Shown here piece by piece: positions 1-64,000 of a DNA stretch of 64,000 nucleotides. This stretch comes from Gemmatimonadaceae bacterium (GTDB taxonomy: Bacteria; Gemmatimonadota; Gemmatimonadetes; Gemmatimonadales; Gemmatimonadaceae): positions 62,001-126,000 of the forward strand of contig DASUHB010000028.1 of NCBI GenBank assembly GCA_036273715.1, written 5' to 3'. Every line of letters begins with the position of its first letter. Position 1 is the first letter of the stretch. The notes below the pieces were generated by a model. It searched no databases. It worked only from the letters and a program-made list of their open reading frames with translations, and was not told the origin of the DNA. The position numbers and the translations under genes were made by a program.

Positions 1-1
1 G

Positions 2-982
2 AAGGATGTTCCCGAACCAACGATTCGCGACGACGAGGTGCTGATTCGTGTACGTCGCGCGGGTGTCTGCGGGACGGACGTGCACATCTACGAGTGGGAT
101 GACTGGGCGCGCGGCCGATGTCATCCGCCGTTCGTCGTTGGGCATGAGTTCGCCGGCGATGTCGCCCGCGTCGGCTCGCTGGTGGTGGACGTTCACGTCG
201 GCGATCGGGTGACGGCCGAGGGGCACATCGTCGATGGGCGATGTCTACTGTGCCGGACGGGCAATGCGCACGCGTGTCCGTACACGAAAGTGATCGGCGT
301 CGACCGCGATGGCTGTTTCGCGGAATACATCGCCATGCCCGCGACCAACGTGTGGCATCTCGACGATGACATCTCGTACGACATCGGCGGCATTCACGAC
401 CCGATGGGCAACGCGTTCCACACGGCGCTCACGGCGGAGATTCCCGGCGCGACGGTGTTGATTACGGGGTGCGGGCCCATCGGCATCTTCGCGGTCGGGA
501 TCTGCCATGCAGCGGGCGCGTCGCGAATCATTGCCTCGGATGTGAACGAGACGCGACTGGCGCTCGCGAAGCAGATGGGTGCGGACGACGTGGTGCATCC
601 GGACGAGCTCGAGCGCACGGTGAAGCGTTACACCGATGGTCTCGGTGTGGACGTCGTGTTGGAGATGTCGGGCGTTCCGTCGGCCATTCATCAAGCGTTC
701 GCACTCGTGCGCCCGGCGGGTCGCGTCCAGATGCTCGGTGTGCCGGCCAAGCCCATGCAATTCGATTTTGCGACCGAGCTGATCTTCAAGGGTGTGACGG
801 TCTACGGCGTAACGGGACGGCGGATGTACGAGACGTGGATCCAGATCACCCGATTCTTGCGATCGCGCGAGTTCGATCCGACGCCGGTGATCACGCACCG
901 CTTCCCGCTCGAGTGCGCCGACGAGGCGATCCACGCCATCAAGAGCGGCGAGGCCGGCAAGGTGATCTTCGAGATCGCCTAA
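2..982 (+). CDS. tdh: L-threonine 3-dehydrogenase, 5' end outside window
   Basis: Zinc-dependent medium-chain dehydrogenase that oxidises L-threonine to 2-amino-3-ketobutyrate with NAD+. The frame is open from base 2 and the residues before the first possible GTG (38) already match the family N-terminus (KDVPEPTIRDDEVLIRVR), so the start is missing. Visible features: catalytic-zinc motif CGTDVHIYEWD, the GHEFAG motif, and a Rossmann glycine motif (GCGPIGIFAVG). The structural-zinc lobe reads DGRCLLCRTGNAHAC: three cysteines remain and the position of the first canonical Cys is Asp. Followed after 31 nt by kbl, the next enzyme of the pathway, so the two probably form an operon. The stop codon lies inside GCCTAACG. 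Confidence 0.93.
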   Translation, partial: KDVPEPTIRDDEVLIRVRRAGVCGTDVHIYEWDDWARGRCHPPFVVGHEFAGDVARVGSLVVDVHVGDRVTAEGHIVDGRCLLCRTGNAHACPYTKVIGVDRDGCFAEYIAMPATNVWHLDDDISYDIGGIHDPMGNAFHTALTAEIPGATVLITGCGPIGIFAVGICHAAGASRIIASDVNETRLALAKQMGADDVVHPDELERTVKRYTDGLGVDVVLEMSGVPSAIHQAFALVRPAGRVQMLGVPAKPMQFDFATELIFKGVTVYGVTGRRMYETWIQITRFLRSREFDPTPVITHRFPLECADEAIHAIKSGEAGKVIFEIA

Positions 983-1013
983 CGCGCGCACCCTTCTCTT
1001 TCTCGAACCTGCC

Positions 1014-2213
1014 GTGAATCCGAACTTTGCGACGCAACTGAACGGCGCCCTCGACGCGTTCAAGCAAGACGGTGTCTACAAGCGGCTCAACTATCTCGAG
1101 TCGCCGCAAGCCGCGCACGTGCGCATGGAAGGACGCGGCGACGTGCTCATCCTGTCATCCAACAACTATCTGGGCTTGTCGGCGGAGCCGGCGGTGATCA
1201 AGGGCGGCGAGGATGCGCTCGAGCGCTTCGGCGCCGGCACGGGCAGCGTCCGATTCATCTGCGGCACGTTCACGATCCACCGCGACCTCGAACGCGCGCT
1301 GGCCCGGTTCGTCGGCACGGAGTCGTCGCTCACGTACGTGTCGGCGTGGAATGCGAACGAGGGGTTCACCGCGACCGTGGTCGAGGAAGGCGACTTCGTG
1401 ATTTCCGACGCGCTCAACCACGCGTCGATCATCGATTCGATCCGCTTGGCGAAAGCGATCACGAAGGTGACGACCGCGGTGTACAAGCACTCGGACATGG
1501 GCGACCTCGAAGCGAAGCTCGCCGCGGCCGGCGGCGCGCGGCGGCGGATCATCTGGACCGATGGCGTGTTCTCGATGGAAGGAGACATCGCGAAACTGCC
1601 GGACATTCTGGAGCTCGCGCGCAAGCACGATGCGATCGTGGTGATGGATGATTCGCACGGCACCGGAGTGTTGGGCACGCGCGGCCGCGGCACGGCCGAG
1701 TATCACGGTGTGTTGGGCGAGGTCGACGTGATCACGTCGACGCTCGGTAAGGCAGTGGGCGGCGCGGCCGGCGGATTCACGGCGGGCGCGGCGGCGCTCA
1801 CCGATTATCTCACGCAGCGCTCGCGTCCGCAGCTCTTCTCGAACGCGCTGCCGCCGACGGTCGCCGGCAGTGCGCTGGCCGCCGTGACGTTCATCGAGCA
1901 GCATCCCGATCGCGTCGAGCGGCTGCGCGAGAACACCGCGTACTTTCGCGGCGCGATCACGGAAGCGGGGTTCAAGCCGATCCCGGGCGAGACGCCGATC
2001 GTCCCGATCATCGTCGGTGAAACGGCGTTAGCCATCAAGATGAGCGAGATGATGCTGGATGAAGGAATCTTCGTGACCGGCTTCGGCTATCCGGTGGTGC
2101 CGCAGGGCCACGCGCGCATCCGCTGCCAGTTGTCCGCGGCGCACACCCGCGACGATCTCGACACCGCCGTGCGTGCGTTCCGGCGGGTCGGCCAGGCGCT
2201 GGGACTCGTCTAA
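1014..2213 (+). CDS. kbl: 2-amino-3-ketobutyrate CoA ligase (glycine C-acetyltransferase)
   Basis: PLP enzyme of the alpha-oxoamine synthase family. It cleaves 2-amino-3-ketobutyrate with CoA to glycine and acetyl-CoA, completing threonine breakdown begun by Tdh. The 399-residue length matches the family. Recognisable are SSNNYLGL near the N-terminus, GTFTIHRDLE, SDALNHASIIDSIRL, MDDSHGTGVLG (the PLP-contacting Asp/His region) and TSTLGKAVGGAAGG with the Schiff-base lysine. The start is GTG at 1014; no strong Shine-Dalgarno is seen, which fits coupling to tdh just upstream. The gene is convergent with the HIRAN gene, and its TAA stop is part of a short palindrome shared with that gene's stop. 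Confidence 0.95.
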   Translation: MNPNFATQLNGALDAFKQDGVYKRLNYLESPQAAHVRMEGRGDVLILSSNNYLGLSAEPAVIKGGEDALERFGAGTGSVRFICGTFTIHRDLERALARFVGTESSLTYVSAWNANEGFTATVVEEGDFVISDALNHASIIDSIRLAKAITKVTTAVYKHSDMGDLEAKLAAAGGARRRIIWTDGVFSMEGDIAKLPDILELARKHDAIVVMDDSHGTGVLGTRGRGTAEYHGVLGEVDVITSTLGKAVGGAAGGFTAGAAALTDYLTQRSRPQLFSNALPPTVAGSALAAVTFIEQHPDRVERLRENTAYFRGAITEAGFKPIPGETPIVPIIVGETALAIKMSEMMLDEGIFVTGFGYPVVPQGHARIRCQLSAAHTRDDLDTAVRAFRRVGQALGLV

Positions 2214-2222
2214 CTCAGTTAG
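2210..2222. repeat. Palindrome holding both convergent stop codons
   Basis: CTAACTCAGTTAG is a perfect 5-bp inverted repeat with a 3-nt centre. The plus-strand TAA of kbl (2211-2213) and the minus-strand TAA of the HIRAN gene (2219-2221) are its two arms. It uses the CTAAC/GTTAG core that recurs across the window. The arms are too short for a convincing terminator. Confidence 0.5.
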
Positions 2223-2557
2223 AGGGCGCCCAGGGTGAGGTGGACGATGACGCGCTTCCAGCTGGCGACGTCGTCCGCCTCGACCCGCTGCACACGCGCC
2301 TGACACCGGCCGCCGTCCAGCATCCACGGCACGAGCCAGCCCGACACTGCAAACGGCAGGTGCCCAACGACGTCGCCGCCGGCGGCATGCACCCACACCG
2401 CGGGGTTGTCCGTGCCCGGCGGATCCGGGACGAGAATCAGCGCATCGCCCGCGCGGAGCCGGTGCACGGTTTCCATACGCCGGCCGAACACGGTGCCGTA
2501 CACCGCGCTGTGAAACTGCTCGACCGGCGGATACATGGCGGCGGCGTGCTCTTTCAT
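2219..2557 (-). CDS. Small stand-alone HIRAN-domain protein
   Basis: 112-residue protein that I read as one HIRAN-like domain. Supporting pattern: a Gly-rich entry (AVYGTVFGRR), LRAGDALILVPDPPGTDNPAVWV (Gly-Asp turn, then acidic-Pro, Asn-Pro, hydrophobic strand), GGDVVGHLPF (the usual G-x-x-x-G-Y-L-P with His for Tyr) and a final strand ending TLGAL. HIRAN domains bind DNA ends or stalled forks, usually fused to SWI2/SNF2 helicases or nucleases; a free domain has no assigned job. The start at ATG 2557 is chosen because AGGGAG lies 8 nt upstream; longer in-frame versions would run into the divergent promoter region. No operon partner: convergent with kbl and divergent from the outer-membrane protein gene. 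Confidence 0.7.
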   Translation of the reverse strand: MKEHAAAMYPPVEQFHSAVYGTVFGRRMETVHRLRAGDALILVPDPPGTDNPAVWVHAAGGDVVGHLPFAVSGWLVPWMLDGGRCQARVQRVEADDVASWKRVIVHLTLGAL

Positions 2558-2862
2558 GCTGTTCACTCCCTCTGGGATTCCGCCCCGCCCGATCACGCGT
2601 CTTTCGCCAAGCTGGCGGACGCGACGCTCGCGGTCAAGCAGATGGGTTCGCCCGGACGAGCGACGGCAAGCAGTCGATCGGGGGATGTCAGGATGACGGA
2701 GCCGTCCGGCCTGCGTGACCACTCTGCGTCACTCTCGTCTCTGACATGACCTTAAGCGCCATAACAGGACTGTTTTCCAAGGCAAGACCCGCACGCACGT
2801 CCCCAGTTCTTCCAAGTCCAACTACTCAGCCCTCTCCTTTTTCACACATGAGGAGTTTCACC
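2558..2862. other. Divergent intergenic region (305 nt)
   Basis: Separates the minus-strand HIRAN gene from the plus-strand outer-membrane protein gene and must hold both promoters. The second half (about 2745-2850) is clearly more A/T- and pyrimidine-rich than its surroundings. I could not place a confident -35/-10 pair on either strand. AGGAG at 2851-2855 is the ribosome-binding site of the downstream gene. Confidence 0.5.
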
Positions 2863-3510
2863 ATGCGCACGGTCCGGTGGATGACTTCCGGGCTCGCCCT
2901 CGTGGCGCTGCTACCGGCGGTCGGTGCGGCCCAGTCGAACCGACCCTTCCAGGACTCGTGGTTCTGGGGAGCGAAGGCCGGCCTCATGACGTTCTCGACG
3001 ACGACGGTATCGAACCATGTTGCTCCGTCGATCGGGTTCGACATGATCGTCACGCGCAGCAAGGGCGGTCTCTACATCTCCGGCGAGCAGGATTTCTTCA
3101 ATACCACGTCGGCGGTGACAGACAACCAGGGGAATAGCTATCGCGTCGCGATGAAGGACATGCGGCGGTACAGCGCGGCGGCCTTGGCGTTTCCAGTGGC
3201 ATGGGGGAGCTTCCGTCCGTATGGCGGCGTCGGGTTTTCGATGAATCTGATCCAGCAGGTTGGACAGATCGATCAGCCCGCGGATCCGCTGGTCGAGCCG
3301 CAGATCCAGGATCAGCTGCAGAACAACCGCGACAGGATTTCCTTCATGGCGCTCGCCGGACTGCAGGCGTCGTATCGCCGGTATTCGTTGTTTGGCCAGG
3401 TGACCTACATGCCATCGGCAGCGAACTTCCTGTTGAATGGCCGGTCGACGTACATGTTGGAAGGCGGAATCCGGTACAACTTCGGGTCGTCGATCGATAG
3501 ACCGGAGTAA
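2863..3510 (+). CDS. Secreted outer-membrane beta-barrel protein, small (OmpW/opacity-like)
   Basis: 215-residue exported protein. The start ATG 2863 is preceded by AGGAG at 7 nt spacing; a longer in-frame reading from 2746 would bury the signal peptide. The signal peptide is clear: MRTVRWM, a hydrophobic stretch ALVALLPAVG, then an AAQS-type cleavage site. The mature part alternates aromatic/hydrophobic and polar residues in short strands (WFWGAKAGLMTFST, GLYISGEQDFF, FRPYGGVGFSMNL, YSLFGQVTYM, YMLEGGIRYNF), as expected for a small 8-stranded barrel. The substrate or role cannot be told. It stands alone, with its own 5' region, and is convergent with the dipeptidase gene. Confidence 0.75.
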   Translation: MRTVRWMTSGLALVALLPAVGAAQSNRPFQDSWFWGAKAGLMTFSTTTVSNHVAPSIGFDMIVTRSKGGLYISGEQDFFNTTSAVTDNQGNSYRVAMKDMRRYSAAALAFPVAWGSFRPYGGVGFSMNLIQQVGQIDQPADPLVEPQIQDQLQNNRDRISFMALAGLQASYRRYSLFGQVTYMPSAANFLLNGRSTYMLEGGIRYNFGSSIDRPE

Positions 3511-3570
3511 AAGCCGGAGAGTTAAGGCGGACAACAGGCGGACACAGACAAGACGGGCGACGGACGTGCA

Positions 3571-4707
3571 TCAGCGCGGGATCGCGGTCACCACGGTGTC
3601 GATGAGACGAAGGACGTTGGCGCCGAGGACTTTGCGGACATCGTCGTCGCTGTAGCCGCGATCGAGGAGCGCCTGCGCGATGCGCGGGTAGGCCGTGACG
3701 TCGTCGAGGCCGGCTGGCGTTAGGCGGATACCGTCGAAGTCGCTGCCGAGTCCGACGTGGTCGATGCCGGCAACGCGGGCCACGTGGTCGATGTGGTCGA
3801 TGAGGATGGAGAGCGGCGTGGGCGGAATGCGCGCCAGCAGATCCTCGAGCCGGGCGGATCGTTGCGCGGCCGTGCCGGCCGGCTCGGCTTCGGCTCTGGC
3901 TTCGGCAGCATCCATCGCGGCGCGCATGCGCACCTCAATGAAGCGCGAGTAGAAGTTGACGCAGATCACGCCGCCGCGCGCGGCGATGGCGCGCAGCTCC
4001 TCGTCGCTGAGATTCCGCGGATGGTCGGCGAGCGCCCGGGCGCTCGAGTGGGACGCGATGACCGGCGCCTGCGACGCGGCGAGGACATCGATGAGCGTTT
4101 CGCTCGACGTGTGGGACACGTCGACGAGCATGCCTAACCGATTGAGCTCGGCGATCACCTGGCGGCCGAACGGCGTGAGGCCGGCGGTGCGGGTGGATCC
4201 GGAGCCGATCGACGATCCCGCCCAGTGGTTTCCATTGTTCCACGTGAGCGTGAGGTAGCAGGCGCCGCGGCGCTTGAGCTCGCGAAGATGGTCGAGCGAG
4301 TCTTCGATCGCGTGTCCGCCTTCGACGCCGATCAGGATCGCGACGACGCCGTCGGCCTTGGCGCGCCGGATGTCGGCGCCGGTGGCAGCAAAGCGGAGCG
4401 CGTCCGGTCTGGCGTCGATGAGCGCGTGAATCGCGTCCGTGCCGGCCAGCGCGCGCTCGAATGCGGCGCCGGCGCCGCGTTGGGCATAGGGCGCGTCGAC
4501 CCACGCGGCCAGCACCTGGGCGGTAATGCCCGATTCAATCAGCCGCGGCACATCGGTGTGGCCCTCGGACGGCGAGTGGCGCACAGCCGGGTCATATCCC
4601 TCGTCGAGCATCTTCGTGGCGAGGTCGTTGTGCGTGTCGATGACGATGGCATCGCGGTAGAGGCGCGCGGCGCGCTCGGAAATTCCCGGTGTCTCTTCAG
4701 CGCGCAT
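3571..4707 (-). CDS. Membrane dipeptidase family (M19) zinc peptidase
   Basis: Renal-dipeptidase-like (M19) metallopeptidase of the amidohydrolase fold, hydrolysing dipeptides; family members also act on beta-lactam rings or D-amino-acid dipeptides. Metal-ligand motifs are intact: DTHND near residue 30 (His and Asp), GVEGGHAI (bridging Glu), VDVSHTS and ASHSSARAL (two His), and GLGSDFDG (Asp). Length 378 residues from ATG 4707, which fits the family; further upstream the frame is Arg/Ser-rich and lies over the glycosylase gene. The first codons overlap the end of the glycosylase gene by 11 nt, so it is probably the last cistron of the minus-strand run 8696 to 3571. No signal peptide is evident with this start. 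Confidence 0.88.
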   Translation of the reverse strand: MRAEETPGISERAARLYRDAIVIDTHNDLATKMLDEGYDPAVRHSPSEGHTDVPRLIESGITAQVLAAWVDAPYAQRGAGAAFERALAGTDAIHALIDARPDALRFAATGADIRRAKADGVVAILIGVEGGHAIEDSLDHLRELKRRGACYLTLTWNNGNHWAGSSIGSGSTRTAGLTPFGRQVIAELNRLGMLVDVSHTSSETLIDVLAASQAPVIASHSSARALADHPRNLSDEELRAIAARGGVICVNFYSRFIEVRMRAAMDAAEARAEAEPAGTAAQRSARLEDLLARIPPTPLSILIDHIDHVARVAGIDHVGLGSDFDGIRLTPAGLDDVTAYPRIAQALLDRGYSDDDVRKVLGANVLRLIDTVVTAIPR

Positions 4708-5371
4708 GCGCACGCCGCGGGTGGCGCGGCCTGGGGCTCGGTGCGCGCGAGACGAACGGGTTGTCCTTGATGTACCAGCGGAGCGGCCAGTCGGCGGCGC
4801 GGCTGATGCCGATGCGCGGTGACACGGCGACGTTCGCATCGGGCACCGGCTTTCCGCGCAGAATCGAGAGCGGCGGACGGTCGAGGCGAGCACCGCTGGC
4901 GGCGCCGGTGATCGCGAGCGCCGCGCACAACTTGCCCGGTCCGTTGGTCAGGTCGCGATCGGCCATCGCGGCACCGCGGCGGCGGCGCATGAGCTCGAGT
5001 CCATCGACCGGTTCGAGCGCTCGGACGAGCACGGCGCTCGGCAAGCCTTCGCGCCGTGTGACCGCGTTGAAGCACCAGTGGACGCCGTAGATGAAGTAGA
5101 CGTACGCGATGCCGGGCGGGCCGTAGAGCCACCGGGTGCGTTGCGTTAGGCCTGCGGCGGCGTGGCACGCGCCGTCGTGCTCGCCGAGGTAGGCTTCGGT
5201 CTCCACGATGCGGCCGGCGGTGATGCCATCCGGGGTGACGGAGCGCAGCACGGCGCCTAACAAACCGCGGGCGACGAGCTCCGTGTCGCGGTCGTAGAAC
5301 GACCGCGGCAACGGGCGCCCGAGCGCCGCGATGCGAGAACGCCGCGCGGTGCGCGCGGCGTTCTCGGTCAT
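4697..5371 (-). CDS. 3-methyladenine (alkyladenine) DNA glycosylase, AAG/MPG family
   Basis: Base-excision-repair enzyme removing alkylated or deaminated purines. 224 residues, normal for bacterial AAG-type enzymes. Diagnostic stretches: FYDRDTELVARGLLG at the N-terminus, RIVETEAYLGEHDGACHA with the catalytic Glu, RTRWLYGPPGIAYVYFIYG, CFNAVTRREGLPSAVLVRALEP, and TNGPGKLCAALAI. The ATG overlaps the stop of the NYN gene (ATGA, 5368-5371), so it is translationally coupled. The C-terminal tail is short and Arg/Pro-rich and overlaps the start of the dipeptidase gene. Confidence 0.93.
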   Translation of the reverse strand: MTENAARTARRSRIAALGRPLPRSFYDRDTELVARGLLGAVLRSVTPDGITAGRIVETEAYLGEHDGACHAAAGLTQRTRWLYGPPGIAYVYFIYGVHWCFNAVTRREGLPSAVLVRALEPVDGLELMRRRRGAAMADRDLTNGPGKLCAALAITGAASGARLDRPPLSILRGKPVPDANVAVSPRIGISRAADWPLRWYIKDNPFVSRAPSPRPRHPRRAHAR

Positions 5372-7113
5372 CCCTCGCCTCCGGCGGGCGGGGCTGTCGG
5401 CTCGGCCGTTTTCTTTCGGGCCCGTCCGCCGCCGGATCGGCGCGGTTTGGCGGGCGCCTCGGTCTGGGCGGGGGCGGCGGCAGCGGTGGCTGTCTTGCCG
5501 CGTGTGCGGGCGCCGGATTTGCCGGCGCGACGGCCGCGCGGGCGCCGCGCCGGCGCGGTGTCGGCGACGGCCTCTGTGCCGGCCTCCGGAACGGCCTCGG
5601 CGGCCGGCTCGGGCGCGGCTTCCGGTTCGGCTGGCGTTAGGCCAACGACGCCGACCGAGAAGAGATCCGGCGGCAGCTCGCCGGCGCGGCTGGTGCGAAG
5701 TCCGCGGTGGCGCATGCCGCGGCGCAGGGATGCGGCGTTGGCGACGCTCCGTTGGGCCTGGCTCGCGTCGGTTGCTGCATCGGCGGCCGGCGCGGCCGGC
5801 GCGGCGGCAGCCGCGCGGGCCGCGGCGGGCGCCACCTCGTAGTCCTCGCCGTGGAGGCGGAGGTCGATCCGTTCCGCATCGTGCGCATCGCGCAGGATGC
5901 GGTGGAAGAACCGCTCGTTGAGCGACTCCGAGTCGCGGCCGAGGAGCTCGCGGGCCGCACGCCTAACGACGGACGCGGGCACGGGTTCGGCGGACGTGGC
6001 GCCGACCTGGGCGACGGCGCGCTGGACCAGGTCGAGGGCTTCCTCGCGGGTGAGGCGCTCGCCCGTCATCTCGGCCGTGGGCGGAGCGGCGACGGGCTCG
6101 GCCATGGGCGGCGCGAGGTGGGCGTCGCGCGCCGCTGCGGGCGCCGGGGCGCCGCGGTTGCGGTCGCGTCCGCGACCGCGGCCGCGGCGGCCGCGGCGCG
6201 CCGTCTCCTCGGTGCCGTTCGCGCGCTCCTCCGTTAGTCCGTTAGGCGCGGACGCGCGCGGCGCCGCAGGCGCCGCCGCGGCCGCACCCTCGCCCGCCGC
6301 GTCCACCTCCATCTGCCCATTCTCGAGCTTCGTCAGCTTGAGCAGCCCGCGCTGGGCCGCCTCGGTGACGAACCGCGAGAACTTCGCCATACCGAGGTTC
6401 TTCTCGTCGAACGAATTGTCGATGTCCTGCATCACCTGCTTCAGGCGGTCGGCGCGCATCACATCGCCGTTCCGCTTCATGCGGGACACCGCTTCCACCA
6501 CCAATTCCCACGGATCGCGCGAAACGTGTTCGTCCTCGCCGGACTTCACCAAGCCGGCAAGCGCGTTGTAGCTGTAGTACTCGTCGCAATTCATGACGAG
6601 CAAATCGCTCGACGATTCGCGAATGCCGACGCCGATCACGTACTTCCCGTACTCCTTGAGCTTGACGACGAGACTCGAGAAATCGGAGTCGCCCGACAGC
6701 AAGATGAATGTGCCGATCTCCGAGCGCGTGAACACGAGCTCCAGCGCATCGATCGCCAACCGAATGTCGGTCGCGTTCTTCTTGGAGGAGCCGTACGCCG
6801 GCGCGAAAATGAGGTCGATCGACGCTTCGGTCAGCGGCACGATGTACTGCGGATAGCGCCGCCAGTCGGCGTACGCGCGCTGCACCGCGACTTTGCCTTT
6901 GATGATGTCCGACGAGAGCAGATTACGAAGTTCGTGTCCCAGGTCGGAACGGATCCCCATCGTGACGTTGTCGAAATCGATGAGGAGCGCGGCATTGGGC
7001 GCATGCACGAACGGCGGCGCGCCGAACGACTGCGCCGCCATGGCTTGCGGACCTCGATGCACGGGAGTGACCGGAATCCGGGACGGCGCCGGTCGCATGT
7101 TGCGTGAGTTCAT
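5368..7113 (-). CDS. NYN-domain (LabA/DUF88) protein with LOTUS-like domains
   Basis: 581 residues. Residues about 40-185 form a NYN (PIN-like) domain: [22 protein letters not shown] and [12 protein letters not shown] supply the acidic metal-binding residues typical of this ribonuclease-like fold. Residues about 200-270 ([12 protein letters not shown] ... [15 protein letters not shown]) look like an OST-HTH/LOTUS RNA-binding domain. A second helical segment at about 355-430 ([10 protein letters not shown] ... [12 protein letters not shown]) may be another. Between and after them lie Ala/Pro/Glu linkers and Arg/Gly- or Arg/Lys-rich basic tracts, probably disordered and RNA-binding. The start ATG 7113 has AGGAAG upstream. 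It overlaps both neighbours by 4 nt. The RNA target is unknown. Confidence 0.85.
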
Positions 7114-8696
7114 GTGCTTCCTATCGTAGCAGTGTATTCGAGCGACACCGTGCGCTCGAGCTCCCGCCGCTTCACCTTCCCGCTCCCGGTCATGGGGAAA
7201 GTGTCGAAGAAGCGGACGAGATCAGGGAGTTTGTAGTCGGCCATCGTATCGCGGGCGAAATCTTTCAATTCGTCGCCGGTGATGACCGCGCCTTCCACTG
7301 GCACGACGCACGCGCAGACCAGCTCGCCCATGACATCATGGGGAACACCGATCACGCAGACGTCGTCGACTGCAGGGTGAGCGCGCAGAAGGTCTTCGAC
7401 CTCGCGCGGATAGATCTGATATCCGCCGCGCACGATCGTTTCCTTGGTGCGCCCAACAATCCGCAAATAGCCTTCCTCGTCGATGATGCCGAGATCACCA
7501 GTCAGGAAGAAGCCTTCCGGGGAGAACGACCGGGCGGTCTCCGCGGGCATGCGGGCGTAGCCTTGCATCACGTTCGGGCCCCGCACGGCGATTTCGCCGA
7601 CTGCTTCGGGGCCGTGCAGTGCACCAGTCACGAAGTCCACCGCTTTGATCTCGACACCCGGCAGCGGGCGACCCACCGTCGTGAGGCGCTTCTCGTCGGA
7701 GTCGTTGAAGCGAGTGATCGTCACCGTCGGCCCCGTCTCGGTGAGGCCATATGCCACCTGCACATCGCACCACCGGCGGATGCGGCGCACGAGATCTTCG
7801 TGGACCGGACCGCCGGCAACAACACCGGTGCGGAGATGCGGGAACGCGCCGGGATCGAATCCGGGCGACCGCATGATGAGGTGGTAGATCGTGGGCACAC
7901 CGTGCATCACGGTCACATTTTCGCGTCGCAGCAAGTCGATGGCGCGCTCGGCGTCGAAGGTGTCGAGCAACACCACCGTTGCGCCTGCGGCAAGCGTACC
8001 GACCACGATGCTGAAGCCGAAGATCGTGAATAGCGGCACCGAGACGAGCACGCGATCGGCGGGTTCCACCTCGAGTGCTTCACCGGTGCGCAGTGCCGTT
8101 TCGACAATGGTCCGGTGCGACAGTCGCACGCCTTTCGGTTTACCCATCGTGCCCGACGTGTACAGCAGGGCGAGATCGGAGTCGTCATCGACCTCGGAGT
8201 GCGACGGAAGCGCGCGCCCTTCCCCGCTCGACAACAGATCCTCGAAGCGGAAGATCCTGTCATCGTACCACAACTCCTCGTCGCCAACGGTGACGAGGTA
8301 CAACAGGTCCGGCAGCTCGGCGATAATGTCCTCGAAAATCTGGAGGTAGTCGATGCCGCCGTGTCGTTCCGCCGCAAACACCGCGGACACCTCGGCGTGC
8401 CGCAGCTGGTACTTGAGCTCGTGGTAGCTGAGCCGAGCATTGAGCGGTACGATGGTGGCGCCGAGTTTGGCGGCGGCGAGCAGGGTGATCACCCACTCGG
8501 GCCAGTTGGGCATGACGATGGCGATGCGATCGTCCGCTTCGATGCCCAGCTCGCCCAACGCGGCGGCGAGCGCAGAGGCCTTCGCATCCACCTGTCCATA
8601 GGACCACGTGCGTCCCCCCGCGACCAGCATGGCACGATCGGGGTGTTCCTCTGCGCGCGCGCCAAACGTGCGTGCGAGGGTCCACGAGGTCGACAT
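7110..8696 (-). CDS. AMP-forming acyl-CoA ligase (ANL superfamily)
   Basis: 528-residue adenylate-forming enzyme that activates a carboxylic acid with ATP and then CoA. Core motifs in order: [14 protein letters not shown] (P-loop-like, about residue 170), [13 protein letters not shown] (A5), [15 protein letters not shown] (A7), [16 protein letters not shown] (A8 hinge) and [10 protein letters not shown] with the catalytic lysine (A10). Length and motif spacing match medium- or long-chain fatty-acyl-CoA synthetases, but the chain-length pocket cannot be read, so the substrate is open. The stop overlaps the start of the NYN gene (ATGA), so the ligase is probably the first cistron of the minus-strand run down to the dipeptidase. 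Confidence 0.88.
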
Positions 8697-8729
8697 CAGT
8701 CTCGGACTAAGGGGCGGATCACGATTGCG

Positions 8730-8750
8730 TTAATCTATAGCTAGTTACGC
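8730..8750 (-). promoter_or_regulatory. Possible -10 element for the acyl-CoA ligase run
   Basis: The 186-nt gap between the divergent ligase and histidine-kinase genes has one A/T-rich patch. Read on the minus strand it gives TATAGAT (8733-8739), about 37 nt before the ligase ATG, a sensible -10 position. No good -35 hexamer lies 16-18 nt upstream, so this is a weak call. Confidence 0.25.
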
Positions 8751-8882
8751 GACGCGGGTAGACGGTGCCCGGGGTCGCGGCCGAGATGCATCCTGGTTTT
8801 CAGCATCGAGCGACGAGCCTCTTTTCAGTTAATTTCCTCTCGATCACCACGCTGCCCGCATTCGCGGCTCGAGAGAGGACAT

Positions 8883-10139
8883 GTGAGTCGCTTCACTTTT
8901 CGTACGCGCGTACTCCTGTATCTGGTGCTGTTCGCGGTGATCCCGTCCACCCTTTTGATGGTGGGCGGGGCCGTCGTCGTCAGCAGCACGCTACCGGTGT
9001 TGAGCGCGAGCAAAGCGTGGGACAACGTAGCGAACACGGGGCGTCGAGCGATCGATGCGGCGCGGCAGGCGCCGCTGACGAGCGCGCAGCGCGCAGCGGT
9101 AGACGCGCACGAACGGGAGCTGGCCGCGTCGCTCGTGCAGGCAAAGCGCGTCGGGTACTTGACGTCGCGCATTGTGGTGCTCGTCATTGTCACTGCGCTG
9201 CTCGGATCGCTGTTGGTCGCGCTGCTGGCATCGCGCGTTGCGGGTCATTTGAGCCGGCAGCTGAGCCGACCACTCGGCGAGATCGTGGCGTGGGCGGATC
9301 ACATCGCGCGGGGCGAGCCGTTACCAGCCGGTCCGCCGCGGCGCGGCGCTCCGGAGTTCGAGTTGTTGCGACAACGGATGCGCGCGATGGCCGCGGATCT
9401 CGAGGCGGCGCGCACGCGCGATCGTGAGGCGAGCCGGCTGGAAGCGTTTCGGGAGACGGCGCGCCGGGTGGCACACGAGCTCAAGAATCCGCTCACGCCG
9501 ATTCGATTGGCGGTGGCGCGGCTCAAACGTGACTCCGATCCGCGTCTTGTCGACGTAGTGGATGTATTGGAGACGGAGTCCCGGCGGTTGGAAGAGATGG
9601 CGCGGAACTTTGCGCAATTCGGCCGGCTGCCGGAGGGACCGCCGGCGGCGGTCGACGTGGGCGAGCTGGCGCGGTATGCGGCGCGCGCCATCGCGACGGA
9701 CCGCGTGCCGGTGCGCGTGTCGGTCGAGGAGGACGTTCCGTTAGTGACGGGCCACTACGATGCGCTGGCCCGCGCGCTGTCCAATGTCTTGATGAATGCG
9801 GTGGACGCGTGCCGCGACGGCGGCGATGTGGCTGTGCGGGTGGCGCGCGCGCATGCGAACGGGAATGGCGTGGTTGGGGATGCGGTCGAATTGTGCGTGC
9901 GAGATACGGGGTTAGGGATCGCGCCGGACGCGCTCGCACGGATCTGGGATCCGTACGTGACGCAAAAACCCGGAGGCACGGGCTTGGGGTTGGCGATCGC
10001 TCGGCAGACGGTGTTGGCGCACGGCGGAACTGTGGATGCGACGAGCCGTCCCGGCGAGGGCACGGAGATCCGGTTGGTGCTTCCCATCAACGAGACGCCG
10101 GCGGCGCCGGCGCTGGAGGAAACGATACGTGGGTCCTGA
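8883..10139 (+). CDS. Membrane sensor histidine kinase, NtrY-like
   Basis: 418 residues: short cytoplasmic start, TM1 about 10-33, a periplasmic helix of about 65 residues, TM2 about 98-120, a HAMP-like linker (RPLGEIVAWADHIARGE), then the kinase core. H-box: RRVAHELKNPLTPIRLAV, the NtrY/HPK4 style. N-box: NVLMNAVDACRDGG. G1: VRDTGLGIAP. G2: GTGLGLAIARQ. The small periplasmic part suggests it senses membrane or envelope state rather than a defined ligand. Start GTG 8883 follows GAGAGAGGAC. The adjacent sigma-54 response regulator is the likely partner; kinase and regulator are separated only by a small membrane coiled-coil gene. Confidence 0.9.
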   Translation: MSRFTFRTRVLLYLVLFAVIPSTLLMVGGAVVVSSTLPVLSASKAWDNVANTGRRAIDAARQAPLTSAQRAAVDAHERELAASLVQAKRVGYLTSRIVVLVIVTALLGSLLVALLASRVAGHLSRQLSRPLGEIVAWADHIARGEPLPAGPPRRGAPEFELLRQRMRAMAADLEAARTRDREASRLEAFRETARRVAHELKNPLTPIRLAVARLKRDSDPRLVDVVDVLETESRRLEEMARNFAQFGRLPEGPPAAVDVGELARYAARAIATDRVPVRVSVEEDVPLVTGHYDALARALSNVLMNAVDACRDGGDVAVRVARAHANGNGVVGDAVELCVRDTGLGIAPDALARIWDPYVTQKPGGTGLGLAIARQTVLAHGGTVDATSRPGEGTEIRLVLPINETPAAPALEETIRGS

Positions 10140-10455
10140 TGTCCTGGTTCCTATCAGCGGCATGCTCATGATCATCGCCATCGTGGTCGGATTTCCGTTG
10201 GCCCGGGCGCACGCCAAGCGCATGGAGCGCGGCATCGATCCCAAGGCGCTGCCTAACGACCTAACGGAGCGCTTGACGCGGATGGAACAGGCCATCGATT
10301 CGATGGCGGTTGAGATCGAGCGCATTTCGGAGGGACAGCGGTTCACGACCAGGCTGTTGTCGGAGCGTGCGCCGGACTCGCTGCCGGCGAACGCGCAGCG
10401 CGGCGTGCCCGGGACGGCGGCGCCGCGCGTGCCGGGCAGCAGCGACGCGCGCTAA
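10129..10455 (+). CDS. Small membrane-anchored coiled-coil protein
   Basis: 108 residues starting at GTG 10129, chosen because GGAGG precedes it at a suitable distance and it overlaps the kinase stop by 11 nt. Residues about 5-23 form one transmembrane helix (VLVPISGMLMIIAIVVGFPLA); about 40-75 is a charged heptad region (LTERLTRMEQAIDSMAVEIE) likely to be a coiled coil; the tail is Pro/Ala/Gly-rich. I do not recognise a named family. Its place between a histidine kinase and its regulator suggests a membrane accessory of that system, which is only inference. Confidence 0.65.
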   Translation: MGPDVLVPISGMLMIIAIVVGFPLARAHAKRMERGIDPKALPNDLTERLTRMEQAIDSMAVEIERISEGQRFTTRLLSERAPDSLPANAQRGVPGTAAPRVPGSSDAR

Positions 10456-10465
10456 CGCGCCCTAG

Positions 10466-11857
10466 ATGACGCCCAAGGGCGAGATTCTCATCATCGACGA
10501 TGAGCCCAACCTGCGCCGGATGGTGTCGGCGCTGCTCGTCGCCGAGGGCTACACGACGCGGGACGCGAGCTCCGGGACGGCCGGGGCGACGTTAGCACAA
10601 GAGCGCGAGCCCGACGCGGTGCTGCTCGATCTCATGATGCCCGGCGAGCTCGACGGGATGGCGACGCTCACTCGTCTGCGCGAGCAGCTCCCCGACGTAC
10701 CCGTGGTGATGATGAGCGGGCGCGCCGGACTGGCCGACGCGGTCAAGGCGACGAAGCTCGGCGCCTTTCACTTTCTCGAGAAGCCGTTGACGCCCGAGAG
10801 CGTGCTGCTCACGCTGGGGTCGGCGCTCGAGCTGCGCCACGCCCGGCGCGAGGCGCGGGCGCTGCGCGAGGACATTGGCCTAACGAGCGAGATGGTGGGC
10901 ACGAGCCCGGCGATGGCGCGGGTGCGGGCCCTCATCGAGCGCGTGGCGCCGACCGATTCTCGCGTCTTGATCACCGGCGAATCGGGCACCGGGAAGGAAC
11001 TGGTTGCGGCGGCGATCCATCGGTTGAGCGCGCGGCATGCGCGGCCGTTCATCCGCGTGAACAGCGCGGCGATCCCGCGCGATCTCATCGAAAGCGAGAT
11101 GTTCGGCCACGAGCGCGGCGCGTTCACCGGCGCGCTGGAGAAGCGTATCGGCCGCTTCGAGCTGGCCGACACCGGCACGCTGTTTCTCGACGAGGTCGGA
11201 GACCTGGGCGCAGAAGCGCAGGCCAAGCTGCTCCGCGCGATGGAGGCAAAGGAGATCGAGCGCGTGGGCGGAGCGAAACCGATTCCGGTGGACGTGCGCA
11301 TCGTCGCCGCGACCAATCGGGATCTCGAACGCGCATCGCGCGACGGCACGTTCCGGGAGGATCTGTACTTCCGGCTCAACGTGATTCCGCTGGCGCTGCC
11401 GCCCCTGCGCGAGCGTCCGGCGGATATCACGCCCCTGGTGCTGCACTTTTCGGCGGTCTATCGCGCGCGCAGCGGACGACCGGCGCCGCGGTGGAACGAG
11501 GACGCGCTGGCGCTGCTGCAGCGGCACCGGTGGCCGGGCAACGTGCGCGAGCTGGCAAACATCGTGGAGCGGCTGGCGATCTTTCACGCCGGGGAGGATG
11601 TGCGCGCGGCGGACGTCGGCCAGGTGCTGCGGATCGAGCCGGGCACGGAGGCGTCGCCTGACGCGCCGCCGGACGCGGCGCAGCTCGATCGGCCGCTCAA
11701 CGATGCGCTGGACGAATACGAGCGGCTGCTCATCCTGCGCGCGCTGTCGATGACCAATGGGAACGTGACCGACGCGGCGCGGCGCCTGCAAACGGACCGG
11801 CCGAATCTCTATCGCCGCATGCGGCGGTTAGGCGTGGACTGGGGCGGCGGCTCGTGA
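10466..11857 (+). CDS. Sigma-54-dependent response regulator (NtrC family)
   Basis: 463 residues. Receiver domain (IIDDEPNLRRM, phospho-acceptor in LLDLMMPGELDG, EKPLTP lysine), AAA+ central domain with Walker A GESGTGKE, the sigma-54-contacting GAFTGA loop, Walker B GTLFLDEVGDL and the arginine-finger region, and a C-terminal Fis-type helix-turn-helix (GNVTDAARRLQTDRPNLYRRM). All hallmarks of an activator of RpoN promoters are intact. The start ATG 10466 is 10 nt after the small coiled-coil gene. The stop overlaps the next gene's GTG start (GTGA), so the outer-membrane protein that follows is co-expressed. I did not find a convincing sigma-54 promoter in the local gaps. Confidence 0.94.
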   Translation: MTPKGEILIIDDEPNLRRMVSALLVAEGYTTRDASSGTAGATLAQEREPDAVLLDLMMPGELDGMATLTRLREQLPDVPVVMMSGRAGLADAVKATKLGAFHFLEKPLTPESVLLTLGSALELRHARREARALREDIGLTSEMVGTSPAMARVRALIERVAPTDSRVLITGESGTGKELVAAAIHRLSARHARPFIRVNSAAIPRDLIESEMFGHERGAFTGALEKRIGRFELADTGTLFLDEVGDLGAEAQAKLLRAMEAKEIERVGGAKPIPVDVRIVAATNRDLERASRDGTFREDLYFRLNVIPLALPPLRERPADITPLVLHFSAVYRARSGRPAPRWNEDALALLQRHRWPGNVRELANIVERLAIFHAGEDVRAADVGQVLRIEPGTEASPDAPPDAAQLDRPLNDALDEYERLLILRALSMTNGNVTDAARRLQTDRPNLYRRMRRLGVDWGGGS

Positions 11858-13602
11858 GGCGCGGCGCGTGGATCGCCGCGACATGCGCCGTCGCGGGCGC
11901 GCTCGCCGGCGCGCGCGTCGGCGCGCAAGCCGCCGACACGGCGCAGCGCATCGATTCGCTGAGCTACGACGATGCGTCGGCGGTGGCCTATCTCTACAAC
12001 CAGCCGGCGGCGCTGCGGGTGACCAAGGCCACGACCATCGCGCAGGACCAGACGGTCGAGGGGAACGTGGCCGTGCTGGACGCGCCGCTGGTGATCGGCG
12101 GCCACGTCACGGGCCGGGTGGTGGTGATCAACGGCGACGTGACGCTGCTGCACGGAGCGCGCGTGGACAGCGAGCTCGTGGTCACCGGCGGCACGGTCGA
12201 TGGCGCGGACAGCACGAGCGTGGGCGGCGCGATCAAGATCTACGCGCCGCGCCTGGCGTACCGGGTCGAGGGCGACGAGGTCGTCGCGCTGCGCGACGAG
12301 TCGCAGGGTGTCGCCAGCTGGTTCCGTCAATGGAAGCGGCGTCACCTGCGCACCCACAACCGCGTGGTGCTCCGCAGCGGGACGTACAACCGCGTCGAAG
12401 GGCTGCCGGTGATCCTGGGCCCGCAGATCCGGCAGAATTCCTCGCTCGGCCCCTTCAGCATCCAGGCGTTAGGCATCTACCGGTCGGCCGATCACTTCGC
12501 CTGGAAGGCGGACAACCTCGGCTACGATGCACAGGCGGAGCTGCAGCTCGGCTACGCGCGCGGCGTGGCCTTCGGCGCCGAGGCGTTCGACGAAGTCGAG
12601 CCGGTGGAGACGTGGCAGCTGCGGGACAGCGAGATCGGGCTGGCATCGTTTTTCCTCAAGCGCGACTACCGCGACTACTACAATCGCAAGGGCGCGCGGG
12701 GCTACCTCGCGCTGCGCGATGGCACGACGCTCTCGCTCACGTTAGGCTTGGGCGAGGAGCGGTGGCAGCCGCGGGCCACACGCGATCCGTGGACGTTGTT
12801 CCGCACGGACGGGACCTGGCGGCCCAACCCGGTGATGGATGCCGGCACCTTCACGCTCGCGACGGCCGAGGTGCGCTACGACACACGGAACGACCGCGAC
12901 AATCCGTGGACCGGGTGGCTCATCACGGCGGAGCTCGAGCACGGATTCAGCAATCACGTGGTCCTCGGCCCGGCGTCGACGGTCGTGCGTGCGCCCTCGC
13001 CGGATGGGCAGCCGGTGCCGGTGGCCTACACGCGCGGCGTGCTCGACCTGCGCCGATACAACCGCCTGTCGCCCGAGTCGCAGCTCAACGTCCGGCTGTT
13101 CACGGGCGGCTGGTTAGGCGGCGATCCGCTGCCGCTCGAACGCCGTTTCTCGTTAGGCGGCTCGGGCTCCCTGCCCGGCTACGACTTCCGGCAGCCGCTG
13201 GCGGGCGAATCCGACGTGTTGTCGTGCAGCGCCGGCCAGGCCATTCCGGGAACGCCGGCGCAGTGCGACCGCGTGCTGCTGGCACAGGTGGAATACCGCG
13301 GCGATCTGCACCTGCACCTGTTCGGCGACTGGGGCGCGCAGAGCGGCAGCGGCGGCTGGAGCTGGACGTTCTATCATCCGCTGCAATGGGTGCTGTTCAG
13401 CGATGCGGGGCGCGGCTGGCTGCTGCATCAGCTCTCGCCCACGGGCGGAATCGAAGATGCCAGCGCATTTCCCCTGCGCGATTACAAGGCCGACGTCGGC
13501 ATCGGACTCGATGCGGAAGTGCTCGGGGTGTTCGTCGCAAAGTCGGTGACCGACTGGAAGCATCCGGTCAACGTGGTCGTCCGACTCCGGCATCGCTTCT
13601 GA
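11854..13602 (+). CDS. Exported bactofilin-like domain fused to an Omp85-type outer-membrane barrel
   Basis: 582 residues, GTG start overlapping the regulator stop. Signal peptide (AATCAVAGALAGARVGAQA). Residues about 50-125 are a run of short beta repeats (QTVEGNVAVLDAPLVIGG, HVTGRVVVINGDVTLL, ARVDSELVVTGGTVDG) resembling the polymer-forming/bactofilin beta-helix. From about 170 to the end is a transmembrane barrel with YDTRNDRDNPWTGW, LERRFSLGGSGSLPGYDFR (the Omp85 loop-like motif) and a terminal Phe (VRLRHRF). A classical POTRA region is not obvious; the bactofilin-like part takes its place. Function unknown: Omp85 relatives insert or export proteins or lipids. It sits in the two-component cluster. 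Confidence 0.75.
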   Translation: MRRGAWIAATCAVAGALAGARVGAQAADTAQRIDSLSYDDASAVAYLYNQPAALRVTKATTIAQDQTVEGNVAVLDAPLVIGGHVTGRVVVINGDVTLLHGARVDSELVVTGGTVDGADSTSVGGAIKIYAPRLAYRVEGDEVVALRDESQGVASWFRQWKRRHLRTHNRVVLRSGTYNRVEGLPVILGPQIRQNSSLGPFSIQALGIYRSADHFAWKADNLGYDAQAELQLGYARGVAFGAEAFDEVEPVETWQLRDSEIGLASFFLKRDYRDYYNRKGARGYLALRDGTTLSLTLGLGEERWQPRATRDPWTLFRTDGTWRPNPVMDAGTFTLATAEVRYDTRNDRDNPWTGWLITAELEHGFSNHVVLGPASTVVRAPSPDGQPVPVAYTRGVLDLRRYNRLSPESQLNVRLFTGGWLGGDPLPLERRFSLGGSGSLPGYDFRQPLAGESDVLSCSAGQAIPGTPAQCDRVLLAQVEYRGDLHLHLFGDWGAQSGSGGWSWTFYHPLQWVLFSDAGRGWLLHQLSPTGGIEDASAFPLRDYKADVGIGLDAEVLGVFVAKSVTDWKHPVNVVVRLRHRF

Positions 13603-13605
13603 GCC

Positions 13606-14241
13606 GTGCGGCTCGCATTCGTGGCGTGCCTGGCGCTGTGCATTGCGGCGCCGATTGCGGCGCAGCGCGATGCGCGCCTGCAGATCGCGCTGCCACAGAC
13701 AGCGGCCGAAGGTGCGGTGCCGTCGGTGAGCGCCACGCGGGTGCTCGACGACAGGAGTCTCACCGACCTTCTGCACAGCGGCTTCCCCGCGCGTCTGCAC
13801 TATCGCCTCGAGTTGTGGGCGTCGGGCGGCTTGTTCGACAACCTGCAGCGGCACACCGAGTGGGACGTCATCGTTCGCTACAATCCGCTCGAGCGGCGCT
13901 ACAGCGCGACCCGCATCGAAGGCGACCGCGTGACATCGCTCGGCTCCTCGACCGGGATGGCCCGGGTGGACTCGGCGTTGGCGAAGCCGTTCGTGCCGAA
14001 GATCGCACCGCCGACGGGGCATGGTCGCTATTACTGGACGGGCACGCTGGATGTCGAGATGCTGTCGGTGAACGATCTCGACGAAGTGGAGCGGTGGCTG
14101 CGGGGCGAGTTGACGCCGGCGGTGCACGGCGAGAAGAATCCGGGCACTGCGTTAGGCCGAGGGGTGACGACGCTCATCACCCGTGTGTTAGGCGGTAAGC
14201 AGCGGCACTACGAAGCGCGGACGAGGGAGTACCGGGAGTGA
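13606..14241 (+). CDS. Exported protein resembling DUF4390
   Basis: 211 residues with a signal peptide (LAFVACLALCIAAPIAAQ). The body has the layout of DUF4390 proteins: an early LLHSGFPARLHYRLELW strand pair, WDVIVRYNPLERRYSATR, a central helix, a late strand YYWTGTLDVEMLSVNDLDEVERWLRG, and a basic tail. DUF4390 genes are known neighbours of NtrY/NtrX-like two-component genes in other bacteria, which fits this cluster. Start GTG 13606, 3 nt after the previous stop. The function of the family is not established; assignment rests on my reading of the pattern. Confidence 0.6.
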   Translation: MRLAFVACLALCIAAPIAAQRDARLQIALPQTAAEGAVPSVSATRVLDDRSLTDLLHSGFPARLHYRLELWASGGLFDNLQRHTEWDVIVRYNPLERRYSATRIEGDRVTSLGSSTGMARVDSALAKPFVPKIAPPTGHGRYYWTGTLDVEMLSVNDLDEVERWLRGELTPAVHGEKNPGTALGRGVTTLITRVLGGKQRHYEARTREYRE

Positions 14242-14284
14242 AGGCGGACAGGCCAGCGTCGTCCGCCCTCCGGTCCGCCCCTAG

Positions 14285-14884
14285 TCAGGCCATGAGGGTC
14301 CGCGACCGGCGGATCGTGTGGCCCGACTCCAGCAGCTCCAGCTGGTGCAGCGTGTCCTCCCCGTAAAACAACTTGATGTACTTCGACTGCGTCGGGGTGA
14401 GACGGCGCACCGCCCAGCTCAGGTGCACGAAGTGCGGCTCAACCGGCGCGGTGAGCGGGTGCATGCCGATCTCCTCCGGCATACGGTTGCCCTTGCGCGT
14501 GTTGCACGGCGAGCACGCCGTGACGACGTTCGTCCAATCGTTCGTGCCGCCGCGCGACATCGGAATCAGGTGATCGCGCGTGAGCGATTCCCGGGGACGC
14601 AGCTCGGCCGCCGTGCGGCCGCAGTACTGACAGCGATAGCGGTCGCGCGCGAACAGGAACGTGTTGGTCACCTGGCGGCGGAACCGGCGGGGCACATGGA
14701 TGAACCGCACCAATCGGATGACCGCCGGGCGCGGCAGGGTCAGACGCTCCGAGTGCACGAAGCGACCGGCATCGGCCTCGATGATCTCAGCCTTGCCATC
14801 GAGGACCAGCCGTAAGGCGCGCCGCATTGGAACCATCGTGAGCGGCTCGAACGAAGCATTCAGCGCCAGACAACCGACGACCAC
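14285..14884 (-). CDS. HNH endonuclease family protein
   Basis: 199 residues. The N-terminus (LALNASFEPLTMVPMRRALRL) is the signature of a widespread stand-alone HNH family. The nuclease core is CQYCGRTAAELRPRESLTRDHLIPMSRGGTNDWTN followed by CSPCNTRKGN: two Cys pairs hold the structural zinc, with the catalytic DH and the Asn present. The start is GTG 14884, supported by GGAGGG 4 nt upstream. Members are usually chromosomal housekeeping-like genes of unknown role rather than homing enzymes. It is preceded by a hairpin with a T-run that could act as a leader attenuator. Confidence 0.85.
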   Translation of the reverse strand: MVVGCLALNASFEPLTMVPMRRALRLVLDGKAEIIEADAGRFVHSERLTLPRPAVIRLVRFIHVPRRFRRQVTNTFLFARDRYRCQYCGRTAAELRPRESLTRDHLIPMSRGGTNDWTNVVTACSPCNTRKGNRMPEEIGMHPLTAPVEPHFVHLSWAVRRLTPTQSKYIKLFYGEDTLHQLELLESGHTIRRSRTLMA

Positions 14885-14904
14885 GGAACCCTCCGATTCT
14901 ACCT

Positions 14905-14938
14905 ACGAAAACTCCCGCCACGGTCGTCAGGGCGGGAG
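14905..14938 (-). terminator. Hairpin plus T-run: terminator for ilvE or attenuator of the HNH gene
   Basis: On the minus strand an 8-bp G/C-rich stem (CTCCCGCC pairing with GGCGGGAG, 14912-14919 and 14931-14938) with an 11-nt loop is followed by TTTTCG. This is the only good intrinsic-terminator shape I found. It lies about 155 nt beyond the ilvE stop and 20 nt before the HNH start codon. Confidence 0.6.
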
Positions 14939-14973
14939 CGGGTCCTCTAGCGTGACACGCCGCGAGTAGCATG

Positions 14974-14993
14974 GCGCCGCGATGTCGCGGCGC
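14974..14993. repeat. Perfect 9+9 bp inverted repeat
   Basis: Bases 14974-14982 are the exact reverse complement of 14985-14993, with a 2-nt centre (TG), in the ilvE/HNH gap. It could be an operator for a dimeric regulator or a cruciform; there is no T-run, so it is not a terminator by itself. Confidence 0.5.
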
Positions 14994-15092
14994 ATACGCC
15001 CTCTGTTACACTGACGAGACCGACAAAGTGCTGTAACTCGGCAAACCCCAACCGTTTTGCCGACAGCTGTACCGTTCGGGCGCGGCGCCGCA

Positions 15093-16049
15093 CTAACGCT
15101 CGGCCTCCGCAGCCACCGGCAACGGTGTCAACCATCCATACCGATCTTCAATCCGACCGGTGGCAATCCCCATGAACTGCTCCTGAATCGCGCGCGTGAT
15201 CGGGCCCGGCTTGCCGCTGCCGACCTGAATGCGATCGACCGAGCGGATAGGCGTGAGCTCGGCAGCCGTGCCCGAGAAAAAGAGCTCGTCCGCAATGTAG
15301 AGCATTTCCCGCGGCAGGGTCTGCTCGCGCACCTCATGCCCGAGATCCTGCGCGATGCGCATCACCGAATCGCGCGTGATTCCGCTCAGGATCCCCGACG
15401 ACAATCCCGACGTGTACACGACACCATCACGGATCAAGAACAAGTTCTCGCCGCTCCCTTCGGCCACGAAGCCGAAGGAGTCGAGCATGATGCCCTCCGA
15501 GTACTTGTCCAGCCGCGCTTCCGTCTTGGACAACTGCGAGTTCAGATAGTTGCCGCCCGCTTTGGCCAGGGCCGGGAACGTGTCGGGCGCGGCACGGCGC
15601 CAGCTCGAGACGCACACGTCGACTCCGTTAGCCAAGGCGTCGTCGCCCAGATAACTCCCCCATCGCCACGCGATGACGAACGTCTCGACCGGTACATCGA
15701 CTGGGTACACGCCCATCTGCTCGCCGGTGCGAATCACCACCGGCCTCAGGTAGCAGGCGCGCACGTCGTTGGCCGCCACTGTATCGAGACAGGCCTGCGC
15801 GAGCGCGTCGATGCTGTGCCGCATCGGCATTCGATAGATGCGACACGAGTCGTGCAGACGCCGGATGTGATCCGGCAGACGGAACACCGCAGGGCCGGCC
15901 GGCGTGTCGTAACAGCGGATGCCCTCGAACACGCACGACCCGTAGTGGACTACGTGGCTCATCACGTGAATCGTGGCGTCATCCCAGGGGACTAACTGCC
16001 CGTCCCGCCATATCTTGGTCGTGCGTCCGTTGATGCTGCTTTCGGCCAT
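15093..16049 (-). CDS. ilvE: Branched-chain-amino-acid aminotransferase
   Basis: Class IV PLP aminotransferase of 318 residues making or degrading valine, leucine and isoleucine. Clear motifs: IWRDGQLVPWDDATIHVMSH, HYGSCVFEGIRCYDTP, FRLPDHIRRLHDSCRIY, the PLP lysine in ALAKAGGNYLNS, EGSGENLFLIRDGV, and the GILSGITRDSVM substrate loop. The start is ATG 16049. It stands alone, divergent from the TonB-plug gene. Its TAG stop lies in CGTTAG. A D-amino-acid aminotransferase is unlikely given the length and the branched-chain signature regions. Confidence 0.94.
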   Translation of the reverse strand: MAESSINGRTTKIWRDGQLVPWDDATIHVMSHVVHYGSCVFEGIRCYDTPAGPAVFRLPDHIRRLHDSCRIYRMPMRHSIDALAQACLDTVAANDVRACYLRPVVIRTGEQMGVYPVDVPVETFVIAWRWGSYLGDDALANGVDVCVSSWRRAAPDTFPALAKAGGNYLNSQLSKTEARLDKYSEGIMLDSFGFVAEGSGENLFLIRDGVVYTSGLSSGILSGITRDSVMRIAQDLGHEVREQTLPREMLYIADELFFSGTAAELTPIRSVDRIQVGSGKPGPITRAIQEQFMGIATGRIEDRYGWLTPLPVAAEAER

Positions 16050-16226
16050 TGCAGGTCTGGTGAGGGAAAGTCAATAATACTCTATGATAACGCGCTGGCC
16101 CGTGGCCGGGGAATAGCCGGCGCGTCCGATGGTATGAACGCGCGCAGCTCGGCCGCCGCCCACGCGAGATCTTGCACCCGCAGCGTGCGCACGGGATTGA
16201 GCTCTGACAGGGTGCGAGGCACCACA

Positions 16227-17645
16227 ATGAGCACGGGGCCGGAACGCTGGTCGCAATGGATCCTTCTCCTGGCGGGCGTCGCAATCGCGGCGGCCGGCAG
16301 GCGCGCCGTTGCGCAGCAAGCGCCGGCGTCGGCCGGCGAAATCACAGGGGTCGTGTTCGACAGCCTCGATGACGAGCCATTGGGCGACGCATCGGTGTTT
16401 CTCGTCGGGACGTCGTTGTCGGCGACGACGAATGCCGACGGACACTTCGTCTTCGAGTCGGTGCCGGCGGGTTCGTATCGCGTCGCCTTCGAATCCCGGG
16501 ATCTCGACGCCATCGGCGTCACGCCTAACCCGCAGTCGGTGGCGGTGCGCGCCGGCGTCGTCGATACGGTCGTGCTCTTCGTCCCCTCCGTGTCGACGCT
16601 GCTCGACGCGATGTGTCCGGCGAGCAAGGCCGCGGGCGGACAGAGCATTCTCATCGGCAGCGTGCACGATGCAGACACCGGGGTGCCGGTCGCGTCCGCG
16701 ACGCTGACGCTGTCGTGGTCGGACCTCGTCGTAGAGAAAAAAGGCGTCGTCCAGACGAATCACGTGGTGCCTGTCACGGCGACAGCGGACGGGTCATACG
16801 CGGTATGCGGAATTCCGGGGGACGCCGTCGTGACAATGCGGGCGGTTGCCGGCCGGCGCGCGAGCGGCATGCTGTCGGTGACCATCCCGGCCCGACGGCT
16901 CGTTAGGCAGGACGTGTCCGTTGCACCGGGTGCGGACCCCGTGGCACCCGACGAGACGGCGCGCACGGCATCGCTGGATGGAGTCGTGACTGACACCGCT
17001 GGTCATCCGCTCGCCGGCGCCCAGCTCGAGCTGGCCGGCGTTCCGGGCGCGGCCCGAGCGGACGAGCAAGGTCATTTTCGGCTGCCGTCGCTTCCGGCCG
17101 GCAGCTGGGACGTGCAGGTCCAGCGCATCGGCTTCCTGCCGAGTCGAGTCATCGTCGTGCTGCATCCGAATCGAACGACGACGCGGTCGTTCGCGCTGCG
17201 TGTTGCGACGACAGTGCTGGACACGGTTCGCGTGCAGGCGCGGCGGCATGACGCGTACGCGTTGCAGCAGAAGGCGCGGCAGTATCCCGGCGCGACGTTC
17301 TTCAACAGCGCCGCCATCGACTCGCTGCATCCGACGCAGATCACCGACATTTTGCGGCGGGCGCGCGGCGTGCAGCTGGTGTATCCGGACTCGGGCGGGC
17401 CGCCGCTGGTGCAGATGACGCGCTCGCGCTTCTCCGACTTGATGCACGCGGGCATCTGTCCGATCGAGTATTACGTGGACGGCGTCCCGTTCCAGATGGA
17501 GAACAGCCCGGATGCCTACTTCAAGCCGGGCGAGATCGCGGCGGTAGAGGTGTACGACGGGGCCGCGAACGTGCCGCCCGCGTACGCATCGGCGTCGTCG
17601 GCGTGCGGCGTCGTGGTGATCTGGACGAAGCGCGCCGGCTCCTAA
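16227..17645 (+). CDS. Carboxypeptidase-regulatory-like plus TonB-plug protein without a barrel
   Basis: 473 residues starting at ATG 16227; the 31 codons before it in frame lack signal-peptide character. Signal peptide WILLLAGVAIAAAGRRAVAQ. Up to three Ig-like carboxypeptidase-regulatory modules follow: ITGVVFDSLDDEPLGDASVFL (about 37), a second at about 145 (IGSVHDADTGVPVASATL) and a third at about 250 (GVVTDTAGHPLAGAQLEL). The C-terminus (LHPTQITDILRRARGVQLV ... CPIEYYVDGVPF ... GEIAAVEVYDG ... CGVVVIWTKR) is a TonB-dependent-receptor plug. No 22-strand barrel follows, so it is not a complete transporter. It may be a periplasmic regulator or adaptor. The stop lies in a CCTAACGCCTAAC tandem. 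Confidence 0.8.
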   Translation: MSTGPERWSQWILLLAGVAIAAAGRRAVAQQAPASAGEITGVVFDSLDDEPLGDASVFLVGTSLSATTNADGHFVFESVPAGSYRVAFESRDLDAIGVTPNPQSVAVRAGVVDTVVLFVPSVSTLLDAMCPASKAAGGQSILIGSVHDADTGVPVASATLTLSWSDLVVEKKGVVQTNHVVPVTATADGSYAVCGIPGDAVVTMRAVAGRRASGMLSVTIPARRLVRQDVSVAPGADPVAPDETARTASLDGVVTDTAGHPLAGAQLELAGVPGAARADEQGHFRLPSLPAGSWDVQVQRIGFLPSRVIVVLHPNRTTTRSFALRVATTVLDTVRVQARRHDAYALQQKARQYPGATFFNSAAIDSLHPTQITDILRRARGVQLVYPDSGGPPLVQMTRSRFSDLMHAGICPIEYYVDGVPFQMENSPDAYFKPGEIAAVEVYDGAANVPPAYASASSACGVVVIWTKRAGS

Positions 17646-17648
17646 CGC

Positions 17649-18974
17649 CTAACCGTCCGCCAGGTGCGCGGCGAGGCGCGACGCGGTATCGCGTACGCGA
17701 TGGGGCACCTCGCGGTCGCCGCTGAGCACGCGGCCGTCCACCGCGTGCAGCACGCCGGCGACGGTGACCAGCCGGGCCGGCGTGCCTCCTAGCGCAAACA
17801 CCGCCGCGGCCTCGGGGTTGGCATCGCCGAAGCCGGCCGGCAGCGGGAACGCGGCGAGATCGGCATCCTTGCCGGGCTCCAGCGATCCCACGCGGTCGTC
17901 GAGTCCGAGCGCGCGCGCACCGCCTAACGTGGCCAGCGCCAGCGCGTCGTGCGGCGGGAGCGCCTCGGGGCGGCCCGTGCGCACGCGTTGGGCGAGCGCG
18001 GCGGCGCGGGCTTCCTCGAGCAGATCCATCCGGTCGTTGGCGGCCATCGAGTCGGAGCCGAGTCCGACCGCGACGCCGGCGGCCAGCAATCGCTCGAGCG
18101 GTGCGATGCCGTGGCCGAGCTTGGCGTTGGACACCGGGCAGTGCGCCACGGCGGCGTGCGCCGCGGCGATGGCGGCAATGTCGGCGTCGTCGATGTGCAC
18201 GGCGTGGATGAGCAGCGGGCGCGCGCGCAGCACGCCGAGCGATTCGAGGAGCGCGATGGGGGATCGCGCGCGCGGCGCGATGGTGATGCCGCGGCGGCGC
18301 AGGCCATCGGCGAACGGTCCGTCGCCGTCGCGCACGAGGCGCGTTTCCGCGTCGCTTTCGGCGATGTGCACGGCCAGCGGGTAGCCGGCGCCGGCGGCCG
18401 CGATGAACAGCGGATCGCTCACCGTGTACGGCGCGTGGGGCGAGATGCCGAGCCGCACGAGGAGCGTCTGCCGGGGCTCGAGATCCGTTAGGCGCAGGCG
18501 CAGCGCGGCGATGGCGCCGGCGACGCGCGACGCATCCGGCGACGGCGAGAACACTTCCTGGTACACGATGCCGCGCACGCCCATCTCGCACATCGCCGGG
18601 AGCGCGGCGCCCGAGTCGCACGTATCGGCGTACGTGGTGACGCCCGCCCGCAGCCCTTCCGCGATGCCTAACCGCGCCGAGTCGAGGTAGCGTTCCGGCG
18701 TCATCACCGAGACTTTCGCGGACTGCAGCCGCACGATCCAGTCGCGGAACGGGACGTCGGGCATGAGGCCACGGAACGCCGTGAGCTCGAGGTGCGTGTG
18801 GGCGTTGACGAGCCCCGGCAGCAGGACCGCGTCTTCGAGGTCGACGTCGCCGCCCGGCGGCGCCGATCCGCGCGGCCCGACGTACGCAATGCGCGCCCCG
18901 TCGACGGCGACCGTGCCGTCGTGGATGGACGGCGCCGTGATCGGCACCACCCACCGCGCGTGGTAGCGCTTCAC
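17649..18974 (-). CDS. Amidohydrolase, adenosine/cytosine-type deaminase family (MtaD/Mqn-like)
   Basis: 441-residue amidohydrolase-fold enzyme. Metal and catalytic motifs: GLVNAHTHLEL (HxH), SPHAPYTVSD (His), LAVHIAESDAE (His and Glu), AHCPVSNAKLGHG, and VGLGSDSMAANDRMDL (Asp). The pattern belongs with S-adenosylhomocysteine/methylthioadenosine deaminases, guanine deaminase-like TrzA enzymes and the aminodeoxyfutalosine deaminase of the futalosine menaquinone pathway; sequence alone does not separate these. Start GTG 18974. Same strand as the PHP gene 52 nt upstream. Its TAG stop is in the same CCTAAC tandem as the convergent TonB-plug gene's stop. Confidence 0.8.
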   Translation of the reverse strand: MKRYHARWVVPITAPSIHDGTVAVDGARIAYVGPRGSAPPGGDVDLEDAVLLPGLVNAHTHLELTAFRGLMPDVPFRDWIVRLQSAKVSVMTPERYLDSARLGIAEGLRAGVTTYADTCDSGAALPAMCEMGVRGIVYQEVFSPSPDASRVAGAIAALRLRLTDLEPRQTLLVRLGISPHAPYTVSDPLFIAAAGAGYPLAVHIAESDAETRLVRDGDGPFADGLRRRGITIAPRARSPIALLESLGVLRARPLLIHAVHIDDADIAAIAAAHAAVAHCPVSNAKLGHGIAPLERLLAAGVAVGLGSDSMAANDRMDLLEEARAAALAQRVRTGRPEALPPHDALALATLGGARALGLDDRVGSLEPGKDADLAAFPLPAGFGDANPEAAAVFALGGTPARLVTVAGVLHAVDGRVLSGDREVPHRVRDTASRLAAHLADG

Positions 18975-19026
18975 CGGATTGCGTTAGGCAACGGCCGGCG
19001 CCGCCGAACCGGTGGTGCCGCCATCG

Positions 19027-19785
19027 CTAGACGCGCCATGGACGCGAGCCGTGCACCGCCGGATCGTAGAGCGCATCATCGGGCGCGCCGATCGACCGCG
19101 TGAGCGCGAGCGAGAACGAGATGTCGCCCACCTGGTCGGGCCGGTGTCCGTCGGAGCCGAGCGACAGGCGCACGCCGCGCTCGAACGCGCGTCGCACGAA
19201 GCGCACGTGCGGCCGGTATCGCGATGAGACCTCGAACGCGATCCCGGCGTGGTAGAGCGCCTCCACGGCCCGTTCCTCGCGCGGTTCGGTCCACAGTTCC
19301 TCGATCGGATGGTCGCGCAGCGAGAGCGGCACGAGCGTGGGGTGCGCCAGGATGTCCACCGGCATCTCGCGCGCGAACTGCTCGAGCGATGCGAGGTGCG
19401 CGTCCATGTACGCTTGGGGCTCGAGACCTTCGGGGAACCGGCGGGAGAACATGTTGAGCGGCCGCTCGAGGCCGGGCACGACCACCGCGTGCAACGACCC
19501 GATGTGGTGTGTGAAGCGCGCGGCGAGGTCGGGCGGAATCTCGCGCCACAGCGTGTCGTGCCAGCAGAACTCGCCGCCGCGCCCAACGGGATAGTCATCC
19601 AGCGTGTCCAGGTACGCGCGGGCCGCGTCGACGCTCGCGATCGCCCCCTTCACGTCGCGCGAAATGTGGTCGGCGACGCTCGGCCTCACGCCGCGGGCGC
19701 GGACGGCGGCGACGAGCTCGGCGGCATCGAGCGCGCCGTCGGACATCGTTGTGTGGGCGTGACAGTCGAGCGGCTGCCAGGTCAC
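19027..19785 (-). CDS. PHP-domain metal-dependent phosphoesterase
   Basis: 252 residues from GTG 19785, which overlaps the PBP stop (GTGA) and is preferred to longer readings inside that gene. PHP fold: DCHAHTTMSDGALDAAELV near the N-terminus, SVADHISRDV, GGEFCWHD, DILAHPTLVPL, and a late GSDGHRPDQVGD with Asp and His ligands. Related to histidinol phosphatase and trinuclear-metal PHP phosphoesterases. The substrate is unknown. Coupled to a cell-wall synthase gene upstream, though this may only reflect operon packing. Confidence 0.8.
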   Translation of the reverse strand: MTWQPLDCHAHTTMSDGALDAAELVAAVRARGVRPSVADHISRDVKGAIASVDAARAYLDTLDDYPVGRGGEFCWHDTLWREIPPDLAARFTHHIGSLHAVVVPGLERPLNMFSRRFPEGLEPQAYMDAHLASLEQFAREMPVDILAHPTLVPLSLRDHPIEELWTEPREERAVEALYHAGIAFEVSSRYRPHVRFVRRAFERGVRLSLGSDGHRPDQVGDISFSLALTRSIGAPDDALYDPAVHGSRPWRV

Positions 19786-21896
19786 GGGTGCGACATCGGG
19801 GTGGGCTGCGCCGTGATCGGCGAGTGCACGTCGCACTCGCGCGTCGGCTCGGTGCCGGGGATGAAGTACTCGGTGGTGACGTCGCTGTCGGGGCAGAACG
19901 GATTGCGCAACAAGCCGGTGGTCCAGTCGATGTCGCGGGAGATGATGTCCTCGGGCCGCGCCCAGTCGGCCGGCTCGGGGCGCCGCGCGTAGACCTCGTT
20001 CATGAAGCCTAACCACGCCGGTGCCGCCAGCCGGCCGCCCTGCGCGTCCGACATGATGCGTTGCGGGCGATCGAATCCCATCCAGACGCCGGCCACGAGG
20101 TCCGGCGTGAAGCCGATGAACCAGACATCGGAGTAATCGTTCGTTGTTCCCGTTTTGCCGCCCGCCGGGATGTGAAAGCCCGAGGCCCAGATCGAAGCGG
20201 CCGTTCCGCGGCGCACCACGTCCTTCATCATGTCGACCATGAGCCACGCTTCTTCAGGCGACAGCACGACGTAGCGCTGCGGATTGGCCTGGAAGATCAC
20301 GTGGCCGTTGGCGTCTTCGACGCGCGTGATGCCGAACGGCGTGGCGCGCACGCCCAGCGTCGCGAACGTCGTGTACGCGCTGATCATCTCCAGCGGGTAC
20401 ACGTCGGCCGAGCCGATGTGGATGGATGGATACGGCGGAATCGGCGTGGTGAGGCCCAGCTGTCTGGCCATCGCGATCACGTTCTGCTCGCCCAACTGCA
20501 TGCCTAACCGAATCGTGGCCAGGTTGCGCGAGCGGTACAGCGCGCGCCGCATGGGCATGATGCCTTCGAACTTGAGGTCGTAGTTCTGCGGCGTCCACTC
20601 GGTTCCGTTGGGCTCCGGCACGACGAGCGGCGAGTCGTCGAGCAGATAGCTGGGCGGCAGGCCGTTGTGGATCGCGGTCGCGTACACCACGGGCTTGAAC
20701 GTGGACCCGGGTTGTCTGAGCGCCTGGGTGGCGCGATCGAACTTGGAGTCGTCGAAGTCGCGCCCGCCCACCAGTGCGCGCACCGCGCCGGTGCGCGGAT
20801 CGACCGCGACGAAGGCGCCCTGAAGGTAGGGCGAGTTGGGCGCATCGCTCTGATTGGCCGACGACCGCGCGGCATACTGCTCGAACGTGGTGTGCTTGAA
20901 CGCGCCGTACTTGCCGGCTTCGATCGCGCGCAACTGCTTCTCGAGATTGCGCTCGGCCGCCGACTGGAGATCGACGTCGAGGGTGGTGTAGACCTTGAGC
21001 CCGTCGGTGTAGACCTTCTCACCGAACTGATCCTCGAGTTGGCGCCGCACCCATTCGACGAAATACGGCGCAAGCTCGCCTGCCTCTTCCTTGCGGGCGA
21101 GGCGCAACGGGTAGGCGCGCGCCAGTTGGGCATCTTCCGCGCTCACGACGCCGGCGCGGTGCATGAGCTCGATGATCGTGTTGCGCCGCTGGATGGCGCG
21201 TTCGGGAAAGCGGCGCGGATTGTACCGCTCCGGCGCCTTGGGCAGACCCGCGAGCGTGGCGGCTTCGGCAAGGTTGAGGTCGCGCACGGATTTGCCGAAG
21301 TACCGCTGCGACGCGGTCTCGACGCCGTAGGCGCCGTTGCCCAGATAAATCTGATTGAGATACAGCTCGAGGATCTTGCTCTTCGGATACAGTCGCTCGA
21401 TTTCGCGCGCGACTTTGGCTTCTTTGATCTTGCGCGTGAGCGTTTTCTCGCGGCTGATCTTTTCGGTGAAAATATTCCGCGCGAGCTGCATCGTCAGCGT
21501 GGAGAAGCCTTGCGCATAGGCGCCGGCGCCGACGTTGTGCACGGCGGCACCGAACACGCGGATCCAGTCGATGCCATGGTGCTCGTAGAAGCGTTTGTCT
21601 TCGGTGATGACGAACGCTTCCTGTACGGTTTTGGGAATCTCGGCTAACGGGACGAGCGTGCGGCGCTCGAGTCCGAGCTCGGCGATGAAGCGGCCGTCAT
21701 CGGCGTACAGCTTCGACGTCTGGTGCGGCGTGAACGCGTCGAGCTGGCGCGGGTCGGGGCACGCGCTGCCGCGGCACACGAGCGTCCACGACGCGTATGC
21801 AAAGCCGGCGAGGAAGGTCGCCGCGAACGTGGCGACGAGCAGCAGCTGCCGCCGCAGACGCGCCGGCTTACGCCCAGCCGGCTTGCGGGCAGCCAT
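19782..21896 (-). CDS. Class A penicillin-binding protein (PBP1A-like)
   Basis: 704-residue bifunctional peptidoglycan synthase. Basic N-terminus (ARKPAGRKPARLRRQ), one TM helix (about 18-36), a GT51 transglycosylase domain with EDKRFYEHHGIDW, GFSTLTMQLARN, LELYLNQIYLGNGAYGVE and LAEAATLAGLPKAP, then a transpeptidase with SxxK in QPGSTFKP, the SRN motif in YRSRNLATI, and KTGTTNDYSD. All catalytic motifs are present, so it should polymerise and cross-link glycan strands in the periplasm. Start ATG 21896. Head of a small minus-strand run with the PHP and amidohydrolase genes. Confidence 0.95.
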   Translation of the reverse strand: MAARKPAGRKPARLRRQLLLVATFAATFLAGFAYASWTLVCRGSACPDPRQLDAFTPHQTSKLYADDGRFIAELGLERRTLVPLAEIPKTVQEAFVITEDKRFYEHHGIDWIRVFGAAVHNVGAGAYAQGFSTLTMQLARNIFTEKISREKTLTRKIKEAKVAREIERLYPKSKILELYLNQIYLGNGAYGVETASQRYFGKSVRDLNLAEAATLAGLPKAPERYNPRRFPERAIQRRNTIIELMHRAGVVSAEDAQLARAYPLRLARKEEAGELAPYFVEWVRRQLEDQFGEKVYTDGLKVYTTLDVDLQSAAERNLEKQLRAIEAGKYGAFKHTTFEQYAARSSANQSDAPNSPYLQGAFVAVDPRTGAVRALVGGRDFDDSKFDRATQALRQPGSTFKPVVYATAIHNGLPPSYLLDDSPLVVPEPNGTEWTPQNYDLKFEGIMPMRRALYRSRNLATIRLGMQLGEQNVIAMARQLGLTTPIPPYPSIHIGSADVYPLEMISAYTTFATLGVRATPFGITRVEDANGHVIFQANPQRYVVLSPEEAWLMVDMMKDVVRRGTAASIWASGFHIPAGGKTGTTNDYSDVWFIGFTPDLVAGVWMGFDRPQRIMSDAQGGRLAAPAWLGFMNEVYARRPEPADWARPEDIISRDIDWTTGLLRNPFCPDSDVTTEYFIPGTEPTRECDVHSPITAQPTPMSHP

Positions 21897-22195
21897 CGGG
21901 ACGGGGACGAGCGAGCGCGAAAACGCGACTCACGCCGGAAGCAGAATGAGACAATGCGAATGATGAGGGTGAGAACGGCAACCTAACCGTCGGCCGCCAA
22001 GCGGGCAACGCAGCGCGCCGCTGTGTACCGGTTCAGTTTGGGGCGCCGTTCCCTCATGGCTTGCATCTACGTTCATGAAGACGCGGACAGGCAGGACACA
22101 ACGGACAGAGCACTGACAACCAACCTGCACCTTTACCCGCCGCCGAGCGGCGGTTCGCGCCGCGGGCCCGGCGGCAGGCGGCCGCGCGCTTCCCC
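21897..22195. other. Divergent intergenic region between PBP1A and PadR genes
   Basis: With the promoter that follows, this is the longest gene-free stretch (362 nt to the PadR start). No coding potential or RNA gene is seen. The right end is very G/C-rich with short inverted repeats, such as CCGCCG (22140-22145) and CGGCGG (22148-22153), directly upstream of the PadR -35 box. The PBP1A promoter must lie at the left end, but I cannot place it. Confidence 0.45.
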
Positions 22196-22224
22196 TTGAC
22201 ATCCTACAAGAGAGCCGGTATGCT
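22196..22224 (+). promoter_or_regulatory. Sigma-70 promoter of the PadR/ADOP operon
   Basis: TTGACA (22196-22201, perfect -35), a 17-nt spacer, then TATGCT (22219-22224, four of six matches to the -10). It is placed 35 nt before the PadR start codon and is one of the two best vegetative promoters in the window. PadR proteins commonly repress their own promoter, so this stretch is the expected operator. Confidence 0.75.
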
Positions 22225-22242
22225 GCCCTTGTCGAACGTCTA

Positions 22243-22250
22243 GGGGGGGG
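22243..22250 (+). promoter_or_regulatory. G8 tract forming the PadR ribosome-binding site
   Basis: An uninterrupted run of eight G residues, followed by AAG, lies 8 nt before the GTG start of the PadR gene and would serve as its Shine-Dalgarno. A homopolymer of this length can vary by slippage, which would alter the spacing or strength of this site. Confidence 0.45.
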
Positions 22251-22258
22251 AAGCCGAC

Positions 22259-22591
22259 GTGTCGCACGCCAACGCCGATGTCCTGCAAGGAACGCTGGAT
22301 CTGCTCATCCTCAAAGCGCTGTCGGTCGAGCCCATGCACGGCTGGGGCGTTGCGCAGCGCATCCAACAGATCTCGCGCGACGTGCTGCAGGTGAACCAGG
22401 GCTCGCTCTATCCGGCCCTGCACCGCCTCGAACACCGCGGCTGGATTGCCGCGTCGTGGGGCGCGAGCGACAACAACCGCCGCGCCAAGTTCTACCGCCT
22501 AACGGCCACCGGGCGCAAGCAGCTGCACGCGGAGGTCGCGACGTGGCGCCGCTTCTCCGCGGCCATCGAGCTCGTGCTCGCCGTCGACTGA
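22259..22591 (+). CDS. PadR-family transcriptional regulator
   Basis: 110 residues, a winged-helix PadR protein of the short type (ADOP-associated). Signatures: LQGTLDLLILKALSVEPMHGWGVAQRI, QGSLYPALHRLEHRGWIAA (recognition helix and wing), RAKFYRLTATGRKQL. Start GTG 22259 after a G-rich Shine-Dalgarno. It precedes the FtsX-like permease gene by 15 nt, a pairing that recurs at 41.7-44.8 kb on the other strand. Likely a ligand-responsive autorepressor controlling the permease. Confidence 0.92.
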   Translation: MSHANADVLQGTLDLLILKALSVEPMHGWGVAQRIQQISRDVLQVNQGSLYPALHRLEHRGWIAASWGASDNNRRAKFYRLTATGRKQLHAEVATWRRFSAAIELVLAVD

Positions 22592-22606
22592 GCGACTGGA
22601 GGCACC

Positions 22607-25306
22607 ATGGACCGCTTTCGCGGACTGCTCGTTCGCTTCCGGTCGCTGTGGAAGCGCGAGGCAGCCGAGCGCGATCTGGACGATGAGCTGCGTTTCCACG
22701 TGGCGATGGAAACCGAGGCCGGCCGCGCACGCGGTCTCGCCCCCGACGAAGCGCGGCGACGAGCCCTGCTCACCTTCGGCGGCATCGAGCGCTTCCGCGA
22801 GGAGACGCGCGACGCTGACCGGCCGCGCTGGCTCGACGACGCGCGCGCCGATCTCGCCCACGCGTGGCGGCTGGTGCTGTCCCGGCCGGGATTTTCGGCC
22901 GCCCTGGTGTTTACGTTAGGCATCGGCGTTGGCGCGAACACCGCCATCTTCGGCATCGTCAACGCCGTCCTGCTCAGACCATCGCCGTTCCCCCGCCCCG
23001 ATCGGCTGGTGATGATCTGGGAAACGGATCGCAAGAGCGGCACGCGGCACGAGCCCGCATCGTGGCCCGATGTCGTCGACTTCGCCGAACGGAGTCGGAC
23101 GCTGCAGGCCATCGGGGCAATGACCGGACGCGACGTCACGCTCGCGCGACGTGGCGCGAGCGAGCCCGAACGCGTGACCGGCCTCGCGATCACGCCGAGC
23201 GTCCTGGCGGTGCTCGGCGTGCACGTGATCGCCGGCCGGCCGTTCGCCGCCGACGAGGGTCGACCCGGCGGCCAGAATGTCGTTTTGTTAGGCGAGCAGT
23301 TCTGGCGTACCCGGTTTTCCGCCGATCCCGCGATCGTCGGGCACACGATTCTGGTGGACGAACGGCCGGCGCTCGTTGCGGGGATCCTGCCCGAGGCAGC
23401 CGACCTCGGCGTACGTCAGATCCACGAGCGCGCGGACTACGCCGAGACGTTCAGCAGCGCCCACGTGGATGTCTGGCTGGCGCTCCAGCCGAGCGTGGAC
23501 TCGTTTCCGCGCGAGACGCACCCGTTCCTAACGGTAGGCCGGCTTGCGCCGGGCGCCACCCCCGCGGCGGCCCAGCGCGAGCTGTCGACGATCGCGGCGG
23601 CGCTCGAGCGCGAATATCCGGTGAACGCGCACCGCGGCGTGAACATCGAGTCCTATGGCAGCGTCGTGTTCGGCGCTGTGCGTCCGGCGCTCCTGCTGCT
23701 CTTCGGCGCCGTGACGCTGCTCCTCCTGGTGACGTGTGCGAACGTCGCGAACCTGCTGCTTGCCCGCACGGCGGCGCGCACGCGAGAAGTTGCGGTGCGC
23801 ATGGCGCTGGGCGCCGCACGGGCTCGAATCGCCCGACAATTTCTCGTCGAGTCGTTGGTCTACGTCGTTCTCGGCGGCGTGGCCGGCGTGGTGCTCGCGT
23901 TCGCCGCTCTTCACGGGCTGGTATCGCTCGCGCCGAGCGATGTGCCGCGGGTGGACACCGCGTCGATCGACGGCCGTGTCGCGGCGTATACCGCGGGCAC
24001 GACACTCGTGATCGGCATCCTCTTCGCGGCGCTACCGGCGCTCCAAATGCGACGGCTCGATCTTCATCACGCGCTCAAGTCGCACGGCGGGCGGCTGATA
24101 TCGCTTGGCCGCTCCGCGCGCCGATTCCAGGCATGCGTGATCGTCGCCGAAGTCGCCCTCACCGTCATGCTCGTGGCCGGCGCCGGACTTCTCCTCCGCA
24201 GTTTGTGGCGCCTCTCACGCGTCGACCCGGGGTTCGACACGACGCGTGTGCTCGAGGCCCAATATCAATTGCCATCGACGCGCTATCCGATCGACTTCAA
24301 GCGCTTTCCCGACATTCCCGCGATCAACGCATTTCATGCGCGGATGCTCTCGGCCGTTCGGGCGATTCCGGGTGTCGCGGCAGCCGCGCTGGCCGCCAAT
24401 CCGCCGCTCGATCCGGGCTTCACCAACTCGTTCACGATCGTTGGGCGCGAGGCCGAGTCGGCGCACTTTCCCGAGATTCGAACGCGCTTCGTGTCGCCCG
24501 GGTACCTCGAGACGCTGGGCGTGCCGCTGCTCGGCGGCCGCGCCATCGCGGAAAGCGACGATGCGCACTCGCCTAACGTAATCGTGATCAACCGGGCGGC
24601 GGCGCGCCGGTATTTCGCGACGACCGATCCGATCGGCCAATCGATCGCCTTCTGGGGCGCTGCCCGTCGCATTGTCGGCATCATCGGCGACGAGAAGTTC
24701 CGCGGCGTCGACGCGCCGAGCGATCCGGCCGTGTACGCGCCGATCGCGCAGGCGCCGCTGCAGCAGGCGACGATTCTCGTGCGCGCCTCGCGCGGCGATG
24801 CCATGGCGCTGGCGCCGGACATTCGAGCGGAGGTGCGCGCGCTCGATCCGCAAGTCGCTCTGTTCGGCGTCGAACCACTCGCGTTGAGCGTCCGGTCGAG
24901 CATCGCCAAGCCGCGATTCGATGCCGTGCTGTTGGCGGCGTTCGGTGCCGTGGCCATTCTACTCGCCGTGATCGGCGTGTACGGCGTATTGAGTTACACG
25001 GTGACGGAGCGCATGCCGGAGTTGGGCGTCCGAATGGCGCTGGGGGCGAACCGCTGGAATGTGATACGCCTGGTCGCCGGCACGGGTGTCGGGCTGGCCG
25101 CCCTCGGCGTAGCGTTAGGCATGGGCGCGGCGTACGCGGGATCCCGCCTCCTGCGCTCGATGGTGTTCGGGGTGAGCACGACCGACCCGGTCACGTTCGT
25201 CGGCGTCATCCTGATCGTGATGCTCACGGCATTGGCGGCGAGTCTCGCGCCCGCGTTGCGCGCCACGCGCGCCGACCCGATGCAGGCGTTGCGCGCCGAA
25301 TCGTAG
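22607..25306 (+). CDS. ADOP-type duplicated FtsX/MacB-like permease
   Basis: 899 residues with the layout of acidobacterial duplicated orphan permeases: a cytoplasmic N-terminal helical region (KREAAERDLDDELRFHVAMET ... EARRRALLTFGG), TM near 95-120, MacB-like periplasmic domain, three TM helices (about 360-480), a second periplasmic domain, and three C-terminal TM helices with the FtsX signature VTERMPELGVRMALGANRWNVIRLV. No ATPase gene lies next to it, as usual for this family. Substrate unknown; relatives act in macrolide export or lipoprotein/mechanotransmission complexes. GGAGG 6 nt before ATG 22607. Several GTTAGGC words lie in the gene. Confidence 0.9.
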   Translation: MDRFRGLLVRFRSLWKREAAERDLDDELRFHVAMETEAGRARGLAPDEARRRALLTFGGIERFREETRDADRPRWLDDARADLAHAWRLVLSRPGFSAALVFTLGIGVGANTAIFGIVNAVLLRPSPFPRPDRLVMIWETDRKSGTRHEPASWPDVVDFAERSRTLQAIGAMTGRDVTLARRGASEPERVTGLAITPSVLAVLGVHVIAGRPFAADEGRPGGQNVVLLGEQFWRTRFSADPAIVGHTILVDERPALVAGILPEAADLGVRQIHERADYAETFSSAHVDVWLALQPSVDSFPRETHPFLTVGRLAPGATPAAAQRELSTIAAALEREYPVNAHRGVNIESYGSVVFGAVRPALLLLFGAVTLLLLVTCANVANLLLARTAARTREVAVRMALGAARARIARQFLVESLVYVVLGGVAGVVLAFAALHGLVSLAPSDVPRVDTASIDGRVAAYTAGTTLVIGILFAALPALQMRRLDLHHALKSHGGRLISLGRSARRFQACVIVAEVALTVMLVAGAGLLLRSLWRLSRVDPGFDTTRVLEAQYQLPSTRYPIDFKRFPDIPAINAFHARMLSAVRAIPGVAAAALAANPPLDPGFTNSFTIVGREAESAHFPEIRTRFVSPGYLETLGVPLLGGRAIAESDDAHSPNVIVINRAAARRYFATTDPIGQSIAFWGAARRIVGIIGDEKFRGVDAPSDPAVYAPIAQAPLQQATILVRASRGDAMALAPDIRAEVRALDPQVALFGVEPLALSVRSSIAKPRFDAVLLAAFGAVAILLAVIGVYGVLSYTVTERMPELGVRMALGANRWNVIRLVAGTGVGLAALGVALGMGAAYAGSRLLRSMVFGVSTTDPVTFVGVILIVMLTALAASLAPALRATRADPMQALRAES

Positions 25307-25381
25307 ACACCGCCGGACCGCGGAGCGCAGCGATGGCCCGGCGCCCATGACACCCGGGCGTCGGGTGCGTACCTTTGCCGC

Positions 25382-26668
25382 ATGACCACCACTGCCCTGC
25401 TCGCCGAGCTCTCGTGGCGCGGCCTGTTGTACCAGCACACCGAGGGACTCGAGGCCGCGCTGTCGGCCGGCGGCCTCGTCGCCTACTGCGGATTCGATCC
25501 GACCGCGCCGAGCTTGCATGTCGGGAGTCTCGTGCCGGTGATGGGGCTCGTGCATCTGCAGCGGACCGGGAACATGCCGATCGCGCTCGTGGGCGGCGGG
25601 ACGGGGATGATCGGCGATCCGAGCGGCAAGAGCACGGAGCGGCAGCTGCAGACGCGCGAGACGATCGAGGTGAACAGCCGCGCGATCGGGGCGCAGCTGG
25701 CGCGGTTCCTCGACTTTTCGGGCGCGACGGCCGCGATCATGGGCGACAACGCCGACTGGCTGCTTCCGTTAGGCGCGGTGGAGATGCTGCGCGACGTCGG
25801 CAAGCACTTCACCGTGAACTACATGCTGGCCAAGGAGTCGGTAAAGGCGCGCCTCGAGGGAGGCATCTCGTTCACCGAATTCAGCTACATGCTCCTGCAG
25901 GCGTACGACTATCTCCAACTGCATCAGCGGCACGGGGCGACGCTGCAGATCGGCGGCAGCGACCAGTGGGGCAACATCACCGCCGGCATCGAGCTCATCC
26001 GCCGCGTCACCGGCCACGAATCGCACGCGTTGACGCTTCCGTTAGTCACGACGGCGGCGGGTACCAAGTTCGGCAAGACCGAAGCGGGCGCGGTGTATCT
26101 CGATCCGGCGATGACATCGCCCTACAAGTTCTATCAGTTCTGGATCAACGCCGATGACCGCGACGTGTCGCCCTGGCTCCGCTTTTTCACGCTGCTCGAT
26201 CGCGCGAGCATCGAAGCGCTCGAGCACGAAACGCGGGAGCACCCCGAGCGCCGTGCCGCCCAACGGACGCTGGCCGAGGACATGACGTCGCGCGTGCACG
26301 GGGCCGAGGCGCTCCGGACGGCGGGCGAGGTGTCGGCGCTGCTGTTCGGCGGCGGCGATCCCACCAGGCTGTCGCCGCAGGCGCTGGATGCACTCGCGGC
26401 GGAAATTCCGTTTGCGCGCGCGAGGTGGACGCGCGCCGACGCGTCCGCGGACGGCCGTTCGTTAGGCCTGCAGGACGCGCTGGTGGCGGCGGGGCTCGCG
26501 TCGTCCAAGAGCGACGCCCGGCGGACCATCCAGCAGGGCGGCGTCAGCGTGAACGGCGTGCGCGCATCGGGCGACGCACCTGTGGTGCCGGCGCAGTGCC
26601 TGCACGGGTCCTACGTGCTGCTCAAGAAAGGCGCGCGAAACTACGCGCTGCTTCGCATGGAAGATTGA
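25382..26668 (+). CDS. tyrS: Tyrosyl-tRNA synthetase
   Basis: Class I aminoacyl-tRNA synthetase, 428 residues. Domains: Rossmann catalytic domain with the HIGH-equivalent SLHVGSLVP (near residue 42), GGGTGMIGDPSGK, IGGSDQWGNITAG for tyrosine binding, and the KMSKS-equivalent KFGKTEAG (near 227); an alpha-helical anticodon domain; a C-terminal S4 domain (LGLQDALVAAGLASSKSDARRTIQQGGVSVNG). This is the standard bacterial TyrRS-S form. Start ATG 25382. Apparently monocistronic and convergent with the propeller gene; no T-box or other leader structure is visible in the 75-nt gap. Confidence 0.96.
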   Translation: MTTTALLAELSWRGLLYQHTEGLEAALSAGGLVAYCGFDPTAPSLHVGSLVPVMGLVHLQRTGNMPIALVGGGTGMIGDPSGKSTERQLQTRETIEVNSRAIGAQLARFLDFSGATAAIMGDNADWLLPLGAVEMLRDVGKHFTVNYMLAKESVKARLEGGISFTEFSYMLLQAYDYLQLHQRHGATLQIGGSDQWGNITAGIELIRRVTGHESHALTLPLVTTAAGTKFGKTEAGAVYLDPAMTSPYKFYQFWINADDRDVSPWLRFFTLLDRASIEALEHETREHPERRAAQRTLAEDMTSRVHGAEALRTAGEVSALLFGGGDPTRLSPQALDALAAEIPFARARWTRADASADGRSLGLQDALVAAGLASSKSDARRTIQQGGVSVNGVRASGDAPVVPAQCLHGSYVLLKKGARNYALLRMED

Positions 26669-26674
26669 CGGCGG

Positions 26675-27964
26675 TCACGGATACGCGAGCAGCGTCAGGC
26701 GCCGGATCTGCGGCGCGTCGTCCGCGCCCGCGGGTGTGATCGTGCCGTCTTCGTGCACGCGATCCCACCCGCTCCGTGCGATGAAGTAGAAGGTGTCGCC
26801 GACGATCACGCCGTGCGTCGGGTCGCTGACCGCCGGCTTGGCGCGCTCGAGCACCTGCGCATCCAGCACGCGAGTCATCGCCGTGTCCAGGAGGGCGCGC
26901 ACGACACGGTTCGGCGTGGTGCCGTTTTGCACCGCGAGGAGCGTGTTGCCCACGCGATACAATCCGTCCGTGCCGGCGAGCGCCACGTTTCCGGGATGTC
27001 CGAGCCAGCTCACGCCGCGCGACGAGAGGTCGATCACCGCGACGCCGCGCGCGTAGTCGGCCACGAACAATCGCTTCTCGTCGGCCGAGAGCGCCGGCGT
27101 CTGGGGCGACGTGAAGGTGCCGGGCGGGACGAGCACCGCCAGAGCGCGCGCGCCCGGGGTCGCCACATACACGGCGCCCGAGGCGGCGTCGGAGATATAC
27201 ACGGTGCCGTCGGCGCCGACGGTGATGTCGCCTAACACATGGGCCCGGCGCGGGTCGGGCGGATCGAGCCGCGCGCGGAGCACACCCGTCGCCAGGTCGT
27301 ACGCCAGCAGCGCCGAGCGGCCGGAGTCGGCGCGGGCGTATCCCTGTGCGGCGGGCGTCGCCGCGGTCGTGGCCCACAGGAGCTGGCGTGCCGCATCGAC
27401 GTGCACGGCGAAGATTCCCCACGTCGAATCGCTGCCGGCGCGGGTGAAATCCGATGCGCGGCCGGCGCTGTCGACGGCGATGATCTTGCGCCGGTGCACG
27501 CTCGACACGAGAAACCGGTGCCTAACGGAATCGTACGCGATGTCTTCGGCGACGAGGTCGGCGTCGGCGAGGGTGAAGGCGACGGCGCCGCGCGTCACCG
27601 GCTCGAGGTTGGCCGTGACGCGCCGCATCACCCGCGGATATCCGGGCAGCGATCGAACCGACGCCAGGTCGGCGTCGCGTTCCGCATCCTGAAACAGGCC
27701 CATGTCGGCGAAGGTCTGCAGCCACTCGAGCGCGCGCTCGCCGTTGCCGAGGCGCGCCTCGGCCACGGCCAGATCATAGTCGATCGCCGGCAGCGGGCCG
27801 ATTTCGCGCCGCATCGCGAGCAACTGGGCGCGGAAGGTCGCGAAGTCGCCGGTGGTGTACGCTTTGTGCGCAGCGCGGTCGTGATCCCGCCACGTGGAAT
27901 CGCGCTGTGCCGGCGCGGCCGATGCGCCTAACGCAAGCGCCGCGAGGACCAGGGCCGCCCGCAT
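26675..27964 (-). CDS. Exported beta-propeller protein (SMP-30/NHL-like)
   Basis: 429 residues from ATG 27964, whose A is shared with the TGA stop of the aminotransferase gene (TGATG). Signal peptide (ALVLAALALGASAAPAQ). Residues about 30-100 look like a short helical repeat region (TPR-like: ARLGNGERALEWLQTFAD). The rest repeats propeller-blade strands: DIAYDSVRHRFLVSSV, GIFAVHVDAARQLLWATT, GDITVGADGTVYISD, PALSADEKRLFVADYARG. Related to SMP-30/gluconolactonase-type propellers, but without clear metal ligands I would not assign lactonase activity. Last gene of the minus-strand run. Confidence 0.7.
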   Translation of the reverse strand: MRAALVLAALALGASAAPAQRDSTWRDHDRAAHKAYTTGDFATFRAQLLAMRREIGPLPAIDYDLAVAEARLGNGERALEWLQTFADMGLFQDAERDADLASVRSLPGYPRVMRRVTANLEPVTRGAVAFTLADADLVAEDIAYDSVRHRFLVSSVHRRKIIAVDSAGRASDFTRAGSDSTWGIFAVHVDAARQLLWATTAATPAAQGYARADSGRSALLAYDLATGVLRARLDPPDPRRAHVLGDITVGADGTVYISDAASGAVYVATPGARALAVLVPPGTFTSPQTPALSADEKRLFVADYARGVAVIDLSSRGVSWLGHPGNVALAGTDGLYRVGNTLLAVQNGTTPNRVVRALLDTAMTRVLDAQVLERAKPAVSDPTHGVIVGDTFYFIARSGWDRVHEDGTITPAGADDAPQIRRLTLLAYP

Positions 27965-29124
27965 CAGTCGTCCTCTCCCACCATCACCGACAGCGCGTGC
28001 AGCACTTCCTGGCGTGTGTTGTAGCAGTGCGGTGAGAGGCGAATGCAGCCCTCGCGGACCGCGTGCGTCACGTGCGCGCGCGTGAGGCGCTCCGTTGCGG
28101 CGACGAGGTCGGCCGGCGCGAGCGCGATGATGCCGGCGCGGTGCGCGCGATCGGCGGGCGTCACCAGGCGCACATCGTTGCGCCCGTCCGCCCATTCGAT
28201 GGCGGCATCGACGAGCACATTCACCGTGCGCTCGACGTCCGCGGGCCCGAGCTCGTGCAGCAGCTCGAGGCTCGCGTTGAAGCCGGCGAAATCCTGGAAC
28301 GGCAGCGTGATCACCTCGAAACGGCGCGCATCGTCGAGGTAGCCGAATTCGTAGTCCACGAGGTGCGCGAAATCCAACGACGCGCGCATCGCGAGCCAGC
28401 CCACGTCGCCCGGTTCGAGCGTGCGCGCCAGCTCGTCGCGCACATAGAGGAATCCGGATCCCCACGGCGACAGCAGCCACTTCTGTCCACCGCACGCCAG
28501 CAGGTCGATGTGACACGCGGTCACGTCCAGCGTGGCCGCGCCTAACCCTTGAATCGCGTCCACCACGAACCAGATGCCGCGCTCGCGGCAGAGGCGTCCG
28601 ATGGTTGCGAGATCGGTGCGGAAGCCCGTCGAGAACTGCACCCACGACGCCGCCACGACTTTGACGTGCGGGTGGTCGAGCGCCGCGATGAGCGCGCGCT
28701 CATCGGGCACGCCGTTGGCATCGGTGGCGAGGCGCATGGTGCGGATGCCGCGACGCTCGAGCGCCATCCACGGATAGACGTTCGCGGGAAACTCGCGATC
28801 GAAGCCGACGACGATGTCGCCCGCTTCGAGCGGCAGCGCGCGCGCCGCGACGTTGATTCCGTACGACGTGTTCACCATGCAGGCGATTTCCGACGGCGAC
28901 GCATTGATGAGTTTCGCCACGAGCGCGCGGGTGTGGGCGACGGTATCGAACTCGTCCTTGTCCGTCAGGCGGTAGGGTTCGGCGCGGAGGGCGTTGAACG
29001 CGGCCATCGCGCGCACGGTGCGATCGGGCAGCGGTCCGGTGGAGGCATTGTTGAGATAGATGGTGGACCCGCGTTCGGTCCACGGGAATTCCTGCGCACG
29101 GAGGCGCGCGACATCGAAGGTCAT
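27964..29124 (-). CDS. Class V PLP aminotransferase (isopenicillin-N-epimerase/cysteine-desulfurase-like)
   Basis: 386 residues, aminotransferase class V fold. Recognisable: IYLNNASTGPLP at the N-terminus, MVNTSYGINVAARALPLEAGD, FVVDAIQGLGAATLDV (PLP-binding Asp), and LLACGGQKWLLSPWGSGFLYV with the PLP lysine. No conserved catalytic Cys loop typical of NifS/SufS is seen, so this is more likely an epimerase-, lyase- or kynureninase-like member than an iron-sulfur desulfurase. Overlaps the permease gene before it by 4 nt and the propeller gene after it by 1 nt, so the three are coupled. Substrate unknown. Confidence 0.78.
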   Translation of the reverse strand: MTFDVARLRAQEFPWTERGSTIYLNNASTGPLPDRTVRAMAAFNALRAEPYRLTDKDEFDTVAHTRALVAKLINASPSEIACMVNTSYGINVAARALPLEAGDIVVGFDREFPANVYPWMALERRGIRTMRLATDANGVPDERALIAALDHPHVKVVAASWVQFSTGFRTDLATIGRLCRERGIWFVVDAIQGLGAATLDVTACHIDLLACGGQKWLLSPWGSGFLYVRDELARTLEPGDVGWLAMRASLDFAHLVDYEFGYLDDARRFEVITLPFQDFAGFNASLELLHELGPADVERTVNVLVDAAIEWADGRNDVRLVTPADRAHRAGIIALAPADLVAATERLTRAHVTHAVREGCIRLSPHCYNTRQEVLHALSVMVGEDD

Positions 29125-29996
29125 ACCAGTTGGGCCTTGGCCGGCACGCGCTCGCGTGCGGCGAGGAATCGAGGGTCGAGGGCGTCGCGCAGCGCGTCAC
29201 CCACCAGGTTGAAGCCGAGGACGGCCGCGCCGATGGCGAGACCGGGGAACACCGATGTCCACGGCGCGGTGCGGAGCTGCAGCAGGTCGCGCGCGTCGGC
29301 GATCATCGAGCCCCAGCTCGGCGTCGGCGGCTGCACGCCCAACCCGAGGAACGAGAGCGCGGCTTCGGCCATGATCGCGCCGGCGATGCCCAACGTACCG
29401 GCGATGATCACCGGCGCGATGCAGTTGGGCAGCAGGTGCTGCACGATGATGCGCCGGTCGGTCGCGCCTAACGCACGCGCCGCGTGGACGAACTCGAGCT
29501 GCCGCGTCACCAGCACCTGGCCGCGCACGATGCGCGCCATGCCCGCCCAACCCACGACGCCAATGGTGACGAAGACCGTCGTCAGCGACGGCTCGAGCGC
29601 CGCCGCCATCGCGATGAGCAGGAGCAGCGTCGGGAACGCCAGGGTGATGTCCGCGAGGCGCATGATCGCCTCGTCGACCCAGCGGCCGTAGAAGCCGCTC
29701 ACCAAACCGAGCGTGACGCCCAGCGTGAGCGCGATCGCCTGGGACACGATGCCGACGGTGAGCGAGATCCGCGCACCGAAGACGATGCGCGCCCACACGT
29801 CGCGACCTTGAAAGTCGGTGCCCATCCAGTGCGCGAACGAAGGGCGCTGGAGCTGGCCGGCGAGGTCGATGGCCGTGGGATCGTACCGCGCGACCAACGG
29901 CGCCAGCGCCGCGAGCAGCACCAGCACGATCACGGTGACCAGGCCGAGCATGGCGCGCGGATCCGCACGCAGCCGGCGCCACAACAGAAGGAGCAC
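29121..29996 (-). CDS. Oligopeptide/dipeptide ABC transporter permease, DppC/OppC type
   Basis: 291 residues, six predicted TM helices. N-terminal OppC-type segment (RADPRAMLGLVTVIVLVLLAALAPLVARYDP) and HWMGTDFQGRDVWARIVFGARISL, the DppC hallmark. The EAA loop, which contacts the ATPase, is ARALGATDRRIIVQHLLPN. Normally DppC works with DppB, a binding protein and one or two ATPases; none of these is next to it here. The start is GTG 29996 with no strong ribosome-binding site. Overlaps the aminotransferase gene by 4 nt. An orphan partner for a transporter encoded elsewhere is the simplest view. Confidence 0.88.
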   Translation of the reverse strand: MLLLLWRRLRADPRAMLGLVTVIVLVLLAALAPLVARYDPTAIDLAGQLQRPSFAHWMGTDFQGRDVWARIVFGARISLTVGIVSQAIALTLGVTLGLVSGFYGRWVDEAIMRLADITLAFPTLLLLIAMAAALEPSLTTVFVTIGVVGWAGMARIVRGQVLVTRQLEFVHAARALGATDRRIIVQHLLPNCIAPVIIAGTLGIAGAIMAEAALSFLGLGVQPPTPSWGSMIADARDLLQLRTAPWTSVFPGLAIGAAVLGFNLVGDALRDALDPRFLAARERVPAKAQLV

Positions 29997-30086
29997 GGTG
30001 TCGTAACCTACGTCGTGGGCCGCGTACTATGCCATACCGAAGAACGGCGTCGCTCGGGATTCTGTCGATGCCATCGCGCCGCGCTC

Positions 30087-31034
30087 CTAACCCACCGGAT
30101 CTCGGAGCGCCGCCGGCGTATCCGGCGGCTGCTGCTTCCAGCGCCGGTGATGCCAGAAGTACTGCTCGGGCGCGAGACGGATGTGCCGCTCGAGCACGGC
30201 CGTGTACGCGGCAACCGCCGCATCCACATCCTGCTCGAGGTGCCCGGTCTGGCTGACCGGGATGTCCTCGATCAGCAGGTGATACCGGCCGTTGGGCTGG
30301 CGCAGCGCCGTCCCGAACACGAGCGGCGCATCGAAGCGCAGGGCGAACACCGCGGCGCCGCGCGGCGTCTTGGCCGGGCGCCCGAAGAAGTCGACGTACG
30401 TGGACGCGATGTTGAGTCCGGCCTGATCGACGAGGATGCCGACCATGCCGTTGTCGCGCAGGGTGCGGGGGGTGCGCCGCACCGATTCGCGATCGCGCAC
30501 TACCGTTAGGCCGAGCCGGGAGCGGACGCGGCTCACGTACGCATCGAAGAGCGGATTCCCCATGCGCCGGATCACCGCATCGACGTGGATGCCGCGCGCG
30601 GCGACGTACGCGGCGCAGAGCTCCCAGTTGCCGAGGTGGCCCGAGGCGGCGATGAGGCCCTTGCCCAACGCAAGCTTGCGCTCGACGAGCTCCCAGTTGT
30701 CGACCCGCTCGAAGAGATCCAGCACGTCCTGGCCGCCCATGCGCGAGAGGAGCGCCGTTTCGACCGCCACCGTGCCCAGGTGGCGGTACGCCCGCGCGGC
30801 GATGTCGCGCACGGCGGCCCGGTCGAGCGCCGGGAACGCGGCGGCAATCTGCCCCTCGACCACCCGGCTCCTGATGCCTAACGGACGCCAGCCGAGCGAC
30901 GCGAGCGATGCGCCGGCGCGGAGGGCGCGGTCGCGGCCCAGCACGCCCAACGCGCCGATGAAGGAGCGGAGCGCGCCGTATTCGACGCGGTGGGCGAGCG
31001 ACGGCGCGCGCGGCTTGGGCGGCGCGGTCACCAC
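30087..31034 (-). CDS. Lipid A biosynthesis acyltransferase family (LpxL/HtrB-like)
   Basis: 315 residues. The acyltransferase catalytic motif is SGHLGNWELCAAY (H-x4-E version of HX4D/E), preceded by LSRMGGQDVL and followed by RRMGNPLFDAYV and GILVDQAGLNIASTYVDFFGRPAKT. C-terminal FWHHRRWKQ is the usual family ending. These enzymes add secondary acyl chains to lipid A or a related lipid at the inner membrane. GTG codons at 31034 and 31031 are both possible starts; the second gives a 4-nt overlap with the glycosyltransferase stop. Downstream of glycosyltransferase and MsbA-like genes, consistent with an LPS-type outer membrane. Confidence 0.88.
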   Translation of the reverse strand: MVTAPPKPRAPSLAHRVEYGALRSFIGALGVLGRDRALRAGASLASLGWRPLGIRSRVVEGQIAAAFPALDRAAVRDIAARAYRHLGTVAVETALLSRMGGQDVLDLFERVDNWELVERKLALGKGLIAASGHLGNWELCAAYVAARGIHVDAVIRRMGNPLFDAYVSRVRSRLGLTVVRDRESVRRTPRTLRDNGMVGILVDQAGLNIASTYVDFFGRPAKTPRGAAVFALRFDAPLVFGTALRQPNGRYHLLIEDIPVSQTGHLEQDVDAAVAAYTAVLERHIRLAPEQYFWHHRRWKQQPPDTPAALRDPVG

Positions 31035-32122
31035 GAGCTCCGGTCGCTGGCGGCGAGCGCGGCGCGCTCGAACGCGTCGACCATGAGCGTCTCGGTGTAG
31101 TCGCGCGCCACGCGCACCCGGCCGGCGCCGCCCATCGCGGCCCGCTGGTCCTCGTGCGCCAGGAGCCGCGCGATGGACGCAGCGGCATCGTGCGCGTCGC
31201 TCGCCGGCAGCACGATGCCGGTGATACCGTCCGGCACGTACAGCGCCGCCACCGTGTCGCGCTCGGCGATCACCGGGACGCGCGACGCGAGCAGATCGAG
31301 CGCCGCAAACGCTCCGTCATCGCCGCCGGCGACGACCCAGCCGAGATCGGCGAGCGCCAGGATGCCGAGGTCGTCGTGGCGCTCATCGAGGAAGATCACG
31401 CTGCGCGAGACGCGGAGCGCAGCGGCGTGCATGCGCAGGTCATCGGTGGGCGCGCCGGCGCCGAGCATCACCAGGCGCAGCTCGGGATGCCGGGGGCCGA
31501 GGAGCGCGATCACGCGCAGCACGTGGCCGGCGCGGGCGCGCGAGCGCTCGTCGTAGCGGCACACGAGCAGCCGGTGCTGTCCGTCCGCGAGGCCGAGCGA
31601 CGCGGGCGCAGCCGGTCGGATGTTTTCGTAGAGGTGCGGGCGGACGCCTAACGGAACGACCGCCGGCGCCAGACGGGCGTGCGGCGTCGGCGGCGCGCGC
31701 TGGGCATCCTCGTCGGCCGCGTACACGATCCCCGTGGCGGCGGCGCGCAGCGCCAGCCGCGCGCGCACCGACATCCGGAGCGGCTCGCCCGCCGCCGCCC
31801 GGCGCAGCACCGCCGCGCGCGCCGCCATCCGCGCGGCGCCCGCCGCCACCGTTTGCTCCTGATCGGTCTGTACGCACACCACCTGGATGAACCGCTCCTG
31901 CAACGCCTGGCGCAGCCGCCGAACGGCAGTGAGCAGCGGGACATCGACGGCCGCGGGCAGCACTTCGTACGACCCGAACTCGAGCCGCTGCTCCACGGCG
32001 CTTTCGGGCGGACAGGCGACGGTCACGGCGTGGCCGCGCTCGCTCAACCCGCGCGCGAGCGCCGCCGCGGCGCGGGCGCTTCCGGTCCACGCCGGCGCCG
32101 ACAGATAGAACAGGATGCGCAC
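31028..32122 (-). CDS. Glycosyltransferase, GT4-like
   Basis: 364 residues with a GT-B layout. N-terminal domain: ILFYLSAPAWTGSARAAAALARGLSERGHAVTVACP. C-terminal domain: LLVCRYDERSRARAGHVLRVIALLGPRHPELRLVMLGAG, VIFLDERHDDLGILALADLGWVV (donor-site region), and GDDGAFAALDLLASRVPVIAERD near the end, where GT4 enzymes keep a conserved Glu. That last motif is imperfect, so the donor and even activity are unsure. GTG start 32122 directly after the MsbA-like stop, one operon with LpxL-like and MsbA-like genes. Probably builds a surface glycolipid. Confidence 0.75.
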   Translation of the reverse strand: MRILFYLSAPAWTGSARAAAALARGLSERGHAVTVACPPESAVEQRLEFGSYEVLPAAVDVPLLTAVRRLRQALQERFIQVVCVQTDQEQTVAAGAARMAARAAVLRRAAAGEPLRMSVRARLALRAAATGIVYAADEDAQRAPPTPHARLAPAVVPLGVRPHLYENIRPAAPASLGLADGQHRLLVCRYDERSRARAGHVLRVIALLGPRHPELRLVMLGAGAPTDDLRMHAAALRVSRSVIFLDERHDDLGILALADLGWVVAGGDDGAFAALDLLASRVPVIAERDTVAALYVPDGITGIVLPASDAHDAAASIARLLAHEDQRAAMGGAGRVRVARDYTETLMVDAFERAALAASDRSSW

Positions 32123-32123
32123 G

Positions 32124-33953
32124 TTAGTCCTGCAGCAGCTCCTCGCCGCGCTCGCCGAACTGCAGACAGTACAACCGCCAGTAGGCGCCGCGCCGCGCGA
32201 GCAACTCGTGGTGCGTTCCGCGTTCGACGATGCAACCGTCGTCGAGCACCAGGATCTCGGTCGCGTGCTGGATGGTGGACAACCGGTGCGCGATCACGAA
32301 CACGGTGCGTCCCGCGAGGAGCCGATCGATGGCCTCCTGCACCAGACGCTCGGACTCGGTGTCGAGCGCCGACGTCGCCTCATCGAGGATGAGGATGGGC
32401 GGGTCGACGAGCAGCGCACGGGCGATCGCGATGCGCTGGCGCTGGCCGCCCGACAGCCGGGTGCCGCGCTCGCCTAACGGCGTGTCGTAGCCCCGCGGGA
32501 GCTCGGCGATGAACTCGTGTGCATTCGCCGCCCGCGCCGCCGCCTCGATCTGCGCATCGGTGTACTGGCCCGATCGGCCGTAGGCGATGTTGCTGCGCAC
32601 CGTGTCGTTGAAGATCACCGTCTCCTGGCTCACGATTCCGGTGAGCGCGCGCAGCGAGTCGAGCGTGATCGCGCGCGTGTCGACGCCGTCGAGCACGATG
32701 CGGCCCGCGGTCGGCTCGTAGAACCGGGGGATGAGATCGACGAGCGTCGTTTTGCCGGCGCCGCTCGCGCCGACGATCGCCAGCACGTCTCCCTTGGTGG
32801 CCGTGAACGTGATGTCGGACAGCACCGGGCGCTGCCCGGCCTCGTACGCGAAGGTCACTTCCTCGAAGGCCAGCGCGTCGCGGAAGTCTCGCACCACCCG
32901 CGTGCCGCGGTCGAGCGCTTTTTCCGTTGGGCGGTCGATGACGTCGAACAATCGTTCCGATGCCGCGAACGCGTTCTGCGCCACCGCCGGGATCTGCGAC
33001 AATTGCTTGAGCGGCTGCAGCAAGCGCATCACGAACGTGAGAAAGACCAGGAACTGCGACGCCTGCAGCGACTGGTCAACGAGCACGTATCGGGCGCCGA
33101 TCCAGAGCAGCAGAACGGTGATCCCCGCGCCTAACGTCTCGGTGATCGGCTGCGCGATGAGCGCCACGCGGGCCATGCGCACGAGACCGGATGAATACGT
33201 GTGGCTGGCGCCGATGAACCGCTGCTCCTCGTACGGCTCGGCGCCGAAAGCTTTGACCAACCGGATGCCGCTCACGCTCTCCTGCAACACGCTCATCATC
33301 TCGCCGTGGTCGTTGCGCAGGCGGCGATAGCCGCGGCGCAGCCGGCGCAGGAGCGGCTGGAGTCCGAGCGTCAGCAGCGGCGCGACGATGAGCGCGATGA
33401 GCGTCAACTGCCACGAGATGCCGAAGAGATACGCCACGTAGATGATGACCAGCGCGGATGCCGACAGCGCCTGCGTGACGATCTGCGTGACCAGCGTGCG
33501 CGTCTGCTCGGTGTCGGCAAGGACGCGCGACAGGATCTGGCCCGTCTTGGTGGTGGTGAAGTAGCCGATCGGCAGCCGCTGCAGGTGGCGGTACACCGCG
33601 TCGCGCAGATCGCGGGTCACGTACTCCTGGAGCTCCGCGCCGAGCGTGCCGGCGATCCAGATGAAGAGATTCTTGAGCGCGACCGTCGCCAGCAGGACGA
33701 GGATCACGTTGCGCAGCGACTGCATGGGCTGCGCCGGGTCGAGCAGGCGGCCGATCGTGGCGTGCAGGAACGTGTTGACCCATCCTTTGCCTAACGGGAT
33801 GGGCGGCTGCTTGAACAGCTCGTCGAGGAACGGAATGAGGAGCGCGAACGAGTAGCCGTCGAGCGCCGCGCCGATGAAGTTGGCGACGATGTTCCCGGCC
33901 ATGCGCCACACGTGCGGCCGCAGGAACGTGAACAGCCGGCGATACAGGTGCAC
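32124..33953 (-). CDS. MsbA-like lipid exporter (ABC transporter, fused TMD-NBD)
   Basis: 609 residues: an exporter-type TM domain with six helices (about 15-320), then an ATPase domain. Walker A GASGAGKTT, Q-loop VSQETVIF, ABC signature RLSGGQRQRIAIARALL, Walker B ILILDEATSALD, H-loop IAHRLST. Domain order and length fit MsbA or related lipid/glycolipid flippases acting as homodimers in the inner membrane. GTG start 33953, only 4 nt after the PorX-like gene, and directly followed by glycosyltransferase and lipid A acyltransferase genes; together they suggest lipid A or glycolipid flipping. Confidence 0.9.
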   Translation of the reverse strand: MHLYRRLFTFLRPHVWRMAGNIVANFIGAALDGYSFALLIPFLDELFKQPPIPLGKGWVNTFLHATIGRLLDPAQPMQSLRNVILVLLATVALKNLFIWIAGTLGAELQEYVTRDLRDAVYRHLQRLPIGYFTTTKTGQILSRVLADTEQTRTLVTQIVTQALSASALVIIYVAYLFGISWQLTLIALIVAPLLTLGLQPLLRRLRRGYRRLRNDHGEMMSVLQESVSGIRLVKAFGAEPYEEQRFIGASHTYSSGLVRMARVALIAQPITETLGAGITVLLLWIGARYVLVDQSLQASQFLVFLTFVMRLLQPLKQLSQIPAVAQNAFAASERLFDVIDRPTEKALDRGTRVVRDFRDALAFEEVTFAYEAGQRPVLSDITFTATKGDVLAIVGASGAGKTTLVDLIPRFYEPTAGRIVLDGVDTRAITLDSLRALTGIVSQETVIFNDTVRSNIAYGRSGQYTDAQIEAAARAANAHEFIAELPRGYDTPLGERGTRLSGGQRQRIAIARALLVDPPILILDEATSALDTESERLVQEAIDRLLAGRTVFVIAHRLSTIQHATEILVLDDGCIVERGTHHELLARRGAYWRLYCLQFGERGEELLQD

Positions 33954-33957
33954 GGGC

Positions 33958-35520
33958 CTAACGGCGCGGCGTGAGCAGCGCCACCGGCAGGATCACTTCC
34001 TCCGGCGTCACCCCGCCGTGCAGGAACGATCCGCGGTAGCGCGTCTGATACTCGCGCAGCTTGGTTGGATAGACGAAGAACGTGTCGCCCACGGCCAACA
34101 GCGTGTTGCCGCCCAGTCCGCGCCGCGGCAGCCGCAGGTCGTCGAAGTTCGAGAACAACAGCGCGTGCTCGGCACGCTCCGCGCGGAGGTCTTCGCCGAA
34201 TTTGTAGCGCAGGTTGGCGGTCGCGTCGCGCTTCGCGAATACCGTGGCCGGCGTCTGACAATGGATGGAACCGTGGTCGCTCGTCACGAGCGCCGGAATC
34301 CCGCGCCGCGCCGCTTCCTTGAGCAGACCGAACAGCGTCGATCGCTCGAACCACTGGCGCGTGATCTGGCGCAGCGCGATCTCGTCCTTGGCCACCTCGT
34401 ACAGGATCGCCGACTCGCTGCGCCCATGCGTCAACAGATCCACGAAATTGAACACGAACGCGCTCACTCCTTCGGACGCGATCGCGCTCGTTAGGCGCCG
34501 CTCGAGCTCCGCCGAGTCGCCCGACGTGGAAATCTTGTCGTAGCGAACCGGCACGCGGGTCTTGAGCTCGTCCAGGTGCGCCTCGAGCAGCTCGCGCTCG
34601 TGCGCATTCAGCGATTCGTCCTCGCGCTCGCCCCACCAATCGGGAAACCGCGCCGCGATCTCGCCTGGAAACAGTCCGCTGAAGAGCGCGTTGCGCGAGT
34701 ACGGCGTCGCCGTCGGCACGATCGAGAAATAGTGCGTCGTCTCGACGTCGAAATACGGTGCGAGCAGCGGCTGCAGCACCCGCCACTGATCCAGCCGCAA
34801 GCAGTCGATGACCACGAACAACGTGGCCCGGGAGCGCTCGAGGATCGGCAGCAGAAACTCGCCCACGATGTCGATCGAGAGCGGCGGACGGTCGCCTTCG
34901 AGATCGCGCAACCACTTGGGGTACGCGTCGCGAAAGTACGCGGCAAATTCGCGGCGCAAATCGGGATACAGCGCTTGCAGCGAGTCGTAGAGACTCTGTT
35001 CGCGCGCCTGCGCCAGCTCGATGTCCCACTCCACCATTTCGGCGTAGCGCGCCACCCAGTCTCGCCATTGCAAGTCGCGCTGGCGCTCCATCTCCATGGC
35101 GCGGAACCGCTCGACGAACGATCGCGCAATGGCCTGCTGGCGGATGCGCGGCCCCTCGAGGACGCGCGTGATGACGCTCAACACCTGCCGCGGATTGATC
35201 GGCTTGACGAGGTAGTCGCGCACGTCGACGCCGATTGCTTCACGCAGCGTCGCGTCTTCCTCGCTCTTGGTGACCATCACGATGGGCAGGAACGGGTCGA
35301 GCTCGCGAATTTCGCGGTAGGCGTCGAGGCCGCGTTTGCCCGGCATCTGCTCGTCCAACAGCACGATGCCGTACTGGCGCCGGCGCAGCATTTCGACCGC
35401 GTCGTCGGCGTTGGACGCGGCGTCCACCTCGAACCCCTTCTCACGCAGGAAGATGCGATGAGACTCGAGAAGATCTGCCTCGTCGTCGATCCACAACACC
35501 GACTTGGGGGGTTGCGCCAT
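33958..35520 (-). CDS. PorX-like response regulator with PglZ/alkaline-phosphatase-type effector domain
   Basis: 520 residues from ATG 35520, matching the length of PorX, the type IX secretion regulator of Bacteroidota. Residues 1-120: receiver (VLWIDDEADLLESH, phospho-acceptor Asp56 in LLDEQMPG, MVTKSEED, VKPINPRQ). Residues about 125-210: helical linker. Residues about 215-520: PglZ domain of the alkaline-phosphatase superfamily, with FVVIDCLRLDQW, VPTATPYSRNALFSGLFP (Thr272 at the nucleophile position), FPDWWGERED, VTSDHGSIHC and FLHGG supplying metal ligands. Known PorX is a zinc phosphodiesterase and regulator. No PorY kinase or secretion gene is in the window. Cotranscribed with the MsbA-like exporter. 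Confidence 0.85.
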   Translation of the reverse strand: MAQPPKSVLWIDDEADLLESHRIFLREKGFEVDAASNADDAVEMLRRRQYGIVLLDEQMPGKRGLDAYREIRELDPFLPIVMVTKSEEDATLREAIGVDVRDYLVKPINPRQVLSVITRVLEGPRIRQQAIARSFVERFRAMEMERQRDLQWRDWVARYAEMVEWDIELAQAREQSLYDSLQALYPDLRREFAAYFRDAYPKWLRDLEGDRPPLSIDIVGEFLLPILERSRATLFVVIDCLRLDQWRVLQPLLAPYFDVETTHYFSIVPTATPYSRNALFSGLFPGEIAARFPDWWGEREDESLNAHERELLEAHLDELKTRVPVRYDKISTSGDSAELERRLTSAIASEGVSAFVFNFVDLLTHGRSESAILYEVAKDEIALRQITRQWFERSTLFGLLKEAARRGIPALVTSDHGSIHCQTPATVFAKRDATANLRYKFGEDLRAERAEHALLFSNFDDLRLPRRGLGGNTLLAVGDTFFVYPTKLREYQTRYRGSFLHGGVTPEEVILPVALLTPRR

Positions 35521-35568
35521 GCTGGCGCAATGTAGTATTGCCGGCAGGTGCCTGGTAGCTACCAATCC

Positions 35569-35946
35569 ATGCCCGCGCCGATTCACTTTCCGTTTCCTGC
35601 ACTCGCTGCGCAGGCCGGACGGGCACCGTTAGGGGGCACACGAGAAGTGGCCCTGGCGTGTCTCATGGCCGCGCGTCTCGCCCTGAACGCGCGGTGCGCG
35701 GCCGCCGAGTTGAACAAGCGGGCGCACACCGACCGCACGCACAGCGCACGGAGCTGGTTTGCATCGCTCGCCATCCCGCCGGCGGTTCGCACGGCATGCA
35801 TGCGACTCATCGATGCGACGGTCGCCGCCGACGCGCTGGAAGTTGGCGCGGCACTCGCGGCCGTGCTCAGCGCCGCACGCCGACAGCTGGACAGTGCGGG
35901 CGTCGATGAACTCGATCGCGCGATCGCGTCGCTGCGCGCGGAGTAA
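35569..35946 (+). CDS. Small hypothetical helical protein
   Basis: 125 residues from ATG 35569. I do not recognise a family. It is almost all alpha-helical and Ala-rich (EVALACLMAARLALNARCAAAELNKRA, RTACMRLIDATVAADALEVGAALAAVLSAARRQL), with no signal peptide or TM helix; one Trp in ARSWFASLAIP marks a loop. Divergent from the PorX-like gene with 48 nt between them, and 42 nt before the DnaB-like gene, so it is likely cotranscribed with that gene. It could be an adaptor of the ATPase, which is speculation. A longer reading from GTG 35548 is possible. Confidence 0.55.
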   Translation: MPAPIHFPFPALAAQAGRAPLGGTREVALACLMAARLALNARCAAAELNKRAHTDRTHSARSWFASLAIPPAVRTACMRLIDATVAADALEVGAALAAVLSAARRQLDSAGVDELDRAIASLRAE

Positions 35947-35988
35947 CGTCACTATCCGCTTTTGCAAAGCCGGGATATCGTAGACCCC

Positions 35989-36840
35989 ATGGCACCGTCC
36001 GCGCACACCGACATTTCACCGCTCTCGCAGCTCATGATGCGCGTGGACGCGGTGGCCGATGGAACCGCCACCGCCGATGGAATTGCGACCGGATTCCCGA
36101 GTCTCGACAAACTGCTTGGCGGGGGACTGCGCCGCGGAGATCTGATCGTGCTCGGCGGTGACGTCGGCGTGGGAAAGTCGGCGCTCGCGCTCGCGATTGC
36201 CTTGCGCGCCCGAAGCGCGGGCACGGCTGTCGAATTCATGTCGGGCGAAATGGACGTGTCGCGAGTTCTCGAGCGCGTGCTGGCCATCGAGGGGAAAGCC
36301 TCAGTCGACCAGATCCGCCAGGGAACGTTGGACGACATCACTCGAGCCGCGCTTGGCGCTGCTGCATTCAGGTTGCGTGACGCCACGCCCGGCATTTCGC
36401 GATTGCCCGCCGGCGGAGTGGCAGAGGTTGTCGCGCTGGCGGCTTCGCACCATCCGGCGCTTCTGGTGGTCGACTCGCTGCAAGCAATGGTCGGCACGGC
36501 ACACGGAACGCTGGACGACGAGCTTGCACTCGCCGTTCGCGCGCTCAAGGCACATGCGCTGGATGCGAAAGTGGCCGTGCTGGTCACCGCGCACGTGCCG
36601 TCGCTCGATCGCAACCGCGCTGATCTTCGTCCGGCGCTGGACGATTTCGGTGCACGCGGCGCGGTGAAGCAGCTGGCCGACGTCGTCCTCGGCTTGTTCC
36701 GTGAAGAGCTGTATCAGCCGTCGCCCGGACACGAGGGCGCGACCGAGCTGGCGGTGCTCAAGAATCGAAGCGGACCGACGAGCTACGTGGACCTGTTTTA
36801 TTACAAGCAGTGGTTGCGGTTCGAAGACATGGTCGAGTGA
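35989..36840 (+). CDS. DnaB-C/KaiC-like RecA-fold ATPase lacking the DnaB N-terminal domain
   Basis: 283 residues. Starts near IATGFPSLDKLLGGGLRRGDLIVLGGDVGVGKSALAL, the entry to a DnaB C-terminal helicase domain with Walker A GGDVGVGKS. Also MSGEMDVSRVLERVLA (DnaB motif H1a-like), LLVVDSLQAMVG (Walker B), VLVTAHVPSLDRNR, RGAVKQLADVVLGLFREELY and LAVLKNRSGPTSYVDLFY, the latter matching the DnaB arginine-finger end. No N-terminal primase-binding domain is present, so it is not the replicative helicase but a paralogue, in size close to KaiC/RadA-type relatives. ATG 35989 is chosen over an upstream TTG; no clear ribosome-binding site. Confidence 0.82.
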   Translation: MAPSAHTDISPLSQLMMRVDAVADGTATADGIATGFPSLDKLLGGGLRRGDLIVLGGDVGVGKSALALAIALRARSAGTAVEFMSGEMDVSRVLERVLAIEGKASVDQIRQGTLDDITRAALGAAAFRLRDATPGISRLPAGGVAEVVALAASHHPALLVVDSLQAMVGTAHGTLDDELALAVRALKAHALDAKVAVLVTAHVPSLDRNRADLRPALDDFGARGAVKQLADVVLGLFREELYQPSPGHEGATELAVLKNRSGPTSYVDLFYYKQWLRFEDMVE

Positions 36841-36901
36841 GGCGGGAGCGCGGCCCTCCCTCATCGCTTACTTTTCTCTTGGCTACGTTCACGAGACTCC
36901 G

Positions 36902-37645
36902 ATGGCTGGTCACAGTAAGTGGAAGCAAATCAAGCACTACAAGGCGGCGGCGGACGCGAAGCGCGGCGCTGTGTTCACGAAGCTCATTCGCGAGATCACG
37001 GTTGCGGCGCGGACCGGTGGCGGCGACCCGGGCGGTAATCCGCGGCTGCGTACGGCCATCGAGGCGGCGCGGGCGGCGTCGATGCCAAAGGACAACATCG
37101 AACGCGCGATCAAGAAAGGCACCGGCGAGCTCGAGGGTGTCGAGTACCAGGAGATCACGTACGAGGCGTTCGGGCCCGGCGGCGTGGCGCTGCTGATTCA
37201 CACGCTCACCGACAACGCCACGCGAACAGTGGCCGACATTCGACACAAGCTCTCGCGCGGCGGCGGAAATCTGGGGGCGACGAATTCGGTGTCGTGGATG
37301 TTCGAGCGGAAGGGGCAGATCTTCGTCCCCGCGCAGGGTGTGGACGAAGAGGCGGCGCTGGAGGCCGCGCTCGAGGCCGGTGCTGAAGATCTCGTGCGAG
37401 AGGATGATCGGTACGTGATCTCGACGGACCCGGCGTCGTTGCATGCCGTCAAGGCTGCGTTGGACGCGAAGAACATCGCGACCGATGGCGCCGAGATCGC
37501 CATGATTCCCAAGACCACGGTGCATGTCGAAGGCAGGACGGCCGAGACGCTGCTCAAGCTGATGGAAGAGTTGGACGATCTGGACGACGTGCAGAAAGTG
37601 GAAGCGAACTTCGACATCGACCTCGCCGAGATGGCGAAGGCCTGA
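36902..37645 (+). CDS. yebC: YebC/PmpR/TACO1-family protein
   Basis: 247 residues. N-terminal MAGHSKWKQIKHYKAAADAKRGAVFTKLIREI is the family signature, followed by GNPRLRTAIEAARAASMPKDNIERAIKKGTG and YEAFGPGGVALLIHTLTDNATRTVADIRH. Annotated historically as a transcription regulator; bacterial YebC and mitochondrial TACO1 are now linked to translation of difficult (proline-rich) stretches. Location directly before ruvC-ruvA is the conserved arrangement in many bacteria. Start ATG 36902; no strong Shine-Dalgarno. Confidence 0.95.
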   Translation: MAGHSKWKQIKHYKAAADAKRGAVFTKLIREITVAARTGGGDPGGNPRLRTAIEAARAASMPKDNIERAIKKGTGELEGVEYQEITYEAFGPGGVALLIHTLTDNATRTVADIRHKLSRGGGNLGATNSVSWMFERKGQIFVPAQGVDEEAALEAALEAGAEDLVREDDRYVISTDPASLHAVKAALDAKNIATDGAEIAMIPKTTVHVEGRTAETLLKLMEELDDLDDVQKVEANFDIDLAEMAKA

Positions 37646-37654
37646 GCCGGCGGC

Positions 37655-38161
37655 GTGATTGTTTTAGGCATCGATCCGGGCACCGCTGCCACCGGCTATG
37701 GCGTGGTGACGGATCATTCGGGGGAGCCGCGCGGCTCCCTTTCGCTTATCGAGTGCGGCGTGATACGCACGGCGCCGCGCGATGCGCTGAGCGTGCGGCT
37801 CTCGGGACTGTACGACGAAGTGCGCGGGCTCATCGTGCGCCACCGGCCCGAGGCGTTGTCGATCGAAGACGTGTTCTATGCCAAGAACGTACGCACGACG
37901 GTGGTGCTCGGCCACGCGCGCGGCGTCGTGTTGTTGGCTGCGCAGCAGAGCGGGATGGCGATCTTCGAGTATCCGCCGGCCGAGATCAAGAAGACCGTTG
38001 TGGGCGCGGGCGCGGCGACCAAGGCGCAGGTGCAATTCATGGTTGCGCGCTTGTTGCGCCTCAAGAGCGCGCCGCAGCCGTATGACGCGGCCGACGGCGT
38101 GGCGGCGGCGCTGGCGCATCTGCTCACGGCGCGCATCCCGCGCCTGGAGCGCGTGCGATGA
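37655..38161 (+). CDS. ruvC: Holliday-junction resolvase RuvC
   Basis: 168 residues, RNase-H-like fold. Acidic active-site residues: Asp in VLGIDPGTAATGYG, Glu in SIEDVFYAKNVRT, and the C-terminal Asp pair in YDAADGVAAALAH. NVRTTVVLGHARGVVLLAA and FEYPPAEIKKTVVGAGAATKAQV are typical. It cuts Holliday junctions at symmetrical sites together with RuvAB. GTG start 37655, 9 nt after yebC; its stop overlaps ruvA (ATGA). Confidence 0.96.
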   Translation: MIVLGIDPGTAATGYGVVTDHSGEPRGSLSLIECGVIRTAPRDALSVRLSGLYDEVRGLIVRHRPEALSIEDVFYAKNVRTTVVLGHARGVVLLAAQQSGMAIFEYPPAEIKKTVVGAGAATKAQVQFMVARLLRLKSAPQPYDAADGVAAALAHLLTARIPRLERVR

Positions 38162-38760
38162 TCGCGCAGGTCAATGGTACGCTGGTGGCCAAGGACCTGG
38201 ACCGCGTGGAAGTGATGACGGCAGGCGGCGTCGCGTACGAGCTCACCATCCCGTTAGGCGCGTACGAGCAGTTGCCGCGGCTGGGCGACCCGGTGACGCT
38301 GCAGACGCACGTTGTCGTGCGCGATGATGCGTGGATGCTGTTCGGGTTCACGACCGTGCACGAGAAGCGCGTGTTTCAGCGGCTGCTCACCGCGAATGGC
38401 GTCGGGCCGGCGCTGGCGATCGGGATGCTCTCGGCGCTTTCGGCCGAGCGGCTGGTGCGTGCGATTCAGGAAAAGGATCTCGCGACGCTGCAGGGGGTGC
38501 CGCGCGTGGGTCGTAAGAAAGCGGAGCGGCTGGTGCTCGACCTGGCCGACAAGCTGGACGACGTGATGATCGCCGGGGACGGCGCGGCGAGACCCGCGAG
38601 CGCGGCAGCGGATGATGCGATGCGGGCGCTGGTGTCGCTCGGCTATAGCGCGAGCGACGCGGAAAAGGCGGTGCGACGCGTGGTCGAAGCCCAAGGGCCC
38701 GGCCGCACGGCGTCAGAGCTCATTCGGGCGGCATTGGCGCGGATGACGGGCCCGGGTTGA
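38158..38760 (+). CDS. ruvA: Holliday-junction branch-migration subunit RuvA
   Basis: 200 residues. N-terminal OB fold (MIAQVNGTLVAKDLDRVEVMTAGGVAYELTIP), acidic-pin region and two helix-hairpin-helix motifs (LLTANGVGPALAIGMLS and LQGVPRVGRKKAERLVLDLADKL), then a short linker and domain III (DDAMRALVSLGYSASDAEKAV) that binds RuvB. All domains are intact. Overlaps ruvC by 4 nt. Its usual partner ruvB is not next in line but about 6.1 kb further on, after hipBA and a permease module. Confidence 0.96.
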   Translation: MIAQVNGTLVAKDLDRVEVMTAGGVAYELTIPLGAYEQLPRLGDPVTLQTHVVVRDDAWMLFGFTTVHEKRVFQRLLTANGVGPALAIGMLSALSAERLVRAIQEKDLATLQGVPRVGRKKAERLVLDLADKLDDVMIAGDGAARPASAAADDAMRALVSLGYSASDAEKAVRRVVEAQGPGRTASELIRAALARMTGPG

Positions 38761-38772
38761 GTCAGCCCTGAT

Positions 38773-38849
38773 GTAATCGATCGGCGACATTTGACGGAAG
38801 TAAACGATCGGTGACATTTGACAAATGTAAGCGATCGTTTACAATTGTC
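38773..38849 (+). repeat. Three 27-bp-phased direct repeats: hipBA operators
   Basis: Imperfect 23-bp units begin at 38773, 38800 and 38827, exactly 27 bp apart with 4-nt spacers. All share GTAA-N-CGATCG; the first two continue with G-(C/T)-GACATTTGAC. The third contains GTAAGCGATCGTTTAC, one mismatch from a perfect 16-bp palindrome. They overlap the promoter just upstream of hipB. This is the expected form of a cooperative autorepression site for a HipB dimer; the binding protein is inferred from position. Confidence 0.75.
38818..38845 (+). promoter_or_regulatory. Sigma-70 promoter of hipBA
   Basis: TTGACA (38818-38823, perfect), 16-nt spacer, TACAAT (38840-38845, five of six). It lies within the second and third repeat units, so a bound repressor would occlude it. 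Transcription should begin near 38852, which excludes an upstream GTG at 38818 as the hipB start and supports ATG 38872. Confidence 0.75.
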
Positions 38850-38871
38850 TATTGTCTCCGATCCTTACACC

Positions 38872-39147
38872 ATGCTGATCCGCACCGCTCACGAGCTCGG
38901 GCATTTCATTCGCGACCGCCGCCGCACGGCCAACATGACGCAGGACCAACTGGCTAGGCGCATCGGCGTGAGCCGCCAGTGGGTCGTTGATATCGAACGC
39001 GGAAAGCCGACCGCTGCACTCTCACTCGTGCTTCGGACGCTCACGGCGCTTGGGATCCGCATCGACCTGCGACCGCAGGAGGCTCTGCGCGAGCGCAACT
39101 CGATCGATCTGAACGCGATCATCGAGCGCGCAAAGTCACGCCGTTGA
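38872..39147 (+). CDS. hipB: HipB-like antitoxin, Xre-family DNA-binding protein
   Basis: 91 residues, one HTH domain: LGHFIRDRRRTANMTQDQLARRIGVSRQWVVDIERGKPTAALSLVLRTLTALGI, the classic Xre/HipB helix-turn-helix with VSRQWVVDIERGKP as recognition helix. The C-terminal tail (RERNSIDLNAIIERAKSRR) is the kind of extension that contacts or is degraded in HipB proteins. ATG 38872 is chosen because the promoter's predicted start site lies downstream of the longer GTG option. It should neutralise HipA and repress the operon by binding the three operator repeats. Followed after 19 nt by hipA. Confidence 0.9.
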   Translation: MLIRTAHELGHFIRDRRRTANMTQDQLARRIGVSRQWVVDIERGKPTAALSLVLRTLTALGIRIDLRPQEALRERNSIDLNAIIERAKSRR

Positions 39148-39166
39148 ACCGCCGTCGGACTCAAAG

Positions 39167-40453
39167 ATGAAGCGGGATCGAGTGCTCATCGCCTTACTCG
39201 ACGGAGCGCGTGTCGGCTCGATCGAGCGAGATGGACACGGGCGCCTGCGCTTCATCTATGACGACGCGTGGCGTGGAGACGCGAGAGCGTACCCGCTCTC
39301 GCTCGCCCTCCCGTTAAGCGCGGCAGAACATAGCCATGACCCGACGAACGCGTTTCTGTGGGGGCTCCTGCCCGACAATGATCGAACGTTGGACCACTAT
39401 GGCCGCCTGTTCGGTGTCTCGCCGCGGAATCCGATTGGGCTGCTTTCGCGCCTGGGTGCCGACTGCGCCGGCGCAGTCCAATTCGCGAGTCCGGACGATG
39501 TCGAGCGCCTCACTGCCACCCGTTCTGCCGAGCACGTACAATGGCTCAGCGAAGAGGAGGTCGCCGCTGAGCTCCGCAGCGTTCGGCAAACCGGAATACC
39601 CGGCATGTCCGCGCGCATGGGCGGGCAATTCAGCCTTGCCGGTTCCCAGCCGAAACTTGCGCTACTCGAGGAACGCGGACGGTGGGGCAGACCGAGTGGC
39701 CGAACGCCGAGTACATGCATTCTCAAGCCACCGACCGGCGAGTTCCACGGTTTTGTAGAGAACGAGCACTTCTGTCTCACGGTCGCAAGGTTCCTGAGCA
39801 TCGGCGCTGTCTCTTCACGCGTAGTTCAATTCGGCAACGAGACGGCAATCGTCGTCGAACGATTCGACCGCGCCAAACGGGGTCCGTTGTACACCCGCAT
39901 TCACCAAGAGGATGTCTGTCAGGCTCTCGGCGTGATGCCAACGCGGAAATATGAAAATGAGGGGGGACCTGGTATTGCCAGAGTGATTCAGCTCTTGCGC
40001 GACGCTTCGGCGAATCCGCAAGACGACATTCTGCGCTTCCTCCGCGCCACCGCCTTGAACTGGGTCATCGCCGCAACAGATGCACACGCCAAAAACTACG
40101 CTCTGCTGCACGCAGCTGGCGGCGCGCTCCGGCTCGCTCCGTTTTATGACATCCTCAGCTTCTTACCGTACGACGGGGCACTTCACGACGTGAAACTCGC
40201 CATGCGTATTGGCAGCCAGTATCTTGTTCGTCGCGTTAATCGCCGCTGCTGGGAGACTCTCGCAAAAGCGTCTGGGTTAGGCACGAAAGACGTTCTCGAC
40301 ATCGTGCGCGACGTTGTCGCTCAAATGCCGACCGCAGTCGAATCGGCGGCAGACGCAGCAATGGATGCCGGACTGGATGCAACGGTTATCCGGACACTGG
40401 ACACGCGTATCAGAGGCCGAACGCGCACCTGCGCCGCCATGCTCACCGCGTGA
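39167..40453 (+). CDS. hipA: HipA-like serine/threonine kinase toxin
   Basis: 428 residues, full length for type II HipA. N-subdomain (VLIALLDGARVGSIERDGHGRLRFIYDDAW), SRLGADCAGAVQF, GGQFSLAGSQPKLAL (ATP-loop region), TCILKPPTGEFHGFVENEHF (ATP-binding Lys), catalytic loop NWVIAATDAHAKNYALL (Asp) and the metal-binding APFYDILSFLPY. The kinase looks intact. In E. coli HipA phosphorylates glutamyl-tRNA synthetase, stopping translation; here the target is not known. A/T-richer with less biased codons than its neighbours, consistent with recent acquisition. It contains a G6 run (39961-39966). Confidence 0.92.
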   Translation: MKRDRVLIALLDGARVGSIERDGHGRLRFIYDDAWRGDARAYPLSLALPLSAAEHSHDPTNAFLWGLLPDNDRTLDHYGRLFGVSPRNPIGLLSRLGADCAGAVQFASPDDVERLTATRSAEHVQWLSEEEVAAELRSVRQTGIPGMSARMGGQFSLAGSQPKLALLEERGRWGRPSGRTPSTCILKPPTGEFHGFVENEHFCLTVARFLSIGAVSSRVVQFGNETAIVVERFDRAKRGPLYTRIHQEDVCQALGVMPTRKYENEGGPGIARVIQLLRDASANPQDDILRFLRATALNWVIAATDAHAKNYALLHAAGGALRLAPFYDILSFLPYDGALHDVKLAMRIGSQYLVRRVNRRCWETLAKASGLGTKDVLDIVRDVVAQMPTAVESAADAAMDAGLDATVIRTLDTRIRGRTRTCAAMLTA

Positions 40454-40572
40454 GTGCAATCGTGCCTACCTGGGATGGGTACCGCTGTGGAGCCCATAGT
40501 CGCCGCGGGCTGGCAGGACGGACCGCCGCGCTCTAAGATGAGCGGATACATCGCACTGGAGTTCGGGATCGC

Positions 40573-41727
40573 ATGATCGCCCAACGAGCCATGACGTTCA
40601 CGGAGTCCGTGATTCGCGAGATGACGCGGATTGCGCAGCAGCACGGCGCGATCAATCTCGCGCAGGGATTCCCCGATTTCCCGATGCCGGCGCCGATGAA
40701 GGACGCGGCGTGCGCGGCAATCCAGGGCGACATCAATCAATACGCCATCACGTGGGGGGCGCCGGCGCTGCGGCTCGCAATCGCGGAGAAGTATCGGCGG
40801 TGGTATGGGTTGGAGGTCGATCCGGACCGCGAGATCACGGTGACGTGCGGCGCCACCGAGGCGATGGCGGCGACGTTTCTTGCGTTAGTCAATCCGGGCG
40901 ACGAAGTGATCGTGCTGGAGCCGTTCTACGAGAATTACGGACCGGATGCGATCCTGGCCGACGCGAAGCCGGTGTTCGTGCCGCTCGAGGCGCCGAAGTG
41001 GAGGCTCGATCCCGATCGGCTGCGCCGCGCGTTCAGCGCGCGCACCAAGGCGATCATCGTCAACACGCCGCACAATCCGTCGGGGCGTGTGCTGTCGCGC
41101 GACGAGTTGTCGCTGATCGCGGAGTTGTGTCAGGAGCACGATGCGTGGGCGTTCACCGACGAGATCTACGAGCACATCCGCTACGCGGGCGCGCACCACG
41201 CGCTCGCGACGTGGCCGGGGATGCGCGAGCGCACCGTGACCATCTCCGGATTGTCGAAGACGTTCAGCTGCACGGGCTGGCGGTTAGGCTACGCGATCGC
41301 GCCGGCGGCGGCGGCGACCGCCATCCGCAAGGTGCACGACTTTCTCACGGTGGGCGCGCCGGCGCCGCTGCAGGCCGCGGCGGCGGTGGGCATGGCGTTC
41401 GACGCCGACTACTACAATCACCTCGCGCGCGACTATCGCGAGCGGCGCGACGTCGTGTGCGCGGCGCTGACCGAGGCGGGGTTCACCTACACGGCGCCCG
41501 AGGGCGCGTACTACGTGCTGGCCGATTTCTCGTCGCTGTCCGACCAGCCCGATGACGCGTTCGCCAAGTGGATGACGCGCGAGGTGGGTGTGGCCACGGT
41601 GCCGGGATCGAGTTTCTACCACGACCCGGCGTTAGGCCGGTCGGTGGTGCGCTTCGCGTTCTGCAAGAAGCGCGCGACGCTCGAGGCGGTGGCCGAGCGG
41701 CTGGCGCAGCTGGCGGCGCGGGTCTAA
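40573..41727 (+). CDS. Class I/II PLP aminotransferase
   Basis: 384 residues, fold type I. Features: INLAQGFPDFPMPAPM near the N-terminus, VTCGATEAMAATFLALVNPGDEVIVLEPFYENY, NTPHNPSGRVLSRDEL, FTDEIYEHIRY (PLP-contacting Asp/Tyr), and ISGLSKTFSCTGWRLGY with the PLP lysine. Closest by pattern to kynurenine/glutamine transaminase K or methionine (MtnE-like) aminotransferases rather than aspartate aminotransferase. Alone between hipA and the minus-strand permease gene. ATG 40573, with CTGGAG about 10 nt upstream. Confidence 0.87.
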   Translation: MIAQRAMTFTESVIREMTRIAQQHGAINLAQGFPDFPMPAPMKDAACAAIQGDINQYAITWGAPALRLAIAEKYRRWYGLEVDPDREITVTCGATEAMAATFLALVNPGDEVIVLEPFYENYGPDAILADAKPVFVPLEAPKWRLDPDRLRRAFSARTKAIIVNTPHNPSGRVLSRDELSLIAELCQEHDAWAFTDEIYEHIRYAGAHHALATWPGMRERTVTISGLSKTFSCTGWRLGYAIAPAAAATAIRKVHDFLTVGAPAPLQAAAAVGMAFDADYYNHLARDYRERRDVVCAALTEAGFTYTAPEGAYYVLADFSSLSDQPDDAFAKWMTREVGVATVPGSSFYHDPALGRSVVRFAFCKKRATLEAVAERLAQLAARV

Positions 41728-41734
41728 CGGAACG

Positions 41735-44428
41735 TCAGCCGGCGCGCAGCGCCTCCACCGGATCGACCCGCGACGCGCGCCGCGCCGGCAGCCAGGCGGC
41801 GGCCACCGCCATCGCCAGCAGCACCGCCGTCACCGCGCCGAACGTAACCGGGTCCGTCGGGCTGATGTCGAACAGCAGCGAGCGCATGACGTGCGTGGTC
41901 GCCACCGCGCCGGCGAGACCGATGAGGACGCCCGCGGCCGCCAGGCGCGCCGATTCCCATACGACCAGCCGCGTCACCTGCCGGCCGCTCGCGCCGAGCG
42001 CCACGCGAATGCCCATCTCGCCTCGACGCTGGCCAACCAGGTACGACACCACGCCGTACATCCCGACGACGCTCAACACCAGTGCCATCGCGGCAGCAAC
42101 GCCCAACAAGAGCATCATGAACGTGGTCCGCGCCATCGAGTGGGCAACGATCGCGTCCATCGTCTCCACGTCGGCCACCGGCGCCTCCGGATCCACATCG
42201 CGCAGCACACGACGGATCTGCGGCACGAGCGCCGCCGCATCTCCCGTCCGTGCGCGCGCGACGAGCGTGAACGACCCGCCCGCCCCCCACACCCCGGTCC
42301 CCGGAATCGGGACGATCGGATAGTACACGACTTCGGTGGGCGGATGGTCGAGCCCTTCGGTGCGGACCGGGCCGGCGATGCCCACCACGTGAAAGAACGG
42401 CGGGCGGTTGCCCGCGCCAAGCCCCTGGCCGATCGCCTCTTCGTTAGGCCAGCGCCGGGTCGCCAGCGGGCCGCTCACCACGACGCCGGCGTCGTGCCCT
42501 TGGACCTCGTCCCACGTGGGCGCGCGGCCGCGCAGCGGGATGCGCATCGTCTCGAAGTACCCCGGCGTCACCAGCGGCCGCGCGATGCAAGGCGCATCTT
42601 CGCCCGGAGCGAGCGGATGCGCCTCGATGAACAGCGTGGCGCAGATGCCGCCTCCGCCAATGGGCAGCGATGAAATGGCGCCCGCCGATTGGACCTCGGG
42701 GAGAGCGCGGACCCGCTCGATGACCGCATGCCAGAATGCCGCGGCCTGGTCGTAGCTCCCGCCGTGCGCCGAGGACGGTGCGGCATTGAGCGTGATCACG
42801 CCGTGCGGATCGAACCCCGGACTGACATCCCGGAGATGGAGCAGGCTCCGCACCATGAGACCCGATGCCGCGAGGAGCACGAGCGCGAGCGCCGTCTGCA
42901 CGACCACCAGGGCGCCGCGCGCCACGCGCCGGACGGGTGACGCGGTGAGGCCGCGCGACCCATCGCGCAGCGTGTCCACATCCACCGTCCGCCCGACGAG
43001 CGGCAAGCACCCGAACACCAGACCGGCGGCTGCCGCGAGCGCCAACGCGCACGCCGCGCTCTGCCAGCCCAGATGCACCTCCGTTAGGCGCGGCAACGTG
43101 GACGGCGCGAGCGCGAGCAGCGCGCGGATGGCGGCATCGGCGAAGAGCAATCCGGCGCCGCCGGCGGCAAGGCACAGCAACAGACTCTCGGTCAGATAGT
43201 GCCACGCCAGATGCGACGTGCCGGCGCCGATGGCGACGCGAATCGTCACGTCGCGGCGGCGCGCTTCCAGCCGCACGAGAAACAGGTTGCCGACGTTCGC
43301 ACACGCGATGACCAACAGGAGCAGCGCGGCGGCGAGCACGATCCAGATGCCGCGCGCTGCGTCGCCCACCACCCTGCTTCGGAGTGAAAGCACGCCGGGC
43401 GTGAAGTGATACGCCCGCATGAAGGCGGCCGAGTACGCCGCGGGAAGGTCTTCCGGGAACCGAGCGGTGAGCGCCGCCAACTCCCGTTGGGCGGCGGCGG
43501 CATCGACGCCCGGCGCCAGGCGCCCGATGGCGCTGTAGTGGTGATCGTTGATCGGCGGATCGGCCGGATCCAGATTGAGCGTGAGCCAGAGATCGACCGA
43601 TTGCATCGGCGGCTCCTCGCCCGGGCCTAACACACCGACGACCGTCCGCAGGCCATCCTTCAGGCGGAGGCTTCGCCCCACGACGGTCGAATCGCCGTGA
43701 AAGGCGCGCATCCAGTACTTGTGGCTCAGCACGACGCCCGTGCCCGCCCCCGGCCGGTCATCGGACGCCTGGAACGGACGGCCGAGGATCGTGCGCAGGC
43801 CAAGCACATCGAACACGCTGGCCGTCGCGAACATCGCCGGCAGCGCCCGAGCGCCATCGGGCGTGATGACGATGGCGTCGGACGAGAACAATGCGCCTAA
43901 CGCGTCGAGCGTGTGGCCGTGGGCTTTGTAGTAGAAATACCCTGCCTCGGACACGCCCCACGGCCCCTGCGACGCGCCCGACACGTCGCTCTCGATCCAC
44001 ACGAGCCGGTTCTCGTTCGGATAGGGCAGCGGGCGGAGCACCACCGAGTCCAGCAGCGTGAAGATCGCCGTCGCCGCGCCGATGCCCAGCGCCAGCGTCG
44101 CCAGCACCACCAGCGAAAAACCCGGCGCCCGCCGGAGCCCGCGCACCGCCAGCCGCACCTCTCGGCCTAACGCATCGCGGATCTCGATGCGCCGCTGCCC
44201 GCGCGCCGCCAGCACATCGATGGCTTCCGCTTCCCGCTCGTACGCGGCCGCGTCGCCCAACCGCGCCAGCGCCTCCGCCCGCGCCGCCTCCGGCGACATC
44301 CCCCGCGCCACGTTCTCCGCCGTCCGCATCGCCACGTGATGCGCCATCTCGTCCGACACGTCGCGCTCGGGCGTCACGCCCCCCACCATCGCGCGCAGCT
44401 CGCGATACCGATCCGGGATCCAGGACAT
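41735..44428 (-). CDS. ADOP-type duplicated FtsX/MacB-like permease (second copy)
   Basis: 897 residues, same architecture as the 22.6-kb copy. N-terminal cytoplasmic helices (ISDEMAHHVAMRT-type segment, ARAEALARLGDAAAYEREAEA), then LRRAPGFSLVVLATLALGIGAATAIFTLLDSVVLRPLPY, two MacB-like periplasmic regions, and C-terminal VGQRRGEMGIRVALGASGRQVTRLV with the last TM helices. Sequence is clearly diverged from the other copy, so these are old paralogues rather than a recent duplication. Cytoplasmic ATPase partner not encoded nearby. Follows its PadR gene on the same strand by 24 nt. Confidence 0.9.
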   Translation of the reverse strand: MSWIPDRYRELRAMVGGVTPERDVSDEMAHHVAMRTAENVARGMSPEAARAEALARLGDAAAYEREAEAIDVLAARGQRRIEIRDALGREVRLAVRGLRRAPGFSLVVLATLALGIGAATAIFTLLDSVVLRPLPYPNENRLVWIESDVSGASQGPWGVSEAGYFYYKAHGHTLDALGALFSSDAIVITPDGARALPAMFATASVFDVLGLRTILGRPFQASDDRPGAGTGVVLSHKYWMRAFHGDSTVVGRSLRLKDGLRTVVGVLGPGEEPPMQSVDLWLTLNLDPADPPINDHHYSAIGRLAPGVDAAAAQRELAALTARFPEDLPAAYSAAFMRAYHFTPGVLSLRSRVVGDAARGIWIVLAAALLLLVIACANVGNLFLVRLEARRRDVTIRVAIGAGTSHLAWHYLTESLLLCLAAGGAGLLFADAAIRALLALAPSTLPRLTEVHLGWQSAACALALAAAAGLVFGCLPLVGRTVDVDTLRDGSRGLTASPVRRVARGALVVVQTALALVLLAASGLMVRSLLHLRDVSPGFDPHGVITLNAAPSSAHGGSYDQAAAFWHAVIERVRALPEVQSAGAISSLPIGGGGICATLFIEAHPLAPGEDAPCIARPLVTPGYFETMRIPLRGRAPTWDEVQGHDAGVVVSGPLATRRWPNEEAIGQGLGAGNRPPFFHVVGIAGPVRTEGLDHPPTEVVYYPIVPIPGTGVWGAGGSFTLVARARTGDAAALVPQIRRVLRDVDPEAPVADVETMDAIVAHSMARTTFMMLLLGVAAAMALVLSVVGMYGVVSYLVGQRRGEMGIRVALGASGRQVTRLVVWESARLAAAGVLIGLAGAVATTHVMRSLLFDISPTDPVTFGAVTAVLLAMAVAAAWLPARRASRVDPVEALRAG

Positions 44429-44452
44429 CGAGCGCCTCCTGCCGTCTCTCCG

Positions 44453-44782
44453 TTAGGCGGGGCGAGCCGCCAGGACCTTCGCCACCGCCGCGATGAACGC
44501 GGCCCAGGTCTCCGTCTCCTGCCGCAGCTGCCGCCGGCCCGCCGGCGTAATCGTGTAGTACTTGGCCTGCCGGTTGTTCTCCGACACGCCCCACTGGCCC
44601 GTCACCCATCCCCGCGCCGCCAACCGATGCAGCGCCGGATAGAGCGAGCCTTCCTCCACACGCAGCGCGTCGTCGCTCACCCGCTCCAGCCACCGCGCGA
44701 CGTCATACCCGTGCATCGGATGCCACCAGAGCGCCCGTAACACCATCATGTCCAACGTGCCGCGCAAGAGATCGAGTTGCAT
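44453..44782 (-). CDS. PadR-family transcriptional regulator (second copy)
   Basis: 109 residues from ATG 44782; an in-frame TTG six codons upstream (44800) is less likely. Winged-helix motifs LLRGTLDMMVLRALWWHPMHGYDVARWL, EEGSLYPALHRLAARGWVTGQWG, NNRQAKYYTITPAGRRQL. Partner of the ADOP permease downstream. Transcribed towards hipA and away from ruvB, with about 110 nt between this start and the ruvB start to hold both promoters. No operator could be recognised. Confidence 0.9.
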   Translation of the reverse strand: MQLDLLRGTLDMMVLRALWWHPMHGYDVARWLERVSDDALRVEEGSLYPALHRLAARGWVTGQWGVSENNRQAKYYTITPAGRRQLRQETETWAAFIAAVAKVLAARPA

Positions 44783-44892
44783 GACGACGCCACGCCCCAA
44801 AGAGTTTCTATGGGAGCGAACCTACGGCCCGATCGCCCACCCCGCAAGCTCACCCCCTTCCCTCGCTGCCGTCTCCTGAGTCTCTTTCGGCC

Positions 44893-45921
44893 ATGGCGCG
44901 CGCCGAAATCACCACGCCCGAAGTCATCGCCGATGAATCGGCCGTCGAGTTGTCGCTCCGCCCCCAGCGCCTCGCCGAGTTCATCGGCCAGCACAAAACC
45001 AAAAACAACCTCCGCATCGCCATCGACGCCGCACTCGGCCGCCGCGAGACGCTGGATCACATCCTGTTCTCCGGCCCACCCGGACTCGGCAAAACCACGC
45101 TCGCCGAGCTCGTCGCCCGCGAATTGAGCGTCAATATCCGCACGACCTCCGGTCCAGCGCTCGAAAAACCCGGCGATCTCGTCGGACCGCTCACCAATCT
45201 GCGGCAGGGCGACATCCTGTTCATCGACGAAATCCACCGCCTGCGCGCCGTGATCGAAGAGTTCCTCTATCCGGCAATGGAGGACTACCGGATCGACATC
45301 CGGCTGTCCGAAGGTCCGAAAGCGCAAACGATCACCATGCCGATCGAGCCGTTCACCCTCATCGGAGCCACCACTCGCGCCGGACTCTTGACGCCGCCAA
45401 TGCGAGCGCGCTTTGGTATAACCGAGCGGCTGGACTTTTATCCGGTGGAAGATCTCGAAGAGATCGTCATCCGTTCGGCGTCGGTGATGAAAGTTCCGAT
45501 CGACCGTGCAGGTGCGATGGAGTTGGCACGACGCTCGCGCGGCACACCCCGTGTGGCCAACCGGCTGCTCCGGCGCGTCCGCGACTACGCGCAAGTGAAA
45601 GCAGACGGAACGATCACGAGCGCAGTGGCCGCCGCGGCGCTCGAAATGCTCGAGGTCGACGCGTTCGGTCTGGACGACATGGACAGCCGGATCCTCAAGA
45701 CGATCATCGAGAAGTGGAACGGTGGTCCGGCTGGATTGGGCGCGATTGCCGCTGCGATCGGCGAAGACGAAGTGACGATCGAGGAAGTGTATGAGCCGTT
45801 TCTGGTGCAGAACGGTTTCCTTCAACGGACAGCGCGCGGCCGCGTGGCCACGCCGCACGCCTACCGGCACCTCGGCTACACCGTCCCCCAGCCCGGACCA
45901 ACGCAGGCGTCGTTCTTCTAA
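44893..45921 (+). CDS. ruvB: Holliday-junction branch-migration helicase RuvB
   Basis: 342 residues, AAA+ ATPase. Motifs: [14 protein letters not shown], Walker [24 protein letters not shown] (Walker B), [20 protein letters not shown] (sensor 1 and arginine finger), [19 protein letters not shown], and a winged-helix C-terminus ([21 protein letters not shown]). It drives branch migration with RuvA. Separated from ruvCA by an intervening block, but followed by the queA-tgt-yajC genes as in many genomes. ATG 44893; leader about 90 nt with no clear promoter. Confidence 0.97.
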
Positions 45922-45976
45922 CAGACCCGTCCCGGAACGCTTGACAGTCGAGCGCTGCGGTACGTATTGCTTGGGC

Positions 45977-48169
45977 ATGCGCCGGATTCTCGTCGTCGTC
46001 GTCCTCTGTGTCGGCGCTGCGTCCACCTCCGCCCGTTCAGCGAGCGCGCAGGAAGCAGTCGCATCGTCGCACACGCGTTCAGCGATGCCGACGCGCGCCG
46101 ATTCTTTGTCGGCGCTGCATGCCATGGACGAGGTCCTGCGGACGAACCACACCGACGGCGCCACCTGGCACGAACGCGGTGTGCTCGCCTGGCGCTTGGC
46201 GAACGCCGAGAAGCGCACCGGCTACATGAAGCGGGTGGCGAACGATTCCCTGCTCAACCTCGCCGATTCGTCACTGCGCCTCGCCACCAAGTACAACAGC
46301 ACGTCGCCCGAGTATCTGGTGGATCTCGGCAAGTTCTATCTCACGTCGAATTCGGCGTCCGTGCGGTCGCGCGCGTCGTCGCTGTTCGAGAAGGCGCTCT
46401 CCATTGCGAGCAAGGCGCACGATTCGTTAGGCGCATCGCGCGCCGCCGATCAGGTGGGCATGACGGTGTGGCGCCAGTATCTCGATCGAGAAAACGGGCA
46501 CATCTACAGCGTGGTCCTCAAGAACATCAAGGACCGCACGGTCCTGCGCGATCCGCGCACCATCGGCTACTTCATCGACAACCAGACCATCCGCACCGCG
46601 TCCCAGGACTGGTCCGGACAGGTGGAGTACTTCAAGGCCTGGGACGACTTCTCCGAGGCGCTCGCCTTCAATCCGGCAAACGAGAATGCGCTGCGCCATT
46701 CGTACATGGCGCTCGCGGACCGAAAGCGCTGGGTGGAGCTCGAACACCTCTCGCGCGTGCGGCTTAATCAGGATTCATCGGATGCATGGGCGTGGCTCGC
46801 CGCCGGTCTCGCCGAGCACCGGCTGAGCGACGACGAGGCATCGTCGGTGGCGTTCCGCAGGGGACTCGCGCTGCTGCCCCAAGACGAACGCGCACGCTAC
46901 GATCGGCTCTCTCGCATCTTCACCACGAAAGATTCCGTCGAGACCGCCGACCTGTCGCCTGCCGAGCAGGTCAACCTGCAGCGCATGTACTGGCTGATGG
47001 CGGATCCGCTCTGGTCGCAGGCGGACAACGCGCATCGCCTCGAGTTCTTGAGTCGCGTGGTGTACGCCGAGCTCTGTTTCGGCATCGAAGAGTTCGACAT
47101 CCACGGCGCCGACACGGATGAGGGAGAGGTCTACGTGCGCTACGGGCCGCCGCCGGCGGTGATCTCGATCCCTCCCGATCCGTTCTACACACACCAGCAC
47201 GACATCCGCGTGCTCTGGTGGTATGCGGCGGACGAAGCGTTCCTGTTCGACCAGCTGCCCACCTACGGCGTGGTGACGCTCGAGCCGTTCGACAAGGGCG
47301 AAGTTAGGCGGCTGCGCGACACGATTCCGGTCGTGTGGCGCAACGCGGGCGACACGCATCTCGTCGACTCGATCAACGTCGATGCCGTCCGCTTCCGTGC
47401 GCCCGGCGATTCGGATGACGTGTTCGTGGCGGCCGACGTGCCCGTGCGGCGGATGCTGGACGGGATCGACCTCGTACGCGGGATGCTGCAGGTGGTGTTC
47501 GAGGGGTTCACGTGGCGCGCCGACTCGGTGTTCCGTCGCTCGGACCAGCACGTGGTGAACTTCGCGCGCGACGACTCGGATCAGGTGCGCACGTGGCGCG
47601 AGCGCATCGCGCCGGGCACGTTTCTCTATCGCGTGGAAGCGCTCCAGCCGGACGCGATGCGCGGCGCGCGGGGCGCGAGCCGTCTCGAGCTGCCACACGA
47701 GTCGGGCTTCGGTCTCAGCGACCTGCTGGTCGCGGCCAAGGTGACGCCGCGAAACGGCGGCGCGCCCGAGCGGTGGAGCGACTTCGACATTACGCCTAAC
47801 TTCAACCACGTCGAGCGCGGCAAACCGTTCTCGCTGCTCTGGGAGACGTACGGACTGGCTCCCGACAGCGGGTCGGATGCGTACAACGTGTCGATCGTGG
47901 TGTCGCGCGCCAAGGGCACGGGGTTCGGCGCGTTCGTGGCGCGCATCGTGGGCGGCGTGGCAAGCGCGATCGGCGTGTCGCGAAGCGGTGCCGACTCGGT
48001 GGCACTGTCGTTCCCGCGCCAGATTCCCGCGACCAATGCGGCGGTGGATTACGTGACGCTCGACATGGCCAACGCGCCGGCCGGGTTGTATCACCTCGAG
48101 GTGACCGTGTCCGACGACCACAGCGGACGCCGTGTCTCGCGCCGGAGCACGATCACGGTCTCGGAGTGA
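45977..48169 (+). CDS. Exported GWxTD-domain protein with helical repeats
   Basis: 730 residues from ATG 45977, just before a signal peptide (RILVVVVLCVGAASTSARSASA). Residues about 40-330 look like TPR-type helices (VLAWRLANAEKRTGYM, SLFEKALSIASKAHDS, WLAAGLAEHRLSDDEASSVAFRRGLALL). The region around LMADPLWSQADNAHRLEFLSRVVYAELCFG ... DEGEVYVRYGPPPAVIS ... LWWYAADEAFLFDQ is the GWxTD domain found mainly in Acidobacteriota and Gemmatimonadota. The C-terminal third is beta-rich. Function unknown; periplasmic or surface. Stop overlaps the GTG of queA. A TTGACA at 45941 has no good -10. Confidence 0.78.
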   Translation: MRRILVVVVLCVGAASTSARSASAQEAVASSHTRSAMPTRADSLSALHAMDEVLRTNHTDGATWHERGVLAWRLANAEKRTGYMKRVANDSLLNLADSSLRLATKYNSTSPEYLVDLGKFYLTSNSASVRSRASSLFEKALSIASKAHDSLGASRAADQVGMTVWRQYLDRENGHIYSVVLKNIKDRTVLRDPRTIGYFIDNQTIRTASQDWSGQVEYFKAWDDFSEALAFNPANENALRHSYMALADRKRWVELEHLSRVRLNQDSSDAWAWLAAGLAEHRLSDDEASSVAFRRGLALLPQDERARYDRLSRIFTTKDSVETADLSPAEQVNLQRMYWLMADPLWSQADNAHRLEFLSRVVYAELCFGIEEFDIHGADTDEGEVYVRYGPPPAVISIPPDPFYTHQHDIRVLWWYAADEAFLFDQLPTYGVVTLEPFDKGEVRRLRDTIPVVWRNAGDTHLVDSINVDAVRFRAPGDSDDVFVAADVPVRRMLDGIDLVRGMLQVVFEGFTWRADSVFRRSDQHVVNFARDDSDQVRTWRERIAPGTFLYRVEALQPDAMRGARGASRLELPHESGFGLSDLLVAAKVTPRNGGAPERWSDFDITPNFNHVERGKPFSLLWETYGLAPDSGSDAYNVSIVVSRAKGTGFGAFVARIVGGVASAIGVSRSGADSVALSFPRQIPATNAAVDYVTLDMANAPAGLYHLEVTVSDDHSGRRVSRRSTITVSE

Positions 48170-49156
48170 CACACGGTGCACGCACCGCGGACTACGACTT
48201 CGAGCTGAATCCGGCGCGCATCGCGCAGGAGCCCGTCGAACCGCGCGACGCCTGCAAGCTGATGGTGGTGAACCGAGCCACCGGCGACATTTCCCACCGC
48301 ATCTTTCACGACCTGCCTGCACTGATGCGTGCCGGCGACGCACTCGTGCTCAACACGACGCGCGTGTTCCGCGCCCGATTGTTAGGCACCCGGCCCTCGG
48401 GTGCGCGGGGCGAAGTGCTGCTGCTGCGCCAGCTCGATGCCGACCGTTGGGAAGCAATGGTGAGTCCGGGCGGCAAACTGCGGCCGGGCCGGATGCTCAC
48501 CGTCGCGCCCGGCTTCGAGATCGACATCCTCGAGCAGACCGAGCGGCGCACGCGCATCGTGCGGCTGCGCGCCGCCGACGGAGACGTCGGATCTGCGATC
48601 GAGCGGCACGGGCACGTGCCCTTGCCGCCATACATTGCGCGGCCCGATACCGCGCTCGATGCCGACCGCTATCAAACCGTGTATGCCGCCGAGCGCGGAT
48701 CCGTCGCCGCGCCCACCGCGGGACTGCACTTCACGCCGCGCCTGCTCGATGACATCGCACGGCGCGGCGTCGAGCGCGTGAACATTCTTCTCCACGTGGG
48801 CGCCGGAACGTTCAAGCCGGTCGAGGTGGATGAGCCGTCTCGGCACGTGATGCACGAGGAATGGTTCTCGGTGACGGACGCGGCGGCACGAGCGCTCACG
48901 GAAACGCGCGCACGCGGCGGCGCGATCTGGGCCGTGGGCACCACGGCCGCGCGCACGCTCGAGAGCCTACCGCGCCAGGGCGATGCGTTCGTCGCCGCGC
49001 ACGGCGACACACGCATCTTCATCCATCCGCCGCACATCTTTCATGGCGTGGACAAACTCATCACGAATTTTCATCTTCCCCGGTCGACGCTCCTGATGCT
49101 CGTGGCTGCATTTGCCGGCTACGATCTCACCATGCGGGCGTACCGTGAGGCAATAG

Positions 49157-51187
<2,031 letters not shown>

Positions 51188-51191
<4 letters not shown>

Positions 51192-51751
51192 GCTTGCTGG
51201 ACATTTACGTCTTGGGAGCGCCGATCCTGCGACAGGAGACGGTGCCGGTGAAGGAGATCACACCGGAGCTCGAGCGTTTGATCGACGACATGTTCGAGAC
51301 GATGTACGCCGCCAAGGGCATTGGTCTCGCGGCGCCGCAGGTGGGACGCACCGAACGCTTGTCCGTGATCGACGTCGACGAGAATCCGTTCGTCGTGATC
51401 AATCCCGAGATCATCCACGCCGAAGGCAAGCAGAAAGGCGAAGAAGGCTGCTTGTCGATTCCCGACATTTACGGAGACGTCGAGCGCGCGATGCGCGTGA
51501 TCGTCCGGGCGCAGGATCGCAACGGGGAACCGTTCGAGGTGGACGCCAACGACTTGCTCGCGCGGTGTCTGCAGCACGAGATCGACCATCTGCACGGCCG
51601 GTTGTTCATCGATTACCTGAGTCTCGTGAAGCGCCGCGCCGCGCTCGCGAAGTGGGAGAAGGCGAGGCAGAAGGACGGCGACCGCTCGCACGTCCGCAAG
51701 CTGACGCCGGAGGAAGCCGCGGGCAGTCATCGGCGGGACGAGGAGCTTTGA
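51188..51751 (+). CDS. def: Peptide deformylase
   Basis: 187 residues. Removes the formyl group from nascent N-termini. The three motifs are intact: GIGLAAPQVG, EEGCLSIP (metal Cys) and LQHEIDHLHG (two His and catalytic Glu). The C-terminal extension (about 30 residues, Lys/Arg/Glu-rich) is a little longer than in E. coli. GTG start overlapping yajC (GTGA), and 1 nt before fmt: the enzymes that add and remove the formyl group are together. Confidence 0.96.
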
Positions 51752-51752
51752 C

Positions 51753-52688
51753 GTGCGCGTCCTCTTCTGGGGGACGTCCACGTTCGCGGTGCCATCGCTC
51801 AACGCGCTCGTGGGCGAAGGATTCGAGGTGGTCGGTGTCGTGACGCAGCCGGATCGTGCGCAGGGACGTTCGCGGTCCTCGCTCGTTCCGTCGCCGATCA
51901 AGGAAGTCGCCGTCGGCGAAGGCCTGCCGCTGCTGCAGCCGGACAAGCCGCGCGGCGACCTGTTTCTGGCCGAGCTGGGTGCGCTCGAGCCGGACGTGTC
52001 GGTGGTGGTCTCGTACGGCCACATCCTGCCGCAGCGGATCATCGAGCTGCCTCAGTTAGGCACCGTGAACGTGCACGCGTCGCTCTTGCCCAAGCTGCGC
52101 GGCGCGGCGCCCATTCAAGCGGCCATCCGCGACGGCTTTCTCGAAACCGGCATCACGATCATGCGGATGGTGCCCGAGTTGGACGCCGGTCCGATCCTGC
52201 TCCAGGCGCGCACGCCGATCGCCCCCGACGAGACCTTCGGCGAGCTGGAGCTCCGGCTGTCCGAGCTCGGCGCGCTTGCGTTAGTCGAAGCGCTCACGTT
52301 GCTCGCCGTTGGGCAAACGAGCGAGCGGCCGCAGGACCACGGCGCGGCGACGTACGCCGCGAAGATCGATCGCGCCATGGCGCGCGTCCCATGGCAGCGC
52401 GATTGCGGCTCGATCGCGCGCCTCATCCGCGCGTACGACCCCAAGCCCGGCGCCTACACGACGCTCCGCGGCGCGGAGGTGAAGCTGTTCGGCGCGAGGG
52501 AATGCGAGGGCGATCCGGAACCGCGCCGTCCCGGCGACGTGCTGGCCGTGACCGATGACGGTCTGCTCGTGGCGTGCGGCGAAGGCGCGGTGTCCATCCC
52601 CTTCGTACAGCCGGCAGGCCGCCGGCGCATGACGAGCGCCCAATGGGCCGCGGGACGCGGCGTGGCGCCGGGCGATCGGCTCGACTAA
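51753..52688 (+). CDS. fmt: Methionyl-tRNA formyltransferase
   Basis: 311 residues. Formylates initiator Met-tRNA with 10-formyl-tetrahydrofolate. N-terminal Rossmann domain: VLFWGTSTFAVPSLNAL, VVTQPDRAQGR, VVVSYGHILPQRIIELP, NVHASLLPKLRGAAPIQAAI (catalytic Asn/His) and MVPELDAGPIL (catalytic Asp). C-terminal OB-fold part from about 205 (AAKIDRAMARVPWQRD). GTG start immediately after def. rsmB, the usual next gene, follows only after a thiE-thiS-thiG insertion. Confidence 0.96.
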   Translation: MRVLFWGTSTFAVPSLNALVGEGFEVVGVVTQPDRAQGRSRSSLVPSPIKEVAVGEGLPLLQPDKPRGDLFLAELGALEPDVSVVVSYGHILPQRIIELPQLGTVNVHASLLPKLRGAAPIQAAIRDGFLETGITIMRMVPELDAGPILLQARTPIAPDETFGELELRLSELGALALVEALTLLAVGQTSERPQDHGAATYAAKIDRAMARVPWQRDCGSIARLIRAYDPKPGAYTTLRGAEVKLFGARECEGDPEPRRPGDVLAVTDDGLLVACGEGAVSIPFVQPAGRRRMTSAQWAAGRGVAPGDRLD

Positions 52689-52698
52689 CGCAGGGCAC

Positions 52699-53328
52699 GT
52701 GATCCCGCGCGTCCACGCGGTGACCGGCGACGGCGTACTGGCCCGCGCCGACTTCGTCGCCCGCGCGCGGCGGGTGATGGAAGCGCTGGGGCCGCGCGGC
52801 GCGGTGCACTTGCGGTCGCGCGTCGTGCCGGCCGCCCGCCTGTACGAGATCGCCCTTGCGTTAGGCGGCGCGCGCGAGCGGACCGGAGCCTGGGTCGTGA
52901 TCAACGACCGCGTCGATGCCGCGGTGGCCGCGCGCGCGTCAGCCGTCCAACTCACCACGCGATCGCTCACCATCGCCGACGCGCGCCGCATGGCCGGCGA
53001 CATGCCCGTGGGCGCCAGCGCGCACGCCGTCGATGAAGCAACCAGCGCGGCGGCCGATGGCGCCGACTGGGTGGTCGTCGGACACGTGTACGAGACCCCG
53101 TCGCATCCGGACGCACCCGCGCGCGGACTCGATCTCGTGCGGCAAACCGCGGCCGCGCTCACGGTACCGGTCATCGCCATCGGCGGCATCAAACCGCAAC
53201 ATCTCGATGCGCTGCTCGATGCCGGCGCCCATGGCGTCGCGGCGATCTCCGGCATCTGGGGCGCAACCGATGCCGAACGCGCTGCCGCCGACTATCTTTC
53301 CCGCTATGAGCGACATCACGGTCGATAG
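52699..53328 (+). CDS. thiE: Thiamine-phosphate synthase family protein (ThiE/TenI)
   Basis: 209 residues, TIM barrel. ThiE-like segments: PRVHAVTGDGVLARADFVARA, AVHLRSRV (where ThiE has QLRxK, here altered), WVVINDRVDAAVAARASAVQL, GASAHAVDEATSAAADGADWVVVGHVYETPSHPD, and VPVIAIGGIKPQHLDALLDAGAHGVAAISGIW, matching the phosphate-binding end. Because the substrate-binding QLR motif is not perfect, a TenI-type role (thiazole tautomerase) is an alternative, favoured by its position before thiS and thiG. The end overlaps thiS by 23 nt. Confidence 0.82.
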   Translation: MIPRVHAVTGDGVLARADFVARARRVMEALGPRGAVHLRSRVVPAARLYEIALALGGARERTGAWVVINDRVDAAVAARASAVQLTTRSLTIADARRMAGDMPVGASAHAVDEATSAAADGADWVVVGHVYETPSHPDAPARGLDLVRQTAAALTVPVIAIGGIKPQHLDALLDAGAHGVAAISGIWGATDAERAAADYLSRYERHHGR

Positions 53329-53539
53329 CACGACGATCACACCCGTGGTGAATGGCGAGGCGCGCTCCATCCGCGCCGGCTCCACGATGGGCGACCTCCT
53401 GCGTACGCTCGCGCTCGATCCGCAGCTTGTCGTCGTTGAGCACAACCGCACGATCCTCAGGGATCGCGCGCAGTACGATGCCCTCCGCCTCGCCACCGGC
53501 GACACGATCGAAATCGTGCATTTTGTTGGAGGAGGGTGA
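53306..53539 (+). CDS. thiS: Sulfur carrier protein ThiS
   Basis: 77 residues, ubiquitin fold, ending in VHFVGGG; the C-terminal Gly-Gly is the hallmark that becomes a thiocarboxylate for thiazole synthesis. Other ThiS traits: VVNGEARSIRAGSTMGDLL at the N-terminus, VVVEHNRTILRDRAQYDA and ATGDTIEIVHF. ATG 53306 lies inside thiE with no clear Shine-Dalgarno, so translation is probably coupled. Followed after 1 nt by thiG. Confidence 0.92.
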   Translation: MSDITVDSTTITPVVNGEARSIRAGSTMGDLLRTLALDPQLVVVEHNRTILRDRAQYDALRLATGDTIEIVHFVGGG

Positions 53540-53540
53540 C

Positions 53541-54356
53541 GTGACCACACTGCTCGAGCCCAGGCGATCTGCGGTCGGATCGCTCGACACGTCGTTCACC
53601 ATCGCGGGACGCGATTTCCGGTCCCGACTCATGGTGGGTACCGGGAAGTACGCGTCGAATGACATCATGGTCCGCGCGATCGAAGCCAGCGGCGCCGAAA
53701 TAGTGACGGTAGCCGTCCGCCGCGTGAATCTCGATCGCAGGCAGGAAGAGGGCATCCTCCACCATCTCGACCCGTCACAATTCTTTTTGCTGGCGAACAC
53801 GGCCGGCTGCTACAACGCCGACGATGCCGTCCGATACGCCCGGCTCGCGCGCGCCGCGGGTTTCAACGAATGGGTGAAGCTCGAAGTGATCGGCGACAAG
53901 GAAACGCTGCTCCCCGACACGGTGGGACTGCTCGAGGCCACCCGCATCCTGGCGGCCGAAGGTTTCAAGGTCATGGCGTACTCGAACGATGACCTCGTCA
54001 CGGCGCTGCGCCTCCAGGATGCCGGGGCCGTTGCGGTGATGCCGCTCGCGTCGCCCATCGGATCGGGACTGGGGTTGCTCAATGAGTTTTCCATCCGCAC
54101 GATCAAACATCGGTTGTCCGTGCCGGTGGTCGTCGACGCCGGCGTAGGCACGGCGTCCGACGCCTGCCTTACGATGGAGCAAGGCGTCGATGGCATTCTC
54201 ATGAACACCGCGCTGGCGTCGGCCTCGGATCCGGTGCGGATGGCGGCCGCCATGCGGAGTGCGGTGGACGCTGGACGCCTCGCGTATCTCGCGGGGCGTA
54301 TGCCGCGTCGAGAAGTGGCGGTACCGTCGTCTCCCACGGAGGGGCTCATCGAGTGA
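53541..54356 (+). CDS. thiG: Thiazole synthase
   Basis: 271 residues, TIM barrel. Builds the thiazole phosphate of thiamine from deoxyxylulose phosphate, dehydroglycine and ThiS thiocarboxylate. Motifs: FRSRLMVGTGKYASNDIM, AEIVTVAVRRVNL, LLANTAGCYNADDAVRYARLAR, EWVKLEVIGDKETLLPD (Schiff-base Lys), GFKVMAYSNDDLV, AVMPLASPIGSGLGLLN, and PVVVDAGVGTASDACLTMEQGVDGILMNTAL. GTG 53541 is supported by GGAGGAGGG just upstream. thiO/thiH, thiF and thiC are not in the window. The stop overlaps rsmB (GTGA). Confidence 0.96.
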   Translation: MTTLLEPRRSAVGSLDTSFTIAGRDFRSRLMVGTGKYASNDIMVRAIEASGAEIVTVAVRRVNLDRRQEEGILHHLDPSQFFLLANTAGCYNADDAVRYARLARAAGFNEWVKLEVIGDKETLLPDTVGLLEATRILAAEGFKVMAYSNDDLVTALRLQDAGAVAVMPLASPIGSGLGLLNEFSIRTIKHRLSVPVVVDAGVGTASDACLTMEQGVDGILMNTALASASDPVRMAAAMRSAVDAGRLAYLAGRMPRREVAVPSSPTEGLIE

Positions 54357-55711
54357 GCGAGTCGCGCGCGCAGGGCACGCACGTGTTGCACGAAGTGGGA
54401 GGCGGCGCGGTGACGGAATCGCGGCGTGTCGCGGCGGAGCTGTGTGCGGACTTGCGGCAGGGCGAGCTTCTCGATCCGGCGTTCGAGCGCCGGGCGCCGC
54501 GACTCGACGCACGCGACCGTCGATGGACGCAAGAGCTCGTGTACGGAATGCTCCGGCGCCGCTCGATCATCGATGCGCACCTCGACGCGCGCGTGCGCGG
54601 CGGACTGGCCCGGCTCGACCCGGATCTCATCGACTTGCTCCGGTTAGGCGTCGACCAGCTGCTGTACATGGGCAGCGTGCCGGCCTACGCCGCCATTGCC
54701 CAAACCGTCGAGCTCGCCAAGCAGCGCCACGGACTGGGCGCCAGCAAACTGGCGAACGCCGTGCTGCGCCGGCTCGAGCGCGAGCGCGACTCGCTGGCGC
54801 TGCCGCACGTGCTCGACCCCATCGACGCGCTCGCGCTCAGACACTCGCATCCCCGCTGGCTCGTCGCACGCTGGGTAGCACGCTGGGGCGCGCGCGACAC
54901 CGAGCGCCTGCTCGAGTGCAACAACAGCGAACCGGCGACCGTGCTCCGTCCGTTCAACATCGTGCACGAGCAGCTCGAAGCCACGCTCGAGTCGGCCGGC
55001 GTGCGCGTCGAAGACGCACCGCTCGTGTCCGACAGCATCCAGCTGGCGAGCAACGTGTCGCTGATCGAGTTAGGCGCGTTCCGCAAGGGACTGTTCTTCG
55101 TTCAGGATCCGGCGTCGACGCTGGTGGTGCGCTACGCCGACGTGCCGTCCGGAAGCCTGGTGGCGGATCTTTGCGCGTCCCCCGGCGGCAAGGCGCTCGA
55201 GTTGGCGCGCAGCGCGCGGCAGGTGCTCGCGGTCGATCGATCCGAGGCCCGCGTCCAACGTCTCGTCACGAATCTGCAGCGGCTCGAGGCGAGATCGGTG
55301 ATTCCCCTCGTCGGCGACGCCCGGCATCCCGCCATCGGTCCCGTCGACGCCGTGCTCATCGACGCACCCTGCACCGGCACGGGCACCTTCCGCCGGCATC
55401 CCGATGCGCGGTGGCGTCTCAAGGTGTCCGACCTCGCCGTGATGGCAGCCACGCAGCGCAGCCTGCTCGTGGCCGCCGCGAGCGTGGTCCGCGCCGGCGG
55501 ACTGCTCATCTACAGCACGTGCTCGCTTGAACCGGAAGAGAACGACGCGCAGATCGAGCGCTTCCTGGGCGAGAATCCGGAGTGGCGTCTGGAGCCGCCG
55601 GGCGAGGGCGTGGTGCCGCCGTCGGTGCTGGACGCCGGACGTCTGCGCGTGCTCCCGCACGAGCACGGCGTCGACGGCGCGTTCGCGGCGCGGTTGCGGC
55701 GGGTCGGATGA
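54353..55711 (+). CDS. rsmB: 16S rRNA m5C967 methyltransferase family protein
   Basis: 452 residues. N-terminal NusB-like RNA-binding helices (about 20-160: RRVAAELCADLRQGELLDPAF ... DLLRLGVDQLLYMGSVPAYAAIAQTVELAK), then a Rossmann SAM-binding methyltransferase domain with VADLCASPGGKALELA (motif I), VLIDAPCTGTGTFRRHPD (motif IV, nucleophile region Cys) and LIYSTCSLEPEEND (motif VI, second Cys). Both catalytic cysteines are present. Methylates C967 of 16S rRNA in E. coli. GTG start coupled to thiG; stop overlaps the PASTA gene. Confidence 0.92.
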   Translation: MSESRAQGTHVLHEVGGGAVTESRRVAAELCADLRQGELLDPAFERRAPRLDARDRRWTQELVYGMLRRRSIIDAHLDARVRGGLARLDPDLIDLLRLGVDQLLYMGSVPAYAAIAQTVELAKQRHGLGASKLANAVLRRLERERDSLALPHVLDPIDALALRHSHPRWLVARWVARWGARDTERLLECNNSEPATVLRPFNIVHEQLEATLESAGVRVEDAPLVSDSIQLASNVSLIELGAFRKGLFFVQDPASTLVVRYADVPSGSLVADLCASPGGKALELARSARQVLAVDRSEARVQRLVTNLQRLEARSVIPLVGDARHPAIGPVDAVLIDAPCTGTGTFRRHPDARWRLKVSDLAVMAATQRSLLVAAASVVRAGGLLIYSTCSLEPEENDAQIERFLGENPEWRLEPPGEGVVPPSVLDAGRLRVLPHEHGVDGAFAARLRRVG

Positions 55712-56436
55712 CCTGGCGGGGTACGGCGCGGCGCCCGCTCCCGTTTCTCGTCGTCGGCACGACCGGATTCCTGCTCGCGTACGTGATCGTGGCGTTGTTC
55801 GTGTTCCCGTCCACGCTCACCGCCACCGATGTGCCGGTGCCTAACGTGACCGGCATTCCCTACACCGATGCCGTCGCGATGCTCGCCAAGGGCGGGCTCA
55901 AGGCAGCGCGCGGCGAGCAGCGCTACGACAACACGGCGCCGTCGGGTTCGGTGCTCGCGCAGAATCCGCCGCCGGGGGGCAAGCAGCCCGCCGGCTTCAC
56001 GGTCGTGCTCGACGTGAGTCGCGGCCAGCGCCTCATCGAGGTGCCGCGCCTCGTCGGGCTCACGCGCCAACAGGCCCAACAGACGCTCGAGAACGCGGGC
56101 CTCGAGGTGGGCGACGTCTCCAAGGCGGACAACGATGCTCCGTTGGGCCAGGTGCTCTCCACCTCGCCGGCGGCCGGCGCGCGCGTGCCGGTGCCGTCGC
56201 CCGTGAGCTTCACGGTGAGCGCGGGACCGGCGGCCGTGAGCATCCCCGACATCACGGGGCAGGACGCCAATGCCGCGCGGGCGCTGCTCACGCAGCTCGG
56301 CTTCGTCGTCGGCACCGTGTCGTACGACAGCACGAGCAACCTGCCGCCTAACGCGGTCATCTCGCAGACGCCGGCCGCGGGGTCACCCGCGCACGCCGGC
56401 GCCCGCATCGACATCACGCTCGCCGGCCGCCCATGA
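55708..56436 (+). CDS. Membrane-anchored triple PASTA-domain protein
   Basis: 242 residues from ATG 55708 (ATGA overlap with rsmB). One TM helix (about 14-35, LVVGTTGFLLAYVIVALFVF), then three PASTA modules of about 65 residues: VPVPNVTGIPYTDAVAMLAKGGLKA, IEVPRLVGLTRQQAQQTLENAGLEV, VSIPDITGQDANAARALLTQLGFVV, each closed by a Pro-rich QNPPPG/TSPAAG/QTPAAG turn. PASTA modules bind peptidoglycan or muropeptides; here there is no kinase or PBP domain attached. Possibly a cell-wall sensor or scaffold. Upstream of rpe, a frequent arrangement. Confidence 0.85.
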   Translation: MTWRGTARRPLPFLVVGTTGFLLAYVIVALFVFPSTLTATDVPVPNVTGIPYTDAVAMLAKGGLKAARGEQRYDNTAPSGSVLAQNPPPGGKQPAGFTVVLDVSRGQRLIEVPRLVGLTRQQAQQTLENAGLEVGDVSKADNDAPLGQVLSTSPAAGARVPVPSPVSFTVSAGPAAVSIPDITGQDANAARALLTQLGFVVGTVSYDSTSNLPPNAVISQTPAAGSPAHAGARIDITLAGRP

Positions 56437-57098
56437 GCGTCCGCATCGCGCCGTCCATTCTGTCAGCCGACTTCGCGCACCTGGCCGACGAGATCGAGCG
56501 CGTCGCCCAGGGCGGCGCCGACTGGATCCACATCGATGTCATGGACGGCCGCTTCGTGCCCAACCTGACGTACGGCGCCAAAGTCATCGAAACGGTTCGC
56601 CGGATCACCGACCTCCCGCTCGACGTCCACCTGATGGTCGTCGAGCCCGAGCGCTACTTCGACGATTTCGCCGCCGCCGGCGCCAGCTCCCTCACGCTCC
56701 ACGCCGAGGTCGCCCCGCACCTCAATAGACAGATCAACCGAATCAAAGAGCTCGGCTGTCTGGCGGGCGTCGCCGTCAATCCGTCCACAACGCTCGAGAT
56801 GGTGCGGGAATCGGCGGCCGACCTGGATCTCCTGCTCGTCATGACGGTAAATCCAGGATTCGGCGGACAGTCGTTCATTGCCTCCATGGTGGACAAGGTG
56901 CGGCGAGCGCGATTGATGCTGGATGATTCGAGGAGCGGCGCCGTGCTGGAAGTGGATGGCGGGATCAGCCGCGACACCGTGCGCGAGGTGTGGCGCGCCG
57001 GAGCAGATACGTTCGTTGCCGGGCACGCCGTGTTCGCCGCGGCGGATCCGGCAGCTGAAATCGCGGCGCTGAGAGAGCGCTGCCGGGAGCATGTATGA
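56433..57098 (+). CDS. rpe: Ribulose-phosphate 3-epimerase
   Basis: 221 residues, TIM barrel with metal-dependent epimerase motifs: IAPSILSADFAHLADEIERV, GADWIHIDVMDGRFVPNLTYG (His, Asp), PLDVHLMVVEPERYF, LLVMTVNPGFGGQSFI, and VLEVDGGISRDTVREVWRAGADTFVAGHAVF. Interconverts ribulose-5-P and xylulose-5-P in the pentose-phosphate and Calvin pathways. ATG overlaps the PASTA gene; stop overlaps the TlpA-like gene. Confidence 0.96.
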   Translation: MSVRIAPSILSADFAHLADEIERVAQGGADWIHIDVMDGRFVPNLTYGAKVIETVRRITDLPLDVHLMVVEPERYFDDFAAAGASSLTLHAEVAPHLNRQINRIKELGCLAGVAVNPSTTLEMVRESAADLDLLLVMTVNPGFGGQSFIASMVDKVRRARLMLDDSRSGAVLEVDGGISRDTVREVWRAGADTFVAGHAVFAAADPAAEIAALRERCREHV

Positions 57099-57646
57099 CC
57101 GTACGTCAACAATGGAGTCTGGTCGGCGGGGTTCTCGTCGTGATCGCGGCCGCGCTCTTCGGCGCCACGCATCTGTTCGGCGAAGGGGCCGTCGTGGCGG
57201 GCTCGCGCGCTCCGGATTTCCACGCTGTGACGCTCGACCCCACACCGAAGACGGTGTCGTTAGACCAGTACCGCGGACAGGTGGTGCTGCTCAACATCTG
57301 GGCGACGTACTGCGTGCCGTGCCGCGTCGAGATGCCGAGCATCGAGGATCTGCAGCAGACGATGGCCTCGCGCGGGCTGCACATCGTGGCGGTGAGCATC
57401 GATGACCCGACCAAGACGCAGGCGATCCGCGATTTCGTGCATCATTACGGCCTGACCTTCCAGGTGTTGCACGATCCCAAGGGCACCATCGCCGAGACGT
57501 ACCAGACGACCGGCGTGCCCGAGACGTTCGTCATCGGACGCGATGGTGTGATCCGCAAGAAGATCATCGGCGCCACGCTCTGGAACACTGCCGCCAATCG
57601 CGCGCTGGTGTCCGCCTTGCTCGACGAGCCGGCGCACGCCGAATGA
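57095..57646 (+). CDS. Membrane-anchored TlpA/ResA-like thiol-disulfide oxidoreductase
   Basis: 183 residues. N-terminal TM anchor (about 8-28, LVGGVLVVIAAALFGATHLF), then a periplasmic thioredoxin fold: GSRAPDFHAVTLD, YRGQVVLLNIWATYCVPCRVEMPSIEDLQ with the CVPC active site, HIVAVSIDDPTKTQAIRDFV, GVPETFVIGRDGVI with the cis-Pro. Peroxiredoxin/TlpA-type proteins of this kind reduce apocytochrome c or periplasmic disulfides. No cytochrome maturation genes are adjacent. Overlaps neighbours by 4 nt. Confidence 0.9.
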   Translation: MTVRQQWSLVGGVLVVIAAALFGATHLFGEGAVVAGSRAPDFHAVTLDPTPKTVSLDQYRGQVVLLNIWATYCVPCRVEMPSIEDLQQTMASRGLHIVAVSIDDPTKTQAIRDFVHHYGLTFQVLHDPKGTIAETYQTTGVPETFVIGRDGVIRKKIIGATLWNTAANRALVSALLDEPAHAE

Positions 57647-58392
57647 CGCCCTTGCCGCCGTCGTCCACGCCGCCGGCGCCCGTCCCGTCGCCGGAGCGGA
57701 CGCAGTTAGGCGCACGCGCGCGGTCCATCGAACAGCGCCTCGCGTCCATGGCCACGGCGCGCTTGCCGCTCAAGGTCGCGGCCGTGTTCTTCGCGCTCGT
57801 CCTGTGGCTGGCGGTGAGCGCGGAAGAACCGACTGAAGAATGGGTCGACGTGCGCGTGGCCCTGGTGCACGACTCGAGCGTGAGCCTGGTCGACAGCCTG
57901 CCGCCGGTGCAGGCGCTCGTCGTTGGGCGCGGCCGCGATCTGCTCAAGCTGTACACCACGCTGCCCGTCTTGCGCCGCGTCATCGACGCCGATACTTCCA
58001 CGCGCATTACGCTGTCGCTTCGCCCCGGCGATGTCGACCTGCCGAGCAACGTCGATGCGCGGGTGCGCGACGTGCGGCCGTCGGCGATGAGCCTGCGGGT
58101 GCGCATCACCGAATCGCGGCGCGTTCCGATCCGGTCGGCGATCGAGCTCGCGCCCGACAGCGGCCTGCGCGTCGTCGGCCCGCCTAACGTCGAGCCCGAC
58201 AGCGTGGAGGTGCGCGGCCCGCGCGAAGCCGTGCGCAAGCTCGGCGCGGTGTACACCGAACGGCGCCAGATCGAAGTGCACGACACCATCACCGACGTGC
58301 TGGTCCCGGTGGACACCGCCGGACTACGCATGCGCGTGTCGCCGCCGCAGGTTCGGATCCACGTCGTCGCGGCGCATACGGGCGCGCACTGA
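57643..58392 (+). CDS. YbbR-like (CdaR family) protein
   Basis: 249 residues. A Pro-rich N-terminus, one TM helix (about 43-62, LPLKVAAVFFALVLWLAVSAEE, the YbbR entry motif LKVxSxxFAxxLWLxV), then two or more YbbR repeats of about 80 residues (WVDVRVALVHDSSVSLVDSLPPVQALVVGRG; VDLPSNVDARVRDVRPSAMSLRVRITESRRVPIR; GPPNVEPDSVEVRGPREAVRKLGAVYTERRQIEV). In Firmicutes CdaR regulates the CdaA diadenylate cyclase, but no cdaA lies next to it here, so a direct c-di-AMP role is only a possibility. ATGA with the TlpA-like gene; TGATG with tsaD. Confidence 0.85.
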   Translation: MTPLPPSSTPPAPVPSPERTQLGARARSIEQRLASMATARLPLKVAAVFFALVLWLAVSAEEPTEEWVDVRVALVHDSSVSLVDSLPPVQALVVGRGRDLLKLYTTLPVLRRVIDADTSTRITLSLRPGDVDLPSNVDARVRDVRPSAMSLRVRITESRRVPIRSAIELAPDSGLRVVGPPNVEPDSVEVRGPREAVRKLGAVYTERRQIEVHDTITDVLVPVDTAGLRMRVSPPQVRIHVVAAHTGAH

Positions 58393-59438
58393 TGCGCGTC
58401 CTCGGCATCGAGACGTCGTGCGACGAGACGTCCGCGGCCGTGGTCGAAGGTGGCGGATCCGACGTCTCGCTGCGCTCGTTAGTCATCCTGTCGCAGGACG
58501 CGCACCGGGTGTTCGGCGGCGTCGTGCCCGAGATCGCGTCGCGCGCGCACCTCACCGCGCTCGTCCCCGTGGTCGAGCACGCCCTGGCGGACGCAGGCAC
58601 CTCGCCCGGCGCCCTCGATGCCGTGGCCGTCACCTATGCGCCGGGACTCGTCGGCGCCCTCCTCGTCGGCCTCGGCTTCGGTAAGGCGCTCGCCTGGGCG
58701 AACCGCATCGGCGCCGTCGGGGTACACCACATGGAAGGGCACCTGTTCGCCGCCGCGCTCGAGCATCCGGACGCACGTCCGCCGTTCACGGCGCTGCTCG
58801 TCTCGGGCGGCCACACGATGCTGCTCGATGTGGAGGACTGGGGCCGCTACCGCCTGCTGGGCGCCACGCGAGACGACGCCGCCGGCGAGGCGTTCGACAA
58901 AGTGGCCAAACTCCTCGGCCTTCCGTATCCAGGCGGCCCGCACATCGAACGACTCGCAATGGGGCAGGACACCGTCCCCAACCGCTTTCGATTCACACGG
59001 CCCATGCTGCGATCCAACCAGCGCCCCGGCGACCCCGACTACTACGACGTCTCGTTCAGCGGCCTCAAGACCGCAGTGCTCACCACCGTGCGCGCGAGCG
59101 ACGATCTCGAACGCGATCGCGCCGACATCGCTCGCGGATTCCAGGACGCGCTCATCGATACGCTTGTCGAGAAGGCTTCACGCGCGGTCGCCGCCTTTGA
59201 ACGGACCCGCGTCGTGTTGGGCGGCGGTGTCGCGTGCAACAGAACGCTCGTGGCGGCGATGCGCGACCGGCTGGCGCCGCGCGGCGCCGCCATCTATGCT
59301 CCTAGCCCGCGACTCGCCACCGACAACGCGGCCATGATCGCGCGCGCCGGCCTGTTCCACGCCGAACGCGGCGACTGGTCACCCCTCGACCTCGATGCAG
59401 CCGCGTCCGCGCCTCTACCTGGATTGATCGAGACATGA
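58392..59438 (+). CDS. tsaD: tRNA N6-adenosine threonylcarbamoyltransferase subunit TsaD
   Basis: 348 residues, ASKHA fold. Transfers the threonylcarbamoyl group to A37 of ANN-decoding tRNAs with TsaB/TsaE. Motifs: VLGIETSCDETSAAVVE, GGVVPEIASRAHL, VTYAPGLVGALLVGLGFGKALAW, HHMEGHLFAA (metal His), LLVSGGHTMLL, DDAAGEAFDKVAKLLGLPYPGGPHIE, VLGGGVACNRTLVAAMR, and RLATDNAAMIARAG (Asp metal ligand). The start ATG shares its A with the previous TGA. Overlaps lgt by 4 nt. Confidence 0.96.
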   Translation: MRVLGIETSCDETSAAVVEGGGSDVSLRSLVILSQDAHRVFGGVVPEIASRAHLTALVPVVEHALADAGTSPGALDAVAVTYAPGLVGALLVGLGFGKALAWANRIGAVGVHHMEGHLFAAALEHPDARPPFTALLVSGGHTMLLDVEDWGRYRLLGATRDDAAGEAFDKVAKLLGLPYPGGPHIERLAMGQDTVPNRFRFTRPMLRSNQRPGDPDYYDVSFSGLKTAVLTTVRASDDLERDRADIARGFQDALIDTLVEKASRAVAAFERTRVVLGGGVACNRTLVAAMRDRLAPRGAAIYAPSPRLATDNAAMIARAGLFHAERGDWSPLDLDAAASAPLPGLIET

Positions 59439-60265
59439 TCGTTCATCACCCGTTCGCCTACTCCATCGGCTGGTTCTCGTTCACGGGATTCGGCATCGCC
59501 GTCCTCCTCGCATTCGTGATCGCGCAGATCATCTCGCAACGGGAGCTCGCGCGTCGCGGACACAATCCCGAACCGATCGCCGATCTGATCTTCGCCGCCG
59601 TGTTCGGCGGGCTCGCCGGCGCCAAGATCTACTATTTCTTTCTCACCGGCGACCCGCGCGATCTGATCAGCCGCGGCGGGTTCGTCTTTTGGGGCGGTTT
59701 GGCTGGCGGCATCCTGGCTGTGCTGCTCGTGATCAAGCTGAAACATCTGCGCGTCCAACGGATCGCCGACGTCGCGGGCATCGCGATCGCCGCCGCGTAT
59801 GCGATGGGCCGAACTGGCTGTTGGGCAGTGGGAGATGACTACGGTCGCCCATGGCACTCGCGGTTCGCCGTCGCCTTTCCACAAGGGGCGCCGCCGTCCA
59901 CCGCCGGCGACATGGCCGCCCAATTTCATCTGGCCATCCCGCCCGGGGTGACGCCGTCCACCGTGCTCTCCGTGTATCCCACCCAGCTGTTCGAGATCAC
60001 GCTCGGCTTCATCATGTTCCTCATCCTCTGGCGGCTGCGCGACCACAAGCACGCTGAGGGGTGGTTGTTCGGTGTGTACATGGTGCTCGCGGGCATCGAG
60101 CGCTTCCTCATCGAGTTCTTGCGCGCGAAGGACGATCGATTCTTCGGGACCCTGACGATGGCCCAACTGATCGCGCTCGCGGCCGTAATAGCCGGCGTGA
60201 TCTGGATGCGCGCGCGCCGCAGCGTGACCGAACGCGCGCCCGGGATTTACGCGACCGCCACTTGA
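59435..60265 (+). CDS. lgt: Prolipoprotein diacylglyceryl transferase
   Basis: 276 residues, about seven TM helices. Transfers diacylglycerol from phosphatidylglycerol to the lipobox Cys. Signature region GRTGCWAVGDDYGRPWHSRFAVAFP corresponds to the family GRxGNFxNGExxG motif, with Cys for Asn and Asp for Glu; the Arg is kept. Also GGFVFWGGLAGGILAVLLV (the HGG loop region, here Phe-Trp-Gly-Gly), VYPTQLFEITLG, and GIERFLIEFLRAKDD. These variants occur in some non-proteobacterial Lgt proteins, so I expect activity. Last gene of the long plus-strand run. Relevant to the lipoprotein encoded at 49.2 kb. Confidence 0.88.
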   Translation: MIVHHPFAYSIGWFSFTGFGIAVLLAFVIAQIISQRELARRGHNPEPIADLIFAAVFGGLAGAKIYYFFLTGDPRDLISRGGFVFWGGLAGGILAVLLVIKLKHLRVQRIADVAGIAIAAAYAMGRTGCWAVGDDYGRPWHSRFAVAFPQGAPPSTAGDMAAQFHLAIPPGVTPSTVLSVYPTQLFEITLGFIMFLILWRLRDHKHAEGWLFGVYMVLAGIERFLIEFLRAKDDRFFGTLTMAQLIALAAVIAGVIWMRARRSVTERAPGIYATAT

Positions 60266-60339
60266 CGAGTCGATAGTCGTCATCGCAGTGTAGCACGCTC
60301 GCGCACGGCCTTCCGTTGGGCAGCGTGCATCGAACCCTG

Positions 60340-60360
60340 CGCGCCGCGGCGTACGGCGCG
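60340..60360 (+). terminator. Possible terminator hairpin after lgt
   Basis: CGCGCCG (60340-60346) pairs with CGGCGCG (60354-60360) around a 7-nt loop, 75 nt beyond the lgt stop. It is followed by TTCGCGAATT rather than a proper T-run. It would fit the end of the long operon, but is not strong. Confidence 0.35.
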
Positions 60361-60496
60361 TTCGCGAATTGGCGGGACTAACGGCGTGACCACACTGGGC
60401 GCGCCCGCGCTGACCGCCGGATCATTGGAAAACTCTCATGGCGGCCGGGGGCCCAGCCCGGTCGCCGATGCCCTACCACCCGCCACACTGGGGACC

Positions 60497-62326
60497 ATGT
60501 CCCAACCGACAACCGGCGCGCTCGCGACGACGCAGACGGCCGCGCATGCGCGGTGGCGCTCGATCGAGTGGACGTTGCCGCTCCTGATCTGCGCGCTGCT
60601 GCTCCTCGTCATGGCGGTGTTCGCGACGATCACGTACGAGGCGGTGCGCATGGCAAGCCTCCGGGCCGCCGAATCGCGCACCGAAGCGGTCGCCCAACAA
60701 TTGGCGTCGCTCCTGGACGCGTCGATGCAGCGCACGCTCGCCGATGCGCGCCAACAGGCGACGGCGCCTTCGTTGGTCGCATTTCTCCGCTCGCCCAACG
60801 ACGCCAACAAGGCAGCCGCGTTGGCCGAGCTCACGCGGTTGTCCGCGCGCTCGCCGCAATCGCTGGGTGCCGAGCTGCGCGACGCGGCCGGCCGCCGCGT
60901 CCTGGGCACGACCGGGTTTTCGCCCAACGGTGCCCTGCTCGTGCCATCGGCCGGCCGCGAGGCCGAGATCAGCGCGCTGCGTTGGACCGGCACGTCGGTC
61001 TGGATCGACGTCGCCGCCCGGGTGCATGCCGGCCCAACGGACACGTTGGGCACGCTCGTGCAGTACTCCAGCCTCGGCACCGCGCAGTCGCAGAAGGCGC
61101 TCGAAGACCTGATCGGCCCGACGGCCGTGTTTCTGCTCGGCAACCAGGACAACTCGATGTGGACGAACATCGAGCGGCCGGTGGCCGGCCCGCACTTCGA
61201 CCCGCGCGGCAGAACAGCGTTGATCCGCGACACCGTAGGCGGCGGCAGGATCGGCGCGATCATGCGCATGCGCGCGGCGCCATGGGTCGTGTGGGTGGGG
61301 TTGCCGATGGCGTCGGTGCTCGCGCCCGTGCACATCCTGTTGGGGAAGCTCGTCGTGACGGCCGCGATCATACTCCTGATCGGCGCCGGCGTTGCCTGGT
61401 TGGCGAGTCGCCGCGTCACCAAGCCGTTGGGCGAGCTGACCCAGGCATCGGAGGGCATCGCGGCCGGGGATTATTCGCGGCGCGTTCCCGTGCTGCACGA
61501 CAACGAGTTGGGCAGACTCGCCGCGTCGTTCAATTCGATGGCGGCACAGATCGACGATGGGCGGCGCGATCTCGAGCAGCGCGTCGCCGAGCGCACCACC
61601 GAGCTGCGCGGCGCATTGGAGCGGCTCAACCTTGCCCAACAGGAGGTCGTGCGGAGCGAAAAGCTGGCGTTCCTCGGCCAGTTGGCCGGCGGCGTGGGCC
61701 ACGAGCTGCGCAACCCGCTCGGCGTGATGACCAACGCGGTACACTATCTTGGTCTGGTGCTAGAGAATGCGCCGGCAACCGTCGTCGAGTATCTCGGCAT
61801 CCTGCGCACGCAGATCGGCCTCGCCGAGCGCATCGTGGGCGACCTGCTGGACTCGGCGCGCGTGAAAGCGCCGCAGCGCGAGGCGGTGGCCGCGCGCGAC
61901 CTGTTCAGCGACCAGCTCAAGCGCATCGCGATTCATCCGGGCATTACCGTGGACGTGGACGTGCCCGCCGACGTCCCGCCGCTCTACGTCGACCGCATTC
62001 AGTTAGGCCAGGTGCTGCTCAACCTGATCAGCAACGGCACGCAGGCCATCGGCGAGAGCAAGGGCACGCTCACGCTGCGCGCGCGGGCCAACGGCGATCG
62101 CATGGCGACGCTCGAGGTGCAGGATACCGGCAGCGGCATCGGGCCCGAGAACCTGCCGCACATTTTCGAGCCGTTGTTCACGACCAAGGCGCGCGGCCTC
62201 GGGTTAGGCCTGTCGGTCGCGCGGTCGCTGGTCGTCGTCAACGGCGGTGAGCTGGCCGTAGAAAGCGAGAAGGGCCGCGGCAGCACGTTCACCGTGCGCG
62301 TGCCGATCGTCGGAGCGCACCCATGA
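60497..62326 (+). CDS. Membrane sensor histidine kinase with extracytoplasmic sensor and HAMP
   Basis: 609 residues from ATG 60497 (GGGGACC just upstream); an in-frame GTG at 60386 would add 37 residues of low complexity. TM1 about 21-45, an extracytoplasmic sensor domain of about 230 residues (Cache-like: RTEAVAQQLASLLDASMQRTLADA ... FDPRGRTALIRDTVGGG), TM2 about 285-310, HAMP (ASRRVTKPLGELTQASEGIAAGDYSRRV), coiled coil, H-box LAGGVGHELRNPLGVMTNAVHYLG, N-box LLNLISNGTQAIGE, G1 DTGSGIGPENLP, G2 RGLGLGLSVARSL. Note Gly-Val-Gly before the His rather than the commoner Gly-Val-Ala/Ile-Ala. Overlaps the dual-receiver gene (ATGA). Confidence 0.9.
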   Translation: MSQPTTGALATTQTAAHARWRSIEWTLPLLICALLLLVMAVFATITYEAVRMASLRAAESRTEAVAQQLASLLDASMQRTLADARQQATAPSLVAFLRSPNDANKAAALAELTRLSARSPQSLGAELRDAAGRRVLGTTGFSPNGALLVPSAGREAEISALRWTGTSVWIDVAARVHAGPTDTLGTLVQYSSLGTAQSQKALEDLIGPTAVFLLGNQDNSMWTNIERPVAGPHFDPRGRTALIRDTVGGGRIGAIMRMRAAPWVVWVGLPMASVLAPVHILLGKLVVTAAIILLIGAGVAWLASRRVTKPLGELTQASEGIAAGDYSRRVPVLHDNELGRLAASFNSMAAQIDDGRRDLEQRVAERTTELRGALERLNLAQQEVVRSEKLAFLGQLAGGVGHELRNPLGVMTNAVHYLGLVLENAPATVVEYLGILRTQIGLAERIVGDLLDSARVKAPQREAVAARDLFSDQLKRIAIHPGITVDVDVPADVPPLYVDRIQLGQVLLNLISNGTQAIGESKGTLTLRARANGDRMATLEVQDTGSGIGPENLPHIFEPLFTTKARGLGLGLSVARSLVVVNGGELAVESEKGRGSTFTVRVPIVGAHP

Positions 62327-63051
62327 CCAAGCGCCGCATCCTCATCGTGGACGACGACCGCCTGATGGTGCGCACCCTGCGTGACATCCTCGGCCTGCGA
62401 GGTTGGGAAACGGACGGCGTGCACAGCGGCGAAGAAGCCGTGGCCGCGGTGCGCGTCAACGAATACGCGGTCGTCTTGATGGACGTGCGTATGTCCGGCA
62501 TGACCGGCGTCGAGGCGCTCCATGAAATGCGTGCCTTGCGGCCCGATCTCCGCGTCATCCTCATGACCGCGTACGCGGCCAACGAGCTCCTCGCCCAGGC
62601 CGAACGCGACGGAGCGCTGCACGTCTTTCCGAAACCCGTCGCGCTCGAACGTTTGATGGAGATGCTGGAGGCCGTGATCACCGATGCCCGCTCGGTGCTC
62701 ATCGTCGATGATGATGCGGACTTTCTGCGGACGCTCGCCGATCTGGTCGCTGCGCGCGGCTACGGAACGCTGCAGGCGGGCACATTGGACGAGGCGCTCG
62801 CGCTGCTCCAGGCGCAGCTGCCCGGCGCGGTGATGCTGGACCTTCGACTGGACGGCCTCGAGCCGCGCGAGAACGTATTGGCTATCAAGAGCGTGAGTCC
62901 GGCAGTCGCACTCATTTTGTACAGCGGACATCCAGCCGCGCTCGAGCAAACCACCGGTAGTCTGCCGCCTAAGTTCATTCGCGCCATTCTTCAGAAGCCC
63001 TTCCCTCCCGATCGGGTGTTTGAGCTGCTCGATGAGATCTTCGCTGGCTGA
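62323..63051 (+). CDS. Response regulator with two tandem receiver domains
   Basis: 242 residues, no output domain. REC1 (about 1-118): ILIVDDDRLMVRTL, phospho-acceptor in VLMDVRMSGMTG, MTAYAA, FPKPV. REC2 (about 122-242): VLIVDDDADFLRTL, phospho-acceptor in VMLDLRLDG, YSGHPA, QKPFPP. Both keep the acidic pair, the Asp and the Lys. Such CheY-like proteins typically act as phosphate shuttles or sinks. Lies between the sensor kinase and a hybrid kinase and overlaps both genes (4 and 20 nt), so a branched or sequential phosphorelay is likely. Confidence 0.9.
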   Translation: MTKRRILIVDDDRLMVRTLRDILGLRGWETDGVHSGEEAVAAVRVNEYAVVLMDVRMSGMTGVEALHEMRALRPDLRVILMTAYAANELLAQAERDGALHVFPKPVALERLMEMLEAVITDARSVLIVDDDADFLRTLADLVAARGYGTLQAGTLDEALALLQAQLPGAVMLDLRLDGLEPRENVLAIKSVSPAVALILYSGHPAALEQTTGSLPPKFIRAILQKPFPPDRVFELLDEIFAG

Positions 63052-64000
63052 CTCGCTTGCCGTCCTCGTCGTCGACGACGACGACGCGATGCTGCGGACC
63101 ATCGGCGACCTGCTGACGCTCCGCGGATATCGTTCCTTCGGCGCGGCCACGGCGCTCAAGGGCCTGGAAGTCGCGTCGCACATGGACCTGCCGCCGGCCG
63201 TTGCGTTAGTCGATCTCCGGCTTCCCGACATGGATGGCTTCGAGCTCGTTGGGCATCTGCGGCTGGTGTCGCAGCTCACCGAGGTCGTGATCCTCACCGG
63301 CAACGCGTCGCTCGACAGCGCCGTGCGTGCGCTGCGCGAACAGAGCTACGACTATCTGGTGAAGCCGGTGCAGCCGGAGTTTCTGCTGCAGAGCGTCGAT
63401 CGCGCCGCCGAGCGCTGGCGCCGCAAGAGCGCCGAGGCGGCCATGCACGAGAGTCAGGAGCGGCTGCGCCGGATCTTCGAGCACGTCGGCGACGCGCTGC
63501 TCATCGCCTCGGAGGACGGCGCGATCGTCGACGCCAATCCCGCCGCCTGCCGGCTCGCCGGACGTTCGGCAGACGAAATGCGGGGGCTCACCGTGCAGGA
63601 AGCGCTCGGCCTTCCCGATGTCGACGCGGGATCGAGCCGCGGCCGCGCGCGCCGGACGCTGCCTAACGGGGAGTACCGCGTCAAACAGCAGAGCGCGACC
63701 CAGGTGCTCGACCTCCGGTCGGCCGCCTTCGTGCCGGGCATGGTGGCGTACTGCGTGCGCGATCTCACCGCCCAACGGCGCCTCGAGGAGGAGCTGCATC
63801 AGTCGCGGAAGATGGATGCCATCGGCCGGCTCGCCGGCGGCGTCGCGCACGACTTCAACAACGTGCTCACCGCCATCACCTGCTACAGCGAGATCCTCCT
63901 CGGCGCCTTCGAGGAAGCCGATGACCGCCGCACCGATGTGCTCGAGATCAAGAAAGCCGCGCGCCGCGCCGCGGCGCTCACCGGCCAGCTCCTCGCCTTC
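63032..64000 (+). CDS. Hybrid response-regulator/PAS/histidine kinase, 3' end outside window
   Basis: The frame from ATG 63032 stays open to the last base (323 codons seen). Receiver at about 8-125 (VLVVDDDDAMLRTI, ALVDLRLPDMDG, ILTGNAS, VKPVQPE), a PAS domain at about 140-250 (LRRIFEHVGDALLIASEDGAIVDANPAACRLAGRSADEM), then the H-box RKMDAIGRLAGGVAHDFNNVLTAITCYSEILL of the HDFNN type. The ATPase domain and anything after it are beyond the window. It overlaps the dual-receiver gene by 20 nt. A cytoplasmic kinase with its own N-terminal receiver can accept phosphate from the upstream proteins or control its kinase by it. Confidence 0.88.
   Translation, partial: MRSSLADSLAVLVVDDDDAMLRTIGDLLTLRGYRSFGAATALKGLEVASHMDLPPAVALVDLRLPDMDGFELVGHLRLVSQLTEVVILTGNASLDSAVRALREQSYDYLVKPVQPEFLLQSVDRAAERWRRKSAEAAMHESQERLRRIFEHVGDALLIASEDGAIVDANPAACRLAGRSADEMRGLTVQEALGLPDVDAGSSRGRARRTLPNGEYRVKQQSATQVLDLRSAAFVPGMVAYCVRDLTAQRRLEEELHQSRKMDAIGRLAGGVAHDFNNVLTAITCYSEILLGAFEEADDRRTDVLEIKKAARRAAALTGQLLAF

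Follow-up and report, generated by a model that had tools for sequence, protein, structure and literature searches.

The closest known case to the locus analyzed here is the hipBA promoter of Escherichia coli K-12, whose operators O1 to O4 are four exact TATCCN8GGATA sites spaced 28, 39, and 28 bp apart. According to excerpts of two papers on this system (PMC3376134, PMC3920265), E. coli HipB binds its four operators cooperatively and the DNA is bent by 70 degrees. The G22S substitution in HipA is thought, in a portion of a third paper (PMC7029023), to impair HipA dimerization within operator complexes, and the same excerpt reports that the hipBA1 and hipBA2 promoters of Caulobacter crescentus are similar to the higher-order complex of E. 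coli. In part of PMC10653801, the hipBST promoter of Legionella pneumophila is described as containing three evenly spaced operators (O1 to O3) that are bound by HipB, two of them asymmetrical. No statement of a 27-bp rule extending across phyla was found in the open-licence excerpts consulted, outside which most subscription papers lie; the Caulobacter paper, in its excerpt, came closest.

We analyzed a stretch of 64,000 nucleotides (the window) from a Gemmatimonadaceae bacterium, in which a hipBA-like gene pair is located between ruvA and an aminotransferase gene. The features are as follows.

38158-38760, ruvA, separated from hipB by 111 bp
38772..38789, + strand, predicted operator site 1, TGTAATCGATCGGCGACA, exact match to TGTMRNCGATCGNYKACA on both strands, within repeat copy 1
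38799..38816, + strand, predicted operator site 2, AGTAAACGATCGGTGACA, one mismatch to TGTMRNCGATCGNYKACA, 27 bp after site 1
38818..38823, + strand, -35 element TTGACA, within the 9-bp stretch linking sites 2 and 3
38826..38843, + strand, predicted operator site 3, TGTAAGCGATCGTTTACA, exact match to TGTMRNCGATCGNYKACA and near-perfect dyad, 27 bp after site 2
38840..38845, + strand, -10 element TACAAT, its first four bases being the end of site 3
38853..38870, + strand, possible site 4, TGTCTCCGATCCTTACAC, degenerate and in register, its core exactly 27 bp after that of site 3
38872..39147, + strand, hipB-like antitoxin gene, 91 residues, XRE helix-turn-helix (Pfam HTH_31, 1.6e-12; HTH_3, 2.2e-9)
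39167..40453, + strand, hipA-like kinase toxin gene, 428 residues (Pfam HipA_C, 1.6e-51; Couple_hipA, 3.8e-22)
40573-41727, aminotransferase gene, after hipA

As in E. coli K-12, a hipB-hipA operon is preceded by several 18-bp promoter dyads, and the 27-bp pitch resembles the 28 bp found within each E. coli pair (see the O1O2 oligonucleotide in the excerpt of PMC3376134). By eye, one E. coli dyad (centre at -58) is located between TTGACT and TATAAT, like site 3 of the window. The window combines 18-bp dyads, a centre-to-centre pitch in the range of 27 to 28 bp, and one dyad in the promoter spacer. Unlike the E. coli operators, which form two pairs split by 39 bp, those of the window form a continuous 27-27 array, and they read TGTMRNCGATCGNYKACA rather than the E. 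coli consensus. The L. pneumophila operators have gaps of 53 bp and a different motif, and HipA is split there into HipS and HipT, whereas a single 428-residue protein carries both domains in the window. The window locus itself is of an already known type, and what is new here is the comparison across loci.

The antitoxin gene, of the XRE/Cro type, stands first in the operon, with HTH_31 and HTH_3 scoring above their cut-offs. Its product scored about 69.4 to 69.6 bits against the NCBIfam model of the Y4mF antitoxin (TIGR03070), below the cut-off of 71.65, and 22.1 bits against the model of E. coli-type HipB (NF007271), for which the cut-off is 79. The toxin-like protein matched E. coli HipA chains at 7e-57 and retains the residues corresponding to S150, D309, H311, N314, D332, G22, and P86, D88 not being kept; we take these residues to have catalytic and other roles in E. 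coli HipA. With an N-terminal Couple_hipA domain, a C-terminal kinase domain, and the kinase residues retained, the gene pair is predicted to be a hipBA operon. A second, distant hipBA-like locus is present on the same contig of the genome (G000:C28:157493-158109), with no significant array in the repeat-lag test.

The first-pass annotation had proposed that three evenly spaced units occur every 27 bp in the hipBA promoter, and the triple proved to be real. A repeat search recovered three 27-nt copies starting at 38770, 38797, and 38824 (pitch of 27 and 27 bp), the second being 85% identical to the first across all 27 nt. The triple-repeat score at lag 27 (53/66) was reached by none of 2,000 shuffles (mean, 30.4) and by none of the remaining 634 tiles of 205 bp, the best of which scored 49; the next-highest tiles, at 5701-6101, 11801, and 44201, scored 47 to 49. 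The motif GTAANCGATCG occurs on the plus strand at 38773, 38800, and 38827 and on the minus strand at 38832, where it forms the mirrored half of dyad 3; a shuffled window is expected to hold 0.12 matches, and four matches were obtained in 0 of 100 shuffles. The third unit is the near-perfect palindrome that had been described, whereas units 1 and 2, which had been taken as half-conserved, turn out to be full or near-full dyads once read as TGTMRNCGATCGNYKACA. The half-sites alternate between TGTA and TGTC, and all fit TGTMRNC save for a single A in site 2. Across the entire genome of 4.34 Mb, no exact match to TGTMRNCGATCGNYKACA was found outside the hipBA promoter, and three other places matched with one mismatch. 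The left half of the fourth unit is an exact TGTMnnCG, a sequence that the window contains at a frequency of 7.7e-4 per position and strand, and the same-genus homologue L053 has an exact inverted site directly ahead of its ATG. The right half of the unit is off by one base, however, and for that reason it is graded as a possible fourth operator only.

Two sigma70-like pairs were detected, the better of which, and the only one on the plus strand, is TTGACA-16-TACAAT at 38818-38845, which conforms to the consensus at 11 of 12 positions. Site 3 occupies its spacer. The sites had been thought to cover both promoter elements; this holds for the -10 element, which overlaps site 3 by 4 bp, and fails for the -35 element, which falls in the linker that separates site 2 from site 3. 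In 8 of the 25 loci inspected, counting that of the window, a dyad occupies the spacer of a promoter-like pair.

The three sites are almost certainly operators at which HipB or HipBA would regulate its own operon. We further consider it highly probable that the 27-bp pitch of this autoregulatory operator brings neighboring complexes into contact. A HipB dimer would read each 18-bp dyad through its helix-turn-helix. Since site 3 lies in the spacer, the -35 element between sites 2 and 3, and possible site 4 over the transcription start, occupancy is expected to shut the promoter. The pitch would then allow contacts between neighboring HipB2 or HipB2A2 complexes, most likely between HipA molecules bound at adjacent operators, after the E. 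coli model, and such contacts would both make repression cooperative and keep HipA inactive on the DNA. We infer binding, bridging, and cooperativity from this layout and from the precedent. At 10.5 bp per turn, 27 bp corresponds to 2.57 turns, close to the 2.5 turns first estimated, so that adjacent complexes would be positioned roughly on opposite faces before any bending; it had been proposed that alternate sites face opposite sides, whereas alternate sites lie on roughly the same side. Wrapping or sandwich-like binding by HipB alone, also proposed in the first-pass annotation, is less likely than HipBA complexes bridged by HipA, given the E. coli precedent.

Lack of conservation of the pitch had been named beforehand as one of the observations that would refute the proposal; the regions upstream of related hipBA loci were compared, with an outcome in its favor. 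In a locus of the same genus (L053, identical to L010), in which HipB is 81 to 82% identical and hipBA likewise follows ruvA, the hipB start codon is kept and three exact dyads are located at -65, -38, and -11 from the ATG, spaced by 27 and 27 bp, with the last inverted. A blind search for the best repeat lag in the 200 bp upstream of hipB returned 26 to 28 in 22 of 33 loci (2.5 expected), compared to 4 of 32 further upstream, 2 of 33 in the hipB coding sequence, and 3 of 33 downstream; these 33 loci are a non-redundant subset of 75, with HipB sequences less than 60% identical. At least two TGT-type dyads (up to two mismatches in 12 positions) were found in 60 of 152 loci and in none of 3,040 shuffled promoters, the 152 being those kept from 165 after removal of short upstream regions, non-ACGT letters, and identical upstream sequences. 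Among the 135 adjacent TGT-type spacings, 116 were of 26 to 28 bp, with the distribution 25 (1), 26 (8), 27 (76), 28 (32), and 48 to 100 (18), and none of the 135, from 60 loci, fell between 29 and 47 bp. Among the non-redundant loci (20 of 72), spacings of 26 to 28 bp accounted for 35 of 39. Named members belong to the Gemmatimonadota, Pseudomonadota, Myxococcota, and Actinomycetota.

Dyads of a different sequence (GTGATCNNNNGATCAC and kin) are centred at -120, -66, and -39 in L013 and L103; with a weak one at -93, seen by eye, this makes three steps of 27. Thirteen Xanthomonas and Stenotrophomonas loci contain two groups of sites, with 25 to 28 bp inside each group and 48 to 72 bp between groups. 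In two further loci (L080 and L085), the interval is 99 to 100 bp, probably because one site scores under the threshold. In these bacteria and in E. coli, the pitch within groups is held while the DNA between groups varies. The pitch thus appears to be conserved independently of the operator sequence, as expected if neighboring HipBA complexes touch. These results support the initial proposals that the pitch matters and that the units are HipB operators inside the hipBA promoter, since relatives with other operators keep the spacing and E. coli uses 28 bp. They also suggest that the spacing itself may be what the regulatory complex needs. A two-fold inverted-pair rule, derived from the proximal sites of xanthomonads and from sites 1 and 3 of L053, was rejected, direct similarity exceeding inverted similarity in 19 and the reverse holding in 9 of 35 non-redundant adjacent pairs.

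HipB dimers might cooperate on adjacent sites by themselves, in which case the spacing rule would need no HipA; we consider this rather unlikely. Pairs of dyads with z of at least 3 were far commoner beside HipA (96 of 122 HipA-bearing loci) than in XRE loci with no HipA found nearby (7 of 30), and the effect ascribed to G22S in the excerpt of PMC7029023 also argues for a part played by HipA, whereas the cooperative binding described for E. coli HipB in the excerpts of PMC3376134 and PMC3920265 is what a mechanism based on HipB would predict. Four of the seven HipA-less loci have their pairs at 27 bp (L015, L107, L112, and L091, the last cut by the contig end). A strict requirement for HipA is not established in view of these four arrays, which indicate that HipA need not be present now. 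The retention of arrays by the orphan hipB genes L015, L107, and L112 favors cooperation by HipB alone, unless these orphans result from recent losses of HipA. No hipA gene adjoins these three hipB-like genes and their 27-bp arrays; L015 is near HicA/HicB-like and L112 near VapB/VapC-like reading frames, as named by eye.

Returning to contacts between neighboring HipBA complexes, the conservation data also bear on a second alternative, in which the sites are HipB operators, as predicted, and the pitch is the mere relic of a 27-bp tandem duplication with no function of its own. Linkers 1 and 2 of the window are identical at 7 of 9 positions, so units 1 and 2, 85% identical as noted above, may stem from a recent duplication; L057 contains up to five sites in near-identical units, and the excess of direct over inverted similarity points in the same direction. 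Linkers are otherwise mostly dissimilar (42% identity within a locus versus 31% between loci), indicating that most arrays, in which the pitch holds nevertheless, are not accounted for by a recent tandem duplication. The relic would also leave unexplained why one pitch is common to different operator sequences and why xanthomonads show anything from 48 to 72 bp between groups of sites when the interval within groups hardly changes. We judge this origin of the pitch improbable.

G000 and G005 carry the hipBA cassette (38745-40529 of the window), which is missing from the same ruvA-aminotransferase junction in G004, a genome of the same genus, the alignment of which to the window stops near 38745 and restarts near 40530, so that ruvA is followed by the aminotransferase gene. 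Thus, the array is present or absent together with hipBA. That the sites serve another regulator or the ruvA end is hardly credible, considering this joint absence, the lack of exact sites elsewhere in the 4.34-Mb genome, and the similar arrays upstream of hipB in other phyla.

We then considered spacing classes beyond the TGT-type dyads. Because the survey started from relatives of the window HipB, or from HipA proteins of the same phylum, it does not describe all HipBA systems. It included a HipA-centred set of 70 loci (30, with 40 added later) among the listed HipA places, from which five were left out, four having no HipB match and one too little upstream sequence. In 122 HipA-bearing loci, the repeat lag (z of at least 4) was approximately 27 bp or its double in 47, approximately 50 in 12, approximately 40 in 5, another value in 19, and none in 39. 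The loci with no significant lag, about a third, count against the proposed reading, and the loci at approximately 50 or 40 bp show that 27 bp is not universal. This labelling placed E. coli under "other" despite the 28 bp within its pairs, the best lag probably being 67 (28 + 39), as in the blind search. On a tree of 127 HipB sequences, which has low resolution (80 columns, with bootstrap values that had not settled), pitch labels were clustered, with 43 changes compared to 64.5 after shuffling. Dyads of the TTTCCCGnnCGGGAAA type approximately 50 bp apart were observed upstream of hipB in L126, L127, L130, L144, L147, and L158 and also in L161, L207, L209, L211, L214, and L217.

A later set comprised HipB-relative records picked for diversity while their promoters were still unseen, namely, 18 loci from 17 of 40 listed plasmid records (67 in total) and one of two phage records. 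Spacings of 26 to 27 bp or multiples were found in nine of the 18 (L202: 26, 26, and 24) and of 48 to 51 bp in eight, phage Sansa being the sole exception, for which no spacing class was found. The Y4mF antitoxin of pNGR234a belongs to the group at approximately 50 bp, six of whose eight members have TTTCCCGnnCGGGAAA-type dyads. The single TGT-type motif was rejected as a general model, since at least two such sites occur in only 2 of the 18 loci and the rest use other dyads; the pitch is thus more general than the motif.

We tentatively propose, as an idea more doubtful than plausible at this stage, that HipBA spacing is quantised (27 ± 1 bp, or 50 ± 1 bp with TTTCCCGnnCGGGAAA-type dyads) whatever the operator sequence, that it would be set by a conserved contact, either HipA-HipA or HipB-HipB, and that long arrays might seed a helical assembly whose length sets the amount of toxin stored. 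Spacings of 27 and 50 bp correspond to about 2.6 and 4.75 turns, a difference of approximately two helical turns, which would roughly preserve the rotational relation. Such a rule, if it holds, is the part of interest beyond a single locus: a pitch outlasting changes of operator sequence across phyla would mean that selection acts on the geometry between complexes and not just on the single site. How many HipB operators there are and how they are spaced is relevant to the retention of HipA at the promoter and thereby to the switch to persistence, and the natural variants (27-27, 28-39-28, 27-(48 to 72)-27, and 50) provide ready test DNAs for the geometry model.

Dyads approximately 40 bp apart were observed upstream of hipB in L173, L186, and L190, which belong to a more distant HipB group. 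A scan of viral contigs yielded four distant loci, with 34 to 38% identity.
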